Of a DNA stretch of 64,000 bases, positions 1 to 64,000 are shown in pieces. Source of the stretch: Orbus hercynius (GTDB lineage: Bacteria > Pseudomonadota > Gammaproteobacteria > Enterobacterales > Orbaceae). Every line of letters begins with the position of its first letter. Position 1 is the stretch's first letter. The notes beneath the pieces are model-generated. The model ran no database searches. It was not told the origin of the DNA and saw only the letters and a program-made list of their open reading frames with translations. The stretch spans positions 741,955 to 805,954 of the forward strand of contig NZ_RBWY01000001.1 in assembly GCF_003634275.1 (NCBI RefSeq), in the 5' to 3' direction. Made by a program: the position numbers and the translations under genes.

Positions 1-182
1 ATGGTGAGCTTGTTAGCAGCCGATTAGTTTATAACCCAGTATATAAAGGTTGGCGACTTATTTTACAATTTAAAGTTAAGAGTGCAAATAAGCCAACCGA
101 GATTTATGTCAGTCTTGTGACTGATGATGGCAAAAACCAGCAACTGACTGAAACGTGGAATGCACAATATCCAGCACAATAA
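1..182 (+). CDS. opgG: Glucan biosynthesis protein OpgG (MdoG), C-terminal fragment
   Basis: The window opens inside this gene; only about the last 59 codons are present (frame starting at base 3, TAA at 180-182). The visible tail, with VYNPVYKGWRL near its beginning and WNAQYPAQ at the end, fits the carboxyl end of OpgG, the periplasmic protein that acts on the beta-glucan backbone of osmoregulated periplasmic glucans. The main support for the name is position: opgH follows at once in the same direction, as in the opgGH operon of enterobacteria. The fragment alone is too short to separate OpgG from its paralogue OpgD. Confidence 0.75.
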   Translation, partial: GELVSSRLVYNPVYKGWRLILQFKVKSANKPTEIYVSLVTDDGKNQQLTETWNAQYPAQ

Positions 183-213
183 AATGATAAGTAACAGTAA
201 TAAGAGGCAGACC

Positions 214-2460
214 ATGCAAAACACACCAACTTCAGATAATGAGTTTGTGCAAACTATTAATCAAAAGTGGCAAAATTTATTACATTGCACTTCGTTTAAC
301 GCGCCGCGTAAACAAATTGAATCAATGCCTAAGATGAAACGTCAAGCAATTCGACCTCATTATTGGGACAAAGCGAATCGGCAAATAACACGTAAATTAC
401 CATTCGAATTAATGGTGTTTATACGTCGATTCTTATTACTGCTACTTATCATCGGCCAAACGTTGATTGGATCGAGTTATTTGAGTTCATTATTACCTTA
501 TCAAGGTTGGGCCGAGGTAAACTTTATTAACGATTGGCAGATTAATCCCTCGCTGGCGATCGGTAATATTACACCTTACCTATTACAAGCCGTTATCATT
601 ACTTTGTTTGCCATCTTATTTGCTTGGATATCGATCGGTTTTTGGACGGCAATAATGGGAATATGGGTGACGATTTGTCGGGGCGATAAGTATACGCTTA
701 AAATGCCTAAAGAACCGGAAAAGTCGATTAATAAATCACATCGTACCGCTTTAGTTATGCCCATTTGTAATGAAGATGTGGCGCGGGTTTTTGCTGGATT
801 AAAAGCAACTTGGCAATCGCTCAATCAAACAGGACAACTTGATTTATGTGATTTTTATGTATTAAGCGATACTAATTCGGCAGATATTTATGCCAATGAG
901 TTAAAAGCTTGGGCTGATCTGGTTGACGATATTAACCAGCCCAATTCCGTCTTTTATCGTCACCGAGAGAGAAGAGTAAAACGTAAAAGTGGTAATATTG
1001 ATGATTTTTGCCGTCGTTTTGGTAATCAATATGAATATATGATCATTCTTGATGCGGATAGTGTGATGACGGGTAAATGTATTATCGATTTAATTGCCAT
1101 GATGGAATTAACGCCAAATGCAGGAATTATTCAATCACCGCCTAAAACAATTCGTATGCGCACTTTATATGGCCGAATTCAGCAATTTGCAAACCAAACT
1201 TACAGTGATATTTTTTGTAGTGGGGTGCATTATTGGCAATTGAAAGAAGCACAGTACTGGGGACATAATGCAATAATTCGTTTAAAACCGTTTATGAAGC
1301 ACTGTATTTTAACCCCTTTTACCAAAGGCAAACAAGCGATTCATATTATGTCTCATGATTTAGTTGAAGCATCGCTGATGGGGCGAGCGGGTTGGCAAGT
1401 GATGATTGCTTATGATTTGAGCGGGAGTTATGAAGAGGTTCCGGCCAATATTATCGAAGATCTCAAACGAGATAACCGCTGGTGTATGGGTAATTTGATT
1501 AATCTCAACGTGCTATTTAAGCCAGGCATCCGTTTTATCCATCGCGTCATGTTTGCAACTAGTGCGATGGCATATTTATCCTCTTTACTATGGCTATTGT
1601 TTTTAGTATTTTCAACCTTACTACTCTTAATCTTTAATACTTATGAACCGCAATATTTTTTACATTCCAATCAGCTCTACCCAGTTTGGCCTCGTTGGGA
1701 CGAAGTTTTAGCCATTAAATTACTTGGTGCAACATTTACATTATTATTAGCCCCTAAATTAGTGAGTTTCATCATTGTACTCATTAAAACGGGACCTAAA
1801 TCTGTTGGTGGTGTTATTCCCTTTGCATTTTCCATTATCCTTGAAGTTTTATTTTCAATGATTTTAGCCCCCATTCGGATGATTTTTCACAGTAAATTTG
1901 TGATAAAAGCGCTGTTAGGCAGCAAAATACAGTGGCGTTCACCTGCGCGTAATGATGATGCGCTAACATGGCGTGAAGCGGTGTATTTTTGCTGGCCGCT
2001 AACATTAATTGGCGCTGTTTGGTTATATATTGTTCTGACATTAAATCCTCAGTTTACAACCTGGTTTATTGCTATATTAGTGCCGTTAATTATTTCGCCA
2101 CTCGTGGTTAAATACTCAAGTTTAACATCGATTGGTATGGTGATGAAAAAGGCAAAATTATTCTTAACTAAAGAGGAAACGCATCCAAATCAAGCGATTA
2201 TTGATACTGATCTCAATTTAGCTAAAACTCAAATGAACATGATTGAAGATGGATTTTCTGCCGCATTAACGAAACCCGAGATTAATGCATTAGTCATATT
2301 ATTATCAACTCACCGTCATTTAAATAATGAAAAGCAGAAAGCCTATCGTGAACAGTGTATTGAACGTTATCATGGTGATTCATTAGCTAATTTGGCCGAT
2401 GACAGAAAATTAAAGTTGATGGCCGATCCTGAAATATTTGCTAAGTTATCGCTTAAATAA
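214..2460 (+). CDS. opgH: Glucans biosynthesis glucosyltransferase OpgH (MdoH)
   Basis: Inner-membrane family 2 glycosyltransferase that makes the linear glucose backbone of osmoregulated periplasmic glucans from UDP-glucose. The protein is 748 residues. Two membrane segments near residues 70-90 and 120-155 precede a cytoplasmic catalytic domain with DAD at about 280-282, SHD at about 380-382 and a KRDNRW motif ending at about 423 (the family's R/Q-xxRW-type element). Several further membrane segments fill the C-terminal half. In-frame ATGs also occur at 160 and 184, inside or touching the end of opgG. I chose 214 because AAGAGG lies 7 nt upstream. It is about 100 residues shorter than the E. 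coli protein (847). It forms an operon with opgG. Confidence 0.95.
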   Translation: MQNTPTSDNEFVQTINQKWQNLLHCTSFNAPRKQIESMPKMKRQAIRPHYWDKANRQITRKLPFELMVFIRRFLLLLLIIGQTLIGSSYLSSLLPYQGWAEVNFINDWQINPSLAIGNITPYLLQAVIITLFAILFAWISIGFWTAIMGIWVTICRGDKYTLKMPKEPEKSINKSHRTALVMPICNEDVARVFAGLKATWQSLNQTGQLDLCDFYVLSDTNSADIYANELKAWADLVDDINQPNSVFYRHRERRVKRKSGNIDDFCRRFGNQYEYMIILDADSVMTGKCIIDLIAMMELTPNAGIIQSPPKTIRMRTLYGRIQQFANQTYSDIFCSGVHYWQLKEAQYWGHNAIIRLKPFMKHCILTPFTKGKQAIHIMSHDLVEASLMGRAGWQVMIAYDLSGSYEEVPANIIEDLKRDNRWCMGNLINLNVLFKPGIRFIHRVMFATSAMAYLSSLLWLLFLVFSTLLLLIFNTYEPQYFLHSNQLYPVWPRWDEVLAIKLLGATFTLLLAPKLVSFIIVLIKTGPKSVGGVIPFAFSIILEVLFSMILAPIRMIFHSKFVIKALLGSKIQWRSPARNDDALTWREAVYFCWPLTLIGAVWLYIVLTLNPQFTTWFIAILVPLIISPLVVKYSSLTSIGMVMKKAKLFLTKEETHPNQAIIDTDLNLAKTQMNMIEDGFSAALTKPEINALVILLSTHRHLNNEKQKAYREQCIERYHGDSLANLADDRKLKLMADPEIFAKLSLK

Positions 2461-2500
2461 TTAAATAACAGCTTTTGCTTAATGACATACAGCATTTATT

Positions 2501-2526
2501 TAGGCCAAGTAAATAAGATTGGCCTA
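2501..2526. terminator. Inverted repeat between convergent opgH and MFS gene
   Basis: TAGGCCAA (2501-2508) pairs perfectly with TTGGCCTA (2519-2526) across a 10-nt loop. It sits between two convergent genes, so it may end transcripts from both sides. Neither side has a clear T-run, so the terminator call is tentative. Confidence 0.45.
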
Positions 2527-2562
2527 TTGATGCTCCGTGTATGCGACAATATCACATAAATA

Positions 2563-3747
2563 TTATTGCCCAGTTGACTCGCTGTTTGTGTGATATAAAA
2601 CAAGACTCATCAATAACGCAATCACTAACATTATAATCAGCGCAAACCAAGCGCCATAAAATCCCCAATGTGCCGTTTGAATCCATCCAAATACTGGTGG
2701 GCCGATAGCAAATCCCGCAAAAAAACCACTGGAAAGTAAAGCAGACGAGTTAATAGCTTGACCAAAACGCTGATCTTTTAGCAAAATACTCATGGCAATG
2801 GCATTACACACCACAATGCTTGAACCAATCCCAAACGCACTAAACCAAAGTGGCCAGTGCCTGTTGTGGGTTGTAAACATCAAGATGATTAAAACCACAA
2901 TGGCCATACTAATTAATATGGGCAGCAATAAAGTTTCATTGTTAATTTTTTCACCGAGGGTCGTTATCGTTATTCTTGAAATCATCCCCATCAAACCAAA
3001 TAAGCTAATTAATAGGCCAATGGTGTGTTCAGGTAAATGTTGTTCAATGGCAAATAAACCGATATAAGTCACATAAGATGACACAACCATCCCTACACAA
3101 AATTGTGTAAGTATCAATAGAGTTAAGAGTTTATGGGGTTTAATTAATTTAAGTTTTAGTGAGGATGGATGGTCATTTGGGAGTGCAACCCTTGGGGCGA
3201 TAACCATTAATATCGCAATCACGGGAAGCTGCAGTATAAAGATAAATTGCCAATCATATTTAGTCATCATATATGGAATGAGTAGACCTGCTAACAATGC
3301 ATAACATTGAATACCGGATTGTTTTATCCCAATAATCATTGATTTAAAACGAGTATCAACACGCTGTGCAATCATCAGATTAGTGAGTGGGTTGGTGAGT
3401 GATTGGGCTACACCTGAAAATAATAGGGCTAGCATCATGCCAAAAAAACTTCGAAATACAATTAGTAATGAAAATGAGACCAATACACACCCAAAAACCA
3501 TCGTAAGTGTTTTTTTAGCACCTAAATATGCCACAATATTGCCTGCCCACAAAGAGAGTAATGCAGCAAGCGTAAAAGTACCAATGGTCAGCACACCAAT
3601 CAGACTTTTATCAATTGCGAACTCTCGGATGAGCGTAGGGCTAAGGACTCCGATAGAATAAAACATAAACATGGGTAATCCCATCGTCATCATTAAAACG
3701 AAAGTATAGAGCACATAGCTGGCAATATTGTTGTTTAATTGTTTCAT
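2563..3747 (-). CDS. Major facilitator superfamily transporter, substrate unknown
   Basis: About 394 residues and almost entirely hydrophobic, with roughly 12 membrane segments and a basic loop after segment 2, as in MFS carriers. The layout loosely resembles the CynX/NimT-type branch, but I see no signature that fixes a substrate. The start is uncertain. In-frame ATGs at 3786, 3771 and 3747 all lack a convincing ribosome binding site. I take 3747 (protein beginning MKQLNNN) because the first membrane segment then begins about ten residues in, which is normal for MFS proteins. It is convergent with opgH and has no obvious operon partner. Confidence 0.75.
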   Translation of the reverse strand: MKQLNNNIASYVLYTFVLMMTMGLPMFMFYSIGVLSPTLIREFAIDKSLIGVLTIGTFTLAALLSLWAGNIVAYLGAKKTLTMVFGCVLVSFSLLIVFRSFFGMMLALLFSGVAQSLTNPLTNLMIAQRVDTRFKSMIIGIKQSGIQCYALLAGLLIPYMMTKYDWQFIFILQLPVIAILMVIAPRVALPNDHPSSLKLKLIKPHKLLTLLILTQFCVGMVVSSYVTYIGLFAIEQHLPEHTIGLLISLFGLMGMISRITITTLGEKINNETLLLPILISMAIVVLIILMFTTHNRHWPLWFSAFGIGSSIVVCNAIAMSILLKDQRFGQAINSSALLSSGFFAGFAIGPPVFGWIQTAHWGFYGAWFALIIMLVIALLMSLVLYHTNSESTGQ

Positions 3748-4108
3748 TGTTGATGCATAACATTTAATCATGAATGAGTAAATCATAAAGAAAAGGGGAT
3801 TAATTGTCTGTTAGCAAGCTGTTATGATAGCAAAAATATTGTTAAAAATTAATCAATTATTCCCATGTTGAATGATTGTTATCCATGTCATTATTCTTGT
3901 CAGCAGTTTTTGTGAGTAGCATGAAAACGATCAAAAATAGACGCTTTATCGTTTTTTACTGATTCTTAACTGAGTTTTTTCTTATTTAATTCATGATAAA
4001 ATTGAATGATTTTAGCGCATATGGGATACTTAAATTAAAATACGTAAAGCATTGTAAGTCCAAAATCTCAGTTTTCATTATATTTACCACCCCATTTAAG
4101 GAGAACAC
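3748..4108. other. Gene-free stretch between MFS transporter and lipoprotein gene
   Basis: AT-rich and divergent: the MFS gene is read leftward and the lipoprotein gene rightward, so promoters for both should lie here. I see no strong promoter pair, operator or RNA structure. The ribosome binding site AAGGAG at about 4097 belongs to the lipoprotein gene. Confidence 0.5.
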
Positions 4109-4513
4109 ATGAATCTACTCAAAGTATCAGGCCTTATTGTTACCGTTGGTTTATTGACAGCTTGTACCACACAAACGCCAGCTGAAAAAGAAGCAGAGTC
4201 GAAGGCACATGCACAGCAACTACTTGATATGCAAATTCGCTTAGCCAAGCAGTGTGATCCACAAATTGCCCAGATGATGGCACAATTGCCTACTGTGAAT
4301 GAGTTACCTGCAGAAAGTCGAAAACAGTTTGAGAAAAACTACAATAAACGCTTTCATAATCCTGTCTTTCAAGCCTGTTATAGTTTAGCTTGGAAATCGT
4401 ATAAAGAACTCAATCAGCTTGAAATTACGCGTATGCAAGCCTGGCGTGAAGCTAATCAATTAAATTGGGAAAGTGGTTTCTTTTATAATGGTCCTTATAG
4501 CTATTGGTATTAA
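4109..4513 (+). CDS. Small predicted lipoprotein, unknown function
   Basis: A 134-residue protein with a lipoprotein signal: MNLLK, a hydrophobic stretch, then the lipobox LLTAC, which predicts lipidation at Cys19. The mature part is polar and largely helical (EKEAESKAHAQQLLDMQ). It has two further cysteines, one in KQCDP and one in QACYS, that could form a disulfide in the periplasm, and it ends in a Tyr/Trp-rich tail. The start is supported by AAGGAG about 7 nt upstream. I do not recognise a named family. The residue after the lipobox Cys is Thr, so sorting to the outer membrane by the Lol system (encoded at 28-31 kb) would be expected. Confidence 0.75.
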   Translation: MNLLKVSGLIVTVGLLTACTTQTPAEKEAESKAHAQQLLDMQIRLAKQCDPQIAQMMAQLPTVNELPAESRKQFEKNYNKRFHNPVFQACYSLAWKSYKELNQLEITRMQAWREANQLNWESGFFYNGPYSYWY

Positions 4514-4757
4514 TTAGGGTAATTTTATTCACATTCTGCCTTATTCAATTGCAGTGACATGTCAATATATGTTAAACAAGCTTGATTTATTTAATAAAAA
4601 TCATCATTTCCAGTTTCTTGTTTGCTTTTGTTAAAAAAATTGTAAGCCGATTGACGCTATTTTGAATTGAGTATAATTTTAAAAAGACTTTTTTGTAGTT
4701 AATTTTAAATAAAATTTTTCTATTTAATTCTAAATAAAAAATTAAATGAGGTATGTT

Positions 4758-5399
4758 ATGAAACGAATTATGACCGCAACAGCGCTATCATTAGCTTTAA
4801 TTTCTGGTTTTTCTTGGGCTGATACGGCAACCAATACTACTGGTAGCGTTGCAGCAAAAGTCAGTTCCGCAACCGATCAACAATTACAAGAACTCACGCA
4901 AATTGCTAATCAAGGCTTTAATGCTATGCGCAACATTCAGTACGCAAGACTTGCGATTTTTGGTGGTAATACAGAGCTTGCGACAAAATTAGTTGATCAA
5001 TCGGCAACATTATTAAATGACGATAGCGTTGATTGGAGTAAATTTGTTAAACAAGCTAAAAATCCAGATTTAACCAAAAATGACGATTTTGTTATCATTG
5101 ATGCATCGATTGCCCTAGCTGAAGATTATACCGTCACACCTGAAAAGCAAGCCGTGATTGATAAAGCGAATGCAAAACTGAAAAATGGTGATGCAAAAGG
5201 TGCATTAGACGATCTTCGTTTAGCGGATATTGCGGTTAATGAAACACAATATTTAATGCCAATTAAAGCAACACGAGCAGCGGTTACTCAAGCTAAACAA
5301 CTGTTAGCAGATGGTAAATATTATGAAGCTAATCTTGTACTACGTGACGCAGAGCAAGCAATTGTCGTCACAAGTGAAACTCTAATCGCTGGTAAATAA
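4758..5399 (+). CDS. YfdX-family periplasmic protein
   Basis: A 213-residue exported protein with a clear signal peptide (MKRIMTATALSLALISGFSWA, with cleavage expected after SWA). The mature part is helical, and sequences such as GFNAMRNIQYARLAIF and DLRLADIAVNETQYLMPI are typical of the YfdX family. In E. coli yfdX belongs to the EvgA acid-response regulon and has been reported to act as a periplasmic chaperone-like protein; the same role here is inference. TGAGG 6 nt upstream favours the ATG at 4758 over the in-frame ATG at 4746. It appears monocistronic and ends at a strong hairpin terminator. Confidence 0.85.
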   Translation: MKRIMTATALSLALISGFSWADTATNTTGSVAAKVSSATDQQLQELTQIANQGFNAMRNIQYARLAIFGGNTELATKLVDQSATLLNDDSVDWSKFVKQAKNPDLTKNDDFVIIDASIALAEDYTVTPEKQAVIDKANAKLKNGDAKGALDDLRLADIAVNETQYLMPIKATRAAVTQAKQLLADGKYYEANLVLRDAEQAIVVTSETLIAGK

Positions 5400-5408
5400 T
5401 TACTTGGA

Positions 5409-5440
5409 AAGCAACCTATACCAGGTTGCTTTTTTATTAT
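5409..5440 (+). terminator. Rho-independent terminator after the YfdX-family gene
   Basis: A 9-bp stem, AAGCAACCT (5409-5417) with AGGTTGCTT (5423-5431), and a 5-nt loop are followed by a T-rich run (TTTTTATTAT). It lies 10 bases past the stop codon. Confidence 0.9.
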
Positions 5441-5683
5441 TATTGCTCACACTCCGCTCACACGTTTTGCCTATTGACCTAATCCACTTGGTTGCGCTAA
5501 CTTAAATTCATAATACTCCATATCTAATTGATTTATATTATTTAAACATAATTGATGTTGTGGTGAAAACGCGGTATTCACAATTGGCTACCGATAAGTC
5601 TAGCAACCCATTGATATCAAAGGAATAGTTGAATTGTTGGATGTTATTAATTTAGTTTTTATTAATTAAACTAATGTATTTTG
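5441..5683. other. Gene-free stretch upstream of the ahpC control region
   Basis: About 240 bases of AT-rich sequence between the YfdX terminator and the OxyR-type site. I see no open reading frame of note, repeat or RNA fold. Confidence 0.5.
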
Positions 5684-5720
5684 ATAATCAATAACTATTA
5701 AGAGTATAGGGACAACAGAT
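5684..5720 (+). promoter_or_regulatory. Predicted OxyR binding site upstream of ahpC
   Basis: Four tetranucleotides with exact 7-nt spacing reproduce the OxyR layout ATAG-N7-CTAT-N7-ATAG-N7-CTAT: ATAA (5684), CTAT (5695), ATAG (5706), AGAT (5717). Two of the four are perfect, one has a single mismatch and the last has two. The 37-bp array ends directly before the predicted -35 region, which suits a transcription activator. OxyR control of ahpCF is established in E. coli; here it is inferred from the motif. Confidence 0.75.
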
Positions 5721-5749
5721 TAGATCCTGTCGATTAAATTGGTTAATAT
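5721..5749 (+). promoter_or_regulatory. Probable ahpC promoter
   Basis: A -10-like TAATAT at 5744-5749 has a poor -35 (TAGATC) 17 bp upstream, immediately after the OxyR-type array. A weak -35 next to an activator site is the expected arrangement for an OxyR-dependent promoter. Confidence 0.5.
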
Positions 5750-5779
5750 ATCGAACAATTAATCAAGAGGAGAACAAAC

Positions 5780-6343
5780 ATGTCATTAATTAATACCAAA
5801 GTTAAACCATTCGCTAATGCTGCATTTAAACAAGATAAATTTATCGATGTTACTGAAAAAGATATCGAAGGTAAATGGAGTATTTTCTTCTTCTACCCAG
5901 CTGACTTTACTTTTGTATGTCCAACTGAATTAGGTGACCTTGCTGACCACTATGCTGAATTCCAAAAATTAAACGTTGATATCTACTCTGTTTCAACTGA
6001 TACGCATTTTACTCACAAAGCATGGCACAGCAGCTCTGAAACAATTGGTAAAATCCAATATACAATGATTGGTGATCCAACCGGTACACTAACGCGTAAT
6101 TTCGAAATTATGCGTGAAAATCAAGGCCTAGCTGATCGTGGTACATTCTTAGTTGACCCACAAGGTATCATTCAAGCAATCGAAATCACAGCAGAAGGGA
6201 TTGGACGTGACGCAGCTGATCTTTTACGTAAAGTAAAAGCGGCACAATATGTTGCATCTCACCCAGGTGAAGTTTGCCCAGCTAAATGGAAAGAAGGCGA
6301 AGCAACATTAGCTCCTTCATTAGATTTAGTTGGTAAAATCTAA
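5780..6343 (+). CDS. ahpC: Alkyl hydroperoxide reductase peroxiredoxin subunit AhpC
   Basis: A 187-residue typical 2-Cys peroxiredoxin, the same length as the E. coli protein. The peroxidatic cysteine is Cys47 in FVCPTE and the resolving cysteine is Cys166 in [10 protein letters not shown]. It reduces H2O2 and organic peroxides in the cytoplasm and is re-reduced by AhpF, encoded 74 bases downstream. Ribosome binding site GAGGAGA precedes the ATG. The upstream OxyR-type array predicts peroxide induction. A hairpin in the ahpC-ahpF gap may make ahpC more abundant than ahpF. Confidence 0.98.
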
Positions 6344-6379
6344 TTTAACAGCCATACCAGTTACAATCTTAGTCATAAA

Positions 6380-6402
6380 AAATCGGGCGTTATGCCCGAT
6401 TT
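6380..6402 (+). terminator. Hairpin in the ahpC-ahpF gap (attenuator or RNA-stabilising stem)
   Basis: A 9-bp perfect stem, AAATCGGGC (6380-6388) with GCCCGATTT (6394-6402), has a 5-nt loop and is followed by GTTTA rather than a long T-run. It lies between two genes that clearly belong to one operon, so partial termination or protection of the ahpC message is more likely than full termination. Confidence 0.65.
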
Positions 6403-6417
6403 GTTTAGGAGAACACC

Positions 6418-7995
6418 ATGAGTAAAACTCTGCTTGATAATAATATGAAAACCCAATTAAAAGCGTATCTAGAACGATTAACTAAGCCTGTTGAGCTCAT
6501 CGCTAATTTGGATCAAAGTGAAAAGTCAGTTGAAACACTAGCACTAATTAATGAAATCGCAGAATTATCAGATAAAGTCAGTGTAAAGCAAACTCACGAT
6601 GACACTGTACGTATACCGTCATTTTTAATTACCAATCCAGGTATCGACACCGGATTACGTTTTGCCGGTATTCCATTAGGCCATGAATTTACCTCATTAG
6701 TCTTAGCTTTATTGCAAGCAGGCGGCCATCCGTCAAAAGAAGAACAAAGCTTGCAAGATACGATTCGTCATTTAGAGGGTAAATTTCATTTTGAAACTTA
6801 CTATTCACTATCTTGCCATAATTGTCCTGATGTTGTTCAGGCGCTTAATTTGATGGCGATTTTGAATCCGAATATTACCCATACAGCGATTGATGGTGGT
6901 CTTTTCCAACATGAAGTGACCGAACGTAATATTATGGGCGTTCCTGCGGTATTCCTTAACGGGCAAGAATTTAGCCAAGGTCGCATGACGCTAGCTGAAA
7001 TTGTCAATAAAGTCGATACCAATGCTGAAAAACGCGTGGCAGATGAGATTAATCAGCGAGAGCCATATGAAGTGCTGGTGGTGGGTAGTGGGCCTGCTGG
7101 CGTTTCATCGGCAGTTTACTCTGCACGTAAAGGTATTCGTACCGGATTGATTGGTGAACGTTTTGGTGGTCAAGTCCTTGATACTGTTGATATTGAAAAT
7201 TATATTTCGGTACCTAAAACGGAAGGGGCTAAACTTGCTCAAGCATTTCGTAGCCATGTGAATGATTACAATATTGACGTGATTGAAAACCAAAGTATTG
7301 TTAAATTGATTCCGGCTGATAGAGAGGGTGGCTTACATCAATTACAGACAGCATCTGGCGCAATTTTAAAATCACGTAGCATCATTATTGCAACCGGCGC
7401 TCGCTGGCGTAACATGAATGTTCCTGGTGAACAAGAGTACCGTACTCGTGGTGTGACTTACTGCCCACATTGTGATGGTCCATTATTTAAAGGTAAAAAA
7501 GTTGCGGTCATTGGCGGGGGGAACTCTGGTGCGGAAGCCGCTATCGATCTAGCGGGTATTGTTGAGCACGTGACGTTATTGGAATTTTTACCTGAAATGA
7601 AAGCCGATGCGGTATTGCAAGAAAAATTACGCAGCCTTGATAATGTTGATGTTATTGTCAATGCACAAACGTTAGAAGTCGCAGGTGATGGCACAAAATT
7701 AACGAATTTGAAATATAAAAACCGCGTTGATGAATCCGAGCATGAACTAGCGTTATCCGGTATTTTTGTGCAAATTGGTTTATTACCCAATACCCAATGG
7801 CTGGACGGGACTGTTGAACGCAATCGAATGGGTGAAATTGTGATTGATAGCAAAAATGAAACCAACATTAAAGGTATCTTTGCTGCTGGTGACTGTTCAA
7901 CCGTGCCTTACAAACAAATTATCATTGCAACAGGTGAAGGCGCTAAAGCCTCACTCAGTGCATTTGATTATTTAATTAGAACTAAGTTAGCTTAA
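6418..7995 (+). CDS. ahpF: Alkyl hydroperoxide reductase flavoprotein AhpF
   Basis: A 525-residue NADH-dependent disulfide reductase for AhpC. The N-terminal double thioredoxin-fold domain (about 1-200) carries CHNC at 133-136, the thiol pair that passes electrons to AhpC. The thioredoxin-reductase-like part has the FAD motif GSGPAG (223-228), the redox pair CPHC (349-352) and the NADH-binding [10 protein letters not shown] (367-376). Length and motif order match the E. coli enzyme. TTAGGAGA lies just upstream of the ATG. Second gene of the ahpCF operon. Confidence 0.98.
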
Positions 7996-8023
7996 TTGCC
8001 CGCACAAAGTATTCCTATTATCA

Positions 8024-8059
8024 GTTAGCTAATCCACTATTCAATGGTGGGTAGCTAAC
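8024..8059. repeat. Inverted repeat after ahpF
   Basis: GTTAGCTA (8024-8031) pairs with TAGCTAAC (8052-8059), and an inner CCAC/GTGG extends the stem around a short loop with a small bulge. It lies 28 bases past the ahpF stop. There is no T-run, so it could be a 3' stabilising or Rho-assisted element rather than an intrinsic terminator. Confidence 0.5.
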
Positions 8060-8278
8060 AACTCCCCATATAAGATTGATTTATCTGTATCGATAACCTA
8101 AACAGAATAAATTATTTTACATTATTTGCTGTAATGCGTAATATGACGGCCGAATTAGATCAAGTCATTTCTGGCTTTAATAATCAGTTAAGCGTTGTAT
8201 TTAATCACACTTTTCATAAAAAGTTATTCAAACAGTTTGTAAATAAAAAATCAATTAAAATTAATAGGAAAAAAGAAT

Positions 8279-8986
8279 ATGAAATTGACAAAACTAACTG
8301 TAGCGCTGGTACTTACATCGTTACCGGTAGCGGCATTAGCTGATAATAGCGGGATATATATTGGTGGTAAATTAGGTACCAGTTTCCAGCAGTCAAAAGA
8401 TATGCAGAGTCATGGTTATTTTCATATTAATTCTGCTGACTTTGATTACACAACCACTAAGGATAAAACCAAAGCAACGTTTAATATCGGTGCGAATGTC
8501 GGTTATGATTTTAAGGTAGTTTATCATGTCCCGGTACGCGCAGAATTGGATTATACATATCGTTCTGATGCAAAAATGAACACTTCAACTTATATCTTTT
8601 CATCGATAAGCGGTACTGCTGGTGGTGAATACGAAGATGATCATTTTAAAATAAAAAATTCAACCTTAATGGTTAACGGTTATTATGATTTTTACAACAG
8701 TACTGGCTTTACCCCTTACGTTGGACTTGGGGTCGGTGCAAGCTTTGTTAAATACAAAGTAGAGCAACAAAATTATGATTATTCTTTTTCAAAAACGCAT
8801 TTTGCTTGGGCTGCGATGGCCGGTGTGAGCTATCAGATTGATAGTAATTTGGTGGCAAGTGCCGAATATCGTTATTTAGACAGTGGTAAAATCAAAGATA
8901 CGACGACTGATGAACACATAACGGATAAATGGTCTACTAAGTTATATTCTCACGATATCACAATTGGTATTCGTTATCTGTTTTAA
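8279..8986 (+). CDS. Small outer-membrane beta-barrel protein (opacity/OmpX-like porin family)
   Basis: A 235-residue exported protein with a signal peptide (MKLTKLTVALVLTSLPVAALA; mature start near DNSGIY). The rest alternates polar and aromatic residues in short strands (GIYIGGKLG, YVGLGVGASFVKYK, SAEYRYL). It ends in ITIGIRYLF, a C-terminal phenylalanine signature recognised by the Bam complex. This is the pattern of 8-stranded barrels such as opacity proteins and OmpX. The four loops look long and are rich in Ser, Thr, Tyr and Asp, which could suggest surface variability. Exact function is unknown. The gene is alone and followed by a good terminator. Confidence 0.8.
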   Translation: MKLTKLTVALVLTSLPVAALADNSGIYIGGKLGTSFQQSKDMQSHGYFHINSADFDYTTTKDKTKATFNIGANVGYDFKVVYHVPVRAELDYTYRSDAKMNTSTYIFSSISGTAGGEYEDDHFKIKNSTLMVNGYYDFYNSTGFTPYVGLGVGASFVKYKVEQQNYDYSFSKTHFAWAAMAGVSYQIDSNLVASAEYRYLDSGKIKDTTTDEHITDKWSTKLYSHDITIGIRYLF

Positions 8987-9001
8987 TGTGCTGTATTTCA
9001 A

Positions 9002-9028
9002 CAATAGCCCATATTGGGCTATTGTTTT
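9002..9028 (+). terminator. Rho-independent terminator after the beta-barrel gene
   Basis: A 10-bp perfect stem, CAATAGCCCA (9002-9011) with TGGGCTATTG (9015-9024), has a 3-nt loop and is followed by TTTT. It lies between this gene and the convergent ankyrin gene. Confidence 0.85.
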
Positions 9029-9033
9029 ATCTC

Positions 9034-9780
9034 TTATTCACAAGAGGCGTGACCGGTGCGGTGGTTAATTGCGCCATGTTCGATTAATAGCTGTTGCATT
9101 TGCTCGTAGCCATTCATGCAAGCATAACTTAGTGCACTTTGATTATAAGAAGGGTAATTTTTGTCATCCGTTGTGGTGACTTTATTGAGATCAACCCCCT
9201 CACTAATTAAATAGCTTACGGTATCGATACGGTTATTACTGGCCGCTACCATCACCAAACTTTCACCATCGCTTTCGTAGTGACTATCATTAAGATCAAA
9301 ATCAGGTAATAAGGCGTGAACTTTTTTGACGATATTCACATTTTTACCCAAGACTGCTGATTTGAGTACATTATAAACATCCCCGTTATCTGTCGCCCAA
9401 AGGTTAGCATGTTCACTGACTAAATAATCAAATATATCTTCATAACCAATAAATGCTGCCCACCCGAGTGCAGTTTGCCCCAAAGAACCTTCATCTTTAA
9501 CTTCAATATCTTGTCCAGCCGCTACCATACTTTTTATGGTTTCAATATCGCCTTGTTTTACAGCATCAAACCAAGTGGCATTCACGCCTGTTGAGGGTGC
9601 TTGGTAAAAAATTCGCCAGCTTAATTTTTTAGCATTGGCAATATCTTGCATCTCAGTTAAGTTAAGCCTAAATTGGGTATATCCTTCAGGATTATTCGGA
9701 TTTAATAATCTTGCATTAACACTACTCATTAATAAAGCCGAAGAGGCAAGAATGCACAACGATTGCTTCAGTTTTTTCAT
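9034..9780 (-). CDS. Exported ankyrin-repeat protein
   Basis: A 248-residue protein with an N-terminal signal (MKKLKQSLCILASSALLMSSVNA). Ankyrin-like repeats follow: DAVKQGDIETIKSMVAAGQDI, TALGWAAFIGYEDIFDYLVSEHANL, a degenerate middle unit, VMVAASNNRIDTVSYLISEGVDL, and SALSYACMNGYEQMQQLLIEHGA. These give about four or five units with the usual G-x-TALxxAA and hxxLLxxGA patterns. It is predicted to act in the periplasm as a protein-binding scaffold; no partner can be inferred from its neighbours. An in-frame TTG at 9786 could also serve as start, but the ATG at 9780 gives a normal signal peptide. Confidence 0.8.
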   Translation of the reverse strand: MKKLKQSLCILASSALLMSSVNARLLNPNNPEGYTQFRLNLTEMQDIANAKKLSWRIFYQAPSTGVNATWFDAVKQGDIETIKSMVAAGQDIEVKDEGSLGQTALGWAAFIGYEDIFDYLVSEHANLWATDNGDVYNVLKSAVLGKNVNIVKKVHALLPDFDLNDSHYESDGESLVMVAASNNRIDTVSYLISEGVDLNKVTTTDDKNYPSYNQSALSYACMNGYEQMQQLLIEHGAINHRTGHASCE

Positions 9781-9974
9781 ATTCAATTTGATTCCATATT
9801 GTTCTAATAAAATATTTTATTACGTAATAATTGCTTATTCGATTATTGAGCAATTCATTTATTACGTTCTTTATTATAAAGGTAAACCAAGAAGAGAGAT
9901 ATCATATAGACAATTTATTGTATGAACTGATAAGTGGTTTAGATGATGATAATTGTTTTACTCCCAATAATCAT

Positions 9975-10005
9975 AAAAAAACACCCGCAAAATGAGCGGG
10001 TGTTT
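9975..10005 (-). terminator. Rho-independent terminator for the YagU-family gene
   Basis: A 10-bp perfect stem, AAACACCCGC (9979-9988) with GCGGGTGTTT (9996-10005), has a 7-nt loop. Read on the minus strand it is followed by a T-run (complement of the AAAAAA at 9975-9980), 29 bases past the stop of the leftward gene. Confidence 0.9.
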
Positions 10006-10033
10006 AGTACGTTATTAGTAATAATCGTGTCTA

Positions 10034-10564
10034 TTATTGAAACTCAGGATCAGCTTTTTTCGTGAAGCGATTTCTTAAATCGCGGCGCATAATTTCAATG
10101 ATCCAGATCCATAATGCAGTACCGAATACTTCTGAAAAAATCTCTTGTAAGCGCAGATCCCAAACAGGTGTTGAAATACCAAGAACCGGCATTGCGATAC
10201 CATGAAATAAGATAGCAACAACTAAACCAAATACTAACCCTTGTGCCATTTTTATTTTAGGGAATATTTCAGCTGCGAAGCAGTAAATCACGCCCCAAAC
10301 AATAGAGAAAATGATATGCACTAAGTTACCACCAAAATAGACGATTTGTTCAGAATAAGTATAAAACCAGTGGGTGACATCAATACCAATATTTTGTAAT
10401 AATAATACCGGAGGAGCGCCTTCGGTGACGAGTCTTGGTGGAAAAATGCCTTCAGTCCCTGATTTAACTAAGGCTGATACAAACCCACTAATAATTCCTA
10501 TCCAAATCGATAACACATAGCATCGAGTAGCAGGTTTGGTCATTTGAAATAAATTCATACTCAT
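10034..10564 (-). CDS. yagU: YagU-family inner-membrane protein (DUF1440)
   Basis: A 176-residue membrane protein with about four hydrophobic segments. Conserved-looking stretches include GIISGFVSALVKSGTEGIFPPR near the N-terminus, HIIFSIVWGVIYCFAAE in the middle and LFHGIAMPVLGISTPVWDLRLQEIFSEVFGTALWIW toward the end, the pattern of the YagU/DUF1440 family. E. coli YagU is an inner-membrane protein linked to acid resistance; whether that applies here is unknown. GGAAA about 5 nt upstream supports the ATG at 10564. It is followed by its own strong terminator. Confidence 0.8.
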   Translation of the reverse strand: MSMNLFQMTKPATRCYVLSIWIGIISGFVSALVKSGTEGIFPPRLVTEGAPPVLLLQNIGIDVTHWFYTYSEQIVYFGGNLVHIIFSIVWGVIYCFAAEIFPKIKMAQGLVFGLVVAILFHGIAMPVLGISTPVWDLRLQEIFSEVFGTALWIWIIEIMRRDLRNRFTKKADPEFQ

Positions 10565-10765
10565 TTTTGTTTCCCTAAATTGATTACATTTATATAAATA
10601 TAGCTTACTTATTGATAAAACAGTAATATTTTACCATTTTTTGTTAAATAACAAAATATAAGATAGGCGCTTATTATGGCATAGATAATCGAAGGTAATG
10701 TTACACCTTGTGCTAAAGGTAGCAAATGTGCATCAACCGAGCTTAATTTATTGAGAGTCGTGATT

Positions 10766-11314
10766 TTAACTGCTAGATGTACCCATTAAAAAGAAAAATA
10801 GCGCCAGTCCCATCATACATAGGAACAAGCAGACAAAAATTTCGGAAAGACGAAATTGTTTGCCCATGATGTTTTCATCAAAACTAGAGATAAAGACACA
10901 AAAGAAGACGATAACAATCGTTAAGTAGATAAAGAGATGGTGATAAGGGCTGAGCTGACCATATTGTTGTAGTGAGCTTTTTAATACTGGCACAATCGCC
11001 AAAATGGCCACATATAATATGCCAAAGCCTTTAATAATCAAAAAATGTTTTTTGAGGAAGCGGTTAACATGGCGTTTATAGTTTTGATAAAGATGAAACA
11101 GCATAATCATCAAAATAATAAAAATAGCCGTGGCTTTGATATAGTCTTCAATCGTGGTGATAAGCACCAAATTGTGCGATAAAGCTGATAAATGCAGCGC
11201 GGTGAACAGCCACATTAAAATAGTCGATAGAGGTAAGGACACGACTAACGCAATACCTAATATCGATAAGATAACAACAATTAAGGGATTAAGCTTGCTT
11301 AAGATTAATGTCAT
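10766..11314 (-). CDS. Integral membrane protein of unknown function
   Basis: About 182 residues with five to six hydrophobic segments: residues 8-30, 40-55, 60-78, 95-112, 128-146 and 160-178. There is a basic loop (HLYQNYKRHVNRFLKKHF) after the third segment and a short Ser/Thr tail. I do not recognise a family. UPF0114/YqhA and similar small membrane families were considered, but no shared motif was seen. AGAGG lies close upstream of the tandem ATGATG; 11314 gives the better spacing and 11317 is the alternative. It lies upstream of the nar operon's 3' end on the same strand, with about 120 bases between, and no functional link is evident. Confidence 0.65.
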   Translation of the reverse strand: MTLILSKLNPLIVVILSILGIALVVSLPLSTILMWLFTALHLSALSHNLVLITTIEDYIKATAIFIILMIMLFHLYQNYKRHVNRFLKKHFLIIKGFGILYVAILAIVPVLKSSLQQYGQLSPYHHLFIYLTIVIVFFCVFISSFDENIMGKQFRLSEIFVCLFLCMMGLALFFFLMGTSSS

Positions 11315-11391
11315 CATTTTTCCTCTTTATGCGAGTTGGCTATTATACAATAAAAAATAAGATAGCAAAATAGGATAACAAAGCGGGGGAT

Positions 11392-11432
11392 GACCTACCT
11401 TAAGTTGACATGATTGTCACTCAAGGCAGGTC
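11392..11432 (-). terminator. Imperfect hairpin at the end of the nar operon
   Basis: GACCT (11392-11396) pairs with AGGTC (11428-11432), CCTT with AAGG, and TGACA (11406-11410) with TGTCA (11415-11419), around a 4-nt loop with small internal mismatches. It lies just past the narI stop codon. On the minus strand it is not followed by a T-run, so it may be a 3' stability element or a weak terminator. Confidence 0.5.
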
Positions 11433-11441
11433 GGTTATATG

Positions 11442-12119
11442 TTAGCGTCTTTCCCGTACGATTTGGTAACGACGCGTGAGATAACCAATTGGTGCACTCC
11501 AAATATGCACTAAACGAGTAAATGGAAAAATTAAAAATATTGTCATGCCTAAAATAATATGGGCTTTATAAATATGCGATATCCCCTCTAAATGATGGCT
11601 AGCACCAAATTGGAACGTGGCAATATCTTGACTCCATTGTGATAACGACATCATGACGCTACCATCTAAGTGATGAGATGAAACCACGATGGTTACTAGC
11701 CCTAAGCACACTTGTACGACGAAAATGGCAATGACTAAAATATCTGCTTTGGTTGAGGTTGCTCGAACGCGTGGGTTGAACAAACGGCGCCAAAATAGGG
11801 CTCCGCCACCAATTAATACCATCACACCACACACCCCGCCAGCGACCATGGCTAGCATTTGTTTATGTGGTGCTGAAATGACCATTGCATACAGCCAATG
11901 CGGCGTTAATAGGCCAACAAAGTGACCTAAAAAGATACCAATGATACCAATGTGAAACAAATTAGATGCCCAGCGCATACTTTTATTACTGAGCATTTGG
12001 CTTGATTGTGCTCGCCATGTATATTGACCGTAATCATAGCGTATTAGACTACCGACTAAAAATACAACGGTGACAATATAGGGGTAAAAATCAAAAAAGA
12101 ATGAATTCATAAAACTCAT
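11442..12119 (-). CDS. narI: Respiratory nitrate reductase gamma subunit (cytochrome b) NarI
   Basis: A 225-residue membrane subunit, the same length as in E. coli. It takes electrons from quinol and passes them via two b-type haems to NarH. Five membrane segments are visible. The four haem-ligand histidines fall at the E. coli positions: His56 and His66 (HIGIIGIFLGH), His187 and His205 (HIILGMTIFLIFPFTRLVH). Its ATG overlaps the narJ stop by 4 nt (ATGA), which indicates translational coupling. Last gene of the operon. Confidence 0.97.
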   Translation of the reverse strand: MSFMNSFFFDFYPYIVTVVFLVGSLIRYDYGQYTWRAQSSQMLSNKSMRWASNLFHIGIIGIFLGHFVGLLTPHWLYAMVISAPHKQMLAMVAGGVCGVMVLIGGGALFWRRLFNPRVRATSTKADILVIAIFVVQVCLGLVTIVVSSHHLDGSVMMSLSQWSQDIATFQFGASHHLEGISHIYKAHIILGMTIFLIFPFTRLVHIWSAPIGYLTRRYQIVRERR

Positions 12120-12805
12120 AAGTGGCTCCTTCTATCTGCACCCACATTGACATAATAAGTGGCATTATTCACTTGCGGCTTATTATTACCAGTAGATGCT
12201 TGAAAACGAACTTGTTCTTCTTGCCAGATTTGATCTAGCTTTTCGTTAGTCGTTTCAGATGATTCTTGTGATACTTTTGCTTTAAGTTGATTATCGTCAA
12301 ATTGATGACCCGATAGTTGATACAGTAGATCAAATAGCGCGACAAAACGGCTGTGTTTTTTCTCTAAGCGGAACATCAGCAAGCGCAAAATCGGCGCAAT
12401 TTCAAGCAATTGAGCATGACGCTGCGGCTGTGCTAACAGCGATAAATACTCTAAAAAGATCGGTAAATAATCCGGTAATTGCTTGGTTGCAAGTTCAATA
12501 CCATGTTCGGCGTATTGATTCATCAAATCCACCATTGCCTGACCGCGTTCGCGTGAGTCACCATAGACGTGTTCAAATAGCAATAATGAGGTGGTGTAAC
12601 CAACGTCAAAGGTTTGATAATATTCAGCTTGAGCATCCATTAATGGCAAGGCAAAATAATCGCGGATAAACTGCGTGAACGATTGTTTTTGCTTCTCAGT
12701 TAGCGTGCTATCATCATCAATGAGCACGAAGCATTCATCTTGTGCTTGCCAAAGTGATTCATTGGGATAATCAAGAAGGCAAGCGCTGATTTTATAAACA
12801 CTCAT
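12116..12805 (-). CDS. narJ: Nitrate reductase molybdenum cofactor assembly chaperone NarJ
   Basis: A 229-residue cytoplasmic chaperone that holds NarG(H) until the molybdenum cofactor is inserted and the complex docks on NarI; it is not part of the final enzyme. The TorD/NarJ-fold signature is visible in SLLLFEHVYGDSRERGQAMVDL (residues about 73-94) and in DYLPIFLEYLSLL. Length is close to E. coli NarJ (236). Its ATG shares one base with the narH stop (TAATG), and its stop overlaps narI by 4 nt. Confidence 0.96.
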   Translation of the reverse strand: MSVYKISACLLDYPNESLWQAQDECFVLIDDDSTLTEKQKQSFTQFIRDYFALPLMDAQAEYYQTFDVGYTTSLLLFEHVYGDSRERGQAMVDLMNQYAEHGIELATKQLPDYLPIFLEYLSLLAQPQRHAQLLEIAPILRLLMFRLEKKHSRFVALFDLLYQLSGHQFDDNQLKAKVSQESSETTNEKLDQIWQEEQVRFQASTGNNKPQVNNATYYVNVGADRRSHL

Positions 12806-14343
12806 TAGTCTTTTCCTTTTAGTTGATCAATCACATCAATGCGCTGGGCATTAAACAAGTTGAATTTACTATCGCTGCCTTTACAGCCGTCACCAAAGCT
12901 AAAACCACAGTTACCTTGCTCTAAAAATGCTGGGTTTTTCAGTGACGCTTTTAATTCAGAATGATGAGTTGGTACCACAAAGCGATCTTCATAATTGGCG
13001 ATAGCTAAATAACGGTACATTTCCTGAATTTGCGCTTCAGTTAGCCCCACGTCTTCAAGTAGATGTGTATGTTTAACACCATCAACCGTTTCACCGCGTT
13101 TAAATGCTCGCATTGCCATCATGCGTTTTAAGGCGCGTAGCACGGGCTTTTCATCACCAGCCGTCAATAAGTTAGCCAAATATTTAACCGGAATACGTAA
13201 CTGCTCAACATCGGGTAAAATCCCTTGCTCATCGAGCGCTTGCTGGCCGATTTTTGATTGAATCGGCGAGAGCGGTGGCACATACCATACCATTGGTAAT
13301 GTTCGGTATTCAGGGTGTAATGGCAGGGCAAGTTGCCACTCAATCGCTAATTTGTATACCGGCGATTTTTGCGCGGCATCAATGACGCTTTGTTCGACGC
13401 CATCCGCTAATGCTTGTGCAATAACCGCTGGATCGTTAGGATCTAAGAAAATCGATAGCTGATTTTGGTAAAGACCTTGCGTATCTTCAGTTGATGCTGC
13501 TTCTTTAATGCGATCAGCATCGTATAAAATGACCCCTAGATAACGGATACGGCCAACACACGTTTCAGAGCAGACCGTTGGCATACCCGCTTCAATACGT
13601 GGATAGCAGAAAATACATTTTTCTGATTTACCGCTTTTCCAGTTAAAATAAATTTTCTTGTATGGGCAGCCAGACACACACATACGCCAGCCGCGGCATT
13701 TATCTTGATCAATTAAGACAATGCCGTCTTCTTCGCGTTTATAAATCGCCCCACTTGGGCAAGATGCGACGCAAGCTGGATTTAAACAGTGTTCACATAA
13801 GCGCGGCAAATAAGCTAAAAATGTGTTTTCAAATTCGCCATAAATCTGCTTTTCCATCTGTTTAAAGTTATAATCCTGGCTACGCTTACTAAATTCACCG
13901 CCCAGATCATCTTCCCAGTTCGGTCCGGCAATAATTTTATTAATGCGTAAACCGGTAATTTTGGAATAGGGCCTAGCTGTTGGTAAAGCAGTAACATTGG
14001 TTGCCGTTTGCAAGTTTTGATAATCATAATCAAATGGTTCATAGTAATCATCGATTTCAGGTAAATTCGGATTGGCAAAAATCCCCGATAACATACCGAC
14101 TTTACTACCGGCTTTTAATTCTAATTTACCTTTTTTATTCAGTGACCAACCGCCTTTCCAGCGTTCTTGATTTTCCCACTCAACTGGGAATCCAACGCCC
14201 GGTTTACTTTCAACGTTATTAAACCATGCATATTCAACGCCCGGACGATTAGTCCAAACGTTTTTACATGTTACTGAGCAGGTATGGCAACCAATGCATT
14301 TATCTAAATTAAGCACCATACCGATTTGTGCACGTATTTTCAT
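12805..14343 (-). CDS. narH: Respiratory nitrate reductase beta subunit (Fe-S) NarH
   Basis: A 512-residue electron-transfer subunit between NarI haems and NarG. Four cysteine groups are visible. CIGCHTCSVTC spans residues 16-26, as in E. coli. A central CEHCLNPACVASC follows, then CRGWRMCVSGC, where Trp replaces a cysteine as expected for the [3Fe-4S] centre. CIFC and later Cys complete the set. I place the start at 14343 (MKIRAQIGMV) because GGAGG lies 7-8 nt upstream; the upstream in-frame ATG at 14364 overlaps the end of narG and lacks a site. The gap from narG is 10 nt. Confidence 0.97.
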   Translation of the reverse strand: MKIRAQIGMVLNLDKCIGCHTCSVTCKNVWTNRPGVEYAWFNNVESKPGVGFPVEWENQERWKGGWSLNKKGKLELKAGSKVGMLSGIFANPNLPEIDDYYEPFDYDYQNLQTATNVTALPTARPYSKITGLRINKIIAGPNWEDDLGGEFSKRSQDYNFKQMEKQIYGEFENTFLAYLPRLCEHCLNPACVASCPSGAIYKREEDGIVLIDQDKCRGWRMCVSGCPYKKIYFNWKSGKSEKCIFCYPRIEAGMPTVCSETCVGRIRYLGVILYDADRIKEAASTEDTQGLYQNQLSIFLDPNDPAVIAQALADGVEQSVIDAAQKSPVYKLAIEWQLALPLHPEYRTLPMVWYVPPLSPIQSKIGQQALDEQGILPDVEQLRIPVKYLANLLTAGDEKPVLRALKRMMAMRAFKRGETVDGVKHTHLLEDVGLTEAQIQEMYRYLAIANYEDRFVVPTHHSELKASLKNPAFLEQGNCGFSFGDGCKGSDSKFNLFNAQRIDVIDQLKGKD

Positions 14344-14353
14344 TTTTTGCCTC

Positions 14354-17300
14354 CTACTTCTCATCTAACCAATCGACATTAGCCATTTTTCTTACCATGA
14401 CGAACTCATCGCGGTTAGAACCTACGGTGCCATAATAATTAAAACTATAAGATTGCTGCACGTAACCACCAATCATATGTGTTGGTTTTGGATATACTCG
14501 TGTGACTGAGTTATGTATCCCACCTCGTTGCCCGGTAATTTCGGAGCTAGGGAGATTAATCAAACGCTCTTGAGCGTGATACATCACAATCATGCCCGAT
14601 GGGATTCGTTGACTGACAATGGCTCTGGCGGTTAAAGCACCATTGCTATTAAAGGCTTCAACCCAATCGTTATCGGCAATCTTAAGTGTTTGTGCATCAA
14701 TTTCGCTTAACCAGACAATCGGTCCACCGCGAGAGAGTGTCAACATCATTAAGTTATCGCTATACGTTGAATGGATTCCCCATTTTTGGTGTGGCGTTAA
14801 AAAGTTCAACGCTAACTCAGGATTACCATTTGACTTATATTCCTGCATACACTCAATCGATTTGCTATTCACTGGTGGGCGATAGACCAATAAGCTTTCG
14901 CCAAAGTCACGCATCCATTGATGATCTTGATACAGTTGTTGTCGGCCTGAAATCGTACGCCATGGAATGAGCTCATGTACGTTAGTATAACCGGCATTAT
15001 AAGACACATGTTCATCTTCAAGGCCAGACCAAGTTGGGCTAGAGATGATTTTGCGGGGTTGTGATTGCAGATCTCTAAAGCGAATTTTTTCATCTTCTTT
15101 ATTTAATGCTAAATGAGTATGATCACGTCCGGTAACTTTACCTAGTGCTTGCCAGGCTTTAACGGCAACTTGACCATTAGTTTCTGGTGCGAGTGATAAA
15201 ATCATTTCTGCCGCATCAATTGCAGTATCAATTTTAGCCTGACCATTGTCCTTTGTGCCATTGAGTGCTTTTAAGAAGGCGACTTCATTTTCGGTGTTCC
15301 AGCTAATTCCCTTACCGCCATTACCGAGTTTTTCAAGTAGTGGACCAATCGAGGTGAAGCGGTGATAGGTTTCAGGGTAATTGCGTTCAACTTTGATGAA
15401 TTGAGGTGCGGTTTTGCCTGGAATGAGGTCACACTCTCCTTTAAGCCAATCTTTGACATCATAAGGCTGCGCTAGCTCAGCGGCAGAGTCATGCTGAATG
15501 GGTAGGGTGACAATATCCGTTTCAACGCCTAAATGGCCAGGGCACAGGGCTGAGAACTCTTTGGCAAACCCTTTATAAATCTCCCAGTCACTTTTCGCTT
15601 CCCACGCTGGATCCACTGCTGCCGAGAGCGGATGGATGAATGGGTGCATATCTGATGTATTAAGATCGTCTTTCTCATACCATGTTGCGGTTGGTAACAC
15701 GATATCAGAGAACAAACACGTGCTCGACATTCTAAAATCAAGGGTAACCACTAAATCCAATTTACCAGTTAAGGGTTTATCTTGCCACTCAAGCTCCGTT
15801 GGCTTAACTATCCCTTGTTTACCTAAATCGGTATTTTGCAGACCGTGCTCCGTACCGAGTAAATAATTGAGTAGGTATTCATGACCTTTACCTGATGAGC
15901 CGAGTAAATTAGAACGCCAAATGAAGAGCTGCCTTGGATGGCAACGATTGTCATCGGGAGACTGCGCTGCAAATTTAATCTCACCTTGTTTTAAGGCATC
16001 GACGGTATAGCTGATTGGATCTTGATTGTGTTCGGCAGCATATTTTGTAATTTTAATCGGGTTAACATTCAATTGTGGGGCAGAAGGCAACCAACCTAAA
16101 CGCTCCGCTTTAATATTAAAATCGATTAGGCTATCGCTATATTTTGAACTGTCAGCCAGCGGTGATAATAACGATTTAGCCGAAACCGTTTCGTGGCGCC
16201 ATTGGCTTGAATGATTATAAAAGAACGATGTACTGTTCATATGACGAGGTGGACGCTGCCAATCAAGCGCAAAAGCTAGCGGTAACCATCCCGTTTGTGG
16301 ACGTAGCTTTTCTTGACCAACATAGTGTGCCCAGCCACCACCAGATTGACCGACGCAACCACAAAAAATCAGCATATTGATTAAACCACGATAGTTCATG
16401 TCCATGTGGTACCAATGATTCAGCCCAGCCCCGACGATAACCATTGAGCGGCCATGAGTTTTATTGGCATTATCGGCAAACTCTCTGGCAATGGTGATGA
16501 TACGCTCTGCTGGCACGCCGGTAATTTTTTCTGCCCAAGTTGGGGTGTACGCTTTAATTTCACTGTATTTGCTTGCTGCATTATCATCATTTAAGCCACG
16601 TTCGATGCCATAGTTTGCTAGCATTAAATCGTGCACGGTTGCCACGTAAGCTTGCTGGCCATTCGCTAAGGTAATCGATTTGACCGGTAATTTGTGATAT
16701 AGCACATTATCAAGTGGTACATGTTTAAAGTATTTTTGGTTTTCGCTAGCAAAATAAGGGAAACCTACATCGACAACCTCATCATGCTGATTTAATAAGC
16801 TGAGTTGTAAACGGACTTCATTTTGATTTAAGCCTTCTTTTGCCTCTAAATTCCATTTCCCTTCTTCACCCCAGCGAAAACCTGCAGAACCTTGTGGAAC
16901 AACCAGTGATTGTGTTAGCTCATCAATGGCAACGGTTTTCCACTCAGGATTGTTGGCTTGACCGAGTTTATCAACCAGATCGTCTGCACGCAGCAATGAT
17001 CCGGCAGCAAATGTGCCATTGTCACGTTTTTCAAGCTTAACCAACATTGGAAAATCGGTATAACGACGCGCATAATTTAAAAAGTATTCAGACGGATTAT
17101 CGAGATAAAACTCTTTTAAAATAACATGCCCCATCGCTAAAGCGAGAGCGCTGTCTGTGCCTTGTTGTGGCGCAATCCACTCATCGGCAAACTTAGATAC
17201 TTCGGCATAATCAGGGCAAATAGCGACTGTTTTCGTGCCTTTATATCTGACTTCAGTAAAGAAGTGCGCATCAGGCGTTCGTGTTTGCGGAATATTTGAG

Positions 17301-18061
17301 CCCCAGGCAATAATATACGACGAATTGTACCAGTCAGCTGATTCAGGCACGTCAGTTTGTTCACCCCACGTCATCGGAGAAGCAGGGGGCAGGTCACAAT
17401 ACCAATCATAGAAAGATAAACATGCGCCGCCAATTAGTGATAAGTAACGTGCACCCGCGGCGTACGAGACCATCGACATGGCTGGAATCGGTGAGAACCC
17501 CGCAATTCTATCTGGACCAAACTCTTTAATGGTCGCAATATTTGATGCGGCAATTAATTCGTTAACCTCTTGCCATGATGCTCTGACAAAATCACCTTTA
17601 CCTCGTTTGGTTTTGTAAGATTGACCTTTGCTCGTATCACTAATGATCGATTGCCAGGCATCAACAGGATCGGCATATTGCTGCTTCGCTTCACGCCAAA
17701 GTGATAACAATTGCTTACGAATTAAAGGATATTTTACCCGATTGGCACTATAGAGGTACCATGAATAGCTCGCGCCTCGTGGGCAGCCTCGTGGTTCATG
17801 GTTCGGTAAGTCAGGACGAGTTCTTGGGTAGTCCGTTTGCTGCGTTTCCCAAGTTACCAGCCCATTTTTAACATAAATTTTCCAGCTACATGAACCGGTG
17901 CAGTTAACGCCATGGGTTGAGCGGACAATTTTGTCATGCTGCCAGCGCTGGCGATACGCATCTTCCCAATCACGGTTAACCGATTCAGTTTTTCCGTGAC
18001 CCTCAGCGAAGGTTCCGCTCGAGTGTTTAAAAAATTTAAGATGATCAATAAATTTACTCAT
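14354..18061 (-). CDS. narG: Respiratory nitrate reductase alpha (catalytic) subunit NarG
   Basis: A 1235-residue molybdoenzyme subunit that reduces nitrate to nitrite on the cytoplasmic side. The unusual [4Fe-4S] FS0 ligands His50, Cys54, Cys58 and Cys93 (THGVNCTGSC and RGCPRG) are present. So is the Asp223 molybdenum ligand in WYCDLPPASP, one residue from the E. coli numbering of the mature chain. Length is close to E. coli NarG (1247). The N-terminus is a remnant twin-arginine-type region without cleavage, as usual for NarG. It follows narK by 26 nt and is surely co-transcribed with it. Confidence 0.98.
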   Translation of the reverse strand: MSKFIDHLKFFKHSSGTFAEGHGKTESVNRDWEDAYRQRWQHDKIVRSTHGVNCTGSCSWKIYVKNGLVTWETQQTDYPRTRPDLPNHEPRGCPRGASYSWYLYSANRVKYPLIRKQLLSLWREAKQQYADPVDAWQSIISDTSKGQSYKTKRGKGDFVRASWQEVNELIAASNIATIKEFGPDRIAGFSPIPAMSMVSYAAGARYLSLIGGACLSFYDWYCDLPPASPMTWGEQTDVPESADWYNSSYIIAWGSNIPQTRTPDAHFFTEVRYKGTKTVAICPDYAEVSKFADEWIAPQQGTDSALALAMGHVILKEFYLDNPSEYFLNYARRYTDFPMLVKLEKRDNGTFAAGSLLRADDLVDKLGQANNPEWKTVAIDELTQSLVVPQGSAGFRWGEEGKWNLEAKEGLNQNEVRLQLSLLNQHDEVVDVGFPYFASENQKYFKHVPLDNVLYHKLPVKSITLANGQQAYVATVHDLMLANYGIERGLNDDNAASKYSEIKAYTPTWAEKITGVPAERIITIAREFADNANKTHGRSMVIVGAGLNHWYHMDMNYRGLINMLIFCGCVGQSGGGWAHYVGQEKLRPQTGWLPLAFALDWQRPPRHMNSTSFFYNHSSQWRHETVSAKSLLSPLADSSKYSDSLIDFNIKAERLGWLPSAPQLNVNPIKITKYAAEHNQDPISYTVDALKQGEIKFAAQSPDDNRCHPRQLFIWRSNLLGSSGKGHEYLLNYLLGTEHGLQNTDLGKQGIVKPTELEWQDKPLTGKLDLVVTLDFRMSSTCLFSDIVLPTATWYEKDDLNTSDMHPFIHPLSAAVDPAWEAKSDWEIYKGFAKEFSALCPGHLGVETDIVTLPIQHDSAAELAQPYDVKDWLKGECDLIPGKTAPQFIKVERNYPETYHRFTSIGPLLEKLGNGGKGISWNTENEVAFLKALNGTKDNGQAKIDTAIDAAEMILSLAPETNGQVAVKAWQALGKVTGRDHTHLALNKEDEKIRFRDLQSQPRKIISSPTWSGLEDEHVSYNAGYTNVHELIPWRTISGRQQLYQDHQWMRDFGESLLVYRPPVNSKSIECMQEYKSNGNPELALNFLTPHQKWGIHSTYSDNLMMLTLSRGGPIVWLSEIDAQTLKIADNDWVEAFNSNGALTARAIVSQRIPSGMIVMYHAQERLINLPSSEITGQRGGIHNSVTRVYPKPTHMIGGYVQQSYSFNYYGTVGSNRDEFVMVRKMANVDWLDEK
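15500..15507 (+). other. KOPS-like octamer pointing toward dif (left side)
   Basis: GGGTAGGG on the plus strand matches GGGNAGGG and points right, toward dif 28 kb away. It lies inside narG. One octamer alone is weak evidence. Confidence 0.3.
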
Positions 18062-18087
18062 AATCTTGCTCCCAATAACTTGGTGAC

Positions 18088-19443
18088 TTATTGCGCTTTA
18101 TAGTTAAGTTTAGTAATCAGTGCGCAGACAATATAAAAAATCAAAAATACGATTAAGGCATAGTTAGCGGTGCCCATTAGCGTGGTTGATAAGCTAAAAA
18201 GTTGTGGGATAATAAAGCCGCCCATCGCGCCAATTGCCGAGATAAATCCAAGTGCTGCTGCTGTCATGGTTACAGCATGTTTGTTCGCTGCTTCTTGATT
18301 TGCACCTGATTTAAGGCTGTCTTCGAAAATATGTTGTCTAAAAACGACAGCAATCATTTGATAAGTAGAACCACTACCAAAACCGGCTGTAAAAAACAGT
18401 AATAAAAACATCAAATAAAAACCTAAAAAGATCCCTTTTTCGCTAACAACGCCAGGTAACATGACAAATGCGCCAATGACAAAGATAATCATTAAGATAT
18501 AGTTGATTAATGTCATGCGAATGCCGTTAAATTTATCGGATAGCATGCCACCTAATGGGCGACCAATAGCGCCAACAAGTGGACCGGCAAATACGAGCAA
18601 GCTAATATCAACGTCTGGAAATTGGGTTTTACTTAATACGCCAAAGCCAGCTGAAAAACCAATAAATGATCCGAATGTTGCAAGGTACAGTAAACTTAGT
18701 GTCCACATCGTGCCATCTTTTAATACAACCGCTTGTTCTTTAAATGACGCCTTTGAGGTAGAGAGATCATTCATACCAACTAAGGCAAACACCGAGCAGA
18801 TAATCAAGAAAGGAACCCAAATAAAGGCGGCATTTTGAACCCAAATACTATTACCATTGCTTAATGTTTGCCCATCACCAATTAGCGCCGGTACAAAAAT
18901 GATTAATGCGGCAACTAGTTGGATAACACTAACACCCATATTGCCCAAACCGCCATTTAAACCCAATGCTCCGCCTTGCGCAGATTTTGGGTAGAAAAAG
19001 CTAATATTGGCCATGCTTGATGCAAAATTTGCACCGCCTAAACCACACAATAAGGCAATAATAATAAAGATGATATAAGGTGTATTAGGATCTTGCACGG
19101 CATAACCTAACCAAATACACGGTAATATTAAAATAATAGTGCTAAAGGTTGTCCAACGGCGGCCCCCAAATATTGGAATCACAAATGAGTAGGGCACACG
19201 AAATAGTGCACCTGATACGGACGGAATAGCCACTAATAGATACAGTTGTTCTTTGGTAAAATTAAAACCGATATCATTAAGATGAATCGAAATAATACTA
19301 AAGAGCATCCACACACAAAATCCGAGTAATAAACAAGGAATGGATATCCATAAATTACGGGTTGCTATTTTTCTACCCGTTTGTTCCCAAAACTGTTTAT
19401 CATCGGGTGCCCATTTTTCGATGATTTGTGCTGATTTACTCAT
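18088..19443 (-). CDS. narK: Nitrate/nitrite antiporter NarK
   Basis: A 451-residue MFS carrier of the nitrate-nitrite porter family with 12 predicted membrane segments. The family signatures are visible: GGANFASSMANISFFYP in segment 5 and, in the second half, GFGSGSTYQMIAVVFR. It imports nitrate for NarGHI and exports nitrite. The start at 19443 (MSKSAQIIEK) has AGGAG 6 nt upstream; an ATG at 19461 is less likely. First gene of narK-narGHJI. The layout matches E. coli (narK next to narGHJI) except that narXL does not lie upstream. Confidence 0.96.
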   Translation of the reverse strand: MSKSAQIIEKWAPDDKQFWEQTGRKIATRNLWISIPCLLLGFCVWMLFSIISIHLNDIGFNFTKEQLYLLVAIPSVSGALFRVPYSFVIPIFGGRRWTTFSTIILILPCIWLGYAVQDPNTPYIIFIIIALLCGLGGANFASSMANISFFYPKSAQGGALGLNGGLGNMGVSVIQLVAALIIFVPALIGDGQTLSNGNSIWVQNAAFIWVPFLIICSVFALVGMNDLSTSKASFKEQAVVLKDGTMWTLSLLYLATFGSFIGFSAGFGVLSKTQFPDVDISLLVFAGPLVGAIGRPLGGMLSDKFNGIRMTLINYILMIIFVIGAFVMLPGVVSEKGIFLGFYLMFLLLFFTAGFGSGSTYQMIAVVFRQHIFEDSLKSGANQEAANKHAVTMTAAALGFISAIGAMGGFIIPQLFSLSTTLMGTANYALIVFLIFYIVCALITKLNYKAQ

Positions 19444-19757
19444 ACTTATCTCCTGATTCACTTAATTCATATAGCTGATTATGGAATAACCCCACAATTA
19501 ATAGGCTTAGTGTAAGAAAAAAGGGGAGGAATGTAATTAATCTTGAAGGATTACTACTTAAGCGGTAGACGCAGTAAAAAACCTTTAAAATTGGAGTGTT
19601 GCGTCATTATTTGGCCCAAAAAATTTACGACTAAATAAAGCAATTAATGGCACAAAAAAACAATAATTGCTTAATAATTCGTTATTACAAAATAGAATGA
19701 ATAAAATAAAGAGAGTGTAGCGCGCTTACATGTACGCACCGTGTTAAGCGATAGTTA
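19444..19757. other. Control region upstream of narK
   Basis: About 310 gene-free bases between narK and the end of the EamA gene, both leftward. It holds the NarL/NarP-type palindrome listed separately. Four bases downstream of that, read toward narK, is TTCAA-GATT-AATTA, which matches the FNR consensus TTGAT-N4-ATCAA at only 6 of 10 positions. No clear -10/-35 pair is evident. A CGCTTA/TAAGCG inverted repeat near 19743 could end EamA transcripts. Confidence 0.5.
19552..19567 (-). promoter_or_regulatory. NarL/NarP-type 7-2-7 palindrome upstream of narK
   Basis: TACTACT-TA-AGCGGTA is an inverted pair of heptamers separated by 2 bp. Both halves fit the NarL/NarP heptamer TACYNMT (TACTACT, and TACCGCT on the other strand). 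It lies about 110-125 bp upstream of the narK start codon. The 7-2-7 geometry is the arrangement established for NarL/NarP in E. coli. The sensor-regulator genes themselves are not in this window. Confidence 0.65.
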
Positions 19758-20669
19758 TCAAGATTTTTTTTGATAGCTTGAGAGCGTTATGCCACAAAAA
19801 ATACAAACGATACCAATAAAATGGTATGAAAAAAGTCGTTCATCTAAAAAAACAAAGGCTAATAATGCACCAAAAACCGGCATCAAGTGCAGAAATAATC
19901 CAGTTTTCGCCGCACCGATTTTGACAACCGCTAGTGTATAAAGCAAAAAGGCCACCACTGAGGGGAAAATACCAACATAAACAATAGCGCTAGCAGAAAA
20001 AAGACTCCACGTTAAACGTTGGTTATGAACAAATTCATTAATAAAAAAAGGTGAAATAATAATCGTTGCAAGAATAAATTGCAGGGCCGTTAAGCCAATT
20101 TTATCGATATCATTAGGTAACGTTTTAAGTAAAAGTGTATAAACCGCCCAACAAACGACAGCAATAAAAATAATGATATCACCTTTGGCAAAATTCAGTG
20201 TTAATAAGTTATCAAAATTGCCTTTGAGGACAATGATAACAACACCAATAAACGATAAAATCAGACCACATAGACGCAGTAATGGTAAGTCATGTCGGTA
20301 AAATATCACCCCAAGTAACACAATTAACATTGGGCAAAATGAATTAATCAGTAATCCGTTTGTCGCAGTAGTGTATTGTAATCCAACATAAGTTAATGAG
20401 TTAAAGGCCGCTGCACCTAAGATCGAAATAAATAAAATTTTCCAACGATACTGATAATAGCGCCTAGCATCTTTTTTCAGCGCACTAATTGCAAAGGGTA
20501 AAATAATCAATGTAGCAATTATCCAACGCGCGAAAGAGAGAGTGATTGGTGGTATAATTCCATTAACTGCACGACCAACAATGAAATTAGCTGCCCACAA
20601 AAATGGCGGCGTTACTAAAATAAGTAATAACAGTAGCTGTGACTTAAGCGTGGAAGATGTACTTAGCAT
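19758..20669 (-). CDS. EamA/DMT-family permease, substrate unknown
   Basis: A 303-residue inner-membrane protein with ten predicted membrane segments in two homologous halves. Typical EamA features are present: FLWAANFIVGRAVNGIIPP...FARW at the start, LQYTTATNGLLINSFCPMLIVLLG closing the first half, and KIGAAKTGLFLHLMPVFGALLAFVFLDERL in the second. The family (RhaT/YdcZ-like drug/metabolite transporters) covers exporters of amino acids and other small metabolites; substrate cannot be read from sequence. It seems to be transcribed alone, leftward. Confidence 0.85.
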   Translation of the reverse strand: MLSTSSTLKSQLLLLLILVTPPFLWAANFIVGRAVNGIIPPITLSFARWIIATLIILPFAISALKKDARRYYQYRWKILFISILGAAAFNSLTYVGLQYTTATNGLLINSFCPMLIVLLGVIFYRHDLPLLRLCGLILSFIGVVIIVLKGNFDNLLTLNFAKGDIIIFIAVVCWAVYTLLLKTLPNDIDKIGLTALQFILATIIISPFFINEFVHNQRLTWSLFSASAIVYVGIFPSVVAFLLYTLAVVKIGAAKTGLFLHLMPVFGALLAFVFLDERLFSYHFIGIVCIFCGITLSSYQKKS

Positions 20670-21062
20670 TATATTTAATCACCGGAGCATAAAGAAATTG
20701 AATTGGTATCGATTTTTTAAACAAATTAAAAGAGATTTAAACATTTTAAGTACAACTGGTAAAAGGCATTATCATTGATATTGAAAAGGGGCTCTCATTT
20801 ACATCGTTCTTACTCTTTGATAGTTTAAAATATCATTTTTTGTTTGCATATTTAATATTATCGTTTTTGTATGTTGATTTTGGTATCATTTTCAACTATT
20901 TCAGCTCTGATATTATGTAGTTAATTCTTTTTTTTATCAAGATGAGAAACCGACAATTATTAGTCCATTAATGCTGATGATCGGCAAAGCATGAGCAATA
21001 AATAGGCGCCAATTGCTCATTTGATAATTTTGGCATAAATTAGGGCGGCACATTGAGAGCGC
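20670..21062. other. Gene-free stretch between EamA and sulA-like genes
   Basis: About 390 AT-rich bases. The only structure I see is an inverted repeat, ATGAGCAAT (20991-20999) with ATTGCTCAT (21012-21020), around a 12-nt loop. It lies downstream of the leftward sulA-like gene and might help end its transcript, but lacks a T-run on that strand. Confidence 0.45.
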
Positions 21063-21524
21063 TTAATGAATAGGATTCACTGCCAAAGACATTGTCATAA
21101 ACTTATTATAAGTTGAATAATGACTATCAATTAAAAATAAATGGGTACCACTGGATTTGACTGCTTGCTGTAGACGATACGTATCATTTTCGCTCAAAGG
21201 ATCATCAATACATGCGACAATATAGCTTGACGTTTTACTCAGAAGAGCCTTTTCTACTATACTAATCATATTTAGGCGATTTACGTTAGATAAATGCACG
21301 ACTTTTTTTTCTTGTAAACCCGCTTGTTTTATCCAGCGCCGCTGCAGCATTGGCCTTGTTGATAACCATAATTGCCATTTATGTTGCTGATTAAGTAGCC
21401 GTAATAATAAAGTTTGTTGTTGTAATACTTGCTGTAAAGGGGTATCAAAACCAATGCTATCAAGTTGATTTTTTTTGGCTAAATAGATCTGATTAGCTAA
21501 TTTTAATTTATTTATTCTTAACAT
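21063..21524 (-). CDS. sulA: SulA-like SOS cell-division inhibitor
   Basis: A 153-residue protein resembling E. coli SulA (169 residues) over its core. LLRLLNQQHKWQLWLSTRP (about residues 40-58) and RRWIKQAGLQEKKVVHLSN (62-80) parallel the WQLWL and W-x-Q-x-SGL blocks that contact FtsZ. The N-terminal 25 residues differ and the tail is short. SulA binds FtsZ and blocks septation during DNA damage. The strongest support is regulation: two overlapping LexA boxes lie directly upstream. GAGG lies 5 nt before the ATG. The closest alternative is another small SulA/RecA-like fold protein of the SOS regulon. Confidence 0.8.
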   Translation of the reverse strand: MLRINKLKLANQIYLAKKNQLDSIGFDTPLQQVLQQQTLLLRLLNQQHKWQLWLSTRPMLQRRWIKQAGLQEKKVVHLSNVNRLNMISIVEKALLSKTSSYIVACIDDPLSENDTYRLQQAVKSSGTHLFLIDSHYSTYNKFMTMSLAVNPIH

Positions 21525-21537
21525 TATAGCCTCATGA

Positions 21538-21553
21538 CTGTATTGATATACAG
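21538..21553 (-). promoter_or_regulatory. LexA box 1 of the sulA-like gene
   Basis: CTGT-ATTGATAT-ACAG is a perfect CTGT-N8-ACAG LexA operator. It lies 14 bases upstream of the start codon, between the -10 element and the ATG. Confidence 0.88.
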
Positions 21554-21568
21554 TGTATATTAATACAG
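21553..21568 (-). promoter_or_regulatory. LexA box 2 of the sulA-like gene (shares one base with box 1)
   Basis: GTGT-ATATTAAT-ACAG on the plus strand is a LexA operator with one mismatch (G for C at the first position). It abuts box 1 and covers the -10 element, so LexA bound here would block RNA polymerase directly. Confidence 0.75.
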
Positions 21569-21585
21569 TGCTTTGGCAAAGTAAA
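21557..21585 (-). promoter_or_regulatory. sigma-70 promoter of the sulA-like gene
   Basis: Read on the minus strand: TTTACT (21580-21585), a 17-bp spacer, then TAATAT (21557-21562). The -10 lies inside LexA box 2. Confidence 0.7.
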
Positions 21586-21639
21586 TAGTCATTGAATAAT
21601 TTTTAACTCACTATTGTACAAATAACAACGCCATTACGA

Positions 21640-22020
21640 CTAGCCCTGCTTAATGAGTTGGTAAGTCAAAATACCCAGTATCGTCATGATGATCGAACCA
21701 ATCACATGAATGGCAATCGCGCTTATTCCTAGGGTAATTTGGCCTTTTTGTAAAAAGTTCACAATTTCAGCAGAAAAGGTCGAGAACGTTGATAACCCGC
21801 CGCAAAATCCGGTGATGATCAGTAGCCGCCACTCAGGCGAAATACTCGGAAAATTGCTCAATAATGACATGGCAAAACCAATAATGTATCCTGCAATTAA
21901 GTTTGATAATAACGTACCAAATGGAATCGTATAATAATGATTAAACTTGTTAGATAAAATCCAACGTAATATACCACCAGCAGCGGAGCCTATAGCAATG
22001 GCAATAATGGCTTTTAACAT
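21640..22020 (-). CDS. crcB: Fluoride ion channel CrcB (Fluc)
   Basis: A 126-residue protein with four membrane segments that exports fluoride as a dual-topology dimer. Diagnostic motifs are GTLLSNLIAGYIIG (residues 35-48, with the pore Asn40) and GGLSTFSTFS (74-83), which supplies the phenylalanine box and the central Na+-site region. Normal length for the family. I looked upstream for the fluoride riboswitch that often controls crcB and did not find its conserved 5' half, so regulation is open. It is divergent from the riboflavin synthase gene. Confidence 0.95.
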   Translation of the reverse strand: MLKAIIAIAIGSAAGGILRWILSNKFNHYYTIPFGTLLSNLIAGYIIGFAMSLLSNFPSISPEWRLLIITGFCGGLSTFSTFSAEIVNFLQKGQITLGISAIAIHVIGSIIMTILGILTYQLIKQG

Positions 22021-22263
22021 AGACTATCCTAATTCATTCATGTCAAAAAAAGAGATATTATATGCCAAAAAGAGCCATAAGGATATTGGATTTCTCGGCA
22101 CAGCTATCCTGACTCATCAGTAACATTATCATAAGTTAATCTTAGTCGTTTTAAAAGTGACAATGCGCTCATTTTTCGCGGATAAGTTATAACCTGACGG
22201 GTTATTATTACTAAAATTTAATGGTAGAATAATAACAGACACACAGTTAAAGGGATAATAAAT

Positions 22264-22875
22264 ATGTTCACGGGCATCGTACAAGGCATCGGCGAAATTG
22301 TTAATATTACAGATCATGATCAGCTACGTACCTATCAAGTTAAGTTACCATCACACTTAACTCATCATATTGAAATTGGTGCATCGATTGCGAACGATGG
22401 TTGTTGTTTAACTGTCACTCATTTTAGTCATGACTGCGTGACATTTGATATTATTCAAGAAACACTAGCATTAACTACCTTAGGGGGTAAAGTCATCGGT
22501 GACTTGGTAAATATTGAACGAAGCGCTAAATATGGTGATGAGATAGGGGGGCATGTGATGTCAGGCCATATTTCTGGGGTTGCCATTATTAAGGTGATTA
22601 ATCGCAGTATGACCAATTGTGAAATGGTACTTGAGTTACCAAAATCATTAATGAAATATATTTTGTATAAAGGATTTATTGGCATTGATGGTGCGAGTTT
22701 AACGATTGGAAATGTAACTGACAGTGGTTTTAGTATTCATTTGATTCCAGAAACTTTGGCAATTACAACACTTAAAAATAAACAAGTAGGGGATTTAGTT
22801 AATATTGAAATCGATTCTCAAACCCAAGCGATTGTGGCCACAGTTGAACGCGTTTTAGCACAAAAGCAAGCGTAA
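22264..22875 (+). CDS. ribE: Riboflavin synthase, alpha chain
   Basis: A 203-residue enzyme (called RibC or RibE depending on species) that dismutates two 6,7-dimethyl-8-ribityllumazine molecules to riboflavin. It starts with the characteristic MFTGIVQGIG. It has two lumazine-binding domains, about residues 1-97 and 98-203. The first contains NDGCCLTV and ends at GGHVMSGHISG; the second contains GIDGASLTI and IHLIPETLAITTL. It is monocistronic. No FMN riboswitch (RFN element) is visible upstream. It ends at a hairpin shared with the convergent DUF945 gene. Confidence 0.96.
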   Translation: MFTGIVQGIGEIVNITDHDQLRTYQVKLPSHLTHHIEIGASIANDGCCLTVTHFSHDCVTFDIIQETLALTTLGGKVIGDLVNIERSAKYGDEIGGHVMSGHISGVAIIKVINRSMTNCEMVLELPKSLMKYILYKGFIGIDGASLTIGNVTDSGFSIHLIPETLAITTLKNKQVGDLVNIEIDSQTQAIVATVERVLAQKQA

Positions 22876-22914
22876 TATCTGTTGATTATTTGACAGAGCT
22901 ATCAACTAATACAT

Positions 22915-22943
22915 AGATGCAGCACATTAAATATGCTGCATCT
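22915..22943. terminator. Bidirectional hairpin between ribE and the DUF945 gene
   Basis: GATGCAGCA (22916-22924) pairs perfectly with TGCTGCATC (22934-22942), with further A-T pairs inside the loop. It lies between two convergent genes. T-runs are weak on both sides, so efficiency is uncertain. Confidence 0.65.
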
Positions 22944-22950
22944 TATACCA

Positions 22951-24300
22951 TTAAAAATGGGGCAGTTTATTGTGATTAATCGCTTGCCAAAATTGACTGA
23001 TTGTTAATGCTTTACCTTTTAACCGAGCTTCTTGTTTCTCTTTTGAATAATACAAGTCAATAAATAAGCCATTTTCATCGCTATTTTCTGAATTAACATT
23101 GACATCGATTAATGGTGAATTACTTAAAAATAGCTGTGAAAATACAGTGATAAATTGGGATGCAGAGTCGATATCGTTTTGAGTCGGCTCATTTTGCTTT
23201 GGATTCATCAGCTGCGCATATAGATAAGAAAGCGGTTTGAGTGGAAAATTAACTTGCGAAGTCGCAAGTACAATATCATCTTGAGTTAACTGTTTATACG
23301 ATTTTAATGATACCTCTTTAATCTGAATTGCAAAATTAGCATTCAGTTCGCCTTGTTGAGTATGCCATGAAAATTTATCTAAACTAGCAAGCATATTTTG
23401 CTTATCGAGGTCATTTTTATCAAACGTATACCCAATTAGCATTTGCCCTTTGCCTAAGTTTTGCTGATCAAAAGATAAACTGTCGACAGAAGTTAATAAT
23501 TTGCCACTGAGTGTATCGTTGATTTGAGTATTTTCAAAAGTCAACACTAACTTATTAAAGCTCAATTTATTTTCATCATTGTTAAGTCTAGATAGTAACG
23601 ATAATTCATCCAATCGAAATTGTTGATCAAGATTATGGGTTTGATCACTCTCGGTGATATATTTACCTGATAAACTCAAATTATTGACAGAAATTCTTTG
23701 TATAGCAGCTGAGCTGTTTTCCATAATTAATTGCCCAATGCTACCATTAAGCGACATGTTGTCGAACTGTTTATCAATCGAGACGACTAAATTGTTTTGG
23801 CTTGTTTGCCAGTGACGGCCTTTATCATCCGTATAATTGATTGGCTGATTTGCGACCAAAATATTAATATTATCATAATAATCAATACTAGCATTTAATG
23901 TCATAAAAGGCTGATCGCCAGAAGCTTGCCAAAGCTTTTCATTGCCGTCTTGTGAGGTTCGATAAAAAACAGCAGCCATTTTGGGTAAAAAACGACCGGC
24001 TTTTAGCTCACTCCATGGCAAAGGGCCATGATAGATAATCACCACATCATCAACAAGAGTATGATGCGTTTTAGGATTGTTTACTTTAATATGAAAAGAG
24101 GTTGAAAAGATGCCTTTTTTATAGTCATCATATTGAAATTCAACATTTAACAGATACGGATTTTGGTTTATCTTCTCTTGTAATTGAGTGATTTTACGCT
24201 CAAATTGATTTTGGATCATATTACCGGTGTACCAAGATGCAACGATATACCCAATAATTAGTATAATAATGATAGCAAGGGCAATCATTCCTTTTTTCAT
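22951..24300 (-). CDS. DUF945 (YdgA-family) membrane-anchored periplasmic protein
   Basis: A 449-residue protein with one N-terminal membrane anchor (IALAIIIILIIGYIVASWYTG) and a large periplasmic part. The family hallmarks are the early block QNQFERKITQLQEKINQNP...VEFQYDDYKKGIFSTS and, after it, VIYHGPLPW. E. coli YdgA, YihF and relatives share this layout and have no settled biochemical function. AsmA-like envelope roles have been proposed for similar folds. It lies 21 bases after mfd on the same strand and may be co-transcribed. Confidence 0.85.
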   Translation of the reverse strand: MKKGMIALAIIIILIIGYIVASWYTGNMIQNQFERKITQLQEKINQNPYLLNVEFQYDDYKKGIFSTSFHIKVNNPKTHHTLVDDVVIIYHGPLPWSELKAGRFLPKMAAVFYRTSQDGNEKLWQASGDQPFMTLNASIDYYDNINILVANQPINYTDDKGRHWQTSQNNLVVSIDKQFDNMSLNGSIGQLIMENSSAAIQRISVNNLSLSGKYITESDQTHNLDQQFRLDELSLLSRLNNDENKLSFNKLVLTFENTQINDTLSGKLLTSVDSLSFDQQNLGKGQMLIGYTFDKNDLDKQNMLASLDKFSWHTQQGELNANFAIQIKEVSLKSYKQLTQDDIVLATSQVNFPLKPLSYLYAQLMNPKQNEPTQNDIDSASQFITVFSQLFLSNSPLIDVNVNSENSDENGLFIDLYYSKEKQEARLKGKALTISQFWQAINHNKLPHF

Positions 24301-24321
24301 GACTAAAAGTTCCTTAGTAAA

Positions 24322-27300
24322 TTAATCTTCACAGTGCAAAGCAAACTGACTGAGCAAAGTCTGAATATAATCGATACGTTGTTGTTTTTGTAGCTCAGTT
24401 TTTAACAATTTTAATCGATTTTGTCCATCTAAACGATAAATTTTTGGTGCTTTTTGTATCTCTCCAATTAAGTAATCGATCGAAATATGATTATTTTTAC
24501 CAAATTCAATATAACCACCTTTCTCTGAGAACTCAATTTTATTAATACCAAGTTGCATAGCATTAAATCGAATCTTCGTGACATCTAATAAAAATTGCAC
24601 AGGATCAGGTAAACGGCCAAAGCGATCTATCATTTCAATTTTTATGTTTATCAGCTCATCAAGATCCGCAATACTGGCTATGCGTTTATAAAGCGATAAA
24701 CGCGTATTGACATCAGGAATAAAATCTTGCGGTATTAACGTTGGTAGGCGCAATTCAACTTCGGTATGTTGACTATTCAATAGTGATTCAAGCGATGGTT
24801 CTTTACCTTGTTTTAATGATTTCACCGCTTCATCGAGTAATTCCATATAGAGGGTAAAGCCAATCGTTTCAATTTGACCACTTTGATCTTCACCGAGTAA
24901 TTCACCTGCACCTCTAATTTCGAGGTCGTGCGTTGCTAATGCAAAACCCGCGCCAAGATCTTCTAAAGTGGCAATGGCTTCTAAGCGTTTTTGGGCATCT
25001 TTTGTCAGTACTTTGGGCGGTGGGGTAAGCAAATAGGCATAGGCTTGATGATATGAACGACCAACTCGGCCTCTTAATTGATGCAGCTGTGCTAAACCAA
25101 ATTTATCAGCACGTTCGATAATAATGGTATTTGCATTAGGAATATCAATACCGGTTTCAATAATTGTTGTACAAATGAGTAAATTAAACCGTTGATGATG
25201 GAAATCATTCATGACGCGTTCTAAGTCACGTTCGTGCATTTGCCCATGTCCAATGCCAATACGTGCTTCGGGAATCAGTTCTTGAAGCTTTTCTTTTGTG
25301 TGTTCTATATTGGCCACGTCATTATGTAAATAATACACTTGACCACCACGTAAAATTTCACGCAAAATGGCTTCTCGAATGACATAATGATCATATTCAC
25401 GCACAAAGGTTTTTACCGCTAAACGCCTTGCGGGTGGTGTGGCGATGATTGAAAGATCACGCATGCCGCTCATGGCCATATTGAGCGTTCTTGGGATCGG
25501 TGTTGCTGTTAAGGTCAAGATATCAACGTCGGCACGCATGGCCTTAATTCGCTCTTTTTGCCTTACGCCAAAGCGGTGCTCCTCATCAACCATTAAGAGC
25601 CCCAAGTCATGCCATTTTACATCAGTTTGTAGCAGTTTATGGGTACCAATAACAATATCCACTTTACCTGCTTCTAAAGCTTGTAATATCTGTTGTTGTT
25701 GCTTAGCCGTTTTAAAGCGAGAGAGTGATTCAACCCGAATTGGCCAGTTAGCAAATCGATCACAAAAATTTTCATAATGCTGCTGAGCGAGTAGAGTAGT
25801 GGGAACTAATAACGCAACTTGTTTATGATTAATTACGGCTAAAAATGCAGCGCGCATTGCCACTTCGGTTTTACCAAAGCCAACATCTCCACACACTAAA
25901 CGATCCATTGCATTTGGCGAACACATATCACTAATTACCGCACTAATAGCACTAAGCTGATCATCGGTCTCTTGATAAGCAAATCCCTGGCGAAATAGTT
26001 CGTATTGTTCGCGATCTTGCTTAAATTCAAATCCGGGCTTTGCTTCTCGCTGAGCATAGATATCTAGGAGCTCAGCCGCCACATCCCTGACTTTTTCAGC
26101 GGCTTTTTCGCGCGCTTTACTCCAAGCATCAGTTCCCAATTTATTTAATGGTGCATTATCTTCATTACCACCAGAGTAACGGCTAATCAAGTTTAATGAT
26201 GAAATAGGGACATATAATTTTGTTTCATTGGCATACAAAATCACCAAATATTCTGCCGTAATCCCGCCGGTTTCAAGCGTCGTTAAACCTGCATATCGAC
26301 CAACCCCATGTTCAAGATGTACAACGGGTTTACCCGGTGTTAATTCAGCAAGGCTGCGCACTAAATTATCGGTATTGATCGCTTGTTTGTTTTCTTTTCG
26401 ATGACGAATAATACGTCGACCAAGTAGCTCATTTTCGGTCATTAAAGCAAATTGCTGATCAACATCAATGAAGCCTTGCTCACTTGCACCAACTGTTAAA
26501 TAAAATCGTTCGCTATCAAATGTCAGATTAGATAAAGTTTCACGGTATTTCGGATAGATCTTAATTTTGCTAATGATATCTTGTAGCGCTTCACGTCGCC
26601 CTTCGGACTCAACTGAAAAGACAATCTTACCTTGATAATGATCAATAAACTGGCTAAATTGTTGGTAAGGATCTTTTTGCTGAACCTGTATGGCAAGCGC
26701 TGGTAAAGCTTGATAGTTTAGGTTAATCGCTTTTTTGTTACTTAATCTATCGTGGCTAATAACAACACGTTTGTATTGTTTAAATTGTGAGAAAACTTCA
26801 TCGACTTTTAACCAAATTTTCTCAGGTGCCAGTAAAGGGCGCATTGGATCAATTTTGCGGCTTTCATAACGGTTTTGTATATCTTGCCAATACTTTTCAG
26901 CAAATTGATGTACATTTGCTGTAGTAATAAATAATGTGTTATCGGGCAGATAACTAAATAATGGTGCCAGCGGTTCGGTAAAAAATAGTGCTTGCCAGTA
27001 TTCAATACCCGTTGGTAAAATGCCTTTAGTTACTTGTTGATAAATGCTTTCTGCCTCTAATCTAACTTCAAAATTTTCCCGCCATTGGCTACGAAACAGA
27101 TCAATAGCTGCTTTATCAAATGGAAATTCATGAGCTGGTAGCAATTGGATTTGGTCAATCTCATCAAGGGTACGCTGGCTTTCAACATCAAAAATACGGA
27201 TACTGTCGATTTCATCATCAAAGAAATCAATGCGATATGGGGAACGACTGCCCATCGGGTAAATATCAAAAAGTGCTCCCCGTGTGGCATATTCCCCATG

Positions 27301-27765
27301 TTCCATCACTTGGCTAACATGCCGATAGCCCGCATTTTCAAGTTCAACTCTGAGATCTTCTCGTGATATCCGTTGTCCTTTTTTCATCATAAATACATGC
27401 CCACTAAGATAGGTATGAGGGCAAACTTTTTGCATCATGGTATTCATGGGCAAAATCAAAGCCCCTTGACGAAACGATGATAATTGATGAAGACATGATA
27501 ATCTTTCAGAGACAATATCTTGATGAGGTGAAAAGCTATCATACGGCAATGTTTCCCAATCAGGGAAAAGAATTGATGGATAAGGTGAGTACTGTTTTAA
27601 CTCTTCATTTAAGCGTATAGTTTGTTGCATATCATCCGTCACAATGACCACTGGGCCTTGATGACGTGCTAGTATTTGAGCACAAAATAGGGATAGTGAT
27701 GAACCAACAAGTTGACCATACTCTTGTGTCTCACCAGCGGCTTTTGGCAGTATAATATTTGACAT
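24322..27765 (-). CDS. mfd: Transcription-repair coupling factor Mfd
   Basis: A 1147-residue DNA translocase, the same size as E. coli Mfd. It removes stalled RNA polymerase and recruits UvrA. Near the N-terminus is the UvrB-homology region (LFPDWETLPYDSFSPHQDIVSERL). The RNA-polymerase-interacting domain is around VVHLEHGVGRYAGL (about residues 480-490). The superfamily 2 helicase has Walker A GDVGFGKTE (about 630), DEEH, TATPIPRTL and QLRGRVGRS. The C-terminal autoinhibitory D7 domain is around VELRLPTLIPQDFIPDVNTRLSLYKRIA. It is divergent from lolCDE, the arrangement also seen in enterobacteria. Confidence 0.98.
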   Translation of the reverse strand: MSNIILPKAAGETQEYGQLVGSSLSLFCAQILARHQGPVVIVTDDMQQTIRLNEELKQYSPYPSILFPDWETLPYDSFSPHQDIVSERLSCLHQLSSFRQGALILPMNTMMQKVCPHTYLSGHVFMMKKGQRISREDLRVELENAGYRHVSQVMEHGEYATRGALFDIYPMGSRSPYRIDFFDDEIDSIRIFDVESQRTLDEIDQIQLLPAHEFPFDKAAIDLFRSQWRENFEVRLEAESIYQQVTKGILPTGIEYWQALFFTEPLAPLFSYLPDNTLFITTANVHQFAEKYWQDIQNRYESRKIDPMRPLLAPEKIWLKVDEVFSQFKQYKRVVISHDRLSNKKAINLNYQALPALAIQVQQKDPYQQFSQFIDHYQGKIVFSVESEGRREALQDIISKIKIYPKYRETLSNLTFDSERFYLTVGASEQGFIDVDQQFALMTENELLGRRIIRHRKENKQAINTDNLVRSLAELTPGKPVVHLEHGVGRYAGLTTLETGGITAEYLVILYANETKLYVPISSLNLISRYSGGNEDNAPLNKLGTDAWSKAREKAAEKVRDVAAELLDIYAQREAKPGFEFKQDREQYELFRQGFAYQETDDQLSAISAVISDMCSPNAMDRLVCGDVGFGKTEVAMRAAFLAVINHKQVALLVPTTLLAQQHYENFCDRFANWPIRVESLSRFKTAKQQQQILQALEAGKVDIVIGTHKLLQTDVKWHDLGLLMVDEEHRFGVRQKERIKAMRADVDILTLTATPIPRTLNMAMSGMRDLSIIATPPARRLAVKTFVREYDHYVIREAILREILRGGQVYYLHNDVANIEHTKEKLQELIPEARIGIGHGQMHERDLERVMNDFHHQRFNLLICTTIIETGIDIPNANTIIIERADKFGLAQLHQLRGRVGRSYHQAYAYLLTPPPKVLTKDAQKRLEAIATLEDLGAGFALATHDLEIRGAGELLGEDQSGQIETIGFTLYMELLDEAVKSLKQGKEPSLESLLNSQHTEVELRLPTLIPQDFIPDVNTRLSLYKRIASIADLDELINIKIEMIDRFGRLPDPVQFLLDVTKIRFNAMQLGINKIEFSEKGGYIEFGKNNHISIDYLIGEIQKAPKIYRLDGQNRLKLLKTELQKQQRIDYIQTLLSQFALHCED

Positions 27766-27956
27766 GTAGCAATCTTAATAAAAGGATTATGAATTTTTAA
27801 AAATTATAACTTAATTTCACTAATTAAGAAATCAGCATCTTAACGATTGTTAATGCTTGATATGCTAACGAATTATCGCTATTATTAAGGCAATTTTAGC
27901 TTACAAATTTAATTATCATATAGATTTATCATTTTGATTATTAAAGAGAAATAAAT

Positions 27957-29159
27957 ATGTTTCGTCCTTTGCCTCTTTTCATCGGTTTACGTTATGCTTA
28001 TAGCAAAAAATCCGATAGTTTTGGCCGATTTGTTTCTTGGCTGTCAATGATTGGCATCATGCTTGGTTCCATTGGATTAATTGTGATTATGTCGGTAATG
28101 AATGGATTTGAAAACGAGATGCAAAATAATATATTACAATATATTCCTCAAGCCCAAATTACTGCTGATAATGAACGGATATCAACGACAGAGTATCCTA
28201 AATCATCGCTACCGCCATTAAAACAAGTTAATAATATGGTGCCACTTGTCAGCGGAGATGTTATTTTACAAAGTGCAAAAAGCATTGTGTTAACCACCAT
28301 GCTCGGCGTTGATCCAAGCAAATACGATCCAATCATCAATAACGTGTATTGGGGCGAATTTGCCACGTTACAATCGGGCCAATATAATATTATTTTAGGT
28401 CGTAACCTTGCTAGCCAATTAAATGTTAATGTGGGTGATAAAATCCGTTTAATGGTACCAGAAGTCAGCCAAATTACCCCGGTTGGTAAGCTGCCTAGCC
28501 AACGAGTTTTTACTGTTTCAGGGCTATTTTCGGTCAACCGAGATATTGAGCAATCGATTGTTTATCTCAATATTGATGATGCCGCTAAATTAATGCGTTA
28601 TCCAGATAATACCATCACAAGTTGGCGACTATACTTAGACAAGCCGCTAAACATTGAGTCTCTCGTTAGCGAAACATTACCCAAATCACTCCATTTTATC
28701 GATTGGCGAGTAAAACGCGGTGAGCTCTTTCAAGCGATAAAAATGGAAAAGAACGTGATGGGTTTATTAATTAGCCTGATTGTGATTGTGGCGGCTTTTA
28801 ATATTATAACGTCACTAAGTTTATTAGTAATGGAAAAACAAAATGAGATTGCTATCTTAAAAACTCAAGGACTAACGCGTAAAAACATTATGTTAATTTT
28901 TGTGATTCAAGGGGCAAGTTCAGGCATTATTGGCACTGTAGTTGGCTGCTTTATTGGCTTGATGTTCGCCTTAAATTTAAGTGACATTATGTCGGCTCTC
29001 GGATTAACATTCTCTGGTATTCGCTTACCTTCAGTCGTTGATATGGCACAAGTAACGGTGGTGTTTATCGCTTTACTGCTGTTATCGATTGTTGCCACGC
29101 TCTATCCTGCCTATCGAGCCGCCAATATCCAACCCGCTGAGGCATTACGCTATGAATAA
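27957..29159 (+). CDS. lolC: Lipoprotein-releasing ABC transporter permease LolC
   Basis: A 400-residue inner-membrane permease of the LolCDE complex, which extracts outer-membrane lipoproteins from the inner membrane and hands them to LolA. An N-terminal membrane segment ([23 protein letters not shown]) is followed by a periplasmic domain of about 200 residues. Three C-terminal segments end in [21 protein letters not shown], the FtsX/MacB-type permease signature. It overlaps lolD by 8 nt. Confidence 0.96.
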
Positions 29160-29865
29160 TTACCAAACGGACCTATCTTCTACACCATTGCTATCAACGG
29201 TTAATTTATGTAAAAGTTATCAAGATGGCAAAGTAACAACCCATATACTAAATAATGTGAATTTTTCAATTAATGCAAAAACTATGACATCCATTATTGG
29301 TAGTTCAGGCTCAGGTAAAAGCACCTTATTACATTTGTTAGGTGGCCTTGATACCCCGACCTCAGGCGAGGTGATATTTAAACAACAGTCATTAAATCGT
29401 TTATCTGAAATTCGCAAAGCGCATTTACGTAATAAAGAGATCGGCTTTGTGTATCAATTCCATCATTTGTTATCTGATTTTTCAGCGTTAGAAAATGTCG
29501 CGATGCCATTATTAATTGCCGGAATTAACGCTAAACAAGCACAAGAACAGGCATTTGAGATGCTAAAATCGGTTAATTTGTCACATCGTTCAAAGCACCG
29601 ACCGGCAGAATTATCCGGCGGTGAGCGGCAACGCATTGCCATTGGTCGTGCATTAATTAATCATCCTTCCATTGTTATGGCCGATGAGCCAACAGGTAAT
29701 TTAGATCAGGCTACTGCAGAAACGATATTTGAACTATTAATTGAACTTAATCAACACTATGGTACGGCATTTTTAGTGGTGACCCATGATTTAGTTTTAG
29801 CGAAAAAAATGGACCAGCAGTATATGATGTCTCATGGTTCACTAACATTACATGAGAGTGAATAA
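29152..29865 (+). CDS. lolD: Lipoprotein-releasing ABC transporter ATPase LolD
   Basis: A 237-residue ATPase of the MacB/LolD type. Walker [10 protein letters not shown] (50-58), Q-loop Gln102 in FVYQFHHLL, signature LSGGERQR (154-161) and Walker B IVMADEP (174-180) with THD (211-213) are all present. An in-frame ATG at 29089 lies deep inside lolC. The start at 29152 matches homologues and overlaps the lolC stop by 8 nt, suggesting coupled translation. lolE begins 5 nt downstream. Confidence 0.97.
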
Positions 29866-29869
29866 AACG

Positions 29870-31105
29870 ATGCTAGCACTGTTTATGGCACGAAAATTTA
29901 GACAAGGACGTAAGCAAAGTGGCATGTTATCACTGATTTCAGTGATATCAACTTTAAGTATCGCTATCGGTATTGCGGCGTTAATTATTGGTTTAAGTGC
30001 AATGAACGGCTTTGAAAGAGAGTTGAAAAACCGAGTGCTGTCGGTCATTCCACATGCTGAGTTTTATGCCGAGAATGGTACACTGGCCAATTGGCGCTCA
30101 GTGGAAAATCAGATTGCCCATAGCCCAAATATCATTGCATCAGCTCCCTTTATCCGTTTTTCCGGATTGGTTGAAAAAGGCACCAAATTAAAAGCGCTTC
30201 AAGTGCAGGGCGTGAATATCGCTCAGGAAGAGCAAATGAGTGTTTTACCGCGCTATGTTTTGCATGATAAGTGGCCATCATTTGCCGATAATCAACAGCA
30301 AATTATTATTGGCGCCGGTTTGGCGGATGCGTTATCGGCCAAAGAAGGCGATTGGATAACATTATTAATCCCAACTAGCGGTGATTCCGGTCAGCTTAAA
30401 CAACCCAAAAGAGTGCGCCTAATGGTGGTAGGTATCATGGACTTTAGCGGTAGTTTAGGCAATAGCGTTGCTTTTATTCCGTTAGCTGATGCGCAACAAT
30501 ACCTCAATATAGGTGACAACGTCACGGGCATAAAGGTCAATGTTAATAATATTTACCGTGCTAATTATATCGCGCAAAATACCGCGATGAATATTATAAC
30601 ACCGTTATCTGTGTCGAGTTGGGAAGTTAACTATGGCTATATGTACCATGATATTCAAATGATTCGGCAGATTATGTATTTAGCGATGGTTGTTGTGATG
30701 GGCGTTGCCTGCTTTAGTATTGTATCAACTCTAGTTATTGCCGTTAAAGATAAACAACGTGATATTGCGATACTCAAAACATTAGGCGCCACTAATGAAT
30801 TGATTCGTAAAATATTCATTTTTTACGGTTTGATTTCCGGTTTGGTGGGAAGTGTGATTGGTGCTATCCTTGGGATTATCATTTCATGGCAGCTTTCAAA
30901 TATCATACTGGTTATTCAATCGTTAATTGGACGCCAGTTATTAAATAGTCATATCTACTTTATCGACTTTCTTCCTTCTGAAATTCATATCGTCGATATT
31001 GTGATTGTATTTTGTACAGCGATGTTATTAACATTAATAGCGAGCTATTATCCAGCTCGCCGAGCGTGTAAAGTCGATCCCGTTAAAATTCTCAACGGTT
31101 TTTAA
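29870..31105 (+). CDS. lolE: Lipoprotein-releasing ABC transporter permease LolE
   Basis: A 411-residue permease partner of LolC. The N-terminal block SGMLSLISVISTLSIAIGIAA...GLSAMNGFERELKNR is typical of LolE. It ends in SYYPARRACKVDPVKILNGF. I prefer the ATG at 29870 to that at 29852 because it aligns with homologues and a GAGAG lies upstream. An exact matS sequence (30513-30525) lies inside the gene and encodes Asp-Asn-Val-Thr. Confidence 0.96.
   Translation: MLALFMARKFRQGRKQSGMLSLISVISTLSIAIGIAALIIGLSAMNGFERELKNRVLSVIPHAEFYAENGTLANWRSVENQIAHSPNIIASAPFIRFSGLVEKGTKLKALQVQGVNIAQEEQMSVLPRYVLHDKWPSFADNQQQIIIGAGLADALSAKEGDWITLLIPTSGDSGQLKQPKRVRLMVVGIMDFSGSLGNSVAFIPLADAQQYLNIGDNVTGIKVNVNNIYRANYIAQNTAMNIITPLSVSSWEVNYGYMYHDIQMIRQIMYLAMVVVMGVACFSIVSTLVIAVKDKQRDIAILKTLGATNELIRKIFIFYGLISGLVGSVIGAILGIIISWQLSNIILVIQSLIGRQLLNSHIYFIDFLPSEIHIVDIVIVFCTAMLLTLIASYYPARRACKVDPVKILNGF
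30513..30525. other. matS site 1 (predicted MatP binding site) within lolE
   Basis: GTGACAACGTCAC is an exact match to the E. coli matS consensus GTGAC-RNY-GTCAC. MatP organises the Ter macrodomain in E. coli. Site function here is inferred from the exact match, the clustering with four more sites and the nearby dif site. Confidence 0.75.
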
Positions 31106-31139
31106 TCGCTAAATGGTCGTGGTGAATAAGCAACATAAA

Positions 31140-32681
31140 CTAAGCAATATCAACCACTTGGATATCAAGCTGCCAAGGCTTATTCTCGCGCCAATATTGC
31201 TGTTCCTGTTCTAGATCGAATAGTACTAAGCGATTATGTTTTGCAAAAGTTTTATCCATCATCAAGACCATTTTGCATGGATCATGATCTATAATGGTTA
31301 ATTTAAACACGGATGGATCGAGATTTTCTGACCGCTGATTATTAATAAGCACCGATAATCTTAATATTTGTAGCAGAGGGTAAATCTGTTTTTTCTCAAA
31401 TAAGCTAAAGTAGGGAAGGTGATCTAATTTAAAACTTTTACGATGATATTTAACTAATGTTGATAATAAAAATTGTTGCTCTTCATTAAATCCTGGCATA
31501 TTACTATGTTGTAAAATATAGGCTGAGTGTTTATGAATACCCGAAAAATTAATGCCTAGACCAATCTCGTGCAGCTGCGCGGCCCAATCGAGAATCGATT
31601 CAAGAACCGCGTCAATATCTACCAAAGCATGTTGTCGCCATTGTGTCATTAAATGCTGAGCTGTCAAAGCAACGTTTTTAGCATGTAGCTCGTCAACACG
31701 ATATAATTTAGATAAGTCATCAATGGTTTTCTGATAAATATCTTGATGCTTAGAATTATTACCAATCATTTCATAAAGTACACCTTCACGCAGTGCACTT
31801 TGAGTATAATGCAGTTCTTTCAAACCAAACGCTTTAAATACCCCATAAAATATCGCCAGCCCACTAACAAATACCCGTTTTCGTTCATTAGAAAGTGATG
31901 GGTAATTAATATCATCAAAATGATTAAATTCAAGGATATATGAAACTAAATCATCCAACCTTTTTGGGGTAATAATGCCATCACTCACACCGATATCCAG
32001 TAAAATATTATAGATACTTTTAATTGTGCCTGATGCGCCAAAGGCAATGGCAATATTATTATTTTTGACAAAATGGATGATTTTTTCGACTTGCTGCTCA
32101 GCTGCAAATCTTGCTTTTTCAAATGCTTGACGAGTGATTTTTTCATCTGGAAAAAACTGTTTAGCATACGTTACACAGCCCATTGGTCTGCTTTCAACTA
32201 ATGTCGGGTTAAGCGCCTTACCTATGGCGATTTCCGTTGAACCACCACCAACATCAATAACAAATTTTACTTCCGATTTTGGTACAGATTCATTATTGAT
32301 CGCACCAAGGTAGATAAGACGTGCTTCTTCTTGACCTGAAACAATTTCAATAGGATAAGGGAAAACCTTGGCGGCTTCAGTTAAAAATTGATGCCTATTT
32401 TTGGCGACGCGCAGCGCATAGGTACCAATTACTTTAACATGTGAGGCTGGGAAATTGGCTAAACGTTCGGCAAACATCGCTAGACATGCCACGCCCCGTT
32501 GAATACTACTTTGACTCAAAAAATAATCACTATTTAATCCCGTTGCCAAATGAATATTCTGCTTGTTTTTATAAATGACTTGTAAAGCATTATCACTTTT
32601 CTTCATAATAATCATGTGAAAACTATTGGAGCCAAGATCCATAATAGCGTATTCATGGTTATGGTGTTGTTTAGATTGCAC
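31140..32681 (-). CDS. ppx: Exopolyphosphatase Ppx
   Basis: A 513-residue enzyme that removes terminal phosphate from polyphosphate chains (and may act on pppGpp, as the GppA/Ppx family does). The ASKHA-fold motifs are visible: MDLGSNSFHMII at about 14-25, SGQEEARLIYLGA at about 127-139, and VIDVGGGSTEIAIG near 152-165. A C-terminal HD-like helical region follows. Length equals E. coli Ppx (513). It lies 19 bases after ppk on the same strand, the usual ppk-ppx operon. Confidence 0.95.
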   Translation of the reverse strand: MQSKQHHNHEYAIMDLGSNSFHMIIMKKSDNALQVIYKNKQNIHLATGLNSDYFLSQSSIQRGVACLAMFAERLANFPASHVKVIGTYALRVAKNRHQFLTEAAKVFPYPIEIVSGQEEARLIYLGAINNESVPKSEVKFVIDVGGGSTEIAIGKALNPTLVESRPMGCVTYAKQFFPDEKITRQAFEKARFAAEQQVEKIIHFVKNNNIAIAFGASGTIKSIYNILLDIGVSDGIITPKRLDDLVSYILEFNHFDDINYPSLSNERKRVFVSGLAIFYGVFKAFGLKELHYTQSALREGVLYEMIGNNSKHQDIYQKTIDDLSKLYRVDELHAKNVALTAQHLMTQWRQHALVDIDAVLESILDWAAQLHEIGLGINFSGIHKHSAYILQHSNMPGFNEEQQFLLSTLVKYHRKSFKLDHLPYFSLFEKKQIYPLLQILRLSVLINNQRSENLDPSVFKLTIIDHDPCKMVLMMDKTFAKHNRLVLFDLEQEQQYWRENKPWQLDIQVVDIA

Positions 32682-32700
32682 TCAATAATCCTTATTGGGT

Positions 32701-34755
32701 TTATAGGTTGTTTTCTAATCGATTTAAGTAGTCATATATCGCAATTTGCGCTCTGATTTTTTTCTTATTACCGCGTTGAATATAGTTATTTTGTAAATCT
32801 TTATCGATGACTCTGGCTTTAACATTATCATTGCACTGAATAGTGAAGATATCTTGAATTATTTTTTGTAACTGCGGGTCAAGAATTTTTACGCCAGCTT
32901 CGACGCGATTATCAATATTGCGAGGCATCCAATCAGCAGATGAGATATAAGTATCTTTGGTACCATTATTTTCAAAGATATAAACTCGCGCATGTTCCAA
33001 AAATTGGTCAACAATACTCGTAACAACAATATTTTCACTCAAGTTGGCCACTTGTGGTATTAATACGCACATTCCCCGTACGATCATTCTGATTTTGACG
33101 CCGGCACATGATGCTTCATATAACTTATTGATCATCGCTTTATCGGTTATGGCATTGAGTTTTAAATAGATGCCCGATGCTAGACCTGCTTTTGCATGGT
33201 TTATTTCACGTTGAATGAGTTCCATCAACCTCATTCTGGTATTTTGTGGTGAAATAAGTAAATAATTAAAGGTCACTGGTTTAAACGGATTCTCAATAAA
33301 GTTGAACACTTTTTTAACTTCATCGGTGATTACCGGATCGGCGGTTAAAAGCGAAAAGTCAGTATAAATTTTGGCGGTTTTTTCATTAAAATTACCTGAA
33401 CCAATATGGGCATAACGGACAATTTGATCTTTTTCTTTTCGTTCAATTAAGAATAATTTGGCGTGAATTTTGAGTTTTGGTAGTGAGTAGATCACTTTTA
33501 CGCCGGAACCAATGAGTTTTTTTGCCCAGCGAATGTTAACTTCTTCATCAAATCGCGCTTGTAACTCAACGACAACCGTGACTTTTTTACCATTATTTGC
33601 TGCATTGATTGCGGCTTGAACAAATCGGGAATCTTTAGCAACACGATAAATATTAATACGAATATGGGTAACGCTAGGATCAAATGATGCTTGTCGCATA
33701 ATTTCAAGTACATGGCTAAACGAGTAATAAGGATAATAGAGTAAAATATCTTGATCTTTGATCGTATCAAACGCATTTCTAAATTGTTTAAAGCGATGAT
33801 AAGTTAAACTGGGTAAAGGTTTATTGAGCAGATTTTTACTACCAATTAGCGGAATTCCCATCAAATCTTTTAAATTAGGATAGCGACCGCCAGGAGTTGC
33901 ATCATTTTCAGAAAGTTTGAGCTTATTGAGCAATAGTTCAATCAGTGCTTTGGGCATATCTTTTTGATAAATAAAACGCACAGGCTGAGCGGTTAAACGC
34001 TGCTTTAATCCTTGTGACATTAATTCTAACAAACTATCTAATTCACTGCTAAGCTCATACTCTGCATCACGATTAATTTTAATTGAATAGGCATTAAATT
34101 CAGTGACGTCAAAAAATATTTTAAAAATGTCAGGTAAACAAAAACGTAAAATATTATCAAGAAAAATAATCGATTTATTTTTTGATACTGTATCAGATGG
34201 CAATAGCACAAAACGGGAAACTTGCCCTGTTGGTAAATCCAGCAGTGCATATTTTATCTCATTATTGTTGATAATTTCAACAGCCAGATAGGAGTGATCA
34301 TCTTTTAATATTTGAATGAGATCAGTATGGCTATCTAATAATATGGGGGTAATATATTGTCTTAAGTTTTGTTTATAATACTTTCTTATCCACTCTTCTT
34401 GCTGTGAGGTTAGCTGTCTTTCGTTGATAAGAAATATCTGATTTCTAGCCATTTCGAGTAATAACTCATTATACAGCTTATCAAATGTTAACTCTATTTG
34501 GGTCACGCGTAGATGGACTTGCCGTAAGACGCTTTTAGCATTTCCGCCTCTACCATGTTCTTGTTCAATCAGTACATCTCGTTTTAAATTAGCGAATTGC
34601 ACCTTATAGAATTCATCGAGGTTATTGGAATAAATACCTAAAAAACGGACTCGTTCAAGTAATGGGTTGCTTTTATCCGCAGCCTCTTGTAACACTCTTT
34701 CATTAAATGCAAGCCAGCTAAGCTCTTTTTGAAGATATAAATTATCATTACCCAT
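32701..34755 (-). CDS. ppk: Polyphosphate kinase Ppk1
   Basis: A 684-residue PPK1 that makes polyphosphate from ATP. The N-terminal helical domain starts with [17 protein letters not shown]. The PLD-like catalytic halves hold His431 ([16 protein letters not shown]), which corresponds to the autophosphorylated His435 of E. coli, and His588 ([13 protein letters not shown]), the second conserved histidine. Length matches the family (688 in E. coli). First gene of ppk-ppx, leftward. Confidence 0.97.
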
Positions 34756-34847
34756 GGAAGTTTTGGCCTACTATCAAAATGCAATGTGTATAATTATATA
34801 CTGAATTTGGTTAAATTTGCATATTTAAGTCATACGATATGCAACGT

Positions 34848-34871
34848 AAAAAAGCCGACGTTTGCCGGCTT
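34848..34871 (-). terminator. Rho-independent terminator after pykF
   Basis: Read on the minus strand, AAGCCG and CGGCTT form a 6-bp stem with an 8-nt loop. The right arm runs straight into a T-run (complement of AAAAAA at 34848-34853). It lies 24 bases past the pykF stop. Confidence 0.85.
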
Positions 34872-34894
34872 ATATTATCATAATATGATATAAA

Positions 34895-36304
34895 TTAGAT
34901 ACGATGAACGGATGTTGTATTAGTAGTCCCACTTGGCACTAATGCACCAGAAACCATCACCACAATATCACCCGATTTAGCAAAACCAAGTTTCACTGCC
35001 ATTTCTTTACCTAAACGGTAAAAATCATCAGTTGAATTAATTGAATCAATTAAAACAGGTTCAACACCTTTAGTTAAGATCAATTGATTAATTGTTTTTT
35101 GACTTGAAGAAAGTGCTAAAATTTTAGCTGTTGGGAAGTAGTGACGCACTTCACGAGCTGATTTACCACTACGAGTTGCCACAATAATCACCGGTGCACT
35201 GAGTTTTTCAGCGATTTCTACTGCGCCATAACAAACTGCAGCTGTAATTCTTAATTTCTCAACTTGTTGCAATTCTAATGATGCTGGAATTGTGGTATCA
35301 GTACGTTGACAGATCGTCGCCATCACGTTAACCGTTTCTAGCGGGTATTTACCTTTCGCACTTTCACCTGAAAGCATCACCGCATCAGTGCCATCTAAAA
35401 TTGCATTAGCAACGTCGCCAGCTTCAGCGCGAGTAGGGCGTGGATTTTTGATCATCGAGTCAAGCATTTGTGTTGCAGTAATAACCGGCTTAGATGCTCT
35501 TACACATTTTTCGATCATCATTTTTTGGGCAAAAATAACTTCTTCAACCGGAATCTCAACACCCAAGTCACCACGAGCAACCATAATACCGTCAGATGCT
35601 TCTAAAATTTCATCAAAATTGTCTAACCCTTCTTGGTTTTCAATTTTTGAAATAATTTTAATATCTTCGCCACCATGTGTTTTCAAGTGCGCGCGGATAT
35701 CTTCGACATCAGAACGTTTACGAATAAATGAAGCCGCAATAAAATCAACACCTTGTTCACAACCAAAGATAAGATCTTGTTTATCTTTTTCAGCAAGGGC
35801 TGGTAATTGGATAGATACACCAGGAAGATTAACCCCTTTATTTTCACCTAAATCACCGTTATTTAATACTGTACAAATAACATCGTTGCCTTTAATTTCT
35901 TTAACATCCATGGCAATAAGGCCATCATCGACTAACACACGATTACCCACTTTTAGATCGTCAGCAAAACCGGCATAAGTCACAGCAACTCGCTGAGCAT
36001 TTCCGATCACTGATTTATCGGTGGTAAATGTGAATGTTTGACCTGCGACCAAAGAAACATCGCTACCGCCTTCAAGTTTAATGGTGCGAATTTCAGGGCC
36101 TTTGGTATCAAGCATAATAGCGGCTTTTAAACCTGTTTCTTGCATCACTTCACGTAGATTTTTAATTCGCCCGCCGTGTTCTTCATAGTCACCGTGAGAA
36201 AAATTTAAACGCATCACATTCATGCCTGCATTTAATAGCTTGGTTAACATTTCTTTGGATTCAGATTTTGGTCCGATAGTACATACAATTTTTGTCTTTT
36301 TCAT
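34895..36304 (-). CDS. pykF: Pyruvate kinase I PykF
   Basis: A 469-residue glycolytic enzyme (PEP + ADP to pyruvate + ATP), very close to E. coli PykF (470) throughout. [16 protein letters not shown] lies at the start, [14 protein letters not shown] follows, and the K+/Mg2+ and PEP site is at [16 protein letters not shown]. The substrate-binding [19 protein letters not shown] and the terminal [14 protein letters not shown] are present. The start at 36304 aligns with homologues; the longer frame upstream adds a hydrophobic stretch not found in PykF. It works opposite PpsA (58.6 kb) at the PEP-pyruvate node. Confidence 0.98.
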
Positions 36305-36604
36305 AATGAGATATCTGCTTGTTAAGTTAATGTCAAAAGTTAAAAATATTAGGTATAAAAAAACCAATGACAAGCATTGGTATAGTTATAAAATGGATGT
36401 TAAAGAGTTAACCTCAAAGGGAAAAACAATATCGAGAAGATTACCAACATTTTTTTTTGAAATAGTTTTCACTAGAATTAACTCATAGATAGTTTTAAAT
36501 ATATGCTATGTATTATAGCTTAACATTTTTTTTAATAAAGTCATTTGTCATTATAATCATAAAATAGTGTATTTCACGCAGATAATGCCTCTATCTTTGG
36601 TCAA

Positions 36605-37036
36605 TTACATCAAATCATTTAACTCAAATACAATGGTATTACTATTATCAGTTAATTTAAGTAATACTTTATCATTCGTTTGGTTGTCTAATTTAACTGT
36701 TGCACCGTTTTTGAACAGTTCACTGATGACGCTATCGAGTTGATTGAGCTGTTCATCTGCACATAAACGTTTTGTCATCGCTAATCCTGGGCTTGTGAGC
36801 TCATTATTGGTTAATATTGATTGCCCAAAAAAACGATTACACATCTGGCCATTGATAGTGAGATGTTCACCAAATTCAATAAAAGTTTGCGGGCTATTTG
36901 GCATCGCTTGACCATTCAACGTTTTTACCGTAAAGCGGTGGTGCATTAAGTCTTCAGCCTGAACAGGCTTAGTTTTATCACACGCGGTTATCATTAAGCT
37001 TGTGGTTAATAATAAAAAACATAATTTTTTTTTCAT
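36605..37036 (-). CDS. META-domain lipoprotein, HslJ-like
   Basis: A 143-residue predicted lipoprotein: MKKKLCFLLLTTSLMITAC with a lipobox ending at Cys19. A META (HslJ) domain follows, recognisable from HRFTVKTLNGQ, FIEFGEHLTINGQMCNRFFG, TSPGLAMTKRLC and ELNDLM near the end. E. coli HslJ is a heat-inducible outer-membrane protein linked to novobiocin resistance. The two conserved cysteines (in QMCN and KRLC) probably form a disulfide. GAGG 7-8 nt upstream fixes the start at 37036; the ATG at 37048 overlaps that site. It is divergent from hrpA. Confidence 0.85.
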   Translation of the reverse strand: MKKKLCFLLLTTSLMITACDKTKPVQAEDLMHHRFTVKTLNGQAMPNSPQTFIEFGEHLTINGQMCNRFFGQSILTNNELTSPGLAMTKRLCADEQLNQLDSVISELFKNGATVKLDNQTNDKVLLKLTDNSNTIVFELNDLM

Positions 37037-37124
37037 ATTGTTCCTCAATGAGATTTCTTTTCTGCTTAAATGACAATTTTTTGCTATAATGAGCAGTATA
37101 CATTTGATAAATCAGCAATAATCT

Positions 37125-40100
37125 ATGCCATATCCACAGCAAATACAAGCGCTTTTTAACCAGTTAGAATCGGTCTGTTTGTTCGATCAATATACCTTAA
37201 AACAAGCATTATTGCAGCTTGGTAAACAACAGATTACACCTGACATACTCGAGTCAATTACTGATAAAATCCATCAAGCTCAAGCGGTATATCTACAGCG
37301 CATACAAGCTTTGCCGTCAAAAATTGATTATCCAGACGGGCTGCCTGTTACGGCAAAAAAACAAGATATTGCTCGGTTAATTCAATCTCATCAGGTGGTG
37401 ATTATTGCGGGTGAAACCGGATCGGGTAAAACGACACAAATACCCAAAATTTGTTTAGAATTAGGTTTAGGCGTAAAAGGGCTAATTGGCCATACGCAAC
37501 CAAGACGATTAGCCGCGCGCTCAGTTGCCAGTCGTATTGCACAAGAATTAAATAGTCAATTGGGTACTCTTGTGGGGTATAAGGTTAGATTTACCGATCA
37601 AGTTCAGCCAACAACCTTAATCAAATTGATGACCGATGGAATATTGCTTGCTGAAATTCAACAAGATCGTTTGTTGCGCCAGTACGACACGATTATTATT
37701 GATGAAGCGCATGAACGTAGCTTAAATATCGATTTTATTTTAGGCTATTTAAAACAGCTACTGCCAAAGCGCCCTGATTTAAAGGTAATCATTACATCGG
37801 CAACGATAGATGTTGAACGATTTTCTCGTCACTTTAATCAGGCACCAATTGTTGAAGTATCGGGAAGAACTTATCCTGTCGAGGTGCGATACCGTCCAAC
37901 ACATCAATCGGATGATAATGACGTTGATGATTTTCAAGGGATTATTGACGCAATTGATGAGCTCTCTTTTGAGGATAATCGAGGCGACATTCTAGTTTTT
38001 TTAACTGGGGAGAGAGAGATTCGAGATTTAGCCGATACACTGAGTAAATTGAATTTACTGCATACTGAAATTGTGCCACTGTATGCTAGGTTATCTGCAG
38101 CCGAACAAAATCGTATTTTTCAGCCTCATAGTGGTCGACGCATTATTTTATCCACCAATGTTGCCGAAACTTCATTAACCGTTCCTGGCATCAAATACGT
38201 CATTGATCCGGGTATGGCTCGCATCAGTCGTTATAGTTATCGCACGAAAGTTCAGCGTCTACCCATTGAGCCGGTTTCACAGGCTTCAGCCAATCAGCGT
38301 AAAGGGCGCTGCGGTCGAACATCAGATGGTATCTGTATTCGCTTATATGATGAAATTGATTTTTTAAGCCGACCAGAATTTACTGAGCCTGAAATTTTGC
38401 GCACCAATTTAGCATCGGTTATTTTGCAAATGACAGCACTTGATTTAGGTAATATCGCGGCCTTTCCATTTTTAGAACCACCAGAGCAAAAACATATTAA
38501 AGATGGCATTCGATTATTAGAAGAGTTAGGCGCAATCTTCAGTAAAAAAGGATCATATCATTTAACAAAAATTGGGCAAATTTTATCACAGTTGCCAATT
38601 GATCCGAGACTGGCCAGAATGCTATTTGAAGCGCGTAAAACCGGCTGTGTGAAAGAAATCATGATTATTTCAGCTGCGCTTTCTATCCAAGATCCAAGAG
38701 AGCGGCCTTTAGATAAGCAGCAAGCTTCTGATGAAAAACATAAACGGTTTCAAGATAAAAACTCAGATTTTATGAGTTATCTTAATTTATGGCAGTATAT
38801 TGACCAACAGCAAAACGCACTGACCAATAATCAATTTAGGCAGTTATGTCGCAAAGAATTCTTGAATTATTTGCGCATTAAAGAGTGGCAAGATATTTAC
38901 AGCCAAATTCGACAAACAGTTAAGCAGCTTAATATTGCAATCAATAGTCATGATAGTGATTATCCATCGATTCACCGTGCAATCTTAAGTGGCTTGTTAT
39001 CACATATTGGTATGAAAGAGCTGGAAAAATTCGAGTATATTGGCGCAAGAAATATCAAATTTGCGATTTTCCCAGGCTCAGGAGTCTTTAAAACCTTACC
39101 AAAATGGTGTGTGGCAAGTGAGTTAGTTGAAACAGCCAAACTTTGGGGCCGTAATGTTGCAAAAATAGAACCAGAATGGATTGAGCCATTGGCCGTCCAT
39201 TTATCAAAAAAACATTATAGTGAACCGCGTTGGTCAAAAAAGCAGGGGACAACCATCGCTAATGAAAAAGTGACGCTTTTTGGTTTGCCAATTGTTAATT
39301 GCCGCACGGTTAATTATCATCGAATTGATCCACAGTTGAGCCGTGAATTATTTATCAAACAAGCCCTAATTGATGGCGATTTCGATACTAAATACGATTT
39401 TCTTATCAAGAATAATCAACTAGTTAATGAAGTTGAAGAGCTGGAGCATAAATCAAGGCGTCAAGATATTTTAGTCGATCCTCAGTTACTGTTTGAATTT
39501 TATGACCGTAAAATTCCGACGACAGTTACCTGTGCAAAAGATTTTGATCATTGGTGGAAGAAAGAAAAACTGGCTAATAGTGATTATTTATTACTCACCA
39601 AAACCATATTAATTAACCCCAATGCAGAGCAAGTCACTCAGGACGATTATCCAGATTATTGGTTATATAACAATCAAATAAAACTTAAAATTACCTATCA
39701 ATTTGATATTGGTGGCGCACGTGACGGTGTCACGATTAATATTCCACTCACTATTCTCAATCAAATTGATGAAGAGAGTGTGTTTCAGTGGCAAGTACTC
39801 GGCTTTCGCCAAGAGCTCATTATTGCATTAATTAAATCGCTACCAAAATCACTTCGGCGCCACTTAGTGCCAGCACCTAATTATGCTCAAGCTTTTTTAG
39901 AGCGTTGTAAACCATATAGTGGCGATCTTTTTACTGCTCTTGAGCGTGAATATCGTAAAATGACAGGAATCACCATTACTAAAGAAGACTGGCAACGTGA
40001 TCTGGTACCAAACTATTTGTTAATGACTTTCGCTATTTTAGATGAGCAAAATCAGCCAATATTAGTAGGTAAAGATTTAAGCGAACTGAAAGAAACATTA

Positions 40101-41015
40101 AAAGATCAAGTCCAAAAAGTGTTAACCCAAATAACCCAAACAAGGCATAATGAAATCGAAAAAAACCAGTTGACGACTTGGGATTTTGGCCACTTACCAA
40201 AAGTTTATGAAAAGAAACAACAAAATTACGTAGTCAAAGCTTATCCAACGCTAGTGGACGAGGGACATAGCGTTTCAATCAAGCTGGTTGATAATGAAGA
40301 TGAACAGATTAAGCAGATGCAGCAAGGAATTAAGCGGCTTATTTATTTAAATATTCCCTCACCGATTAAATATTTACATGAAAAATTGCCCAATAAAGCC
40401 AAACTGGGCCTGTACTTTAACCCATTTGGTAAAATAAGCGATTTAATCGATGATTGTATTTACTGTGGCATTGATTATTTGATCGATAAAGAGCAGGGTA
40501 TTATTTTCGAACAATCGCAGTTTCAGCCGCTGTTGGTTCAAATTAAAGCACAAATCAATGATATCATTGTCGAGATTGCCACATTGGTAGAGCGAATCTT
40601 GACACTAAATTTTGCGATTAATAAAAAGCTAAAAGGGCGGATGGATTTAAATTTGGCACTCTCATTAGCTGATATAAAGCAGCAGTTATCTCAGCTGATT
40701 TATAAAGGATTTGTGGCTGATAGCACGTATCAAAAATTACCAGATATTTACCGATATTTACAGGCTGTCGATAAACGGATCGAAAAGCTTTATTTAGATC
40801 CAAGTAAAGATCGGTTGCATTTGCATGTTATTGAACGAGTAATGAAGCTTTATCAGACTCAAGCCAATGATAAAACCAAAGATAAATCAACCAGGCAATT
40901 ACGATGGATGATAGAAGAGCTACGGGTTAATTTATTTGCTCAGCAATTAGGTACACCATATCCAATTTCCGAAAAACGTATCAATCAATTTGTTGAAGAA
41001 TTGAGTAAGGGATAA
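37125..41015 (+). CDS. hrpA: ATP-dependent RNA helicase HrpA (DEAH box)
   Basis: A 1296-residue DEAH-box helicase, close to the E. coli length (1300). Walker A is GETGSGKTT (96-104) and the DEAH box is at 193-196; SAT and the QRKGRCGR motif VI follow. Helicase-associated and OB-fold regions come next, and a long C-terminal HrpA-specific domain completes the protein. E. coli HrpA acts in fimbrial mRNA processing and in resolving stalled ribosomes. The gene contains an exact matS sequence at 39721-39733. Confidence 0.97.
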   Translation: MPYPQQIQALFNQLESVCLFDQYTLKQALLQLGKQQITPDILESITDKIHQAQAVYLQRIQALPSKIDYPDGLPVTAKKQDIARLIQSHQVVIIAGETGSGKTTQIPKICLELGLGVKGLIGHTQPRRLAARSVASRIAQELNSQLGTLVGYKVRFTDQVQPTTLIKLMTDGILLAEIQQDRLLRQYDTIIIDEAHERSLNIDFILGYLKQLLPKRPDLKVIITSATIDVERFSRHFNQAPIVEVSGRTYPVEVRYRPTHQSDDNDVDDFQGIIDAIDELSFEDNRGDILVFLTGEREIRDLADTLSKLNLLHTEIVPLYARLSAAEQNRIFQPHSGRRIILSTNVAETSLTVPGIKYVIDPGMARISRYSYRTKVQRLPIEPVSQASANQRKGRCGRTSDGICIRLYDEIDFLSRPEFTEPEILRTNLASVILQMTALDLGNIAAFPFLEPPEQKHIKDGIRLLEELGAIFSKKGSYHLTKIGQILSQLPIDPRLARMLFEARKTGCVKEIMIISAALSIQDPRERPLDKQQASDEKHKRFQDKNSDFMSYLNLWQYIDQQQNALTNNQFRQLCRKEFLNYLRIKEWQDIYSQIRQTVKQLNIAINSHDSDYPSIHRAILSGLLSHIGMKELEKFEYIGARNIKFAIFPGSGVFKTLPKWCVASELVETAKLWGRNVAKIEPEWIEPLAVHLSKKHYSEPRWSKKQGTTIANEKVTLFGLPIVNCRTVNYHRIDPQLSRELFIKQALIDGDFDTKYDFLIKNNQLVNEVEELEHKSRRQDILVDPQLLFEFYDRKIPTTVTCAKDFDHWWKKEKLANSDYLLLTKTILINPNAEQVTQDDYPDYWLYNNQIKLKITYQFDIGGARDGVTINIPLTILNQIDEESVFQWQVLGFRQELIIALIKSLPKSLRRHLVPAPNYAQAFLERCKPYSGDLFTALEREYRKMTGITITKEDWQRDLVPNYLLMTFAILDEQNQPILVGKDLSELKETLKDQVQKVLTQITQTRHNEIEKNQLTTWDFGHLPKVYEKKQQNYVVKAYPTLVDEGHSVSIKLVDNEDEQIKQMQQGIKRLIYLNIPSPIKYLHEKLPNKAKLGLYFNPFGKISDLIDDCIYCGIDYLIDKEQGIIFEQSQFQPLLVQIKAQINDIIVEIATLVERILTLNFAINKKLKGRMDLNLALSLADIKQQLSQLIYKGFVADSTYQKLPDIYRYLQAVDKRIEKLYLDPSKDRLHLHVIERVMKLYQTQANDKTKDKSTRQLRWMIEELRVNLFAQQLGTPYPISEKRINQFVEELSKG
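39721..39733. other. matS site 2 (predicted MatP binding site) within hrpA
   Basis: GTGACGGTGTCAC matches GTGAC-RNY-GTCAC exactly. It lies in coding sequence and is read as Asp-Gly-Val-Thr, in the same reading phase as the matS sites in lolE and valS. Confidence 0.75.
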
Positions 41016-41151
41016 CTAAAATATCTTTTTAATCATTTTACGATAAATTATCTAAACGCAACCATAAAGGGCTAAAAGTGCTTTATTCTTCGCAAAAAAC
41101 TGACTGTGTAAAAATACCATTAACTTAATTATAAGATTTTATAAAATATAG

Positions 41152-41532
41152 TTTAATTCATTAATCCTAACGATATATTGTACCGCTTTAAATGCCGATA
41201 TACCAACTAGAACGGATATGACTAATAGTATCTATGCCACAGGTGAATATAGCACCATTTCTGATTACGCTAAAAATAATGGTTATAGCAGGGCGATTGG
41301 CGGTGGTGTTACGGCGGAATGGGGAAAAATATTCTATTACGCACCAGGTGATGGTAATCGTAAAGATATGATGGCTAATTTACCGGCCAGTGCCATTAAG
41401 AAAATTTTTAATTATAGTTACTATTACACAAGCCAAGTATCAACCAATTCATCAGGCTATCACTATGATGTCGGTGTTGTAGAAGGTAATGTATCGATCA
41501 ATTCTGGTGCTTATACTATATGTATGAAATAG
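41152..41532 (+). pseudogene. C-terminal remnant of an adhesin-like gene, paralogue of the gene at 52.3-53.9 kb
   Basis: A 104-codon open frame runs from an ATG at 41218 to a stop at 41530. Its product aligns by eye with the C-terminus of the large exported protein at 52341-53855: SRAIGGGVTAEWG against QRTIGGGLFAEWG, then a Tyr-rich stretch, a GNVSIN/GSVNYT element and a Cys close to the end. The similarity extends upstream of the ATG, through codons that read YCTALNADIP (compare YCTDLGGGGKY), back to an in-frame stop at 41149. So the ATG is internal to a formerly longer gene. I call it a truncated pseudogene. A short secreted protein is unlikely because there is no signal peptide or ribosome binding site. 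Confidence 0.7.
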
Positions 41533-41557
41533 TCGTAATCGATCAAAACCGATTTAA

Positions 41558-41591
41558 CCATTTAACTCCCCAAATTACGGGAGTTAAATGG
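41558..41591. terminator. Long perfect inverted repeat between the remnant gene and the YdgH-like gene
   Basis: Thirteen base pairs (arms 41558-41570 and 41579-41591, core CATTTAACTCCC/GGGAGTTAAATG) surround an 8-nt loop. It lies 20 bases past the stop of the leftward YdgH-like gene and just after the pseudogene. There are no long T-runs, but the strong stem makes termination or 3' protection likely. Confidence 0.65.
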
Positions 41592-41611
41592 CAATATGTT
41601 AGCATTTATTC

Positions 41612-42685
41612 TTAACGATAGAGATCAACGTAAATGGTTTTATTGGGTCCTTTCGTATCTTGTGAAATACGTGAGATATGATAGTACTTAGCACCGTTCG
41701 CTAAGGCTTTTTTACCCGCATTATACGATATTTGCTGATCAGAAACATAATAACCTCTGAATTTAATCGTATCAAACGGCACCATCTTAGCAGCCGTAGC
41801 ATCGTTTAACTCTTCAATTTGGGAGCCGTCAGGTAGCGTTACGGTGTAACGTGAGGATTTTTGCGGTATTATTGAAGCTTGACGACTATCGGCAGGTGGT
41901 TGAACCACCGGAGTTGCCGCCGCTTTTGTCTCTTTAGTTAAAGTCGTTGTGGATTGATCTGCATTGACGTCTTTTATGTCATCACTTTTAAATTTATCGA
42001 CATAAAATTGCTCGTTAAATGCTGATGAAGAATAATAACCCGGACGCTCAACTTGCATCGCTGCTTCACCACCTTGTGCAAGCGCAAGTTGGCCTGCTTC
42101 AGAATCATAAGGAATCGCATCGTCTGGTTGAAGTTTTCGTTCCACAGCATCTTTTTTAAATAGATATGCTGTAATTTGTTGATTGCCACCATTAAGTTCA
42201 ACTGAGCGATCGATAAAGAAGGCATATGCGCCTTTGGCTGATGCTTCTTTTGCAACTGCGGTATTTAATTGATATTGAGTAGGAAAGTAACCACGTAATC
42301 TGACAATATCGTAAGGTTCAAAACGAATTGCTTTAGTTTTAGGATATTCATAAACACCAGCAAATTCTCTAAAATTATCAGCCTTTTCGGTCACTTCAGC
42401 AGCATCTTGTTTGTATAATTTTGCATACACAATACGCAAGCTATCATTTTTTGGCATTGTATTAGTACTAGTAATATAGAAATAAGCCGCGCCTTCTTTA
42501 TCGGCAATTTTTGATATGGCTCTAGCGTAATCTGTTTCGTTATAAAATTGCCCTCGAGTTGATACTTCTTTAAACGATTCTAAGGCGTTAGCACGCTCAG
42601 GAGATAGTTCTTGAGCGGCGTAAGATAATTGAGAAAAAGTAGACAGTAAGATTACCGCTAAGCAAGATTTTTTGAAAATTTTCAT
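41612..42685 (-). CDS. ydgH: YdgH-like periplasmic protein with three DUF1471 (YhcN) repeats
   Basis: A 357-residue exported protein (signal MKIFKKSCLAVILLSTFSQLSYA, cleaved before AQELSP). Three DUF1471-type modules are seen at about 35-110, 125-185 and 275-357. Each follows the pattern of a bulky hydrophobic strand, a helix with KxAxxxGAxYFxI, and a closing strand YAKLYK, ITAYLFK or IYVDLYR. A polar Ala/Thr/Pro-rich linker of about 70 residues lies between modules 2 and 3. E. coli YdgH has three such modules; DUF1471 proteins are stress-induced and poorly understood. It lies 34 bases after fnr on the same strand, with a matS site in the gap. Confidence 0.85.
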   Translation of the reverse strand: MKIFKKSCLAVILLSTFSQLSYAAQELSPERANALESFKEVSTRGQFYNETDYARAISKIADKEGAAYFYITSTNTMPKNDSLRIVYAKLYKQDAAEVTEKADNFREFAGVYEYPKTKAIRFEPYDIVRLRGYFPTQYQLNTAVAKEASAKGAYAFFIDRSVELNGGNQQITAYLFKKDAVERKLQPDDAIPYDSEAGQLALAQGGEAAMQVERPGYYSSSAFNEQFYVDKFKSDDIKDVNADQSTTTLTKETKAAATPVVQPPADSRQASIIPQKSSRYTVTLPDGSQIEELNDATAAKMVPFDTIKFRGYYVSDQQISYNAGKKALANGAKYYHISRISQDTKGPNKTIYVDLYR

Positions 42686-42707
42686 AGATACATAAACCTT
42701 ATTAGTT

Positions 42708-42720
42708 GTGACAATGTCAC
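42708..42720. other. matS site 3 at the fnr stop codon
   Basis: GTGACAATGTCAC, an exact matS match in the short gap between fnr and ydgH. Its last base is also part of the fnr stop codon (42720-42722). It shares an extended context, TTA(G/A)TTGTGAC, with site 4. Confidence 0.82.
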
Positions 42721-43439
42721 TAAATTTTTTCTGCAGCTAACTGAAATAACGCAGAAAGATCCTTAATACAAATATATTTCCCTCTAACACTCAAAATCCC
42801 TAACTCTTGGGTACGAGTTAGGATTCGACTAACCGTTTCGATCGTTAATCCTAAATAGTTAGCAATATCAGCACGACACATTGACAATTTAATGCTCAAC
42901 GAGGTATGGCCTCGCTTAGCATATTGGGTATAAAGCCAGCATATAAATGCAGCGAGCTTTTCTTCGGCATTTTTCTGAGAATAAGCTAAAATCATTTTTT
43001 GGTAATTTAGAATATTTTGACTCATTAGATTGAAAATAGTGTCACGAACTTGCGTACTTTTGGTGACTAAAGCCATCAATTCATCATATTTAAGTTCACA
43101 GGCTAGGGTAGTTGTTAATGCTTTGATGGTATTATTATATTTATGGGTTGTAATACTGTCTAACCCGATAATGTCGCCTGGAAGGTAAAAACCATTAATT
43201 TGCTCAGTACCATTGATTATAACATACGTTTTTAATGCACCTGAGTGAATAATATAAAAACGTTGAAACTCATCGCCTTCAGTCACAAGAATTTCATTTT
43301 TAGCAAAACTGCGTTTTCGATTCAAAACTGACTCAAGCGTATTATTTAAAGCCATCGGAATACATATAGAGCCAATGCTACATAATTCACATGGCACCGA
43401 GTAACTTTTTGAACGAAGAGGCTTGGAAATATCTTGCAT
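42720..43439 (-). CDS. fnr: Oxygen-sensing transcription regulator FNR
   Basis: A 239-residue CRP/FNR-family regulator. The [4Fe-4S] ligands are Cys17, Cys20 and Cys26 (CELCSIGSIC) and probably Cys114 (TTLACEL), as in E. coli Fnr. A cyclic-nucleotide-like beta roll (about 45-130) and dimerisation helix follow. The DNA-reading helix ANYLGLTIETVSRIL (about 193-207) has Glu201, Ser204 and Arg205 in the ETVSR motif that recognises TTGAT half-sites. It senses anaerobiosis; narK-narGHJI at 11-19 kb is an expected target. Its stop codon overlaps matS site 3. Confidence 0.95.
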   Translation of the reverse strand: MQDISKPLRSKSYSVPCELCSIGSICIPMALNNTLESVLNRKRSFAKNEILVTEGDEFQRFYIIHSGALKTYVIINGTEQINGFYLPGDIIGLDSITTHKYNNTIKALTTTLACELKYDELMALVTKSTQVRDTIFNLMSQNILNYQKMILAYSQKNAEEKLAAFICWLYTQYAKRGHTSLSIKLSMCRADIANYLGLTIETVSRILTRTQELGILSVRGKYICIKDLSALFQLAAEKI

Positions 43440-43691
43440 GATACGGCATTCATTAAATTTTTATTTACCTAAATTCTAATCAAAATTGACGCAATTTACT
43501 ATTGTTTTTTAATAAATTTTTGACTGTATATCACTAAATAATATAATCCAGTTTTTTTATATTGAAAAATAACTAATCAAAATCAATCGAAAACTATAAA
43601 TAAGACTATTATTCGATTGTAAGTGTGTGTTTACTTAGGAAGTGCAGTAATGGTTAATTCCATGTTTTTATAGAATTAAATAATATCTTTT

Positions 43692-43719
43692 ATTTAACAT
43701 AATATACATTATGCGAACT
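43692..43719 (-). other. Chromosome dimer resolution site dif
   Basis: Read on the minus strand, the XerC arm is AGTTCGCATAA, the centre TGTATA and the XerD arm TTATGTTAAAT. The E. coli dif site, as I know it, differs only at positions 1 and 4 of the XerC arm, so 26 of 28 bases agree. XerC and XerD recombine at dif under FtsK control to resolve chromosome dimers. Location in a large intergenic region, ringed by matS sites, fits a true dif rather than a chance match. Confidence 0.92.
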
Positions 43720-43874
43720 TAAATGTATTTTAAAGGAGGTGACCAAGTACTCCAAGTTAATCCCGTTCATCAATCGCCAGATCACTAATTCCAATACCAT
43801 TTCAAGCTCTTATATTTACTAAAACTAAAATAAGTTAATTATTAATTAGTTTAAAAACCCATTTAAAATCAATA

Positions 43875-43902
43875 CGTTAAAATAATGTATATTATGTTAA
43901 AA
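43875..43902 (+). other. Second dif-like site, inverted relative to dif
   Basis: Left arm CGTTAAAATAA, centre TGTATA, right arm TTATGTTAAAA. Centre and XerD arm are essentially perfect (16 of 17), and the XerC arm matches the dif of this window at 7 of 11, so 23 of 28 overall. It is oriented opposite to dif, with 155 bp between them. It may be a decayed copy or an attachment site used by a Xer-dependent element; activity is unknown. Confidence 0.6.
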
Positions 43903-44429
43903 GCCTTGTTTATCTTCCTTGTGATGATTATGAATGTTATCCATCCGTGTAACAAAAAGGAATTATTAGCATAACGATAAAATATAATTCATGATTGCAA
44001 GATAAGCCGATAAATTGAAAATACAGACAATGTAAAACCATTATTGATGATTTAGAGTGAATATAATCGACCCTGCAGGTTATCATCCCCACATTATTAA
44101 TGAGTTCATATTAGCACTATAACGACTAAATCAGCGCTTGCCTGGAGACTAATCTTGCAGGTGTCATGACGCGTTATCGTGTTGACTATAACGTTCATTC
44201 TTGATGAATTTAATACGTTTAAACCTATACCGAAACGACATTGATAATGTCCATCGTGAGCATTTCGCACTTTAGTGTTGGTTATTAAGCGTATTTTTTT
44301 CCTAATAATTTCAACCTGTGGATAACTTGTGAATATAAGCGCGGTGTAACAATTAATTTACATTTGTGTGCGGATTACTGAACAATTTATCCATTCTAAT
44401 ACGTTTTTTTATTTGTTGCTGCATGAATA

Positions 44430-44458
44430 TCACAATTAAGACATTATCTTAATTGTGA
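44430..44458. repeat. 12-bp inverted repeat overlapping matS site 4
   Basis: TCACAATTAAGA (44430-44441) pairs perfectly with TCTTAATTGTGA (44447-44458) around CATTA. The right arm supplies the first four bases of the adjoining matS site. There is no T-run next to it. Confidence 0.7.
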
Positions 44459-44467
44459 CAATGTCAC
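44455..44467. other. matS site 4 in the dif intergenic region
   Basis: GTGACAATGTCAC, an exact matS match and identical to site 3. It is 735 bp from dif, on the opposite side from site 3. Confidence 0.85.
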
Positions 44468-44561
44468 AGTAATGTTGGTAGAATTATTAGTTCTTGCTAT
44501 TATTCATAAAAATCTCGTTATAGTAACAATACACGAGATTATTATTCCAACTTACCGTGTT

Positions 44562-44569
44562 CCCTCCCC
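44562..44569 (-). other. KOPS-like octamer pointing toward dif (right side)
   Basis: CCCTCCCC on the plus strand reads GGGGAGGG on the minus strand, matching the E. coli FtsK-orienting sequence GGGNAGGG. On the minus strand it points left, toward dif. Confidence 0.4.
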
Positions 44570-44601
44570 TACTATCATTATTTAATCAGTTTGTTTTGAA
44601 A

Positions 44602-44628
44602 ATAAAAAAAGCCTGCGTATAGCAGGCT
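44602..44628 (-). terminator. Rho-independent terminator after valS
   Basis: AGCCTGC (44610-44616) pairs with GCAGGCT (44622-44628) around a 5-nt loop. On the minus strand it is followed by a T-run (complement of AATAAAAAAA), 24 bases past the valS stop. Confidence 0.9.
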
Positions 44629-44652
44629 AATCAATTGTGTGAATTACACTTA

Positions 44653-47520
44653 TTACAGATTTTCAATTGCCGCGTACTGTTCAAGTAATTTGACTTTATC
44701 ATCTGCGTAGGCTTGCCGTTTTTCTTGTTCCTTGGCAACAACGGCCGGTGGTGCTTTATCAACAAAACTCGCATTGGATAATTTACTGTCAATACGGCCA
44801 ATCTCATTGTCCATCCGCTCAATCTCTTTACTTAAGCGAGCAAGCTCGTCTTGTTTATTAATTAGTCCGGCCATTGGAATAAGGAGTTCAGCACCTTCAA
44901 CCAGTTTGGTCACTGACATCGGCCCTTTATCATTGCCTTCTAAAATAACAATTTCAGATAATCGCGCTAATGACTCAATAAATGTGACATTGTCACTGAT
45001 TCGTCGATGGCTCGCCGGTGATGCATCACGGATAATTAGCTGTAATGGTTTGCTTGGGGCAATGTTCATTTCAGCACGGATATTACGAATCGCAATAACC
45101 ACTTGTTTAATCCAGTTAAGATCATTTTGCGCTTGTTCGTCATCCCATTTTTTATCGTAGCTAGGCATTTTTTGTAACATAATAGTATCAGCAGTAATCC
45201 CCATAATTCCTTTAACATTTTGCCAAATTGCTTCGGTAATAAACGGAATAATTGGATGAGCCAAACGTAATAATGATTCAAGTACCGAAACTAATGTATG
45301 ACGAGCCGCTCGTTGCTGGCTGGCACTACCATTGCTAATGATTGATTTGGTTAATTCCAAATACCAGTCACAAAATTGGTTCCAAGTGAATTCATATAAA
45401 ATGCCTGCCGCCATATCAAAACGATAAGTGGAAAATGCGTCTTCATAAGCTTTAATCGTTTGATTAAATTCCGCTAATATCCATTTATCTGCTAAGGAAT
45501 AATCAAGTTCACCGCCATTAAAACCACAATCATGATCTTCTGTGTTCATTAGAACGTAACGGCTGGCATTCCAAAGTTTATTACAGAAGTTACGGTACCC
45601 TTCTAAGCGTTTCAAATCCCAATTAATATCACGCCCTGTTGAAGCAAGTGCGGCTAACGTAAAGCGTAATGCGTCCGTACCATGTGGTTCAATGCCATTA
45701 GGGAACTGCTTTTCAGTACGTTTACCAATTTTTTCCGCTAATTGCGGCTGCATCATATTCCCTGTACGTTTTTCTAATAAATCAGCTAAAGAAATACCGT
45801 CAATCATATCGAGCGGATCAATAACGTTACCTTTAGACTTGGACATTTTCTGCCCTTCTTCATCTCGAATCAGACCTGTTACATAAACCGTTTTAAATGG
45901 CACTTGTGGTTTACCATTTTCATCTTTGATAAAGTGCATGGTTAACATAATCATGCGGGCAACCCAGAAGAAAATAATATCAAACCCGGTAACGAGCACA
46001 TTCGTCGGGTGGAATGTCCGTAAATCATCGGTATTGTCAGGCCAACCTAAGGTTGAAAATGTCCATAATCCTGAAGAGAACCATGTATCTAATACGTCAT
46101 CATCTTGGCTTAGTTTAATTGAGTCGGCTAATTGGTACTCTTTTCTAACTTCATCTTCATTACGTCCAACATAAACATTACCTTGCTCATCATACCAAGC
46201 CGGAATACGATGTCCCCACCATAATTGACGAGAAATACACCAATCTTGAATATCATTCATCCAAGAAAAATACATGTTTTCGTATTGTTTAGGCACAAAT
46301 TGGATTTCACCATTTTTAACCGCATCGATTGCAACTTCAGCTAATGGCTTGGTTCTGACATACCACTGATCAGTTAGCATTGGTTCAATCACCACGCCAC
46401 CACGATCGCCATAAGGGATGGTTAAATCATGTGGTTCTATTTTGTCTAAAATGCCTAATGCTTCACACGCAGCAACAATCGCTTTACGAGCTGCAAATCG
46501 TTCTAGTTTTTGGTATTCAAGTGGTAAATCGCCACTGTACACATCGGTCAATTCACCGTTGGTATCGAAGACTTCAGCTTGCTGGCGAATATCACCATCA
46601 AAGGTGAAAATATTGATCATTGGTAACTGATGACGTTTACCGACTTCATAGTCATTAAAGTCATGAGCTGGTGTGATTTTCACACAACCCGTCCCTTTAG
46701 TCATATCGGCATGTTCATCGCCAACAATTAAGATGCGTCGGTTAACGAATGGTAACATCACATATTGACCGATTAAATCTTTATAACGCGGATCTTCAGG
46801 ATTAACTGCAACGCCGGTATCACCTAACAAAGTCTCCGGGCGAGTGGTTGCAACAACTAAGTAATCTTTGCCTTCTGCCGTTTTTACACCATCGGCTAGT
46901 GGATAACGAATATGCCACATTGATCCTTTGCTTTCACGGTTCTCAACTTCAAGATCAGAGATCGCTGTACGTAATTTTGGATCCCAGTTAACTAATCGTT
47001 TACCACGGTAGATCAAGTTTTCTTTGTAGAGTCGAACAAAGACTTCTTTAACAGCATTAGATAATCCATCATCCATCGTAAAGCGTTCACGCTCCCAATC
47101 AACTGAATCCCCTAAACGTCGCATTTGTTTGGTAATACTGCCACCAGATTCTGCTTTCCATTGCCAAATTTTATCGATAAATGCATCTCGGCCATAGTCA
47201 TGCCGAGTTTTGTTTTCTTCAGCGGCTATTTTACGCTCAACAACCATTTGGGTTGCAATACCAGCATGGTCTGTCCCTGATTGCCATAACGTATTGTGAC
47301 CTTGCATACGATGGTAACGGATTAGCGCATCCATAATAGTTTGTTGGAAAGCATGCCCCATATGCAAACTACCCGTGACGTTCGGTGGTGGAATGGCAAT
47401 ACAGTAACTTGGTGCTAATTGATTACCATTAGGCTTAAAGTAGCCACTGTCTTCCCAATGCGTATAAATCGGTTGTTCAATTTCTTGCGGATTATAGGTT
47501 TTATCTAATGTGATTTTCAT
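44653..47520 (-). CDS. valS: Valyl-tRNA synthetase ValS
   Basis: A 955-residue class I synthetase charging tRNA-Val, close to the E. coli length (951). The HIGH-type motif is [14 protein letters not shown] (about 46-59). The CP1 editing domain includes [17 protein letters not shown]. The KMSKS loop is [10 protein letters not shown] (about 555-565). The C-terminal coiled-coil arm is [24 protein letters not shown]. It is the last gene of a leftward pepA-holC-valS order that is conserved in enterobacteria. It contains a matS site. Confidence 0.98.
44984..44996. other. matS site 5 (predicted MatP binding site) within valS
   Basis: GTGACATTGTCAC, an exact matS match. On the coding (minus) strand it is GAC-AAT-GTC-AC in the phase encoding Asp-Asn-Val-Thr, the same phase as the sites in lolE and hrpA. 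Confidence 0.78.
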
Positions 47521-47708
47521 AATACGTGCTTATATCCAATAAAATAACATTGATGACAATCAATGTATCAAAAATAAAACGAATGGCCGGTATTCTACAA
47601 CAAATTAGTGATAGATAAAAACTGAATAATGAGCTCGCTATGATATAAACAGAATAAAGATGAATTTATTAATCGTTTTAGCGATAAAATATCCACCAGT
47701 TGGCTTGT

Positions 47709-48167
47709 TTAAGTGTCAGCTTTGATAGTGATCGTTTTTAGATTAAAACCAATATTTTTATAAGTGATATAACGTTCTCGTGCTAAATTTTTTAACCGTC
47801 CTTCATTCGGTACAAAGTCAATCACATCATTATACATAGTGGCAAATTCAGGAAACGGTTCTTGCAAATTAACTAAAGTATGACGATTATTGTTGCCCTT
47901 TTTACCGATCCAGGCAATTTCAACCGGTGAACCGCCCTTCATACCTTCACCCACTAAATTATGTGGCACAAAATCGTCAGTTTGTTGTTGCCACAAATAT
48001 TCATCAATTCGTTCTGCTTGCTGTTGATCTTGGCAAGCAACAAGAACACGCTGTCCTTGTTGCCAGCAAGCGGTAATTTTTTCACAGGCTAATTTTTCAT
48101 GAGGGAGCAGTCTCGAATCAGTCAACGCTTTATCGTCTTCAATTAAATAAAAAATGACCTTTTTCAA
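47709..48167 (-). CDS. holC: DNA polymerase III chi subunit HolC
   Basis: A 152-residue clamp-loader accessory subunit that links the holoenzyme to SSB. Recognisable blocks are KKVIFYLIEDD at the N-terminus, KLACEKITACWQQGQRVLVACQDQQQAERIDEYLW and a later FPEFATMYNDVIDFVP. Length is close to E. coli chi (147). It lies between pepA (52 bases upstream) and valS (about 190 bases downstream), as in the conserved pepA-holC-valS cluster. Confidence 0.93.
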   Translation of the reverse strand: MKKVIFYLIEDDKALTDSRLLPHEKLACEKITACWQQGQRVLVACQDQQQAERIDEYLWQQQTDDFVPHNLVGEGMKGGSPVEIAWIGKKGNNNRHTLVNLQEPFPEFATMYNDVIDFVPNEGRLKNLARERYITYKNIGFNLKTITIKADT

Positions 48168-48219
48168 TGCGAGTTACTCCTAAACAATCAATTTTATACT
48201 GTGCATTATGCTACCTTGC

Positions 48220-49704
48220 TTAGCAAGATTTTGATAATAAATATTCGATTAACATGGCTACCGGCCGACCAGTTGCACCTTTTTTAGCACCTGATACCCA
48301 TGCTGTTCCGGCTATATCTAGGTGAGCCCAGCGGTACTTTTGAGTAAAGCGAGATAAAAAACATCCGGCGGTAATTGTGCCACCATCACGTCCCGCTGAA
48401 TTGACAATATCAGCACAGGTCGATTTAATTTGCTCTTGAAAATCGCCATCAAGTGGTAACTGCCAAGCTTTATCATGCGCCTTATTCGATGCACTGACTA
48501 ATTCATTAACAAGCGCATCATCATTGCCCATAATGCCGGTATAATGATGACCTAACGCAACAATGCAAGCACCGGTTAATGTCGCAATATCAATGACCGC
48601 AGTCGGTTTAAAGCGTTCAACAAAGGTTAACACATCGCATAATACCAGTCGGCCTTCTGCATCAGTATTTATGACTTCGACTGTTTGCCCAGATAATGTG
48701 GTTAAAATATCACCGGGGCGATAAGCGCCTGAACCGGGCATATTTTCACACCCAGCCATCACCCCAACCACATTAATTGGCAGGTGTAATTCACTGATTG
48801 CTTGCATGACACCATACACCGTTGCCGCGCCACACATGTCGTACTTCATCTCATCCATGCCCGCTGCTGGTTTAATTGAAATTCCGCCTGAATCAAATGT
48901 TAACCCTTTGCCGACCAGTACAATTGGCGCTGCGTGTTTATCTTTAGCGCCATGATACTCCATTACCGTCATTATCGATTCATTTTTTGAACCCTGACCA
49001 ACCGCCAAATAGGCATTCATACCCAATTTTGCTAATGCTGACTCGTCATAGTAAGAGGTTGTTAATGTTGGGAATTGGTCATCAAGCTTGCCGGCTTTAT
49101 CTGCCAAATATTGTGCATTACATACATTTGATGGTTGATTGGCCAGAGTACGTGTTGCCTTAATGGCATTCGAAATGGCAATACCGTGTTTTAAGCCTTG
49201 TTGTGCTTCTAGCTGGCAGTCGGCTTGATCAACGACTAAAGAGATTTTTTTTGTCACCAGACTTGGCGATTTGGTGGTTTTGTAGTCATTAAATTGATAG
49301 CAATGATAATTGATTAACTCGATAAAGTGACGAATATAACGATAACTTTCTTCCTTAGCAACATGTTCCAACGAGACTAAAACGTGTTGGCTATTTAAGG
49401 ATGCTAATTGATTAGCAATACTCTTAGTGATAGTCGCAAGTTTATCCGTTGTTGCATTTATTTGCTCGCCAATACCCACCAACAATACTTTTTTAGCCGC
49501 AATATTCTCGATATGAAATAGTACGAGGGTATCACCAACCTTCGCTTTAAAATCGCCAGACTTGAGTAAATTAGTAAGGGTATTATTGGTTAATTTATCA
49601 AATTCTTGCACTACTTGTGACTGGGTTCCGCCTTGGTATACTGATAAAACTAAGCAATCTGCTGCTTGGGTAAATACATCACAGTGATTAATTTGAAAAT
49701 CCAT
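48220..49704 (-). CDS. pepA: Leucyl aminopeptidase PepA
   Basis: A 494-residue M17 peptidase, cytoplasmic and hexameric, removing N-terminal residues from peptides. In E. coli it also acts as a DNA-binding accessory factor for Xer recombination at plasmid cer sites and as the regulator CarP. Active-site blocks are VGKGLTFDSGGISIKPAAGMDEMKYDM and EVINTDAEGRLVLCD, supplying the two-metal ligands Lys, Asp and Glu and the catalytic Arg. The N-terminal macro-like domain spans about residues 1-150. It is the first gene of pepA-holC-valS and divergent from lptFG. It lies about 5 kb from dif. Confidence 0.97.
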   Translation of the reverse strand: MDFQINHCDVFTQAADCLVLSVYQGGTQSQVVQEFDKLTNNTLTNLLKSGDFKAKVGDTLVLFHIENIAAKKVLLVGIGEQINATTDKLATITKSIANQLASLNSQHVLVSLEHVAKEESYRYIRHFIELINYHCYQFNDYKTTKSPSLVTKKISLVVDQADCQLEAQQGLKHGIAISNAIKATRTLANQPSNVCNAQYLADKAGKLDDQFPTLTTSYYDESALAKLGMNAYLAVGQGSKNESIMTVMEYHGAKDKHAAPIVLVGKGLTFDSGGISIKPAAGMDEMKYDMCGAATVYGVMQAISELHLPINVVGVMAGCENMPGSGAYRPGDILTTLSGQTVEVINTDAEGRLVLCDVLTFVERFKPTAVIDIATLTGACIVALGHHYTGIMGNDDALVNELVSASNKAHDKAWQLPLDGDFQEQIKSTCADIVNSAGRDGGTITAGCFLSRFTQKYRWAHLDIAGTAWVSGAKKGATGRPVAMLIEYLLSKSC

Positions 49705-49847
49705 GATCGATCCTTAAATAATTGGTTTTATCGAAATGATTTTACCATTCTAGCGTTTAACCAATTCATATCAACAAAAAATTGATAACGAAAAGCATCA
49801 TTTCACGTTATAATGCCACAATTATATTGTTTGTAGGTTTATCGCAC

Positions 49848-50963
49848 GTGATTATTCGCCGTTACATCATAAAAGAAACATTCAAAGCACAACTCGCTAT
49901 TCTCGTTATTTTATTTATGATCTTTTTTTCACAAAAATTAATCCGAATTATGTCGAGTGCAGTTGATGGCGATATCCCCAGTAGCCTCATTACCCCCCTA
50001 TTATTATTAGGGGTATCAAATATGGCGCAATTAATTTTACCACTGAGCCTTTTTTTAGGCATTCTTATCGCATTTGGTCGCTTTTATACTGATAGTGAAA
50101 TGGTTGCGATGTATGCGTGCGGCGTTAAAAAGAAAATTATTTATCAAGTCGTATTATTCCTTTCTATTATCACCTGTTGCGTGAGTACAGCCAATTTGGT
50201 GTGGTTTGGTCCTTGGTCAAGCGTACAAGAAGAAAAGCTCGTTGAAAATGCCAAACTTAACCCTAGCCTTGCCGGATTACTCGCCGGCCAATTCCAACGT
50301 ACCCCAAAAGGTGACTCGGTGATTTATTTAGGCGAAGTTGAGCGTAATAATATCAAACAGATTTTTATTGCTCAAACTAATCCTCTTAAAAATGAACGTC
50401 CATCGGTAATTTTATCAAATCAAGGTAAGATTACTCATGATAGCGAGGGTAACCAAATCATCATTCTTGATAACGCTAATCGTTATGAAGGATCAACCAA
50501 ATTAAGAGACTTTAGAATTTCTCATTTTGATAACTATCAAGCCGTAATTAAACCAAAAACATTGACGGTTTCAGATGAAGATACTAAAGACAAAGTTGAA
50601 CAATTATCTTTTGCACAACTTAGAGCAATAAAAACAGCAAAAGCCAAAGCAGAATATTACTGGCGAATATCGCTTATTATCTCCGTTCCTTTGATGGCAT
50701 TTTTAGTCATTCCCCTGAGTGCCTCCAATCCAAGACAAGGCCGTTTAGCCCGAATTTTACCGGCAATGTTACTTTATTTGGTCTATTTTTTATTAGAAAG
50801 TTCAATTAAAGCCCATGGTAGTAAAGGTCGTATTGATCCAACCTTTTGGTTTAATGCAGTTAATGGCCTTTACTTTATACTTGCGGTCATTTTTAATCTT
50901 TGGGATAGTATCCCAATGCGTAAGATTCGTTATCGATATTTCCCTGCTCGTTTTGCATCATAA
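49848..50963 (+). CDS. lptF: LPS export ABC transporter permease LptF
   Basis: A 371-residue permease of LptB2FGC, which extracts lipopolysaccharide from the inner membrane. Six membrane segments surround a periplasmic jellyroll. Family blocks are RRYIIKETFKAQLAILVILFMIFFSQKLIRIM at the start, LILPLSLFLGILIAFGRFYTDSEMVAMYACG and NPRQGRLARILPAMLLYLVYFLLES. I place the start at a GTG (49848) because the protein then begins (M)IIRRYIIKE exactly as homologues do. AGG about 10 nt upstream supports it; the ATG at 49782 would add 22 unrelated residues. Confidence 0.95.
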   Translation: MIIRRYIIKETFKAQLAILVILFMIFFSQKLIRIMSSAVDGDIPSSLITPLLLLGVSNMAQLILPLSLFLGILIAFGRFYTDSEMVAMYACGVKKKIIYQVVLFLSIITCCVSTANLVWFGPWSSVQEEKLVENAKLNPSLAGLLAGQFQRTPKGDSVIYLGEVERNNIKQIFIAQTNPLKNERPSVILSNQGKITHDSEGNQIIILDNANRYEGSTKLRDFRISHFDNYQAVIKPKTLTVSDEDTKDKVEQLSFAQLRAIKTAKAKAEYYWRISLIISVPLMAFLVIPLSASNPRQGRLARILPAMLLYLVYFLLESSIKAHGSKGRIDPTFWFNAVNGLYFILAVIFNLWDSIPMRKIRYRYFPARFAS

Positions 50964-50974
50964 GGACGTTTAAT

Positions 50975-52039
50975 ATGTTTTCTATTTTAGATCGTTATAT
51001 TGGTAAAACCATATTAAGCATGATTAGTTTATCTTTATTTTTGTTGATCAGTTTATCAGGAATTATTCGTTTTATTGATCAACTCAGGCGGGTTAAAGGC
51101 GATTATGATGCCTTGTCAGCGGCGCTCTATTCCCTTTTGATGGTACCAAAAGATCTCGAAGTTTTTTTTCCTATTGCCGCATTACTAGGTTCGTTAATTG
51201 GACTGGGGATGCTTGCTTCAAAAAGTGAATTGGTGGTGATGCAAACTTCCGGTTTTAGTCGATTACATATAATAAAAGCGGTGTTAAAAACAGCGATTCC
51301 CTTAGTCTTAATCGTCATGGCCATTGGTGAATGGGTTGCACCTTGGGGAGAGCAAACAGCCAGAAACATGCGCTCAGAAAAAGCTTATGGTGATGCATTA
51401 ATTGCGACCCAAAATAGTATTTGGGCCAAAGATGGTAATGACTATATCCACATTGGTAAAGTTGACTCAACGGATACTATCGCCGATCTTGATATTTTAT
51501 CCGTCAATAATGGTGAACTGACTCATATTACGCATGCTGCTTATGCCAATTATAAAAATAATTCTTGGCAACTTTTTGATGTCGAGAAAACCGATTTGAC
51601 CGATCCGTATAAAGTCAACGGCGTGAATTTATTCAACATGCCATGGCAAACAACCATTACTCCTGATAAGTTAAATATTGTTGCTCAAGATCCCGAATCA
51701 TTATCGGCATCAGGCTTATATCAATATGCAAAGTACTTGAAATCATCAGGGTTAGATCCTAGTAACTATGAATTGCTGTTTTGGAAAAAACTGCTAAAAC
51801 CATTATCTGTTGCCGTTATGATGTTGCTGGCGTTATCGTTTATATTTGGGCCACTTAGAAGCGTTTCGATGGGCATAAGGGTTATTACGGGTATTTTTGG
51901 TGGTTTTATCTTTTTTATCGCTGATAGCCTATTTTCTAAATTGAGCATTGTCATTGGTATTCCACCGGTATTAGGCGCAGCGTTAACAAGTGTTGCCTTT
52001 TTAGGGCTTAGTTATTATCTTTTTAAACGTAAAAGCTAA
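50975..52039 (+). CDS. lptG: LPS export ABC transporter permease LptG
   Basis: A 354-residue partner of LptF, 11 bases downstream. Six membrane segments and a periplasmic domain are predicted. Conserved parts are LDRYIGKTILSMISLSLFLLISLSGIIRFIDQLR, PIAALLGSLIGLGMLASKSELVVMQTSGFS and FGPLRSVSMGIRVITGIFGGFIFFI. Length is close to E. coli LptG (360). No terminator is visible before the tRNA promoter. Confidence 0.96.
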   Translation: MFSILDRYIGKTILSMISLSLFLLISLSGIIRFIDQLRRVKGDYDALSAALYSLLMVPKDLEVFFPIAALLGSLIGLGMLASKSELVVMQTSGFSRLHIIKAVLKTAIPLVLIVMAIGEWVAPWGEQTARNMRSEKAYGDALIATQNSIWAKDGNDYIHIGKVDSTDTIADLDILSVNNGELTHITHAAYANYKNNSWQLFDVEKTDLTDPYKVNGVNLFNMPWQTTITPDKLNIVAQDPESLSASGLYQYAKYLKSSGLDPSNYELLFWKKLLKPLSVAVMMLLALSFIFGPLRSVSMGIRVITGIFGGFIFFIADSLFSKLSIVIGIPPVLGAALTSVAFLGLSYYLFKRKS

Positions 52040-52105
52040 TGGCGATAACAATTATTAGGTCAAGATTATTTTTTCAGCAAATAATAAAAAAATACATAAT
52101 TATAG

Positions 52106-52133
52106 TTGCAAGCGGTGAGTAGCCGAGTATAAT
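52106..52133 (+). promoter_or_regulatory. Promoter of tRNA-Leu
   Basis: TTGCAA (52106-52111), 16 bp, then a perfect TATAAT (52128-52133). The tRNA starts 27 bases downstream of the -10. Confidence 0.8.
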
Positions 52134-52159
52134 GCCAACGTTTACTTTATTCACTCTAT

Positions 52160-52246
52160 GCCAGTGTGGCGAAATCGGTAGACGCAGCGGATTCAAAATC
52201 CGCCGCCCTTAAAAGCGTGTCGGTTCGAGTCCGACCACTGGCACCA
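52160..52246 (+). tRNA. tRNA-Leu (anticodon CAA)
   Basis: An 87-nt class II tRNA. The acceptor stem is GCCAGTG/CACTGGC, followed by discriminator A and an encoded CCA. The anticodon stem GCGGA/TCCGC has loop TTCAAAA with anticodon CAA at 52194-52196. A long variable arm and the T-loop GGTTCGAGTCC are visible. It reads UUG codons. tRNA-Leu(CAA) is a frequent integration site for genomic islands (leuX in E. coli), and an unusual large gene lies just downstream. Confidence 0.97.
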
Positions 52247-52256
52247 AATTCTTAAG

Positions 52257-52279
52257 ACCTGCTTTTAGCAGGTTTTTTT
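52257..52279 (+). terminator. Rho-independent terminator after tRNA-Leu
   Basis: ACCTGC (52257-52262) pairs with GCAGGT (52268-52273) around TTTTA, followed by a T-run. CTTAAG flanks it on both sides. Confidence 0.9.
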
Positions 52280-52340
52280 ACGTCTTAAGCTTGATGGGCA
52301 GCGCTATCAATGCCGAAGCGGTCGCCCGATCAGAATTATG

Positions 52341-53855
52341 CTATAAAGGACTCACGCACGCTGCTCTAAAAAATTTATCGTCGGCGTAAAAGGTGTAATT
52401 TACACTGCCATTTACCGATGACACAATGTATTGGTAGTCATCATCGTAGCCAATCACGGATTCACTCGCCCAATATTCGTTCACTTCGAAGCCACTATCA
52501 GTGTAATTGTTGGCTGTATAGCCCCATTCAGCAAATAATCCACCACCGATAGTGCGTTGGTAATTGCCATTAACACCCGCTTCTATCGATGCGTTAGTAT
52601 AGTCACCGACTACACTAGGGACCTTGTATTTACCGCCACCACCGAGATCTGTGCAATAGTTTAAGGCTGGATTTGCTGAATCCTTGTAACCACCATTAAT
52701 TCCCGCTCTGGCAATAAACCATTTATCAATACTAAATCGATACACCATATCCGTACCCGATTGCAAATTGAATACTGTCGCAGAGTGCATGGGTATCGTA
52801 GCCGAGTTCATATCAGGACCTTTGAGTTTCACCATCAATAAGTTGGTGTTTGCAGTCATAGCAGAGAGCTCAGCATAGATTCCCGCTGTTCCTACAGGGG
52901 TGTACGTTCCACTTAAGCCACTTGCCCCTGTTGTCGATGCAATAACTTGTTTAGCCGTCGTGCCAACAAGCACTAAATAAAAGTAGGCATTATTAAATCC
53001 CGTGGTTGGGAAATTTTTAGTTGGATCATCCAGAGACTGTAACAAAAAGCCGTTGCTCGGATCCCATTGGGATGCCGGACCGGCGTATTGATCAGTACCC
53101 ATCCTTAAATTAGGCTGAGCCCAACACACATAAGGGGCGGTTCCCGCCGGTTGTAAGGTGTAGGTTGCCGTATTAGTCTCATAATCTCGATAATAAGGAT
53201 CACCATACATTGTTTTAGCTTGTAAGTTACCCGATGTATCCGCCGTTGCACTGATTTCTAAAGTATATGTACCTTTGCACCAATCGAATAGTGTATCGCT
53301 AACCACGGTTTTGACACTGTTGGCCCTTAACGTTGCAGTCATAAATCCAGTCGCATCGGCACCTTTTGCATCGCCATCAGTATCACTAACCAATAACACC
53401 GAATCAGGCATGGTTAACATCTCACTTAATGAATATTTTTTTCCGTCAATGGGGACTACCGCCAGTAAGTCACGTTGATTCATGGATGTATTGACTTGTA
53501 TTACCTTACCATCCATTGATTTATCGGCAATGACCACATTGCCTGATTCATCAATATACTGAAAACCGATTAATTCATCAGTCGTTAAGATTTTTAACTT
53601 TTCGGTGCCATTATCCAGCAAAAAATAGGGTGCTGAACCTTGAATCGTTTGGCTTGTTGTCACCGATAAAGAGGCAAAACTTAATAATGGTAAGCTAACT
53701 AAAGAAGTACTAATTAAACCGATGTTAATTAACGAGCTTAAAGATGACAAATAGTGGCGAGTTTTAATGATTGATTTATGGTTATCAATAAATCGTTGTT
53801 GATGCTGTTTTGACTGTGATAATTTAACCGAATCAGCTTTTATTTGCTTCCCCAT
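52341..53855 (-). CDS. Large exported adhesin-like protein with extended signal sequence
   Basis: A 504-residue protein. The N-terminus has about 38 polar, basic residues, then a hydrophobic core (INIGLISTSLVSLPLLSFASLS). This resembles the extended signal peptides of large surface proteins. AAGGA 6 nt upstream supports the start. The mature part is rich in Thr, Ser, Gly and Tyr with few charges. It includes an acidic DTDGDAKGADATG, several Cys pairs (DWCKG, YVCWAQ, NYCTD, RAACVSPL) and a C-terminal Gly/Trp/Tyr-rich module RTIGGGLFAEWG...EYWASES. I suspect a secreted or surface adhesion/lectin-type domain of the kind at the end of invasin-like proteins, without being able to name the family. 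A degraded paralogue lies at 41.2-41.5 kb. Confidence 0.65.
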   Translation of the reverse strand: MGKQIKADSVKLSQSKQHQQRFIDNHKSIIKTRHYLSSLSSLINIGLISTSLVSLPLLSFASLSVTTSQTIQGSAPYFLLDNGTEKLKILTTDELIGFQYIDESGNVVIADKSMDGKVIQVNTSMNQRDLLAVVPIDGKKYSLSEMLTMPDSVLLVSDTDGDAKGADATGFMTATLRANSVKTVVSDTLFDWCKGTYTLEISATADTSGNLQAKTMYGDPYYRDYETNTATYTLQPAGTAPYVCWAQPNLRMGTDQYAGPASQWDPSNGFLLQSLDDPTKNFPTTGFNNAYFYLVLVGTTAKQVIASTTGASGLSGTYTPVGTAGIYAELSAMTANTNLLMVKLKGPDMNSATIPMHSATVFNLQSGTDMVYRFSIDKWFIARAGINGGYKDSANPALNYCTDLGGGGKYKVPSVVGDYTNASIEAGVNGNYQRTIGGGLFAEWGYTANNYTDSGFEVNEYWASESVIGYDDDYQYIVSSVNGSVNYTFYADDKFFRAACVSPL

Positions 53856-54306
53856 ATAATTCCTTATTGCCTTATATTATTTTTCTTGTTGATTGCTATT
53901 AATTTATAGTATTAACAGAAAGATACTTAATTAATGCATTTTTTATTTTACATATTAGATTAAATAATATTCAATTTGTCATATCGTTTAAAACGATCAT
54001 TTTCATTATTTTAATTTGCAATAACTATCAATTAAATTAAATTGATCTTTAAAATCGATTAATATAATGTGATAATAAATACCTTGCTCAATAACGTTTA
54101 TTAAATACACAAAATCCGCTATTTTTAATAAGTTTTGTTATTTTATTTGATCTAAATTATGATTTTTACAGGTTGTTTTTTTGCACTAAATTCAGTGCAA
54201 TTTTAATCGTTTTTTTTAATGACAACGTTAGTTTGTTATTTTTAAGTGAAGACTTAATTTTGTAAATAATTTGTAAAAAAATCGAGGATGAATTAATGAT
54301 CGAGGA
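53856..54306. other. Very AT-rich gene-free stretch upstream of the adhesin-like gene
   Basis: About 450 bases. It should hold the adhesin promoter. The only structure seen is TTGCACT (54181-54187) paired with AGTGCAA (54194-54200), followed on the plus strand by TTTTAATCG and a run of eight T. That looks like a terminator for a rightward transcript although no rightward gene precedes it. Confidence 0.5.
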
Positions 54307-54804
54307 TTAAATAAACAACTCGATATTGATAAGTGCATCTAATGCTTTTTTGGGGGTGGGGGGTGGTGTTAGCTTCATTTCTTGATAAGCTTCATCGAGC
54401 CGCCTTAAAAAATCAGTTGAAGATGGTCGGCCAGAAAAATCATCTAAACTCGGTATAAATGTAATGCCAATCGTTTCACACATTAGTTTTTCTAATCCTT
54501 GTGGTCTTGCCTCGACTTGTTCAAACTGTAACTGTTGGTCAGCAGTTCTACCGCAAGGAAAATACCAATAACCAAAATCATCAAGCTGGCGACGCCTATC
54601 CCCTGCTAAACAATAATGACACAGCTCATGCAATAAGCTTCTAGGATAATTACTCCTAAAATAAAGTATCGCTTTGGTATCATTTTTTGATGCCTCATAA
54701 AATGGTTCATCAGCGCCACCTTTGATCTCTAAATCAGGGAATACAGTCGAAAATAACTGAATTAATGCACTACATAACTCATCATCATTTAAAGTATTGT
54801 TCAT
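54307..54804 (-). CDS. epmC: Elongation factor P hydroxylase EpmC (YfcM)
   Basis: A 165-residue enzyme that hydroxylates the beta-lysylated lysine of EF-P, the last step of that modification. The family core is LLHELCHYCLAGDRRRQLDDFGYWYFPCGRTADQQLQFEQVEARPQ, with the metal-binding HELCH and downstream Glu. I prefer the ATG at 54804 (MNNTLNDDEL), which aligns with the start of E. coli YfcM and has a TAGG upstream. A GTG at 54912 would add 36 residues. EF-P, EpmA and EpmB are not in the window. Confidence 0.9.
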   Translation of the reverse strand: MNNTLNDDELCSALIQLFSTVFPDLEIKGGADEPFYEASKNDTKAILYFRSNYPRSLLHELCHYCLAGDRRRQLDDFGYWYFPCGRTADQQLQFEQVEARPQGLEKLMCETIGITFIPSLDDFSGRPSSTDFLRRLDEAYQEMKLTPPPTPKKALDALINIELFI

Positions 54805-55318
54805 AAAACGCCTATTTATTAATACATCGCGTATAAATTGATTCATGCTAACGTGTTCATCCATATGATTATATACGGATTTAATAAACTTAGCATTATC
54901 TAACTCAATCACAAATCATACTGGCTTGTTAATGATTACAATGACATTATTGCCGTATTTTAGGACTCGCTATCATATGTTTAAAAAAAGGGCTGATTTT
55001 ACAGGCGTTATTATTTTTGCTATAATAGCACCTGTTTTTTTATAACTAAAAGGAATTATTTACGTTTTGCATTTTTTAAATAAAACGAATATTACAAATC
55101 ATACACAATTTATACCCACTCTTTTTTCGCCATTATTACACTGGCTAGTTGTTCGTTTTTATCGGCTTCAATTTATAACATCCGTGAATTAAAAAAATAT
55201 AACCAGAATTTTACGTTTGAGTAAATGATTTTAGCATCCTAACATTTTGTTTATAACACAGATCATAAAATGGTCTCATCGATCAAAATTTGAATAATAT
55301 TTTAGTGAGGTATCCCTT
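54805..55318. other. Gene-free stretch between epmC and proP
   Basis: About 510 bases between divergent genes. It contains a near-consensus rightward promoter (listed separately) and, 35 bases after the -10, an unsupported 41-codon frame from a TTG (55067-55192). I see nothing else beyond AT-rich sequence. Confidence 0.5.
54998..55026 (+). promoter_or_regulatory. Near-consensus sigma-70 promoter upstream of proP
   Basis: TTTACA (54998-55003), a 17-bp spacer and a perfect TATAAT (55021-55026). Transcripts would start near 55033 and give proP a leader of about 285 nt. Confidence 0.7.
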
Positions 55319-56815
55319 TTGAAAAAAATAATTAAAACTAAACCGTTAAATATTAACGACATTACTATTATTGATGATAGTAAACTTAAAAAAGCCATTA
55401 CTGCAGCCGCCTTAGGTAATGCAATGGAATGGTTCGATTTTGGTGTGTATGGCTTTTTAGCCTATGTATTAGGTCACGTGTTCTTCCCTACAGCTTCACC
55501 TAGCATTCAAATGATTGCTGCCCTAGCAACATTTTCGATTCCGTTTTTAGTGCGCCCATTGGGTGGGGTAGTATTTGGTCTTCTGGGTGATAAATTTGGT
55601 CGACAAAAAGTATTATCGATGACGATAATTATTATGGCGTTAAGTACTTTTTGTATTGGTCTTATTCCTGGTTATGTCACCATTGGTATTTGGGCGCCGA
55701 TTTTATTACTATTAGCTAAATTGGTTCAAGGTTTCTCGATTGGCGGCGAATACTCAGGCGCGGCGGTCTTTATCGCAGAATACTCACCCGATCGCAAACG
55801 TGGCTTTATGGGGAGCTGGTTAGATTTTGGTTCAATTGCTGGATTCTTATTAGGTGCAGGATTAGTGGTTCTGTTATCAAGCCTACTTGGTGATGCTATG
55901 TTCTATGAATGGGGTTGGCGTATTCCGTTTTTCTTAGCATTACCATTAGGTATTATTGGACTTTACTTACGTAATGCCTTAGAAGAAACTCCCGCTTTTC
56001 AGCAGCATATGGAAAATGAAGCTAAAAATGATGCAGATAAACCTGATCAACCGAAATTATCTGTAAAAGAGCTCATGGCAAAATATGGTCATAGCATTTT
56101 AATTTGTACCGGGTTAGTTGTTGTGACGAATGTTACCTATTACATGCTACTTACCTATATGCCAAGTTACCTATCACATAATCTTAATTACAGTACCGAT
56201 CATGGTGTACTTATTATCATCGCAATTATGGTCGGCATGTTGTTTGTCCAGCCCCTTATTGGTTTATTTAGTGATAAAGTCGGTCGTAGACCATTTATCA
56301 TTGCTGGTAGTGTTGGCTTGATTTTATTGTCTTACCCTGCCTTTATCATGATAAATAGTGATATGGTTGGTTTTATCTTTTTAGGATTATTAATTTTAGC
56401 GGTATTACTCAACTGCTTCATTGGTGTAATGGCATCTATTTTACCAGCAATTTTTCCAACCAATGTGCGTTACAGCGCGTTGGCTATTTCATTTAATATT
56501 GCAGTCTTAATTGCGGGGATTACTCCAACTGTCGCGGCTTGGTTAGTTGAGGAAAGTGGCGACTTGTACATGCCCGCTTACTATCTGATGTTTATCGCCG
56601 TGATTGGATTAATCACTGGACTAAAAATGAAAGAGACCGCAAACAAACCACTAAAAGGTGCACTACCGGCTGCATCTGATCGCAGTGAGGCGAAAGAAAT
56701 ATTATCGGAACACTTTGATAATATTGAGCAACGTATTGATGTGGTTGATGAACAAATTAAAGAGCTGCAAGAAAAGCGTCAAAATCTGATTGATCAGCAT
56801 CCAAAAATTAATTAA
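55319..56815 (+). CDS. proP: Proline/glycine betaine:H+ symporter ProP
   Basis: A 498-residue MFS osmosensing transporter, nearly the E. coli length (500) and similar throughout. NAMEWFDFGVYGFLAYVLG lies at the first segment; SPDRKRGFMGSWLDFGSIAGF and ETPAFQQH are further shared blocks. The C-terminal cytoplasmic tail forms the osmosensory coiled coil (NIEQRIDVVDEQIKELQEKRQNLIDQHP). It takes up compatible solutes at high osmolality. The start codon is TTG at 55319 with GTGAGG 8 nt upstream, which homology also supports. It is followed by a strong terminator. Confidence 0.97.
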   Translation: MKKIIKTKPLNINDITIIDDSKLKKAITAAALGNAMEWFDFGVYGFLAYVLGHVFFPTASPSIQMIAALATFSIPFLVRPLGGVVFGLLGDKFGRQKVLSMTIIIMALSTFCIGLIPGYVTIGIWAPILLLLAKLVQGFSIGGEYSGAAVFIAEYSPDRKRGFMGSWLDFGSIAGFLLGAGLVVLLSSLLGDAMFYEWGWRIPFFLALPLGIIGLYLRNALEETPAFQQHMENEAKNDADKPDQPKLSVKELMAKYGHSILICTGLVVVTNVTYYMLLTYMPSYLSHNLNYSTDHGVLIIIAIMVGMLFVQPLIGLFSDKVGRRPFIIAGSVGLILLSYPAFIMINSDMVGFIFLGLLILAVLLNCFIGVMASILPAIFPTNVRYSALAISFNIAVLIAGITPTVAAWLVEESGDLYMPAYYLMFIAVIGLITGLKMKETANKPLKGALPAASDRSEAKEILSEHFDNIEQRIDVVDEQIKELQEKRQNLIDQHPKIN

Positions 56816-56876
56816 CAAAGTCGTAGCACTTGAATAATGGCTCGCATTATCCAATCTATTCGATTAATGCAAAATA

Positions 56877-56919
56877 ATGCCCTAACTAGATGATAAATTT
56901 AGTTAGGGCATCTTTATTT
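56877..56919 (+). terminator. Rho-independent terminator after proP
   Basis: A 12-bp perfect stem (56877-56888 with 56900-56911, core ATGCCCTAACTA/TAGTTAGGGCAT) is followed by CTTTATTT. Confidence 0.88.
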
Positions 56920-57047
56920 ACCGCGTAATCTTTTCTTGCTAATGATGTATGCGAGTTGATTTTTCCAATATAATTAAAATAACTATTTGTATATCAAAAA
57001 TGAGCGTAACTTACTGATACTCATTTGTATTTTAAGTCACTTATTCA

Positions 57048-57446
57048 TTATTTACCTTGATATTGGGCATCAGTGACTTTTTCAAGCCATATCACTACTT
57101 GTTGATGTTGTGCCTCTTGTAAGGCAATATGCGTCATAAATTGTTGATCGCTAGCACCATGCCAGTGTTTCTCATTAGCGGCAATAATCACAACGTCACC
57201 GGGCTGAATTACTTGCTTGGCCTCGCCCCATTTTTGTACCCAGCCATAACCGGCTGTCACAATCAATATCTGCCCTAATGGATGAGTATGCCATGCAGTT
57301 CTTGCTCTTGGTTCAAACGTCACACTGCCGCCACTTACGGTACCTGGCGTGTGTTGACTAAATGGCATATCAATTCTGACTGTACCGGTAAACCACTCAT
57401 CCGGCCCGGTAGCAGAATGGTGCTGATCATTATGAATGATGTTCAT
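57048..57446 (-). CDS. Small cupin-domain protein
   Basis: A 132-residue single cupin. Motif 1 is RTAWHTHPLGQILIVTAGYG, with metal-ligand histidines in WHTHP; motif 2 is IQPGDVVIIAANEKHWHGA. Such proteins bind a metal and act as small dioxygenases, isomerases or sensors; the substrate cannot be told. It is divergent from an AraC-family regulator 175 bases away, which probably controls it. Homologous pairs of quercetinase-like cupins and AraC regulators are common in enterobacteria. Confidence 0.85.
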   Translation of the reverse strand: MNIIHNDQHHSATGPDEWFTGTVRIDMPFSQHTPGTVSGGSVTFEPRARTAWHTHPLGQILIVTAGYGWVQKWGEAKQVIQPGDVVIIAANEKHWHGASDQQFMTHIALQEAQHQQVVIWLEKVTDAQYQGK

Positions 57447-57620
57447 ATTATGTGAATGCTCATGTTGATTAATAATATGAATTACTGTAGTTAAAATTTA
57501 TCTAATATAATAGAGACAAAAAGACCAGATTTTTGCCTAATTATCTCAAACTGTTATTACCATGAACCATTATCTGTTAATATAATCGTCAGTTTTATTG
57601 CTATTTTGGCGGAGTAAGTC

Positions 57621-58538
57621 ATGATCATTCCTTTGCAACCCGAGTTATATGCCATTAATCATCAGTTAAAGCAACTCATGTTGATCTACCTGACTAAAAC
57701 AACTGATTATACCACGCCAATTGACAATTTAAGTCTGTTTCGTCGAGATGAAGCACAACCATGTTCGAGTTGCTTTTATCAACCGATGGTATCCATCATT
57801 GTACAAGGTTCTAAGCTCTCTTTAATTGGTTCAAAGCAGTACAGCTACCAGGCTGGCGATTGTCTTCTTACGGCGGTTGATGTACCGGCTATCAATACCA
57901 TGACTGATGTGTCGCCTCAGTCACCATTTTTATCACTAGCGCTATATCTAGATAAAGATATCATTAATCAATTAATTAGTGATTTTCCGCAGCTTTCATT
58001 AATACCACCTCAGCCTTTTGAAGGTATGTTAGTCACTAAAGTGGAACTGGGTATACTCAGTGCCTTTGTACGCTTGATACAACTATTAGCAACACCTGAG
58101 CATATTGCTGCTTTAGCACCGCTCATTATCAAAGAGATTCATTATCTGTTACTGATAGGACCATTTGGTCAGCAGTTACGTTCAATTAATACTGCTGGCA
58201 CCCAAAGCCATCATATTGCGAAAACGATTAATTGGCTTAAAGTACACTATAAACAGCCCATTGTTGTTGAAGAATTAGCCCAACAAGCCAATATGGCGCT
58301 ATCCACCTTTCATCGGCATTTTAAATACGTCACCACGCTTACGCCGCTACAGTATCAAAAAAAATTGCGTCTGTACGAAGCCCGTCGTTTAATGTTATCT
58401 GAAAATAATACGGCAAACCAAGCTGGATTGGCTGTCGGTTATGAAAGTATTACGCAATTCAATCGAGAATATAAACGATTATTTAACGCACCGCCACATA
58501 GCGATATTATGCGAGTTAGGCAGGTGGTTAACAGGTAA
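57621..58538 (+). CDS. AraC-family transcription regulator
   Basis: A 305-residue regulator. The N-terminal half is an AraC-type N-terminal sensing domain (LSLFRRDEAQPCSSCFYQPMVSIIVQGSK, then YQAGDCLLTAVDVP), the type found in E. coli YqhC. The C-terminal two helix-turn-helix units span about 205-300 (VVEELAQQANMALSTFHRHFK and AGLAVGYESITQFNREYKRLF). The divergent cupin gene is its likely target. In E. coli YqhC activates an aldehyde reductase gene; whether the signal here is similar is unknown. Confidence 0.88.
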   Translation: MIIPLQPELYAINHQLKQLMLIYLTKTTDYTTPIDNLSLFRRDEAQPCSSCFYQPMVSIIVQGSKLSLIGSKQYSYQAGDCLLTAVDVPAINTMTDVSPQSPFLSLALYLDKDIINQLISDFPQLSLIPPQPFEGMLVTKVELGILSAFVRLIQLLATPEHIAALAPLIIKEIHYLLLIGPFGQQLRSINTAGTQSHHIAKTINWLKVHYKQPIVVEELAQQANMALSTFHRHFKYVTTLTPLQYQKKLRLYEARRLMLSENNTANQAGLAVGYESITQFNREYKRLFNAPPHSDIMRVRQVVNR

Positions 58539-58573
58539 AGAGCCAGAAAACGTCCTGACTCTATAGTAGTTTT
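58539..58573 (+). terminator. Weak terminator between the araC-type gene and ppsA
   Basis: AGAGCCAG (58539-58546) pairs with CTGACTCT (58555-58562) with one mismatch, and a run of six T follows nine bases later. It separates convergent genes. Confidence 0.45.
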
Positions 58574-60955
58574 TTATGAATGTGCTGAGTTAGCAATAAA
58601 TAACCATGTATCAATGACCGTATCAGGGTTAAGTGATAAGCTATCAATTCCTTGTTCAACTAGCCACTGGGCAAAGTCTGGATGATCTGATGGCCCTTGA
58701 CCACAAATACCAATGTATTTGTTGTGTTTTTTACACGCTTTAATCGCCATAGATAGCATCGCTTTAACCGCTGGATTACGTTCATCAAATGTGGCAGCAA
58801 TAGGCCCACCACTATCACGATCGGTACCAAGTGTCAGCTGAGTCATATCATTAGAGCCGATAGAAAAGCCATCAAAGTAAGTTAAAAATTCCTCAGCAAG
58901 CACCGCATTGGCAGGCAGCTCACACATCATCATTACGCGTAAACCATCTTTGCCACGTTCAAGGCCATTTGCGACTAAAATATCACTCACTTGAGCAGCC
59001 TCACTCACGGTGCGAACAAACGGGATCATAATTTCCAGATTTTTTAAGCCTAATTGGTTACGGACAATTTTGATCGCTTCACACTCAAGCTCGAAGCATG
59101 GTTTGAAAAATGGTGAAACATAACGCGCAGCGCCTCTAAAACCAAGCATTGGATTCTCTTCATGCGGTTCATATAATGGACCGGCGATCAAATTCGCATA
59201 CTCATTAGACTTAAAATCAGAGGTACGTAAAATCACCCGCTTAGGGTAAAATGCACCGGCAATCATCGCAATACCTTCTGCTAATTTTTGCACGTAAAAA
59301 TCACGGGCAGAAGCATACCCCGAAATACGCTCACTAATCGCTTCTTTCAAATCAGCAGGTAAAGTATCAAATTCTAGCAATGCTTTGGGGTGAATACCAA
59401 TTTGCTTATTGATAATAAACTCCATTCTTGCCAGGCCAACCCCCTGGTTTGGTAGCTGGCTGAAATTGAAAGCAAGCTCTGGATTACCAATATTCATGTA
59501 AATATTCAATGGTATTTCTGGCATAGTACCAAGATCAATTTGCGTTTTTTCAATATCAAGAATGCCTTTATACACAAGGCCAGTATCGCCTTCACAGCAT
59601 GATGCCGTAATGAGATCACCTTCTTTGATAGTAGCCGTTGCATTACCACATCCAACAATGGCAGGAATACCCAGTTCACGTGCAATAATTGCCGCATGGC
59701 AAGTTCGACCACCTCGATTGGTCACAATCGCTGAGGCTTTCTTCATGATCGGTTCCCAATCCGGATCCGTCATGTCCGTCACCAGCACATCGCCAGATAA
59801 AATCTTATCCATATCACGAATATCATGGATAATTTTTGCTTTACCTTGACCAATTTTTTGACCGATTGCTCGTCCTTGGCAAACAACCTCTGACTTATTT
59901 TTGACATGATAGTGCGTCAGGCGATTTTTTGATTCTCGTGATTTTACGGTTTCAGGTCTTGCTTGTAAGATATAAAGCTTGCCGTCATGGCCATCTTTAC
60001 CCCATTCAATATCCATTGGCTGACCATAATGGTCTTCAATGATTTGCGCATAACGAGCAAGTTGTAAAATATCTTCATCGTTAATTGAGAATTGACCACG
60101 TAAGGCTTCATCAACATCCACTGTTTGAACCGATTTATTGGCAGCACCAGCGTCCGTAAATTCCATCTTTAATAATTTAGACCCTAAACCACGATGTAAA
60201 ATACAAGGATAACCCTGCTTTAAAAGCGTTTTATGTACGTAAAATTCATCAGGATTGACAGCGCCTTGTACCACTGTTTCGCCCAGTCCATAAGCTGAAG
60301 TAATAAATACCACTTTATCAAAGCCAGATTCAGTATCCATGGTAAACATCACGCCAGCGGCGCCAATATCACTGCGTACCATTTTTTGCACACCAACGGA
60401 TAACGCCACTTGCGCATGATCAAAATGTTGATGTTCACGGTACGAGATGGCCCTATCATTATACAGCGAAGCAAAAACATGCTTGATTGCTTCTTTTAAA
60501 TTATCAATCCCACGAATATTTAAAAACGTCTCTTGTTGTCCGGCAAAAGAGGCATCAGGTAAGTCTTCAGCCGTTGCTGAAGAACGCACAGCAACTGAAA
60601 AATCATTGCCATAATCGGCTTGCATAGTATGCCATGCTTCATGAATTTCACGCTCAAATTCAACCGTAAATTCAGTTTGCATAATCCAGTTGCGGATTTG
60701 TTTACCTGCGTTTGCCAGTTGATTCACGTCATCAATATTAACCGTGCTTAGGAGTGATGCAATACGTTTATCTAACTCATCTTGCGCTAAAAAAGCGCGG
60801 TATGCAGCAGCGGTTGTCGCAAAACCATTAGGAACTTGCACCCCTTTTGAATAGAGTTGACTAATCATTTCACCCAATGAAGAGTTTTTCCCGCCAACAC
60901 TTTCAACATCGTCTTTGCATAACTCGTTAAACCAAATTACGTTCTGCATAACCAT
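58574..60955 (-). CDS. ppsA: Phosphoenolpyruvate synthase PpsA
   Basis: A 793-residue gluconeogenic enzyme (pyruvate + ATP + H2O to PEP + AMP + Pi), the same length as in E. coli. The ATP-grasp N-terminal domain has VGGKNSSLGEMI and AVRSSATAEDLPDASFAGQQETFLN. The swivelling phosphohistidine domain has NRGGRTCHAAIIARELGIPAIVG. The PEP-binding barrel ends with SIGSNDMTQLTLGTDRDSG and ICGQGPSDHPDFA. AGGAG 7 nt upstream fixes the start at 60955. It is divergent from its regulator ppsR, with a CRP-like site between. Confidence 0.97.
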   Translation of the reverse strand: MVMQNVIWFNELCKDDVESVGGKNSSLGEMISQLYSKGVQVPNGFATTAAAYRAFLAQDELDKRIASLLSTVNIDDVNQLANAGKQIRNWIMQTEFTVEFEREIHEAWHTMQADYGNDFSVAVRSSATAEDLPDASFAGQQETFLNIRGIDNLKEAIKHVFASLYNDRAISYREHQHFDHAQVALSVGVQKMVRSDIGAAGVMFTMDTESGFDKVVFITSAYGLGETVVQGAVNPDEFYVHKTLLKQGYPCILHRGLGSKLLKMEFTDAGAANKSVQTVDVDEALRGQFSINDEDILQLARYAQIIEDHYGQPMDIEWGKDGHDGKLYILQARPETVKSRESKNRLTHYHVKNKSEVVCQGRAIGQKIGQGKAKIIHDIRDMDKILSGDVLVTDMTDPDWEPIMKKASAIVTNRGGRTCHAAIIARELGIPAIVGCGNATATIKEGDLITASCCEGDTGLVYKGILDIEKTQIDLGTMPEIPLNIYMNIGNPELAFNFSQLPNQGVGLARMEFIINKQIGIHPKALLEFDTLPADLKEAISERISGYASARDFYVQKLAEGIAMIAGAFYPKRVILRTSDFKSNEYANLIAGPLYEPHEENPMLGFRGAARYVSPFFKPCFELECEAIKIVRNQLGLKNLEIMIPFVRTVSEAAQVSDILVANGLERGKDGLRVMMMCELPANAVLAEEFLTYFDGFSIGSNDMTQLTLGTDRDSGGPIAATFDERNPAVKAMLSMAIKACKKHNKYIGICGQGPSDHPDFAQWLVEQGIDSLSLNPDTVIDTWLFIANSAHS

Positions 60956-61029
60956 AATATTTCTCCTATTTAATCGACTAGGCATTCTAGAAAATATTAA
61001 CAAGGTATTCAGCAAGCTCATGACGATTA

Positions 61030-61045
61030 CGTGAGCAAGATCACA
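61030..61045. promoter_or_regulatory. CRP-like binding site between ppsA and ppsR
   Basis: CGTGA-GCAAGA-TCACA matches the CRP core TGTGA-N6-TCACA at 9 of 10 positions. It lies 75 bases upstream of ppsA and 110 upstream of ppsR. CRP control would fit gluconeogenic use of PpsA; inferred from motif only. Confidence 0.6.
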
Positions 61046-61154
61046 TTATTTAATTTGAATAAGATGTTCAAGCCACAACAAAAATCAATATGTTATATTA
61101 GAAAGTTAAATACCATACCACCGACTTTTATAACTGCTCTATTTAGGATCTATA

Positions 61155-61979
61155 ATGGACTGCAAACGAACCGTTTTTTTTATTTCTGATCGTACCGGTG
61201 TCACTGTTGAGAATTTAGGCCACTCCTTGCTTAATCAATTTGAAGGTGTGGCACTTGATTGCTTTACCGTACCCTTTGTCGATTCAGTTGAGCGATCTCA
61301 CGCGGTATTAAATAAAATTAATATCATTGCCTCATTAACTCAGCAGCAAGTGATTGTGATATCAAGTCTAGTTAATCCCGAGCTTCGAGCCCTGTTTGAT
61401 CATCATGACCATATTGTTCATATGGACTTTTTTAGCACTTTTATGCCGCCGTTAGAACAAGCGTTAAACATGAGAGCGCGAATGATTGCGGGATTAACCC
61501 ACGGCATTGCCGATGAAAGGCGCTATGATGAACGAATGGAAGCAGTCAATTTTGCCTTAAGTAATGATGATGGTATTACTGAAAAGAACTATCATGCCGC
61601 CGATATTATTTTAATTGGTGTATCACGCTCAGGGAAAACACCCACTTGTTTATATTTGGCGCTGCAGTATGGTATTTTGGCGGCTAACTATCCGCTGACG
61701 CAAGATGATTTAGATCATAATCAAATTCCGAAGATGATCGCGCCATACCGCGATAAACTGTTTGGATTAACCATTGATTATAAGCGCCTTAGTCGTATCC
61801 GCGAAGAGCGTCGACCGCATTCCAAATATGCCAATCCACTCAATTGTGATTTTGAAGTTAGAACGGCTGAATCGCTATTTAAACGTTATAATATTCCTAA
61901 TTTATCGACCACTAACCGCTCGGTTGAAGAGTTAGCCGCCGCAATTATGCAAATGAAAAATTTATCTCGGCGCAGCTAA
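61155..61979 (+). CDS. ppsR: PEP synthase regulatory protein PpsR (kinase/pyrophosphorylase)
   Basis: A 274-residue DUF299-family enzyme. It inactivates PpsA by ADP-dependent phosphorylation and reactivates it by phosphate-dependent removal. The P-loop is GVSRSGKT (155-162). Other family blocks are FFISDRTGVTVENLGHSLLNQF at the N-terminus, THGIADERRYDERMEAVNFALSNDDG and KLFGLTIDYKRLSRIREERRPHSKYA. Close to the E. coli length (277). Divergent placement next to ppsA is the conserved arrangement and confirms the target. Confidence 0.96.
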   Translation: MDCKRTVFFISDRTGVTVENLGHSLLNQFEGVALDCFTVPFVDSVERSHAVLNKINIIASLTQQQVIVISSLVNPELRALFDHHDHIVHMDFFSTFMPPLEQALNMRARMIAGLTHGIADERRYDERMEAVNFALSNDDGITEKNYHAADIILIGVSRSGKTPTCLYLALQYGILAANYPLTQDDLDHNQIPKMIAPYRDKLFGLTIDYKRLSRIREERRPHSKYANPLNCDFEVRTAESLFKRYNIPNLSTTNRSVEELAAAIMQMKNLSRRS

Positions 61980-61980
61980 T

Positions 61981-62892
61981 CTATTCGCCAGAATTTGAAC
62001 GGGTCGTTTGCCGTGTTTGAGTATACAACTGTGCCAGTTGCTGAATCAATGCCGCTAATTGGCCATTGGTCGTTGGTTTCCAGATCGCCACAATATTTAA
62101 TATTGCGCCTTTATCCCACTGCTCACTATCAAAGCGACAGACTTTTTTATACGCATTAGTGAATAAATGGGTTGGTAACATACTCCAGCCCTGCTTTTCG
62201 TTGATGAGATCCTTTAATAATTCAATATTGGTGATGATTTGTAACTTGTCGGAGACTTTAATCATTTGGCTTAATTGCTGCGGTAAGCCAGCAAAGGGGA
62301 TCAATTGCTTGCTAGAGGCAAGCTCCAGTAATGAAACGCGCGCTATTTTTTTAGCAAAAAAATCCTGATGAGCGTAAATACCAAGTTCAATTGCCCCCAA
62401 GGCATACCATTGAAACTCGGCATTAATCATGCGGTTAACCGCTGGGTATATGCCAATATCGGCTTTTTCAGCCAACAGTTGCAGCTCCGCTTGTTGTCGA
62501 TCAATATTGAGTAGATTTAACTCCATATTTTGCTGAGCAAAAAATGCTATCAACTGTTTAATAAACGCGCTAGGAATAAAACAATCATAACAAATTGTCA
62601 AAGTTTGCTTCATCTGCTTAGGTAATTGCATGGCAAATTGATCAAAAATATGCGCCTGTTGTAAAAATAGACACGCTTGTGTATAGAGCTGTTTGCCTTC
62701 GTCGGTTAAGACTAATGGTTTTTTAGAGCGGACGAACAGCTCATAACCTAAATTGATTTCAAGCGTACTAATTAATTCACTAATTGTGGTGCGATTTTTG
62801 TGTAATTTTTTCGCTGCTAATAGCACATTATTGGTTTCACAAACGGCCACAAAAGCTTCAATTTGCGCGACAGTAAAATGAATCTGCGACAT
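61981..62892 (-). CDS. LysR-family transcription regulator
   Basis: About 303 residues. The N-terminal winged helix reads IEAFVAVCETNNVLLAAKKLHKNRTTISELISTLEINLGYELFVRSKKPLVLTDEG, the LysR DNA-binding signature. An effector-binding domain follows (about 95-295). The start is uncertain. I place it at the ATG at 62892 (MSQIHFTVAQIE), which is normal for LysR proteins, although no ribosome binding site is obvious; a longer frame reaches 62979. It is tail-to-tail with ppsR (1 base apart). Its target may be the divergent serine hydrolase gene at 63102. Confidence 0.88.
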   Translation of the reverse strand: MSQIHFTVAQIEAFVAVCETNNVLLAAKKLHKNRTTISELISTLEINLGYELFVRSKKPLVLTDEGKQLYTQACLFLQQAHIFDQFAMQLPKQMKQTLTICYDCFIPSAFIKQLIAFFAQQNMELNLLNIDRQQAELQLLAEKADIGIYPAVNRMINAEFQWYALGAIELGIYAHQDFFAKKIARVSLLELASSKQLIPFAGLPQQLSQMIKVSDKLQIITNIELLKDLINEKQGWSMLPTHLFTNAYKKVCRFDSEQWDKGAILNIVAIWKPTTNGQLAALIQQLAQLYTQTRQTTRSNSGE

Positions 62893-63101
62893 CACAACAA
62901 CCATTAAAATAATGATGGGTTTCCCCACATTAACGGATTTGAAAAAAAATACAATCCTTCTTACCATGATCATGACCAATAAATTTAATCATTTATTTGT
63001 ATTTAGTTTGAATAATGGGATAGCCGTTTAATCATCGGCCTTAAGGTTGGTGTTGCCGAGCGGTGAACAATGACTAAAATTGAAATTGATGGTGGGTAAA
63101 A

Positions 63102-64000
63102 ATGAAATTAAAAAATAGTACACTGGTGTTATGCTTAATGATGGCTTGGCAAGCGAATGCAGCAACCGGTAGTACCACTTGTGGCGTGGAAAACTTAAAC
63201 TGCCCTACGGTAGTCGATCAAAATCCACCAGCGGTTAAAGATATGTTAACTTGGAATCAGCAAGATCGGGTTATTGGTTTTCGTAATGATTACCGCTCAT
63301 ACACGGGTGATGTCTTTAAAGCTGGCGATCAAGCTAAGCCTATTGCGCGTGCGATACAAGATTTATCAACAGTGGTTTATCATTACGATGACAAGCAATA
63401 TACACTCACTGACTACATTAAACGCAATGATGTCACGGGCATGATGGTGATTAAAAATGGCCAAATTGTGTGGCAATATTATGGCAAGGGGAATAACGAC
63501 ACAACACTTTGGACCTCTCGCTCTGTTGGTAAATCAGTGATTTCAACACTGGTCGGCATTGCTTTGAAAGAGGGTAAAATTCAGTCTCTTGATGATTTAG
63601 TGATCAAATATAATCCAGATGTTAAAGGCACCGCATGGGAAAACGTCACCATTCGTCAGTTACTACAACATACATCGGGCGTCGAATGGGGTGAAGATTA
63701 TACTGATCCTAATTCTGACTTTGCAAAATTAACCCAGTGTGAAGCAACGGATCAGGCTTATCAATGTGTTAATGCGCTAGTCAAATCGCCTGAGCGCAAA
63801 GCCTACGCTAAACCGGGAGAGGCGTGGTCATACTCTTCTGGTGGCGCTTGGTTACTAGGCGATACACTCGAAAAAGCTACTGGTGAATCAGTCGCTCAGT
63901 ACCTACAAGAAAAAATCTGGCAACCATTTGGGATGGTGCACGATGGGGTTTGGCATAGTTATGAAAAAGGTCAACACGATGTTGGTGCACATGGTTTTAA
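63102..64000 (+). CDS. Exported serine hydrolase, beta-lactamase class C-like (runs off the window)
   Basis: The first 299 codons of a gene cut by the window edge. It begins with a signal peptide (MKLKNSTLVLCLMMAWQANA). The class C beta-lactamase/DD-peptidase fold motifs are present: SxxK as SVGK (141-144, within TSRSVGKSVISTL), QLLQHTSGVEWGE (186-198) and the tyrosine motif YSS (244-246) within KPGEAWSYSSGGAWLLG. This layout is common to 6-aminohexanoate-dimer hydrolase-like and esterase-type members. True beta-lactamases have YxN, so antibiotic hydrolysis is not implied. A LysR gene lies divergently upstream. Confidence 0.85.
   Translation, partial: MKLKNSTLVLCLMMAWQANAATGSTTCGVENLNCPTVVDQNPPAVKDMLTWNQQDRVIGFRNDYRSYTGDVFKAGDQAKPIARAIQDLSTVVYHYDDKQYTLTDYIKRNDVTGMMVIKNGQIVWQYYGKGNNDTTLWTSRSVGKSVISTLVGIALKEGKIQSLDDLVIKYNPDVKGTAWENVTIRQLLQHTSGVEWGEDYTDPNSDFAKLTQCEATDQAYQCVNALVKSPERKAYAKPGEAWSYSSGGAWLLGDTLEKATGESVAQYLQEKIWQPFGMVHDGVWHSYEKGQHDVGAHGF

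Follow-up and report, generated by a model that had tools for sequence, protein, structure and literature searches.

Inoviruses reported to integrate at dif include Ypfphi, CUS-1 and UPphi alongside CTXphi. CTXphi has two inverted attachment sites, attP1 with a 12-bp core and attP2 with a core of 5-7 bp (PMC4246890). Inversely oriented Xer sites are also found in dif modules, in which the main dif was considered a non-participant by a 2026 paper (PMC12907356), and dimer resolution has been argued to become more complicated where two dif sites oppose each other (PMC5345009). The window, which is the whole stretch of 64,000 nucleotides from Orbus hercynius analyzed here, contains a canonical dif and a second, inverted dif-like site in its immediate vicinity, designated alt (Table 1). 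The reading considered probable is that the locus comprises a working dif and an inverted partner that descends from filamentous phages integrating at dif or from Rep-only satellites, with XerCD probably flipping the segment between them.

Table 1. Features of the dif locus, in window coordinates
Feature	Position	Strand	Remarks
matS consensus GTGACRNYGTCAC	42708-42720		1 kb from dif
FNR/CRP-type regulator gene (fnr)	42720-43439	minus	conserved dif neighbor across family
dif, canonical site AGTTCGCATAATGTATATTATGTTAAAT	43692-43719	minus	26/28 vs E. coli dif; sole full match in genome
dif XerD arm TTATGTTAAAT	43692-43702	minus-strand reading	
dif core TGTATA	43703-43708	minus-strand reading	
dif XerC arm AGTTCGCATAA	43709-43719	minus-strand reading	
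Spacer between XerC arms	43720-43874		155 bp, no gene; ends resemble those of G038 and G040
IHF-consensus motif AATCAATACGTTA (WATCAANNNNTTR)	43867-43879	plus	overlaps alt XerC arm
alt, second inverted dif-like site CGTTAAAATAATGTATATTATGTTAAAA	43875-43902	plus	orthologous sites in 33/38 assessable Orbaceae genomes
alt XerC arm CGTTAAAATAA	43875-43885	plus	
alt core TGTATA	43886-43891	plus	
alt XerD arm TTATGTTAAAA	43892-43902	plus	
matS consensus	44455-44467		0.7 kb from dif
valS	44653-47520	minus	flanks pair only in the window's genus and G002
matS consensus	44984-44996		1.3 kb from dif

The two mismatches between the window dif and E. coli dif are both located within the XerC arm. None of 100 dinucleotide shuffles reached three or fewer mismatches to E. 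coli dif, and the draft genome of the strain (2.36 Mb in 13 contigs) contains a single match at this threshold, at the position given in Table 1. The 28-bp site is divided into an XerC arm of 11 bp, a core of 6 bp, and an XerD arm of 11 bp, in agreement with the gammaproteobacterial consensus. The genome encodes XerD (a match over the cut-off) and, likewise, the FtsK gamma domain; a second Xer-like gene at C1:983053 is presumed to encode XerC. GC skew, computed over 800 kb of contig C1 around dif, is positive until about 735 kb; beyond 785 kb it is negative. This is the one sign change in the interval, and the cumulative maximum lies 34 kb from dif. KOPS-like GNGNAGGG octamers number 39 forward and 6 reverse before dif and 10 forward and 28 reverse after it, a bias for which GC skew alone accounts in part. 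The genome contains ten consensus copies of GTGACRNYGTCAC, which we take to be matS, the MatP site in E. coli, and all ten lie within -91/+133 kb of dif (C1:695-919 kb). Five of these are inside the window, with three located within 1.3 kb of dif (Table 1) and the others at 30513 and 39721. The confinement of the ten sites to about 220 kb around dif suggests a MatP/matS Ter domain in Orbaceae. Given the single best match, the GC skew, the matS cluster, the presence of FtsK-gamma and XerD, and the fnr neighbor retained across the family, this site is almost certainly the dif of the chromosome, where XerC and XerD would act with FtsK to resolve chromosome dimers. An earlier note, prepared from the sequence of the window alone, had described a minus-strand 28-mer sharing 26 of 28 bases with E. 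coli dif, and its position, strand, and identity were all confirmed. The single best match in the draft genome bears out the expectation that no better dif exists elsewhere, the sign change around dif matches the predicted GC-skew switch, and the assignment of the window to the replication terminus is backed by both the skew and the clustering of matS.

The same note had placed dif in a gene-free gap between fnr and valS. The gap does extend over 1.2 kb with no ORF of at least 80 aa, but the second, inverted dif-like site had been overlooked; the chromosomal dif is well supported, and the picture of one dif is incomplete given an inverted partner 155 bp away. An Rfam search returned a tRNA as its sole match. 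Elsewhere in the window, a 104-aa ORF with no Pfam match is located between hrpA and a YdgH/BhsA-like gene (41218-41532, plus strand), and positions 11442-19461 contain a nitrate reductase cluster (alpha, beta, delta, and gamma subunits and an MFS transporter) with a G+C content of 0.42-0.45, above that of its surroundings. A Wadjet cluster considered for 11.4-19.5 kb was rejected, as this region is the nitrate reductase operon.

The alt core is identical to that of dif and the XerD arms of the two sites differ by one base. A 19-mer, TAATGTATATTATGTTAAA, containing the core plus the XerD half, is common to both sites in inverted orientation and falls just inside 43875-43902; from composition, about 6e-7 exact copies would be expected in the rest of the gap. 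Allowing up to two mismatches, the half-site occurs at only two places in the genome, dif and alt. The XerC arms of the pair face inward and the XerD arms outward across the spacer, and the inverted repeat measures 29 nt at 86% identity. The alt XerC arm differs from that of dif at most outer positions, so that XerC binding at this divergent arm is only putative. At the nucleotide level, comparison of the window spacer with phages gave no match beyond the dif site itself, and no phage gene was found in it; the spacer is presumed to be a phage relic rather than a prophage.

The distribution of the pair was assessed in 44 Orbaceae genomes, of which 38 were assessable and six were not. A divergent pair is present beside fnr in 33 of the 38; both sites are assembled in 30 of these, and in G013, G021, and G023 the halves are on contig ends. 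The remaining five (G029, G030, G039, G042, and G043) contain one site only. Every pair is divergent, with the XerD arms outside, and is always adjacent to the same fnr gene, with spacers that range from 137 bp to 2.4 kb. In 26 genomes, the alt core and XerD arm are near-invariant, while the XerC arms are unlike and the intervening spacer is mostly unalignable. Directly outside the alt XerD arm, a conserved ATTATTRCGAACT was seen in G006, G007, G010, G011, G016-G018, G020, G027, G028, G033, G034, and G037. It resembles an XerC arm in inverted orientation that is longer by one base, and may correspond to the second half of the original dif or of attP1. About 360 other Enterobacterales genomes, where one dif is the rule, yielded no close inverted dif pair; apparent plus/minus pairs in outgroups G051, G065, G115, and G307 (two matches each) proved not to be close together and inverted. 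Among about 85,000 species genomes, a search for inverted pairs spaced like that of the window gave 13 matches, five of them in Gilliamella. Four of the non-Gilliamella matches were inspected: one resembles a plasmid-type pdif pair, from Acinetobacter and with unlike cores, and the rest resemble chance occurrences. In Acinetobacter celticus (L109, 4566-4757), an inverted Xer pair with different cores resembles a small pdif module. A dif module on the chromosome, like the pdif modules of Acinetobacter in which cargo located between inversely oriented Xer sites is moved by XerCD, would share the D/C...C/D geometry of described modules (PMC12907356). This explanation is given almost no credence: the window spacer carries no cargo gene, the cores are identical here and different in the inspected Acinetobacter pair, and no mobility was seen at a locus fixed next to fnr.

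Several observations bear on the proposal that the sites of a phage-derived pair recombine. The core hexamers of the two sites are identical in all 30 assembled pairs. This extends to altered cores: G025 has TCTATA on both sites, so that the pair shares a mutation, and G021 has TATATA on both contig-end half-sites. The orientation of the spacer has also changed between species, with the end facing fnr switching at least six times on a tree of HrpA and Fnr. The sister species G014 and G025 have spacers that are 92% identical and in opposite orientation. In G005, two contigs differ over one flank, which the first attaches to the dif end of the spacer and the second to the alt end; these double junctions could be an assembly chimera formed via about 34 shared bases. 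XerCD probably flips the segment between the sites, and its action is proposed to explain why the cores stay identical and why either end of the segment may face fnr. A change of orientation via RecA, acting on the short inverted repeats in place of XerCD, is possible. According to another explanation, the locus is a normal single dif, with the inverted half-site persisting as a phage relic in decay and inactive today. In favor of this are the gene-free window spacer, the divergent alt XerC arm, and the absence of alt from five relatives. An alt core and XerD arm that stay near-invariant beside a mostly unalignable spacer, cores that change together, and a spacer orientation that goes on changing speak against it, and the explanation is considered unlikely.

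Exact inverted repeats of 13-400+ bp are found in the outer flanks of about half the genomes. In L055, L061, L067, L053, and L087 (some Gilliamella and G002), the inverted repeats outside the XerD arms are exact or nearly so and measure 55 to 400+ bp. The outer repeats vary from species to species, so the flanks appear to be kept homogenized by some process, and they point to gene conversion beyond simple Xer exchange. Use of these repeats as proof of inversion in G004, G008, and G012 was abandoned; repeats exceeding the word length of an assembler would interrupt contigs in any case. They are also relevant to an origin without phages, by inverted duplication of the host terminus in the course of fork or break repair, similar to L. 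delbrueckii bulgaricus. The sites plus flanks do form inverted repeats in G002, G003, G015, and G032, and G002, G004, G012, and G032 have outer repeats of at least 285-400 bp. However, the outer flanks of the window have only 1 bp in common, its XerC arms differ, and phage rep and attP DNA is found in the spacers of relatives, making such a duplication very improbable.

The phage remnants are found in the longer Orbaceae spacers and derive from an Ff/IKe-like replication protein (PF05144, PF05155, and PHROG replication proteins). PF05155 was detected in 8 of the 44 Orbaceae genomes, at dif every time, and no Zot was found in any of the 44. The spacer Rep is closest to proteins of Dulem virus 52/57 and Inovirus D_HF5_61, with which it shares about 50% identity; searches of viral contigs with the Rep protein and with the inverted-pair pattern gave no match. 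The three nearest named phages (L118-L120) contain, in order, a C arm, 12-bp core, D arm, hairpin loop, D arm, 7-bp core, and C arm. A comparable CTX-type double site, C-7 bp-D, hairpin loop, D-11 bp-C, is retained in the spacer of the Gilliamella genome G026, where it reads AGATCGCATAA-TCTGCCG-TTATGCTAAAT, GC-rich hairpin, ATTAAACATAA-CGGCATTAACA-TTATGCGAACC and precedes 136 bp that are identical to the G014 spacer. The CTXphi arrangement of one core of about 12 bp and one of 5-7 bp is present in G026 and the three phages; both cores of the window are 6 bp. A basic ORF of about 98 aa with a weak match to phrog_12793 was noted in the spacers of G026 (L081), G006, G028, and G037; it directly adjoins the attP-like double site in G026 and is possibly a phage or satellite gene. 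At the start of G022 contig C34 (L156), an attP2-like AGATCGCATAATATGACGTTAATTTAAC is located just upstream of fnr; searching this draft genome did not recover dif itself. Collectively, the remnants show filamentous phage or satellite capture at the terminus that appears recurrent in bee-gut symbionts.

From the published CTXphi scheme, the prophage order is inferred to be dif (D-C), body, attP2 (C-D), loop, attP1 (D-C). In this order, dif and attP2 would be inverted with their XerC arms inside, which is the observed geometry. The pair of dif and alt would then be the footprint of phages or Rep-only satellites that integrated in the manner of CTXphi, with the phage body reduced to 0.14-2.4 kb in most relatives and to the gene-free 155 bp in the window genome. 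The far site now bears the core and XerD arm of dif, and this would allow XerCD to synapse the inverted sites and flip the segment. Because the 155-bp spacer has no gene, the phage origin is extrapolated to the window genome from relatives, among them G038, which has spacer ends like those of the window and retains an inovirus rep remnant. The five relatives with a single site count against this reading. Furthermore, the second site of an intact CTX-type attP combines a 7-bp core with a poorer XerD arm, unlike the perfect core and XerD arm of alt.

The alt end of the spacer is further distinguished by an IHF-consensus motif. WATCAANNNNTTR begins 8 or 14 bp ahead of the XerC arm of alt in 18 of 26 genomes (two genera; related genomes, not 18 independent events). 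Of 2260 background windows, 17 contain it, and at the dif end it is present in 0 of the 26 genomes. Either phage regulatory DNA has been preserved or the alt end is under selection. Because the motif abuts alt in so many genomes, retention of the pair may be functional. One functional explanation is a domesticated bipartite dif, in which the outward sites offer their XerD side first to FtsK from either chromosome arm, with IHF bending the DNA between them. A single geometry in 33 of 38 genomes, the IHF motif beside alt, and the near-invariant XerD arms are in keeping with this. It is nevertheless judged quite improbable, since five genomes manage with one site, recombination between unlike sites on sister chromosomes would invert rather than resolve (an argument made in PMC5345009), and the motif could be phage DNA. 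A related idea, that a phage attachment structure in Orbaceae has been turned into a two-site dif with XerD arms outward for FtsK from both chromosome arms, an IHF-bent loop that draws the sites together, and flipping as a by-product, is regarded as distinctly unlikely. If true, a two-site dif would be a naturally occurring departure from the rule that a chromosome carries one oriented dif.

In the literature searched (subscription papers were outside its scope), no paper paired Gilliamella with "dif site" or Orbaceae with "filamentous phage", and none described recurrent phage or satellite capture at the Orbaceae terminus. A family in which most members have an opposed pair at the main dif provides a natural test of the ideas in PMC5345009 and PMC12907356, and of FtsK direction at dif. 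The window shares with E. coli dif the 11-6-11 layout, the TGTATA core, the XerD arm, the terminus position, nearby matS, and the encoded FtsK-gamma and XerD; E. coli has one dif, whereas the window has a second, inverted site 155 bp away. The L. delbrueckii ssp. bulgaricus terminal repeat also places two opposed dif sites at the terminus (PMC5345009). Its arms are tens of kilobases long and confined to one subspecies, whereas the Orbaceae sites are 28 bp, close together, family-wide, and separated by phage remnants; in place of kilobase-scale inverted arms containing dif, the window has the 29-nt repeat. Acinetobacter pdif modules likewise consist of a segment flanked by inversely oriented Xer sites, but the Orbaceae pair includes the main dif. 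Such modules carry genes between their sites and are mobile between replicons; the window locus has no cargo gene and stays beside fnr. TLCphi-like satellites of Vibrio cholerae resemble the Orbaceae elements in bearing Rep, lacking morphogenesis genes, and residing at dif (PMC4246890), but the Xer sites on either side of the Orbaceae element are inverted and have identical cores. The features shared with CTXphi-type inoviruses are an inverted Xer pair, the combination of extended and 7-bp cores (in G026 and the nearest named phages), and an inovirus Rep at dif. The differences are that the Orbaceae alt has a perfect 6-bp core and XerD arm and that the bodies are Rep-only without Zot; inovirus replication and structural genes are lacking in the window, and eight relatives have rep remnants only. 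On this reading, the window pair would be a variant of the remnants left by dif-targeting filamentous phages, one that works like an Xer-invertible segment.
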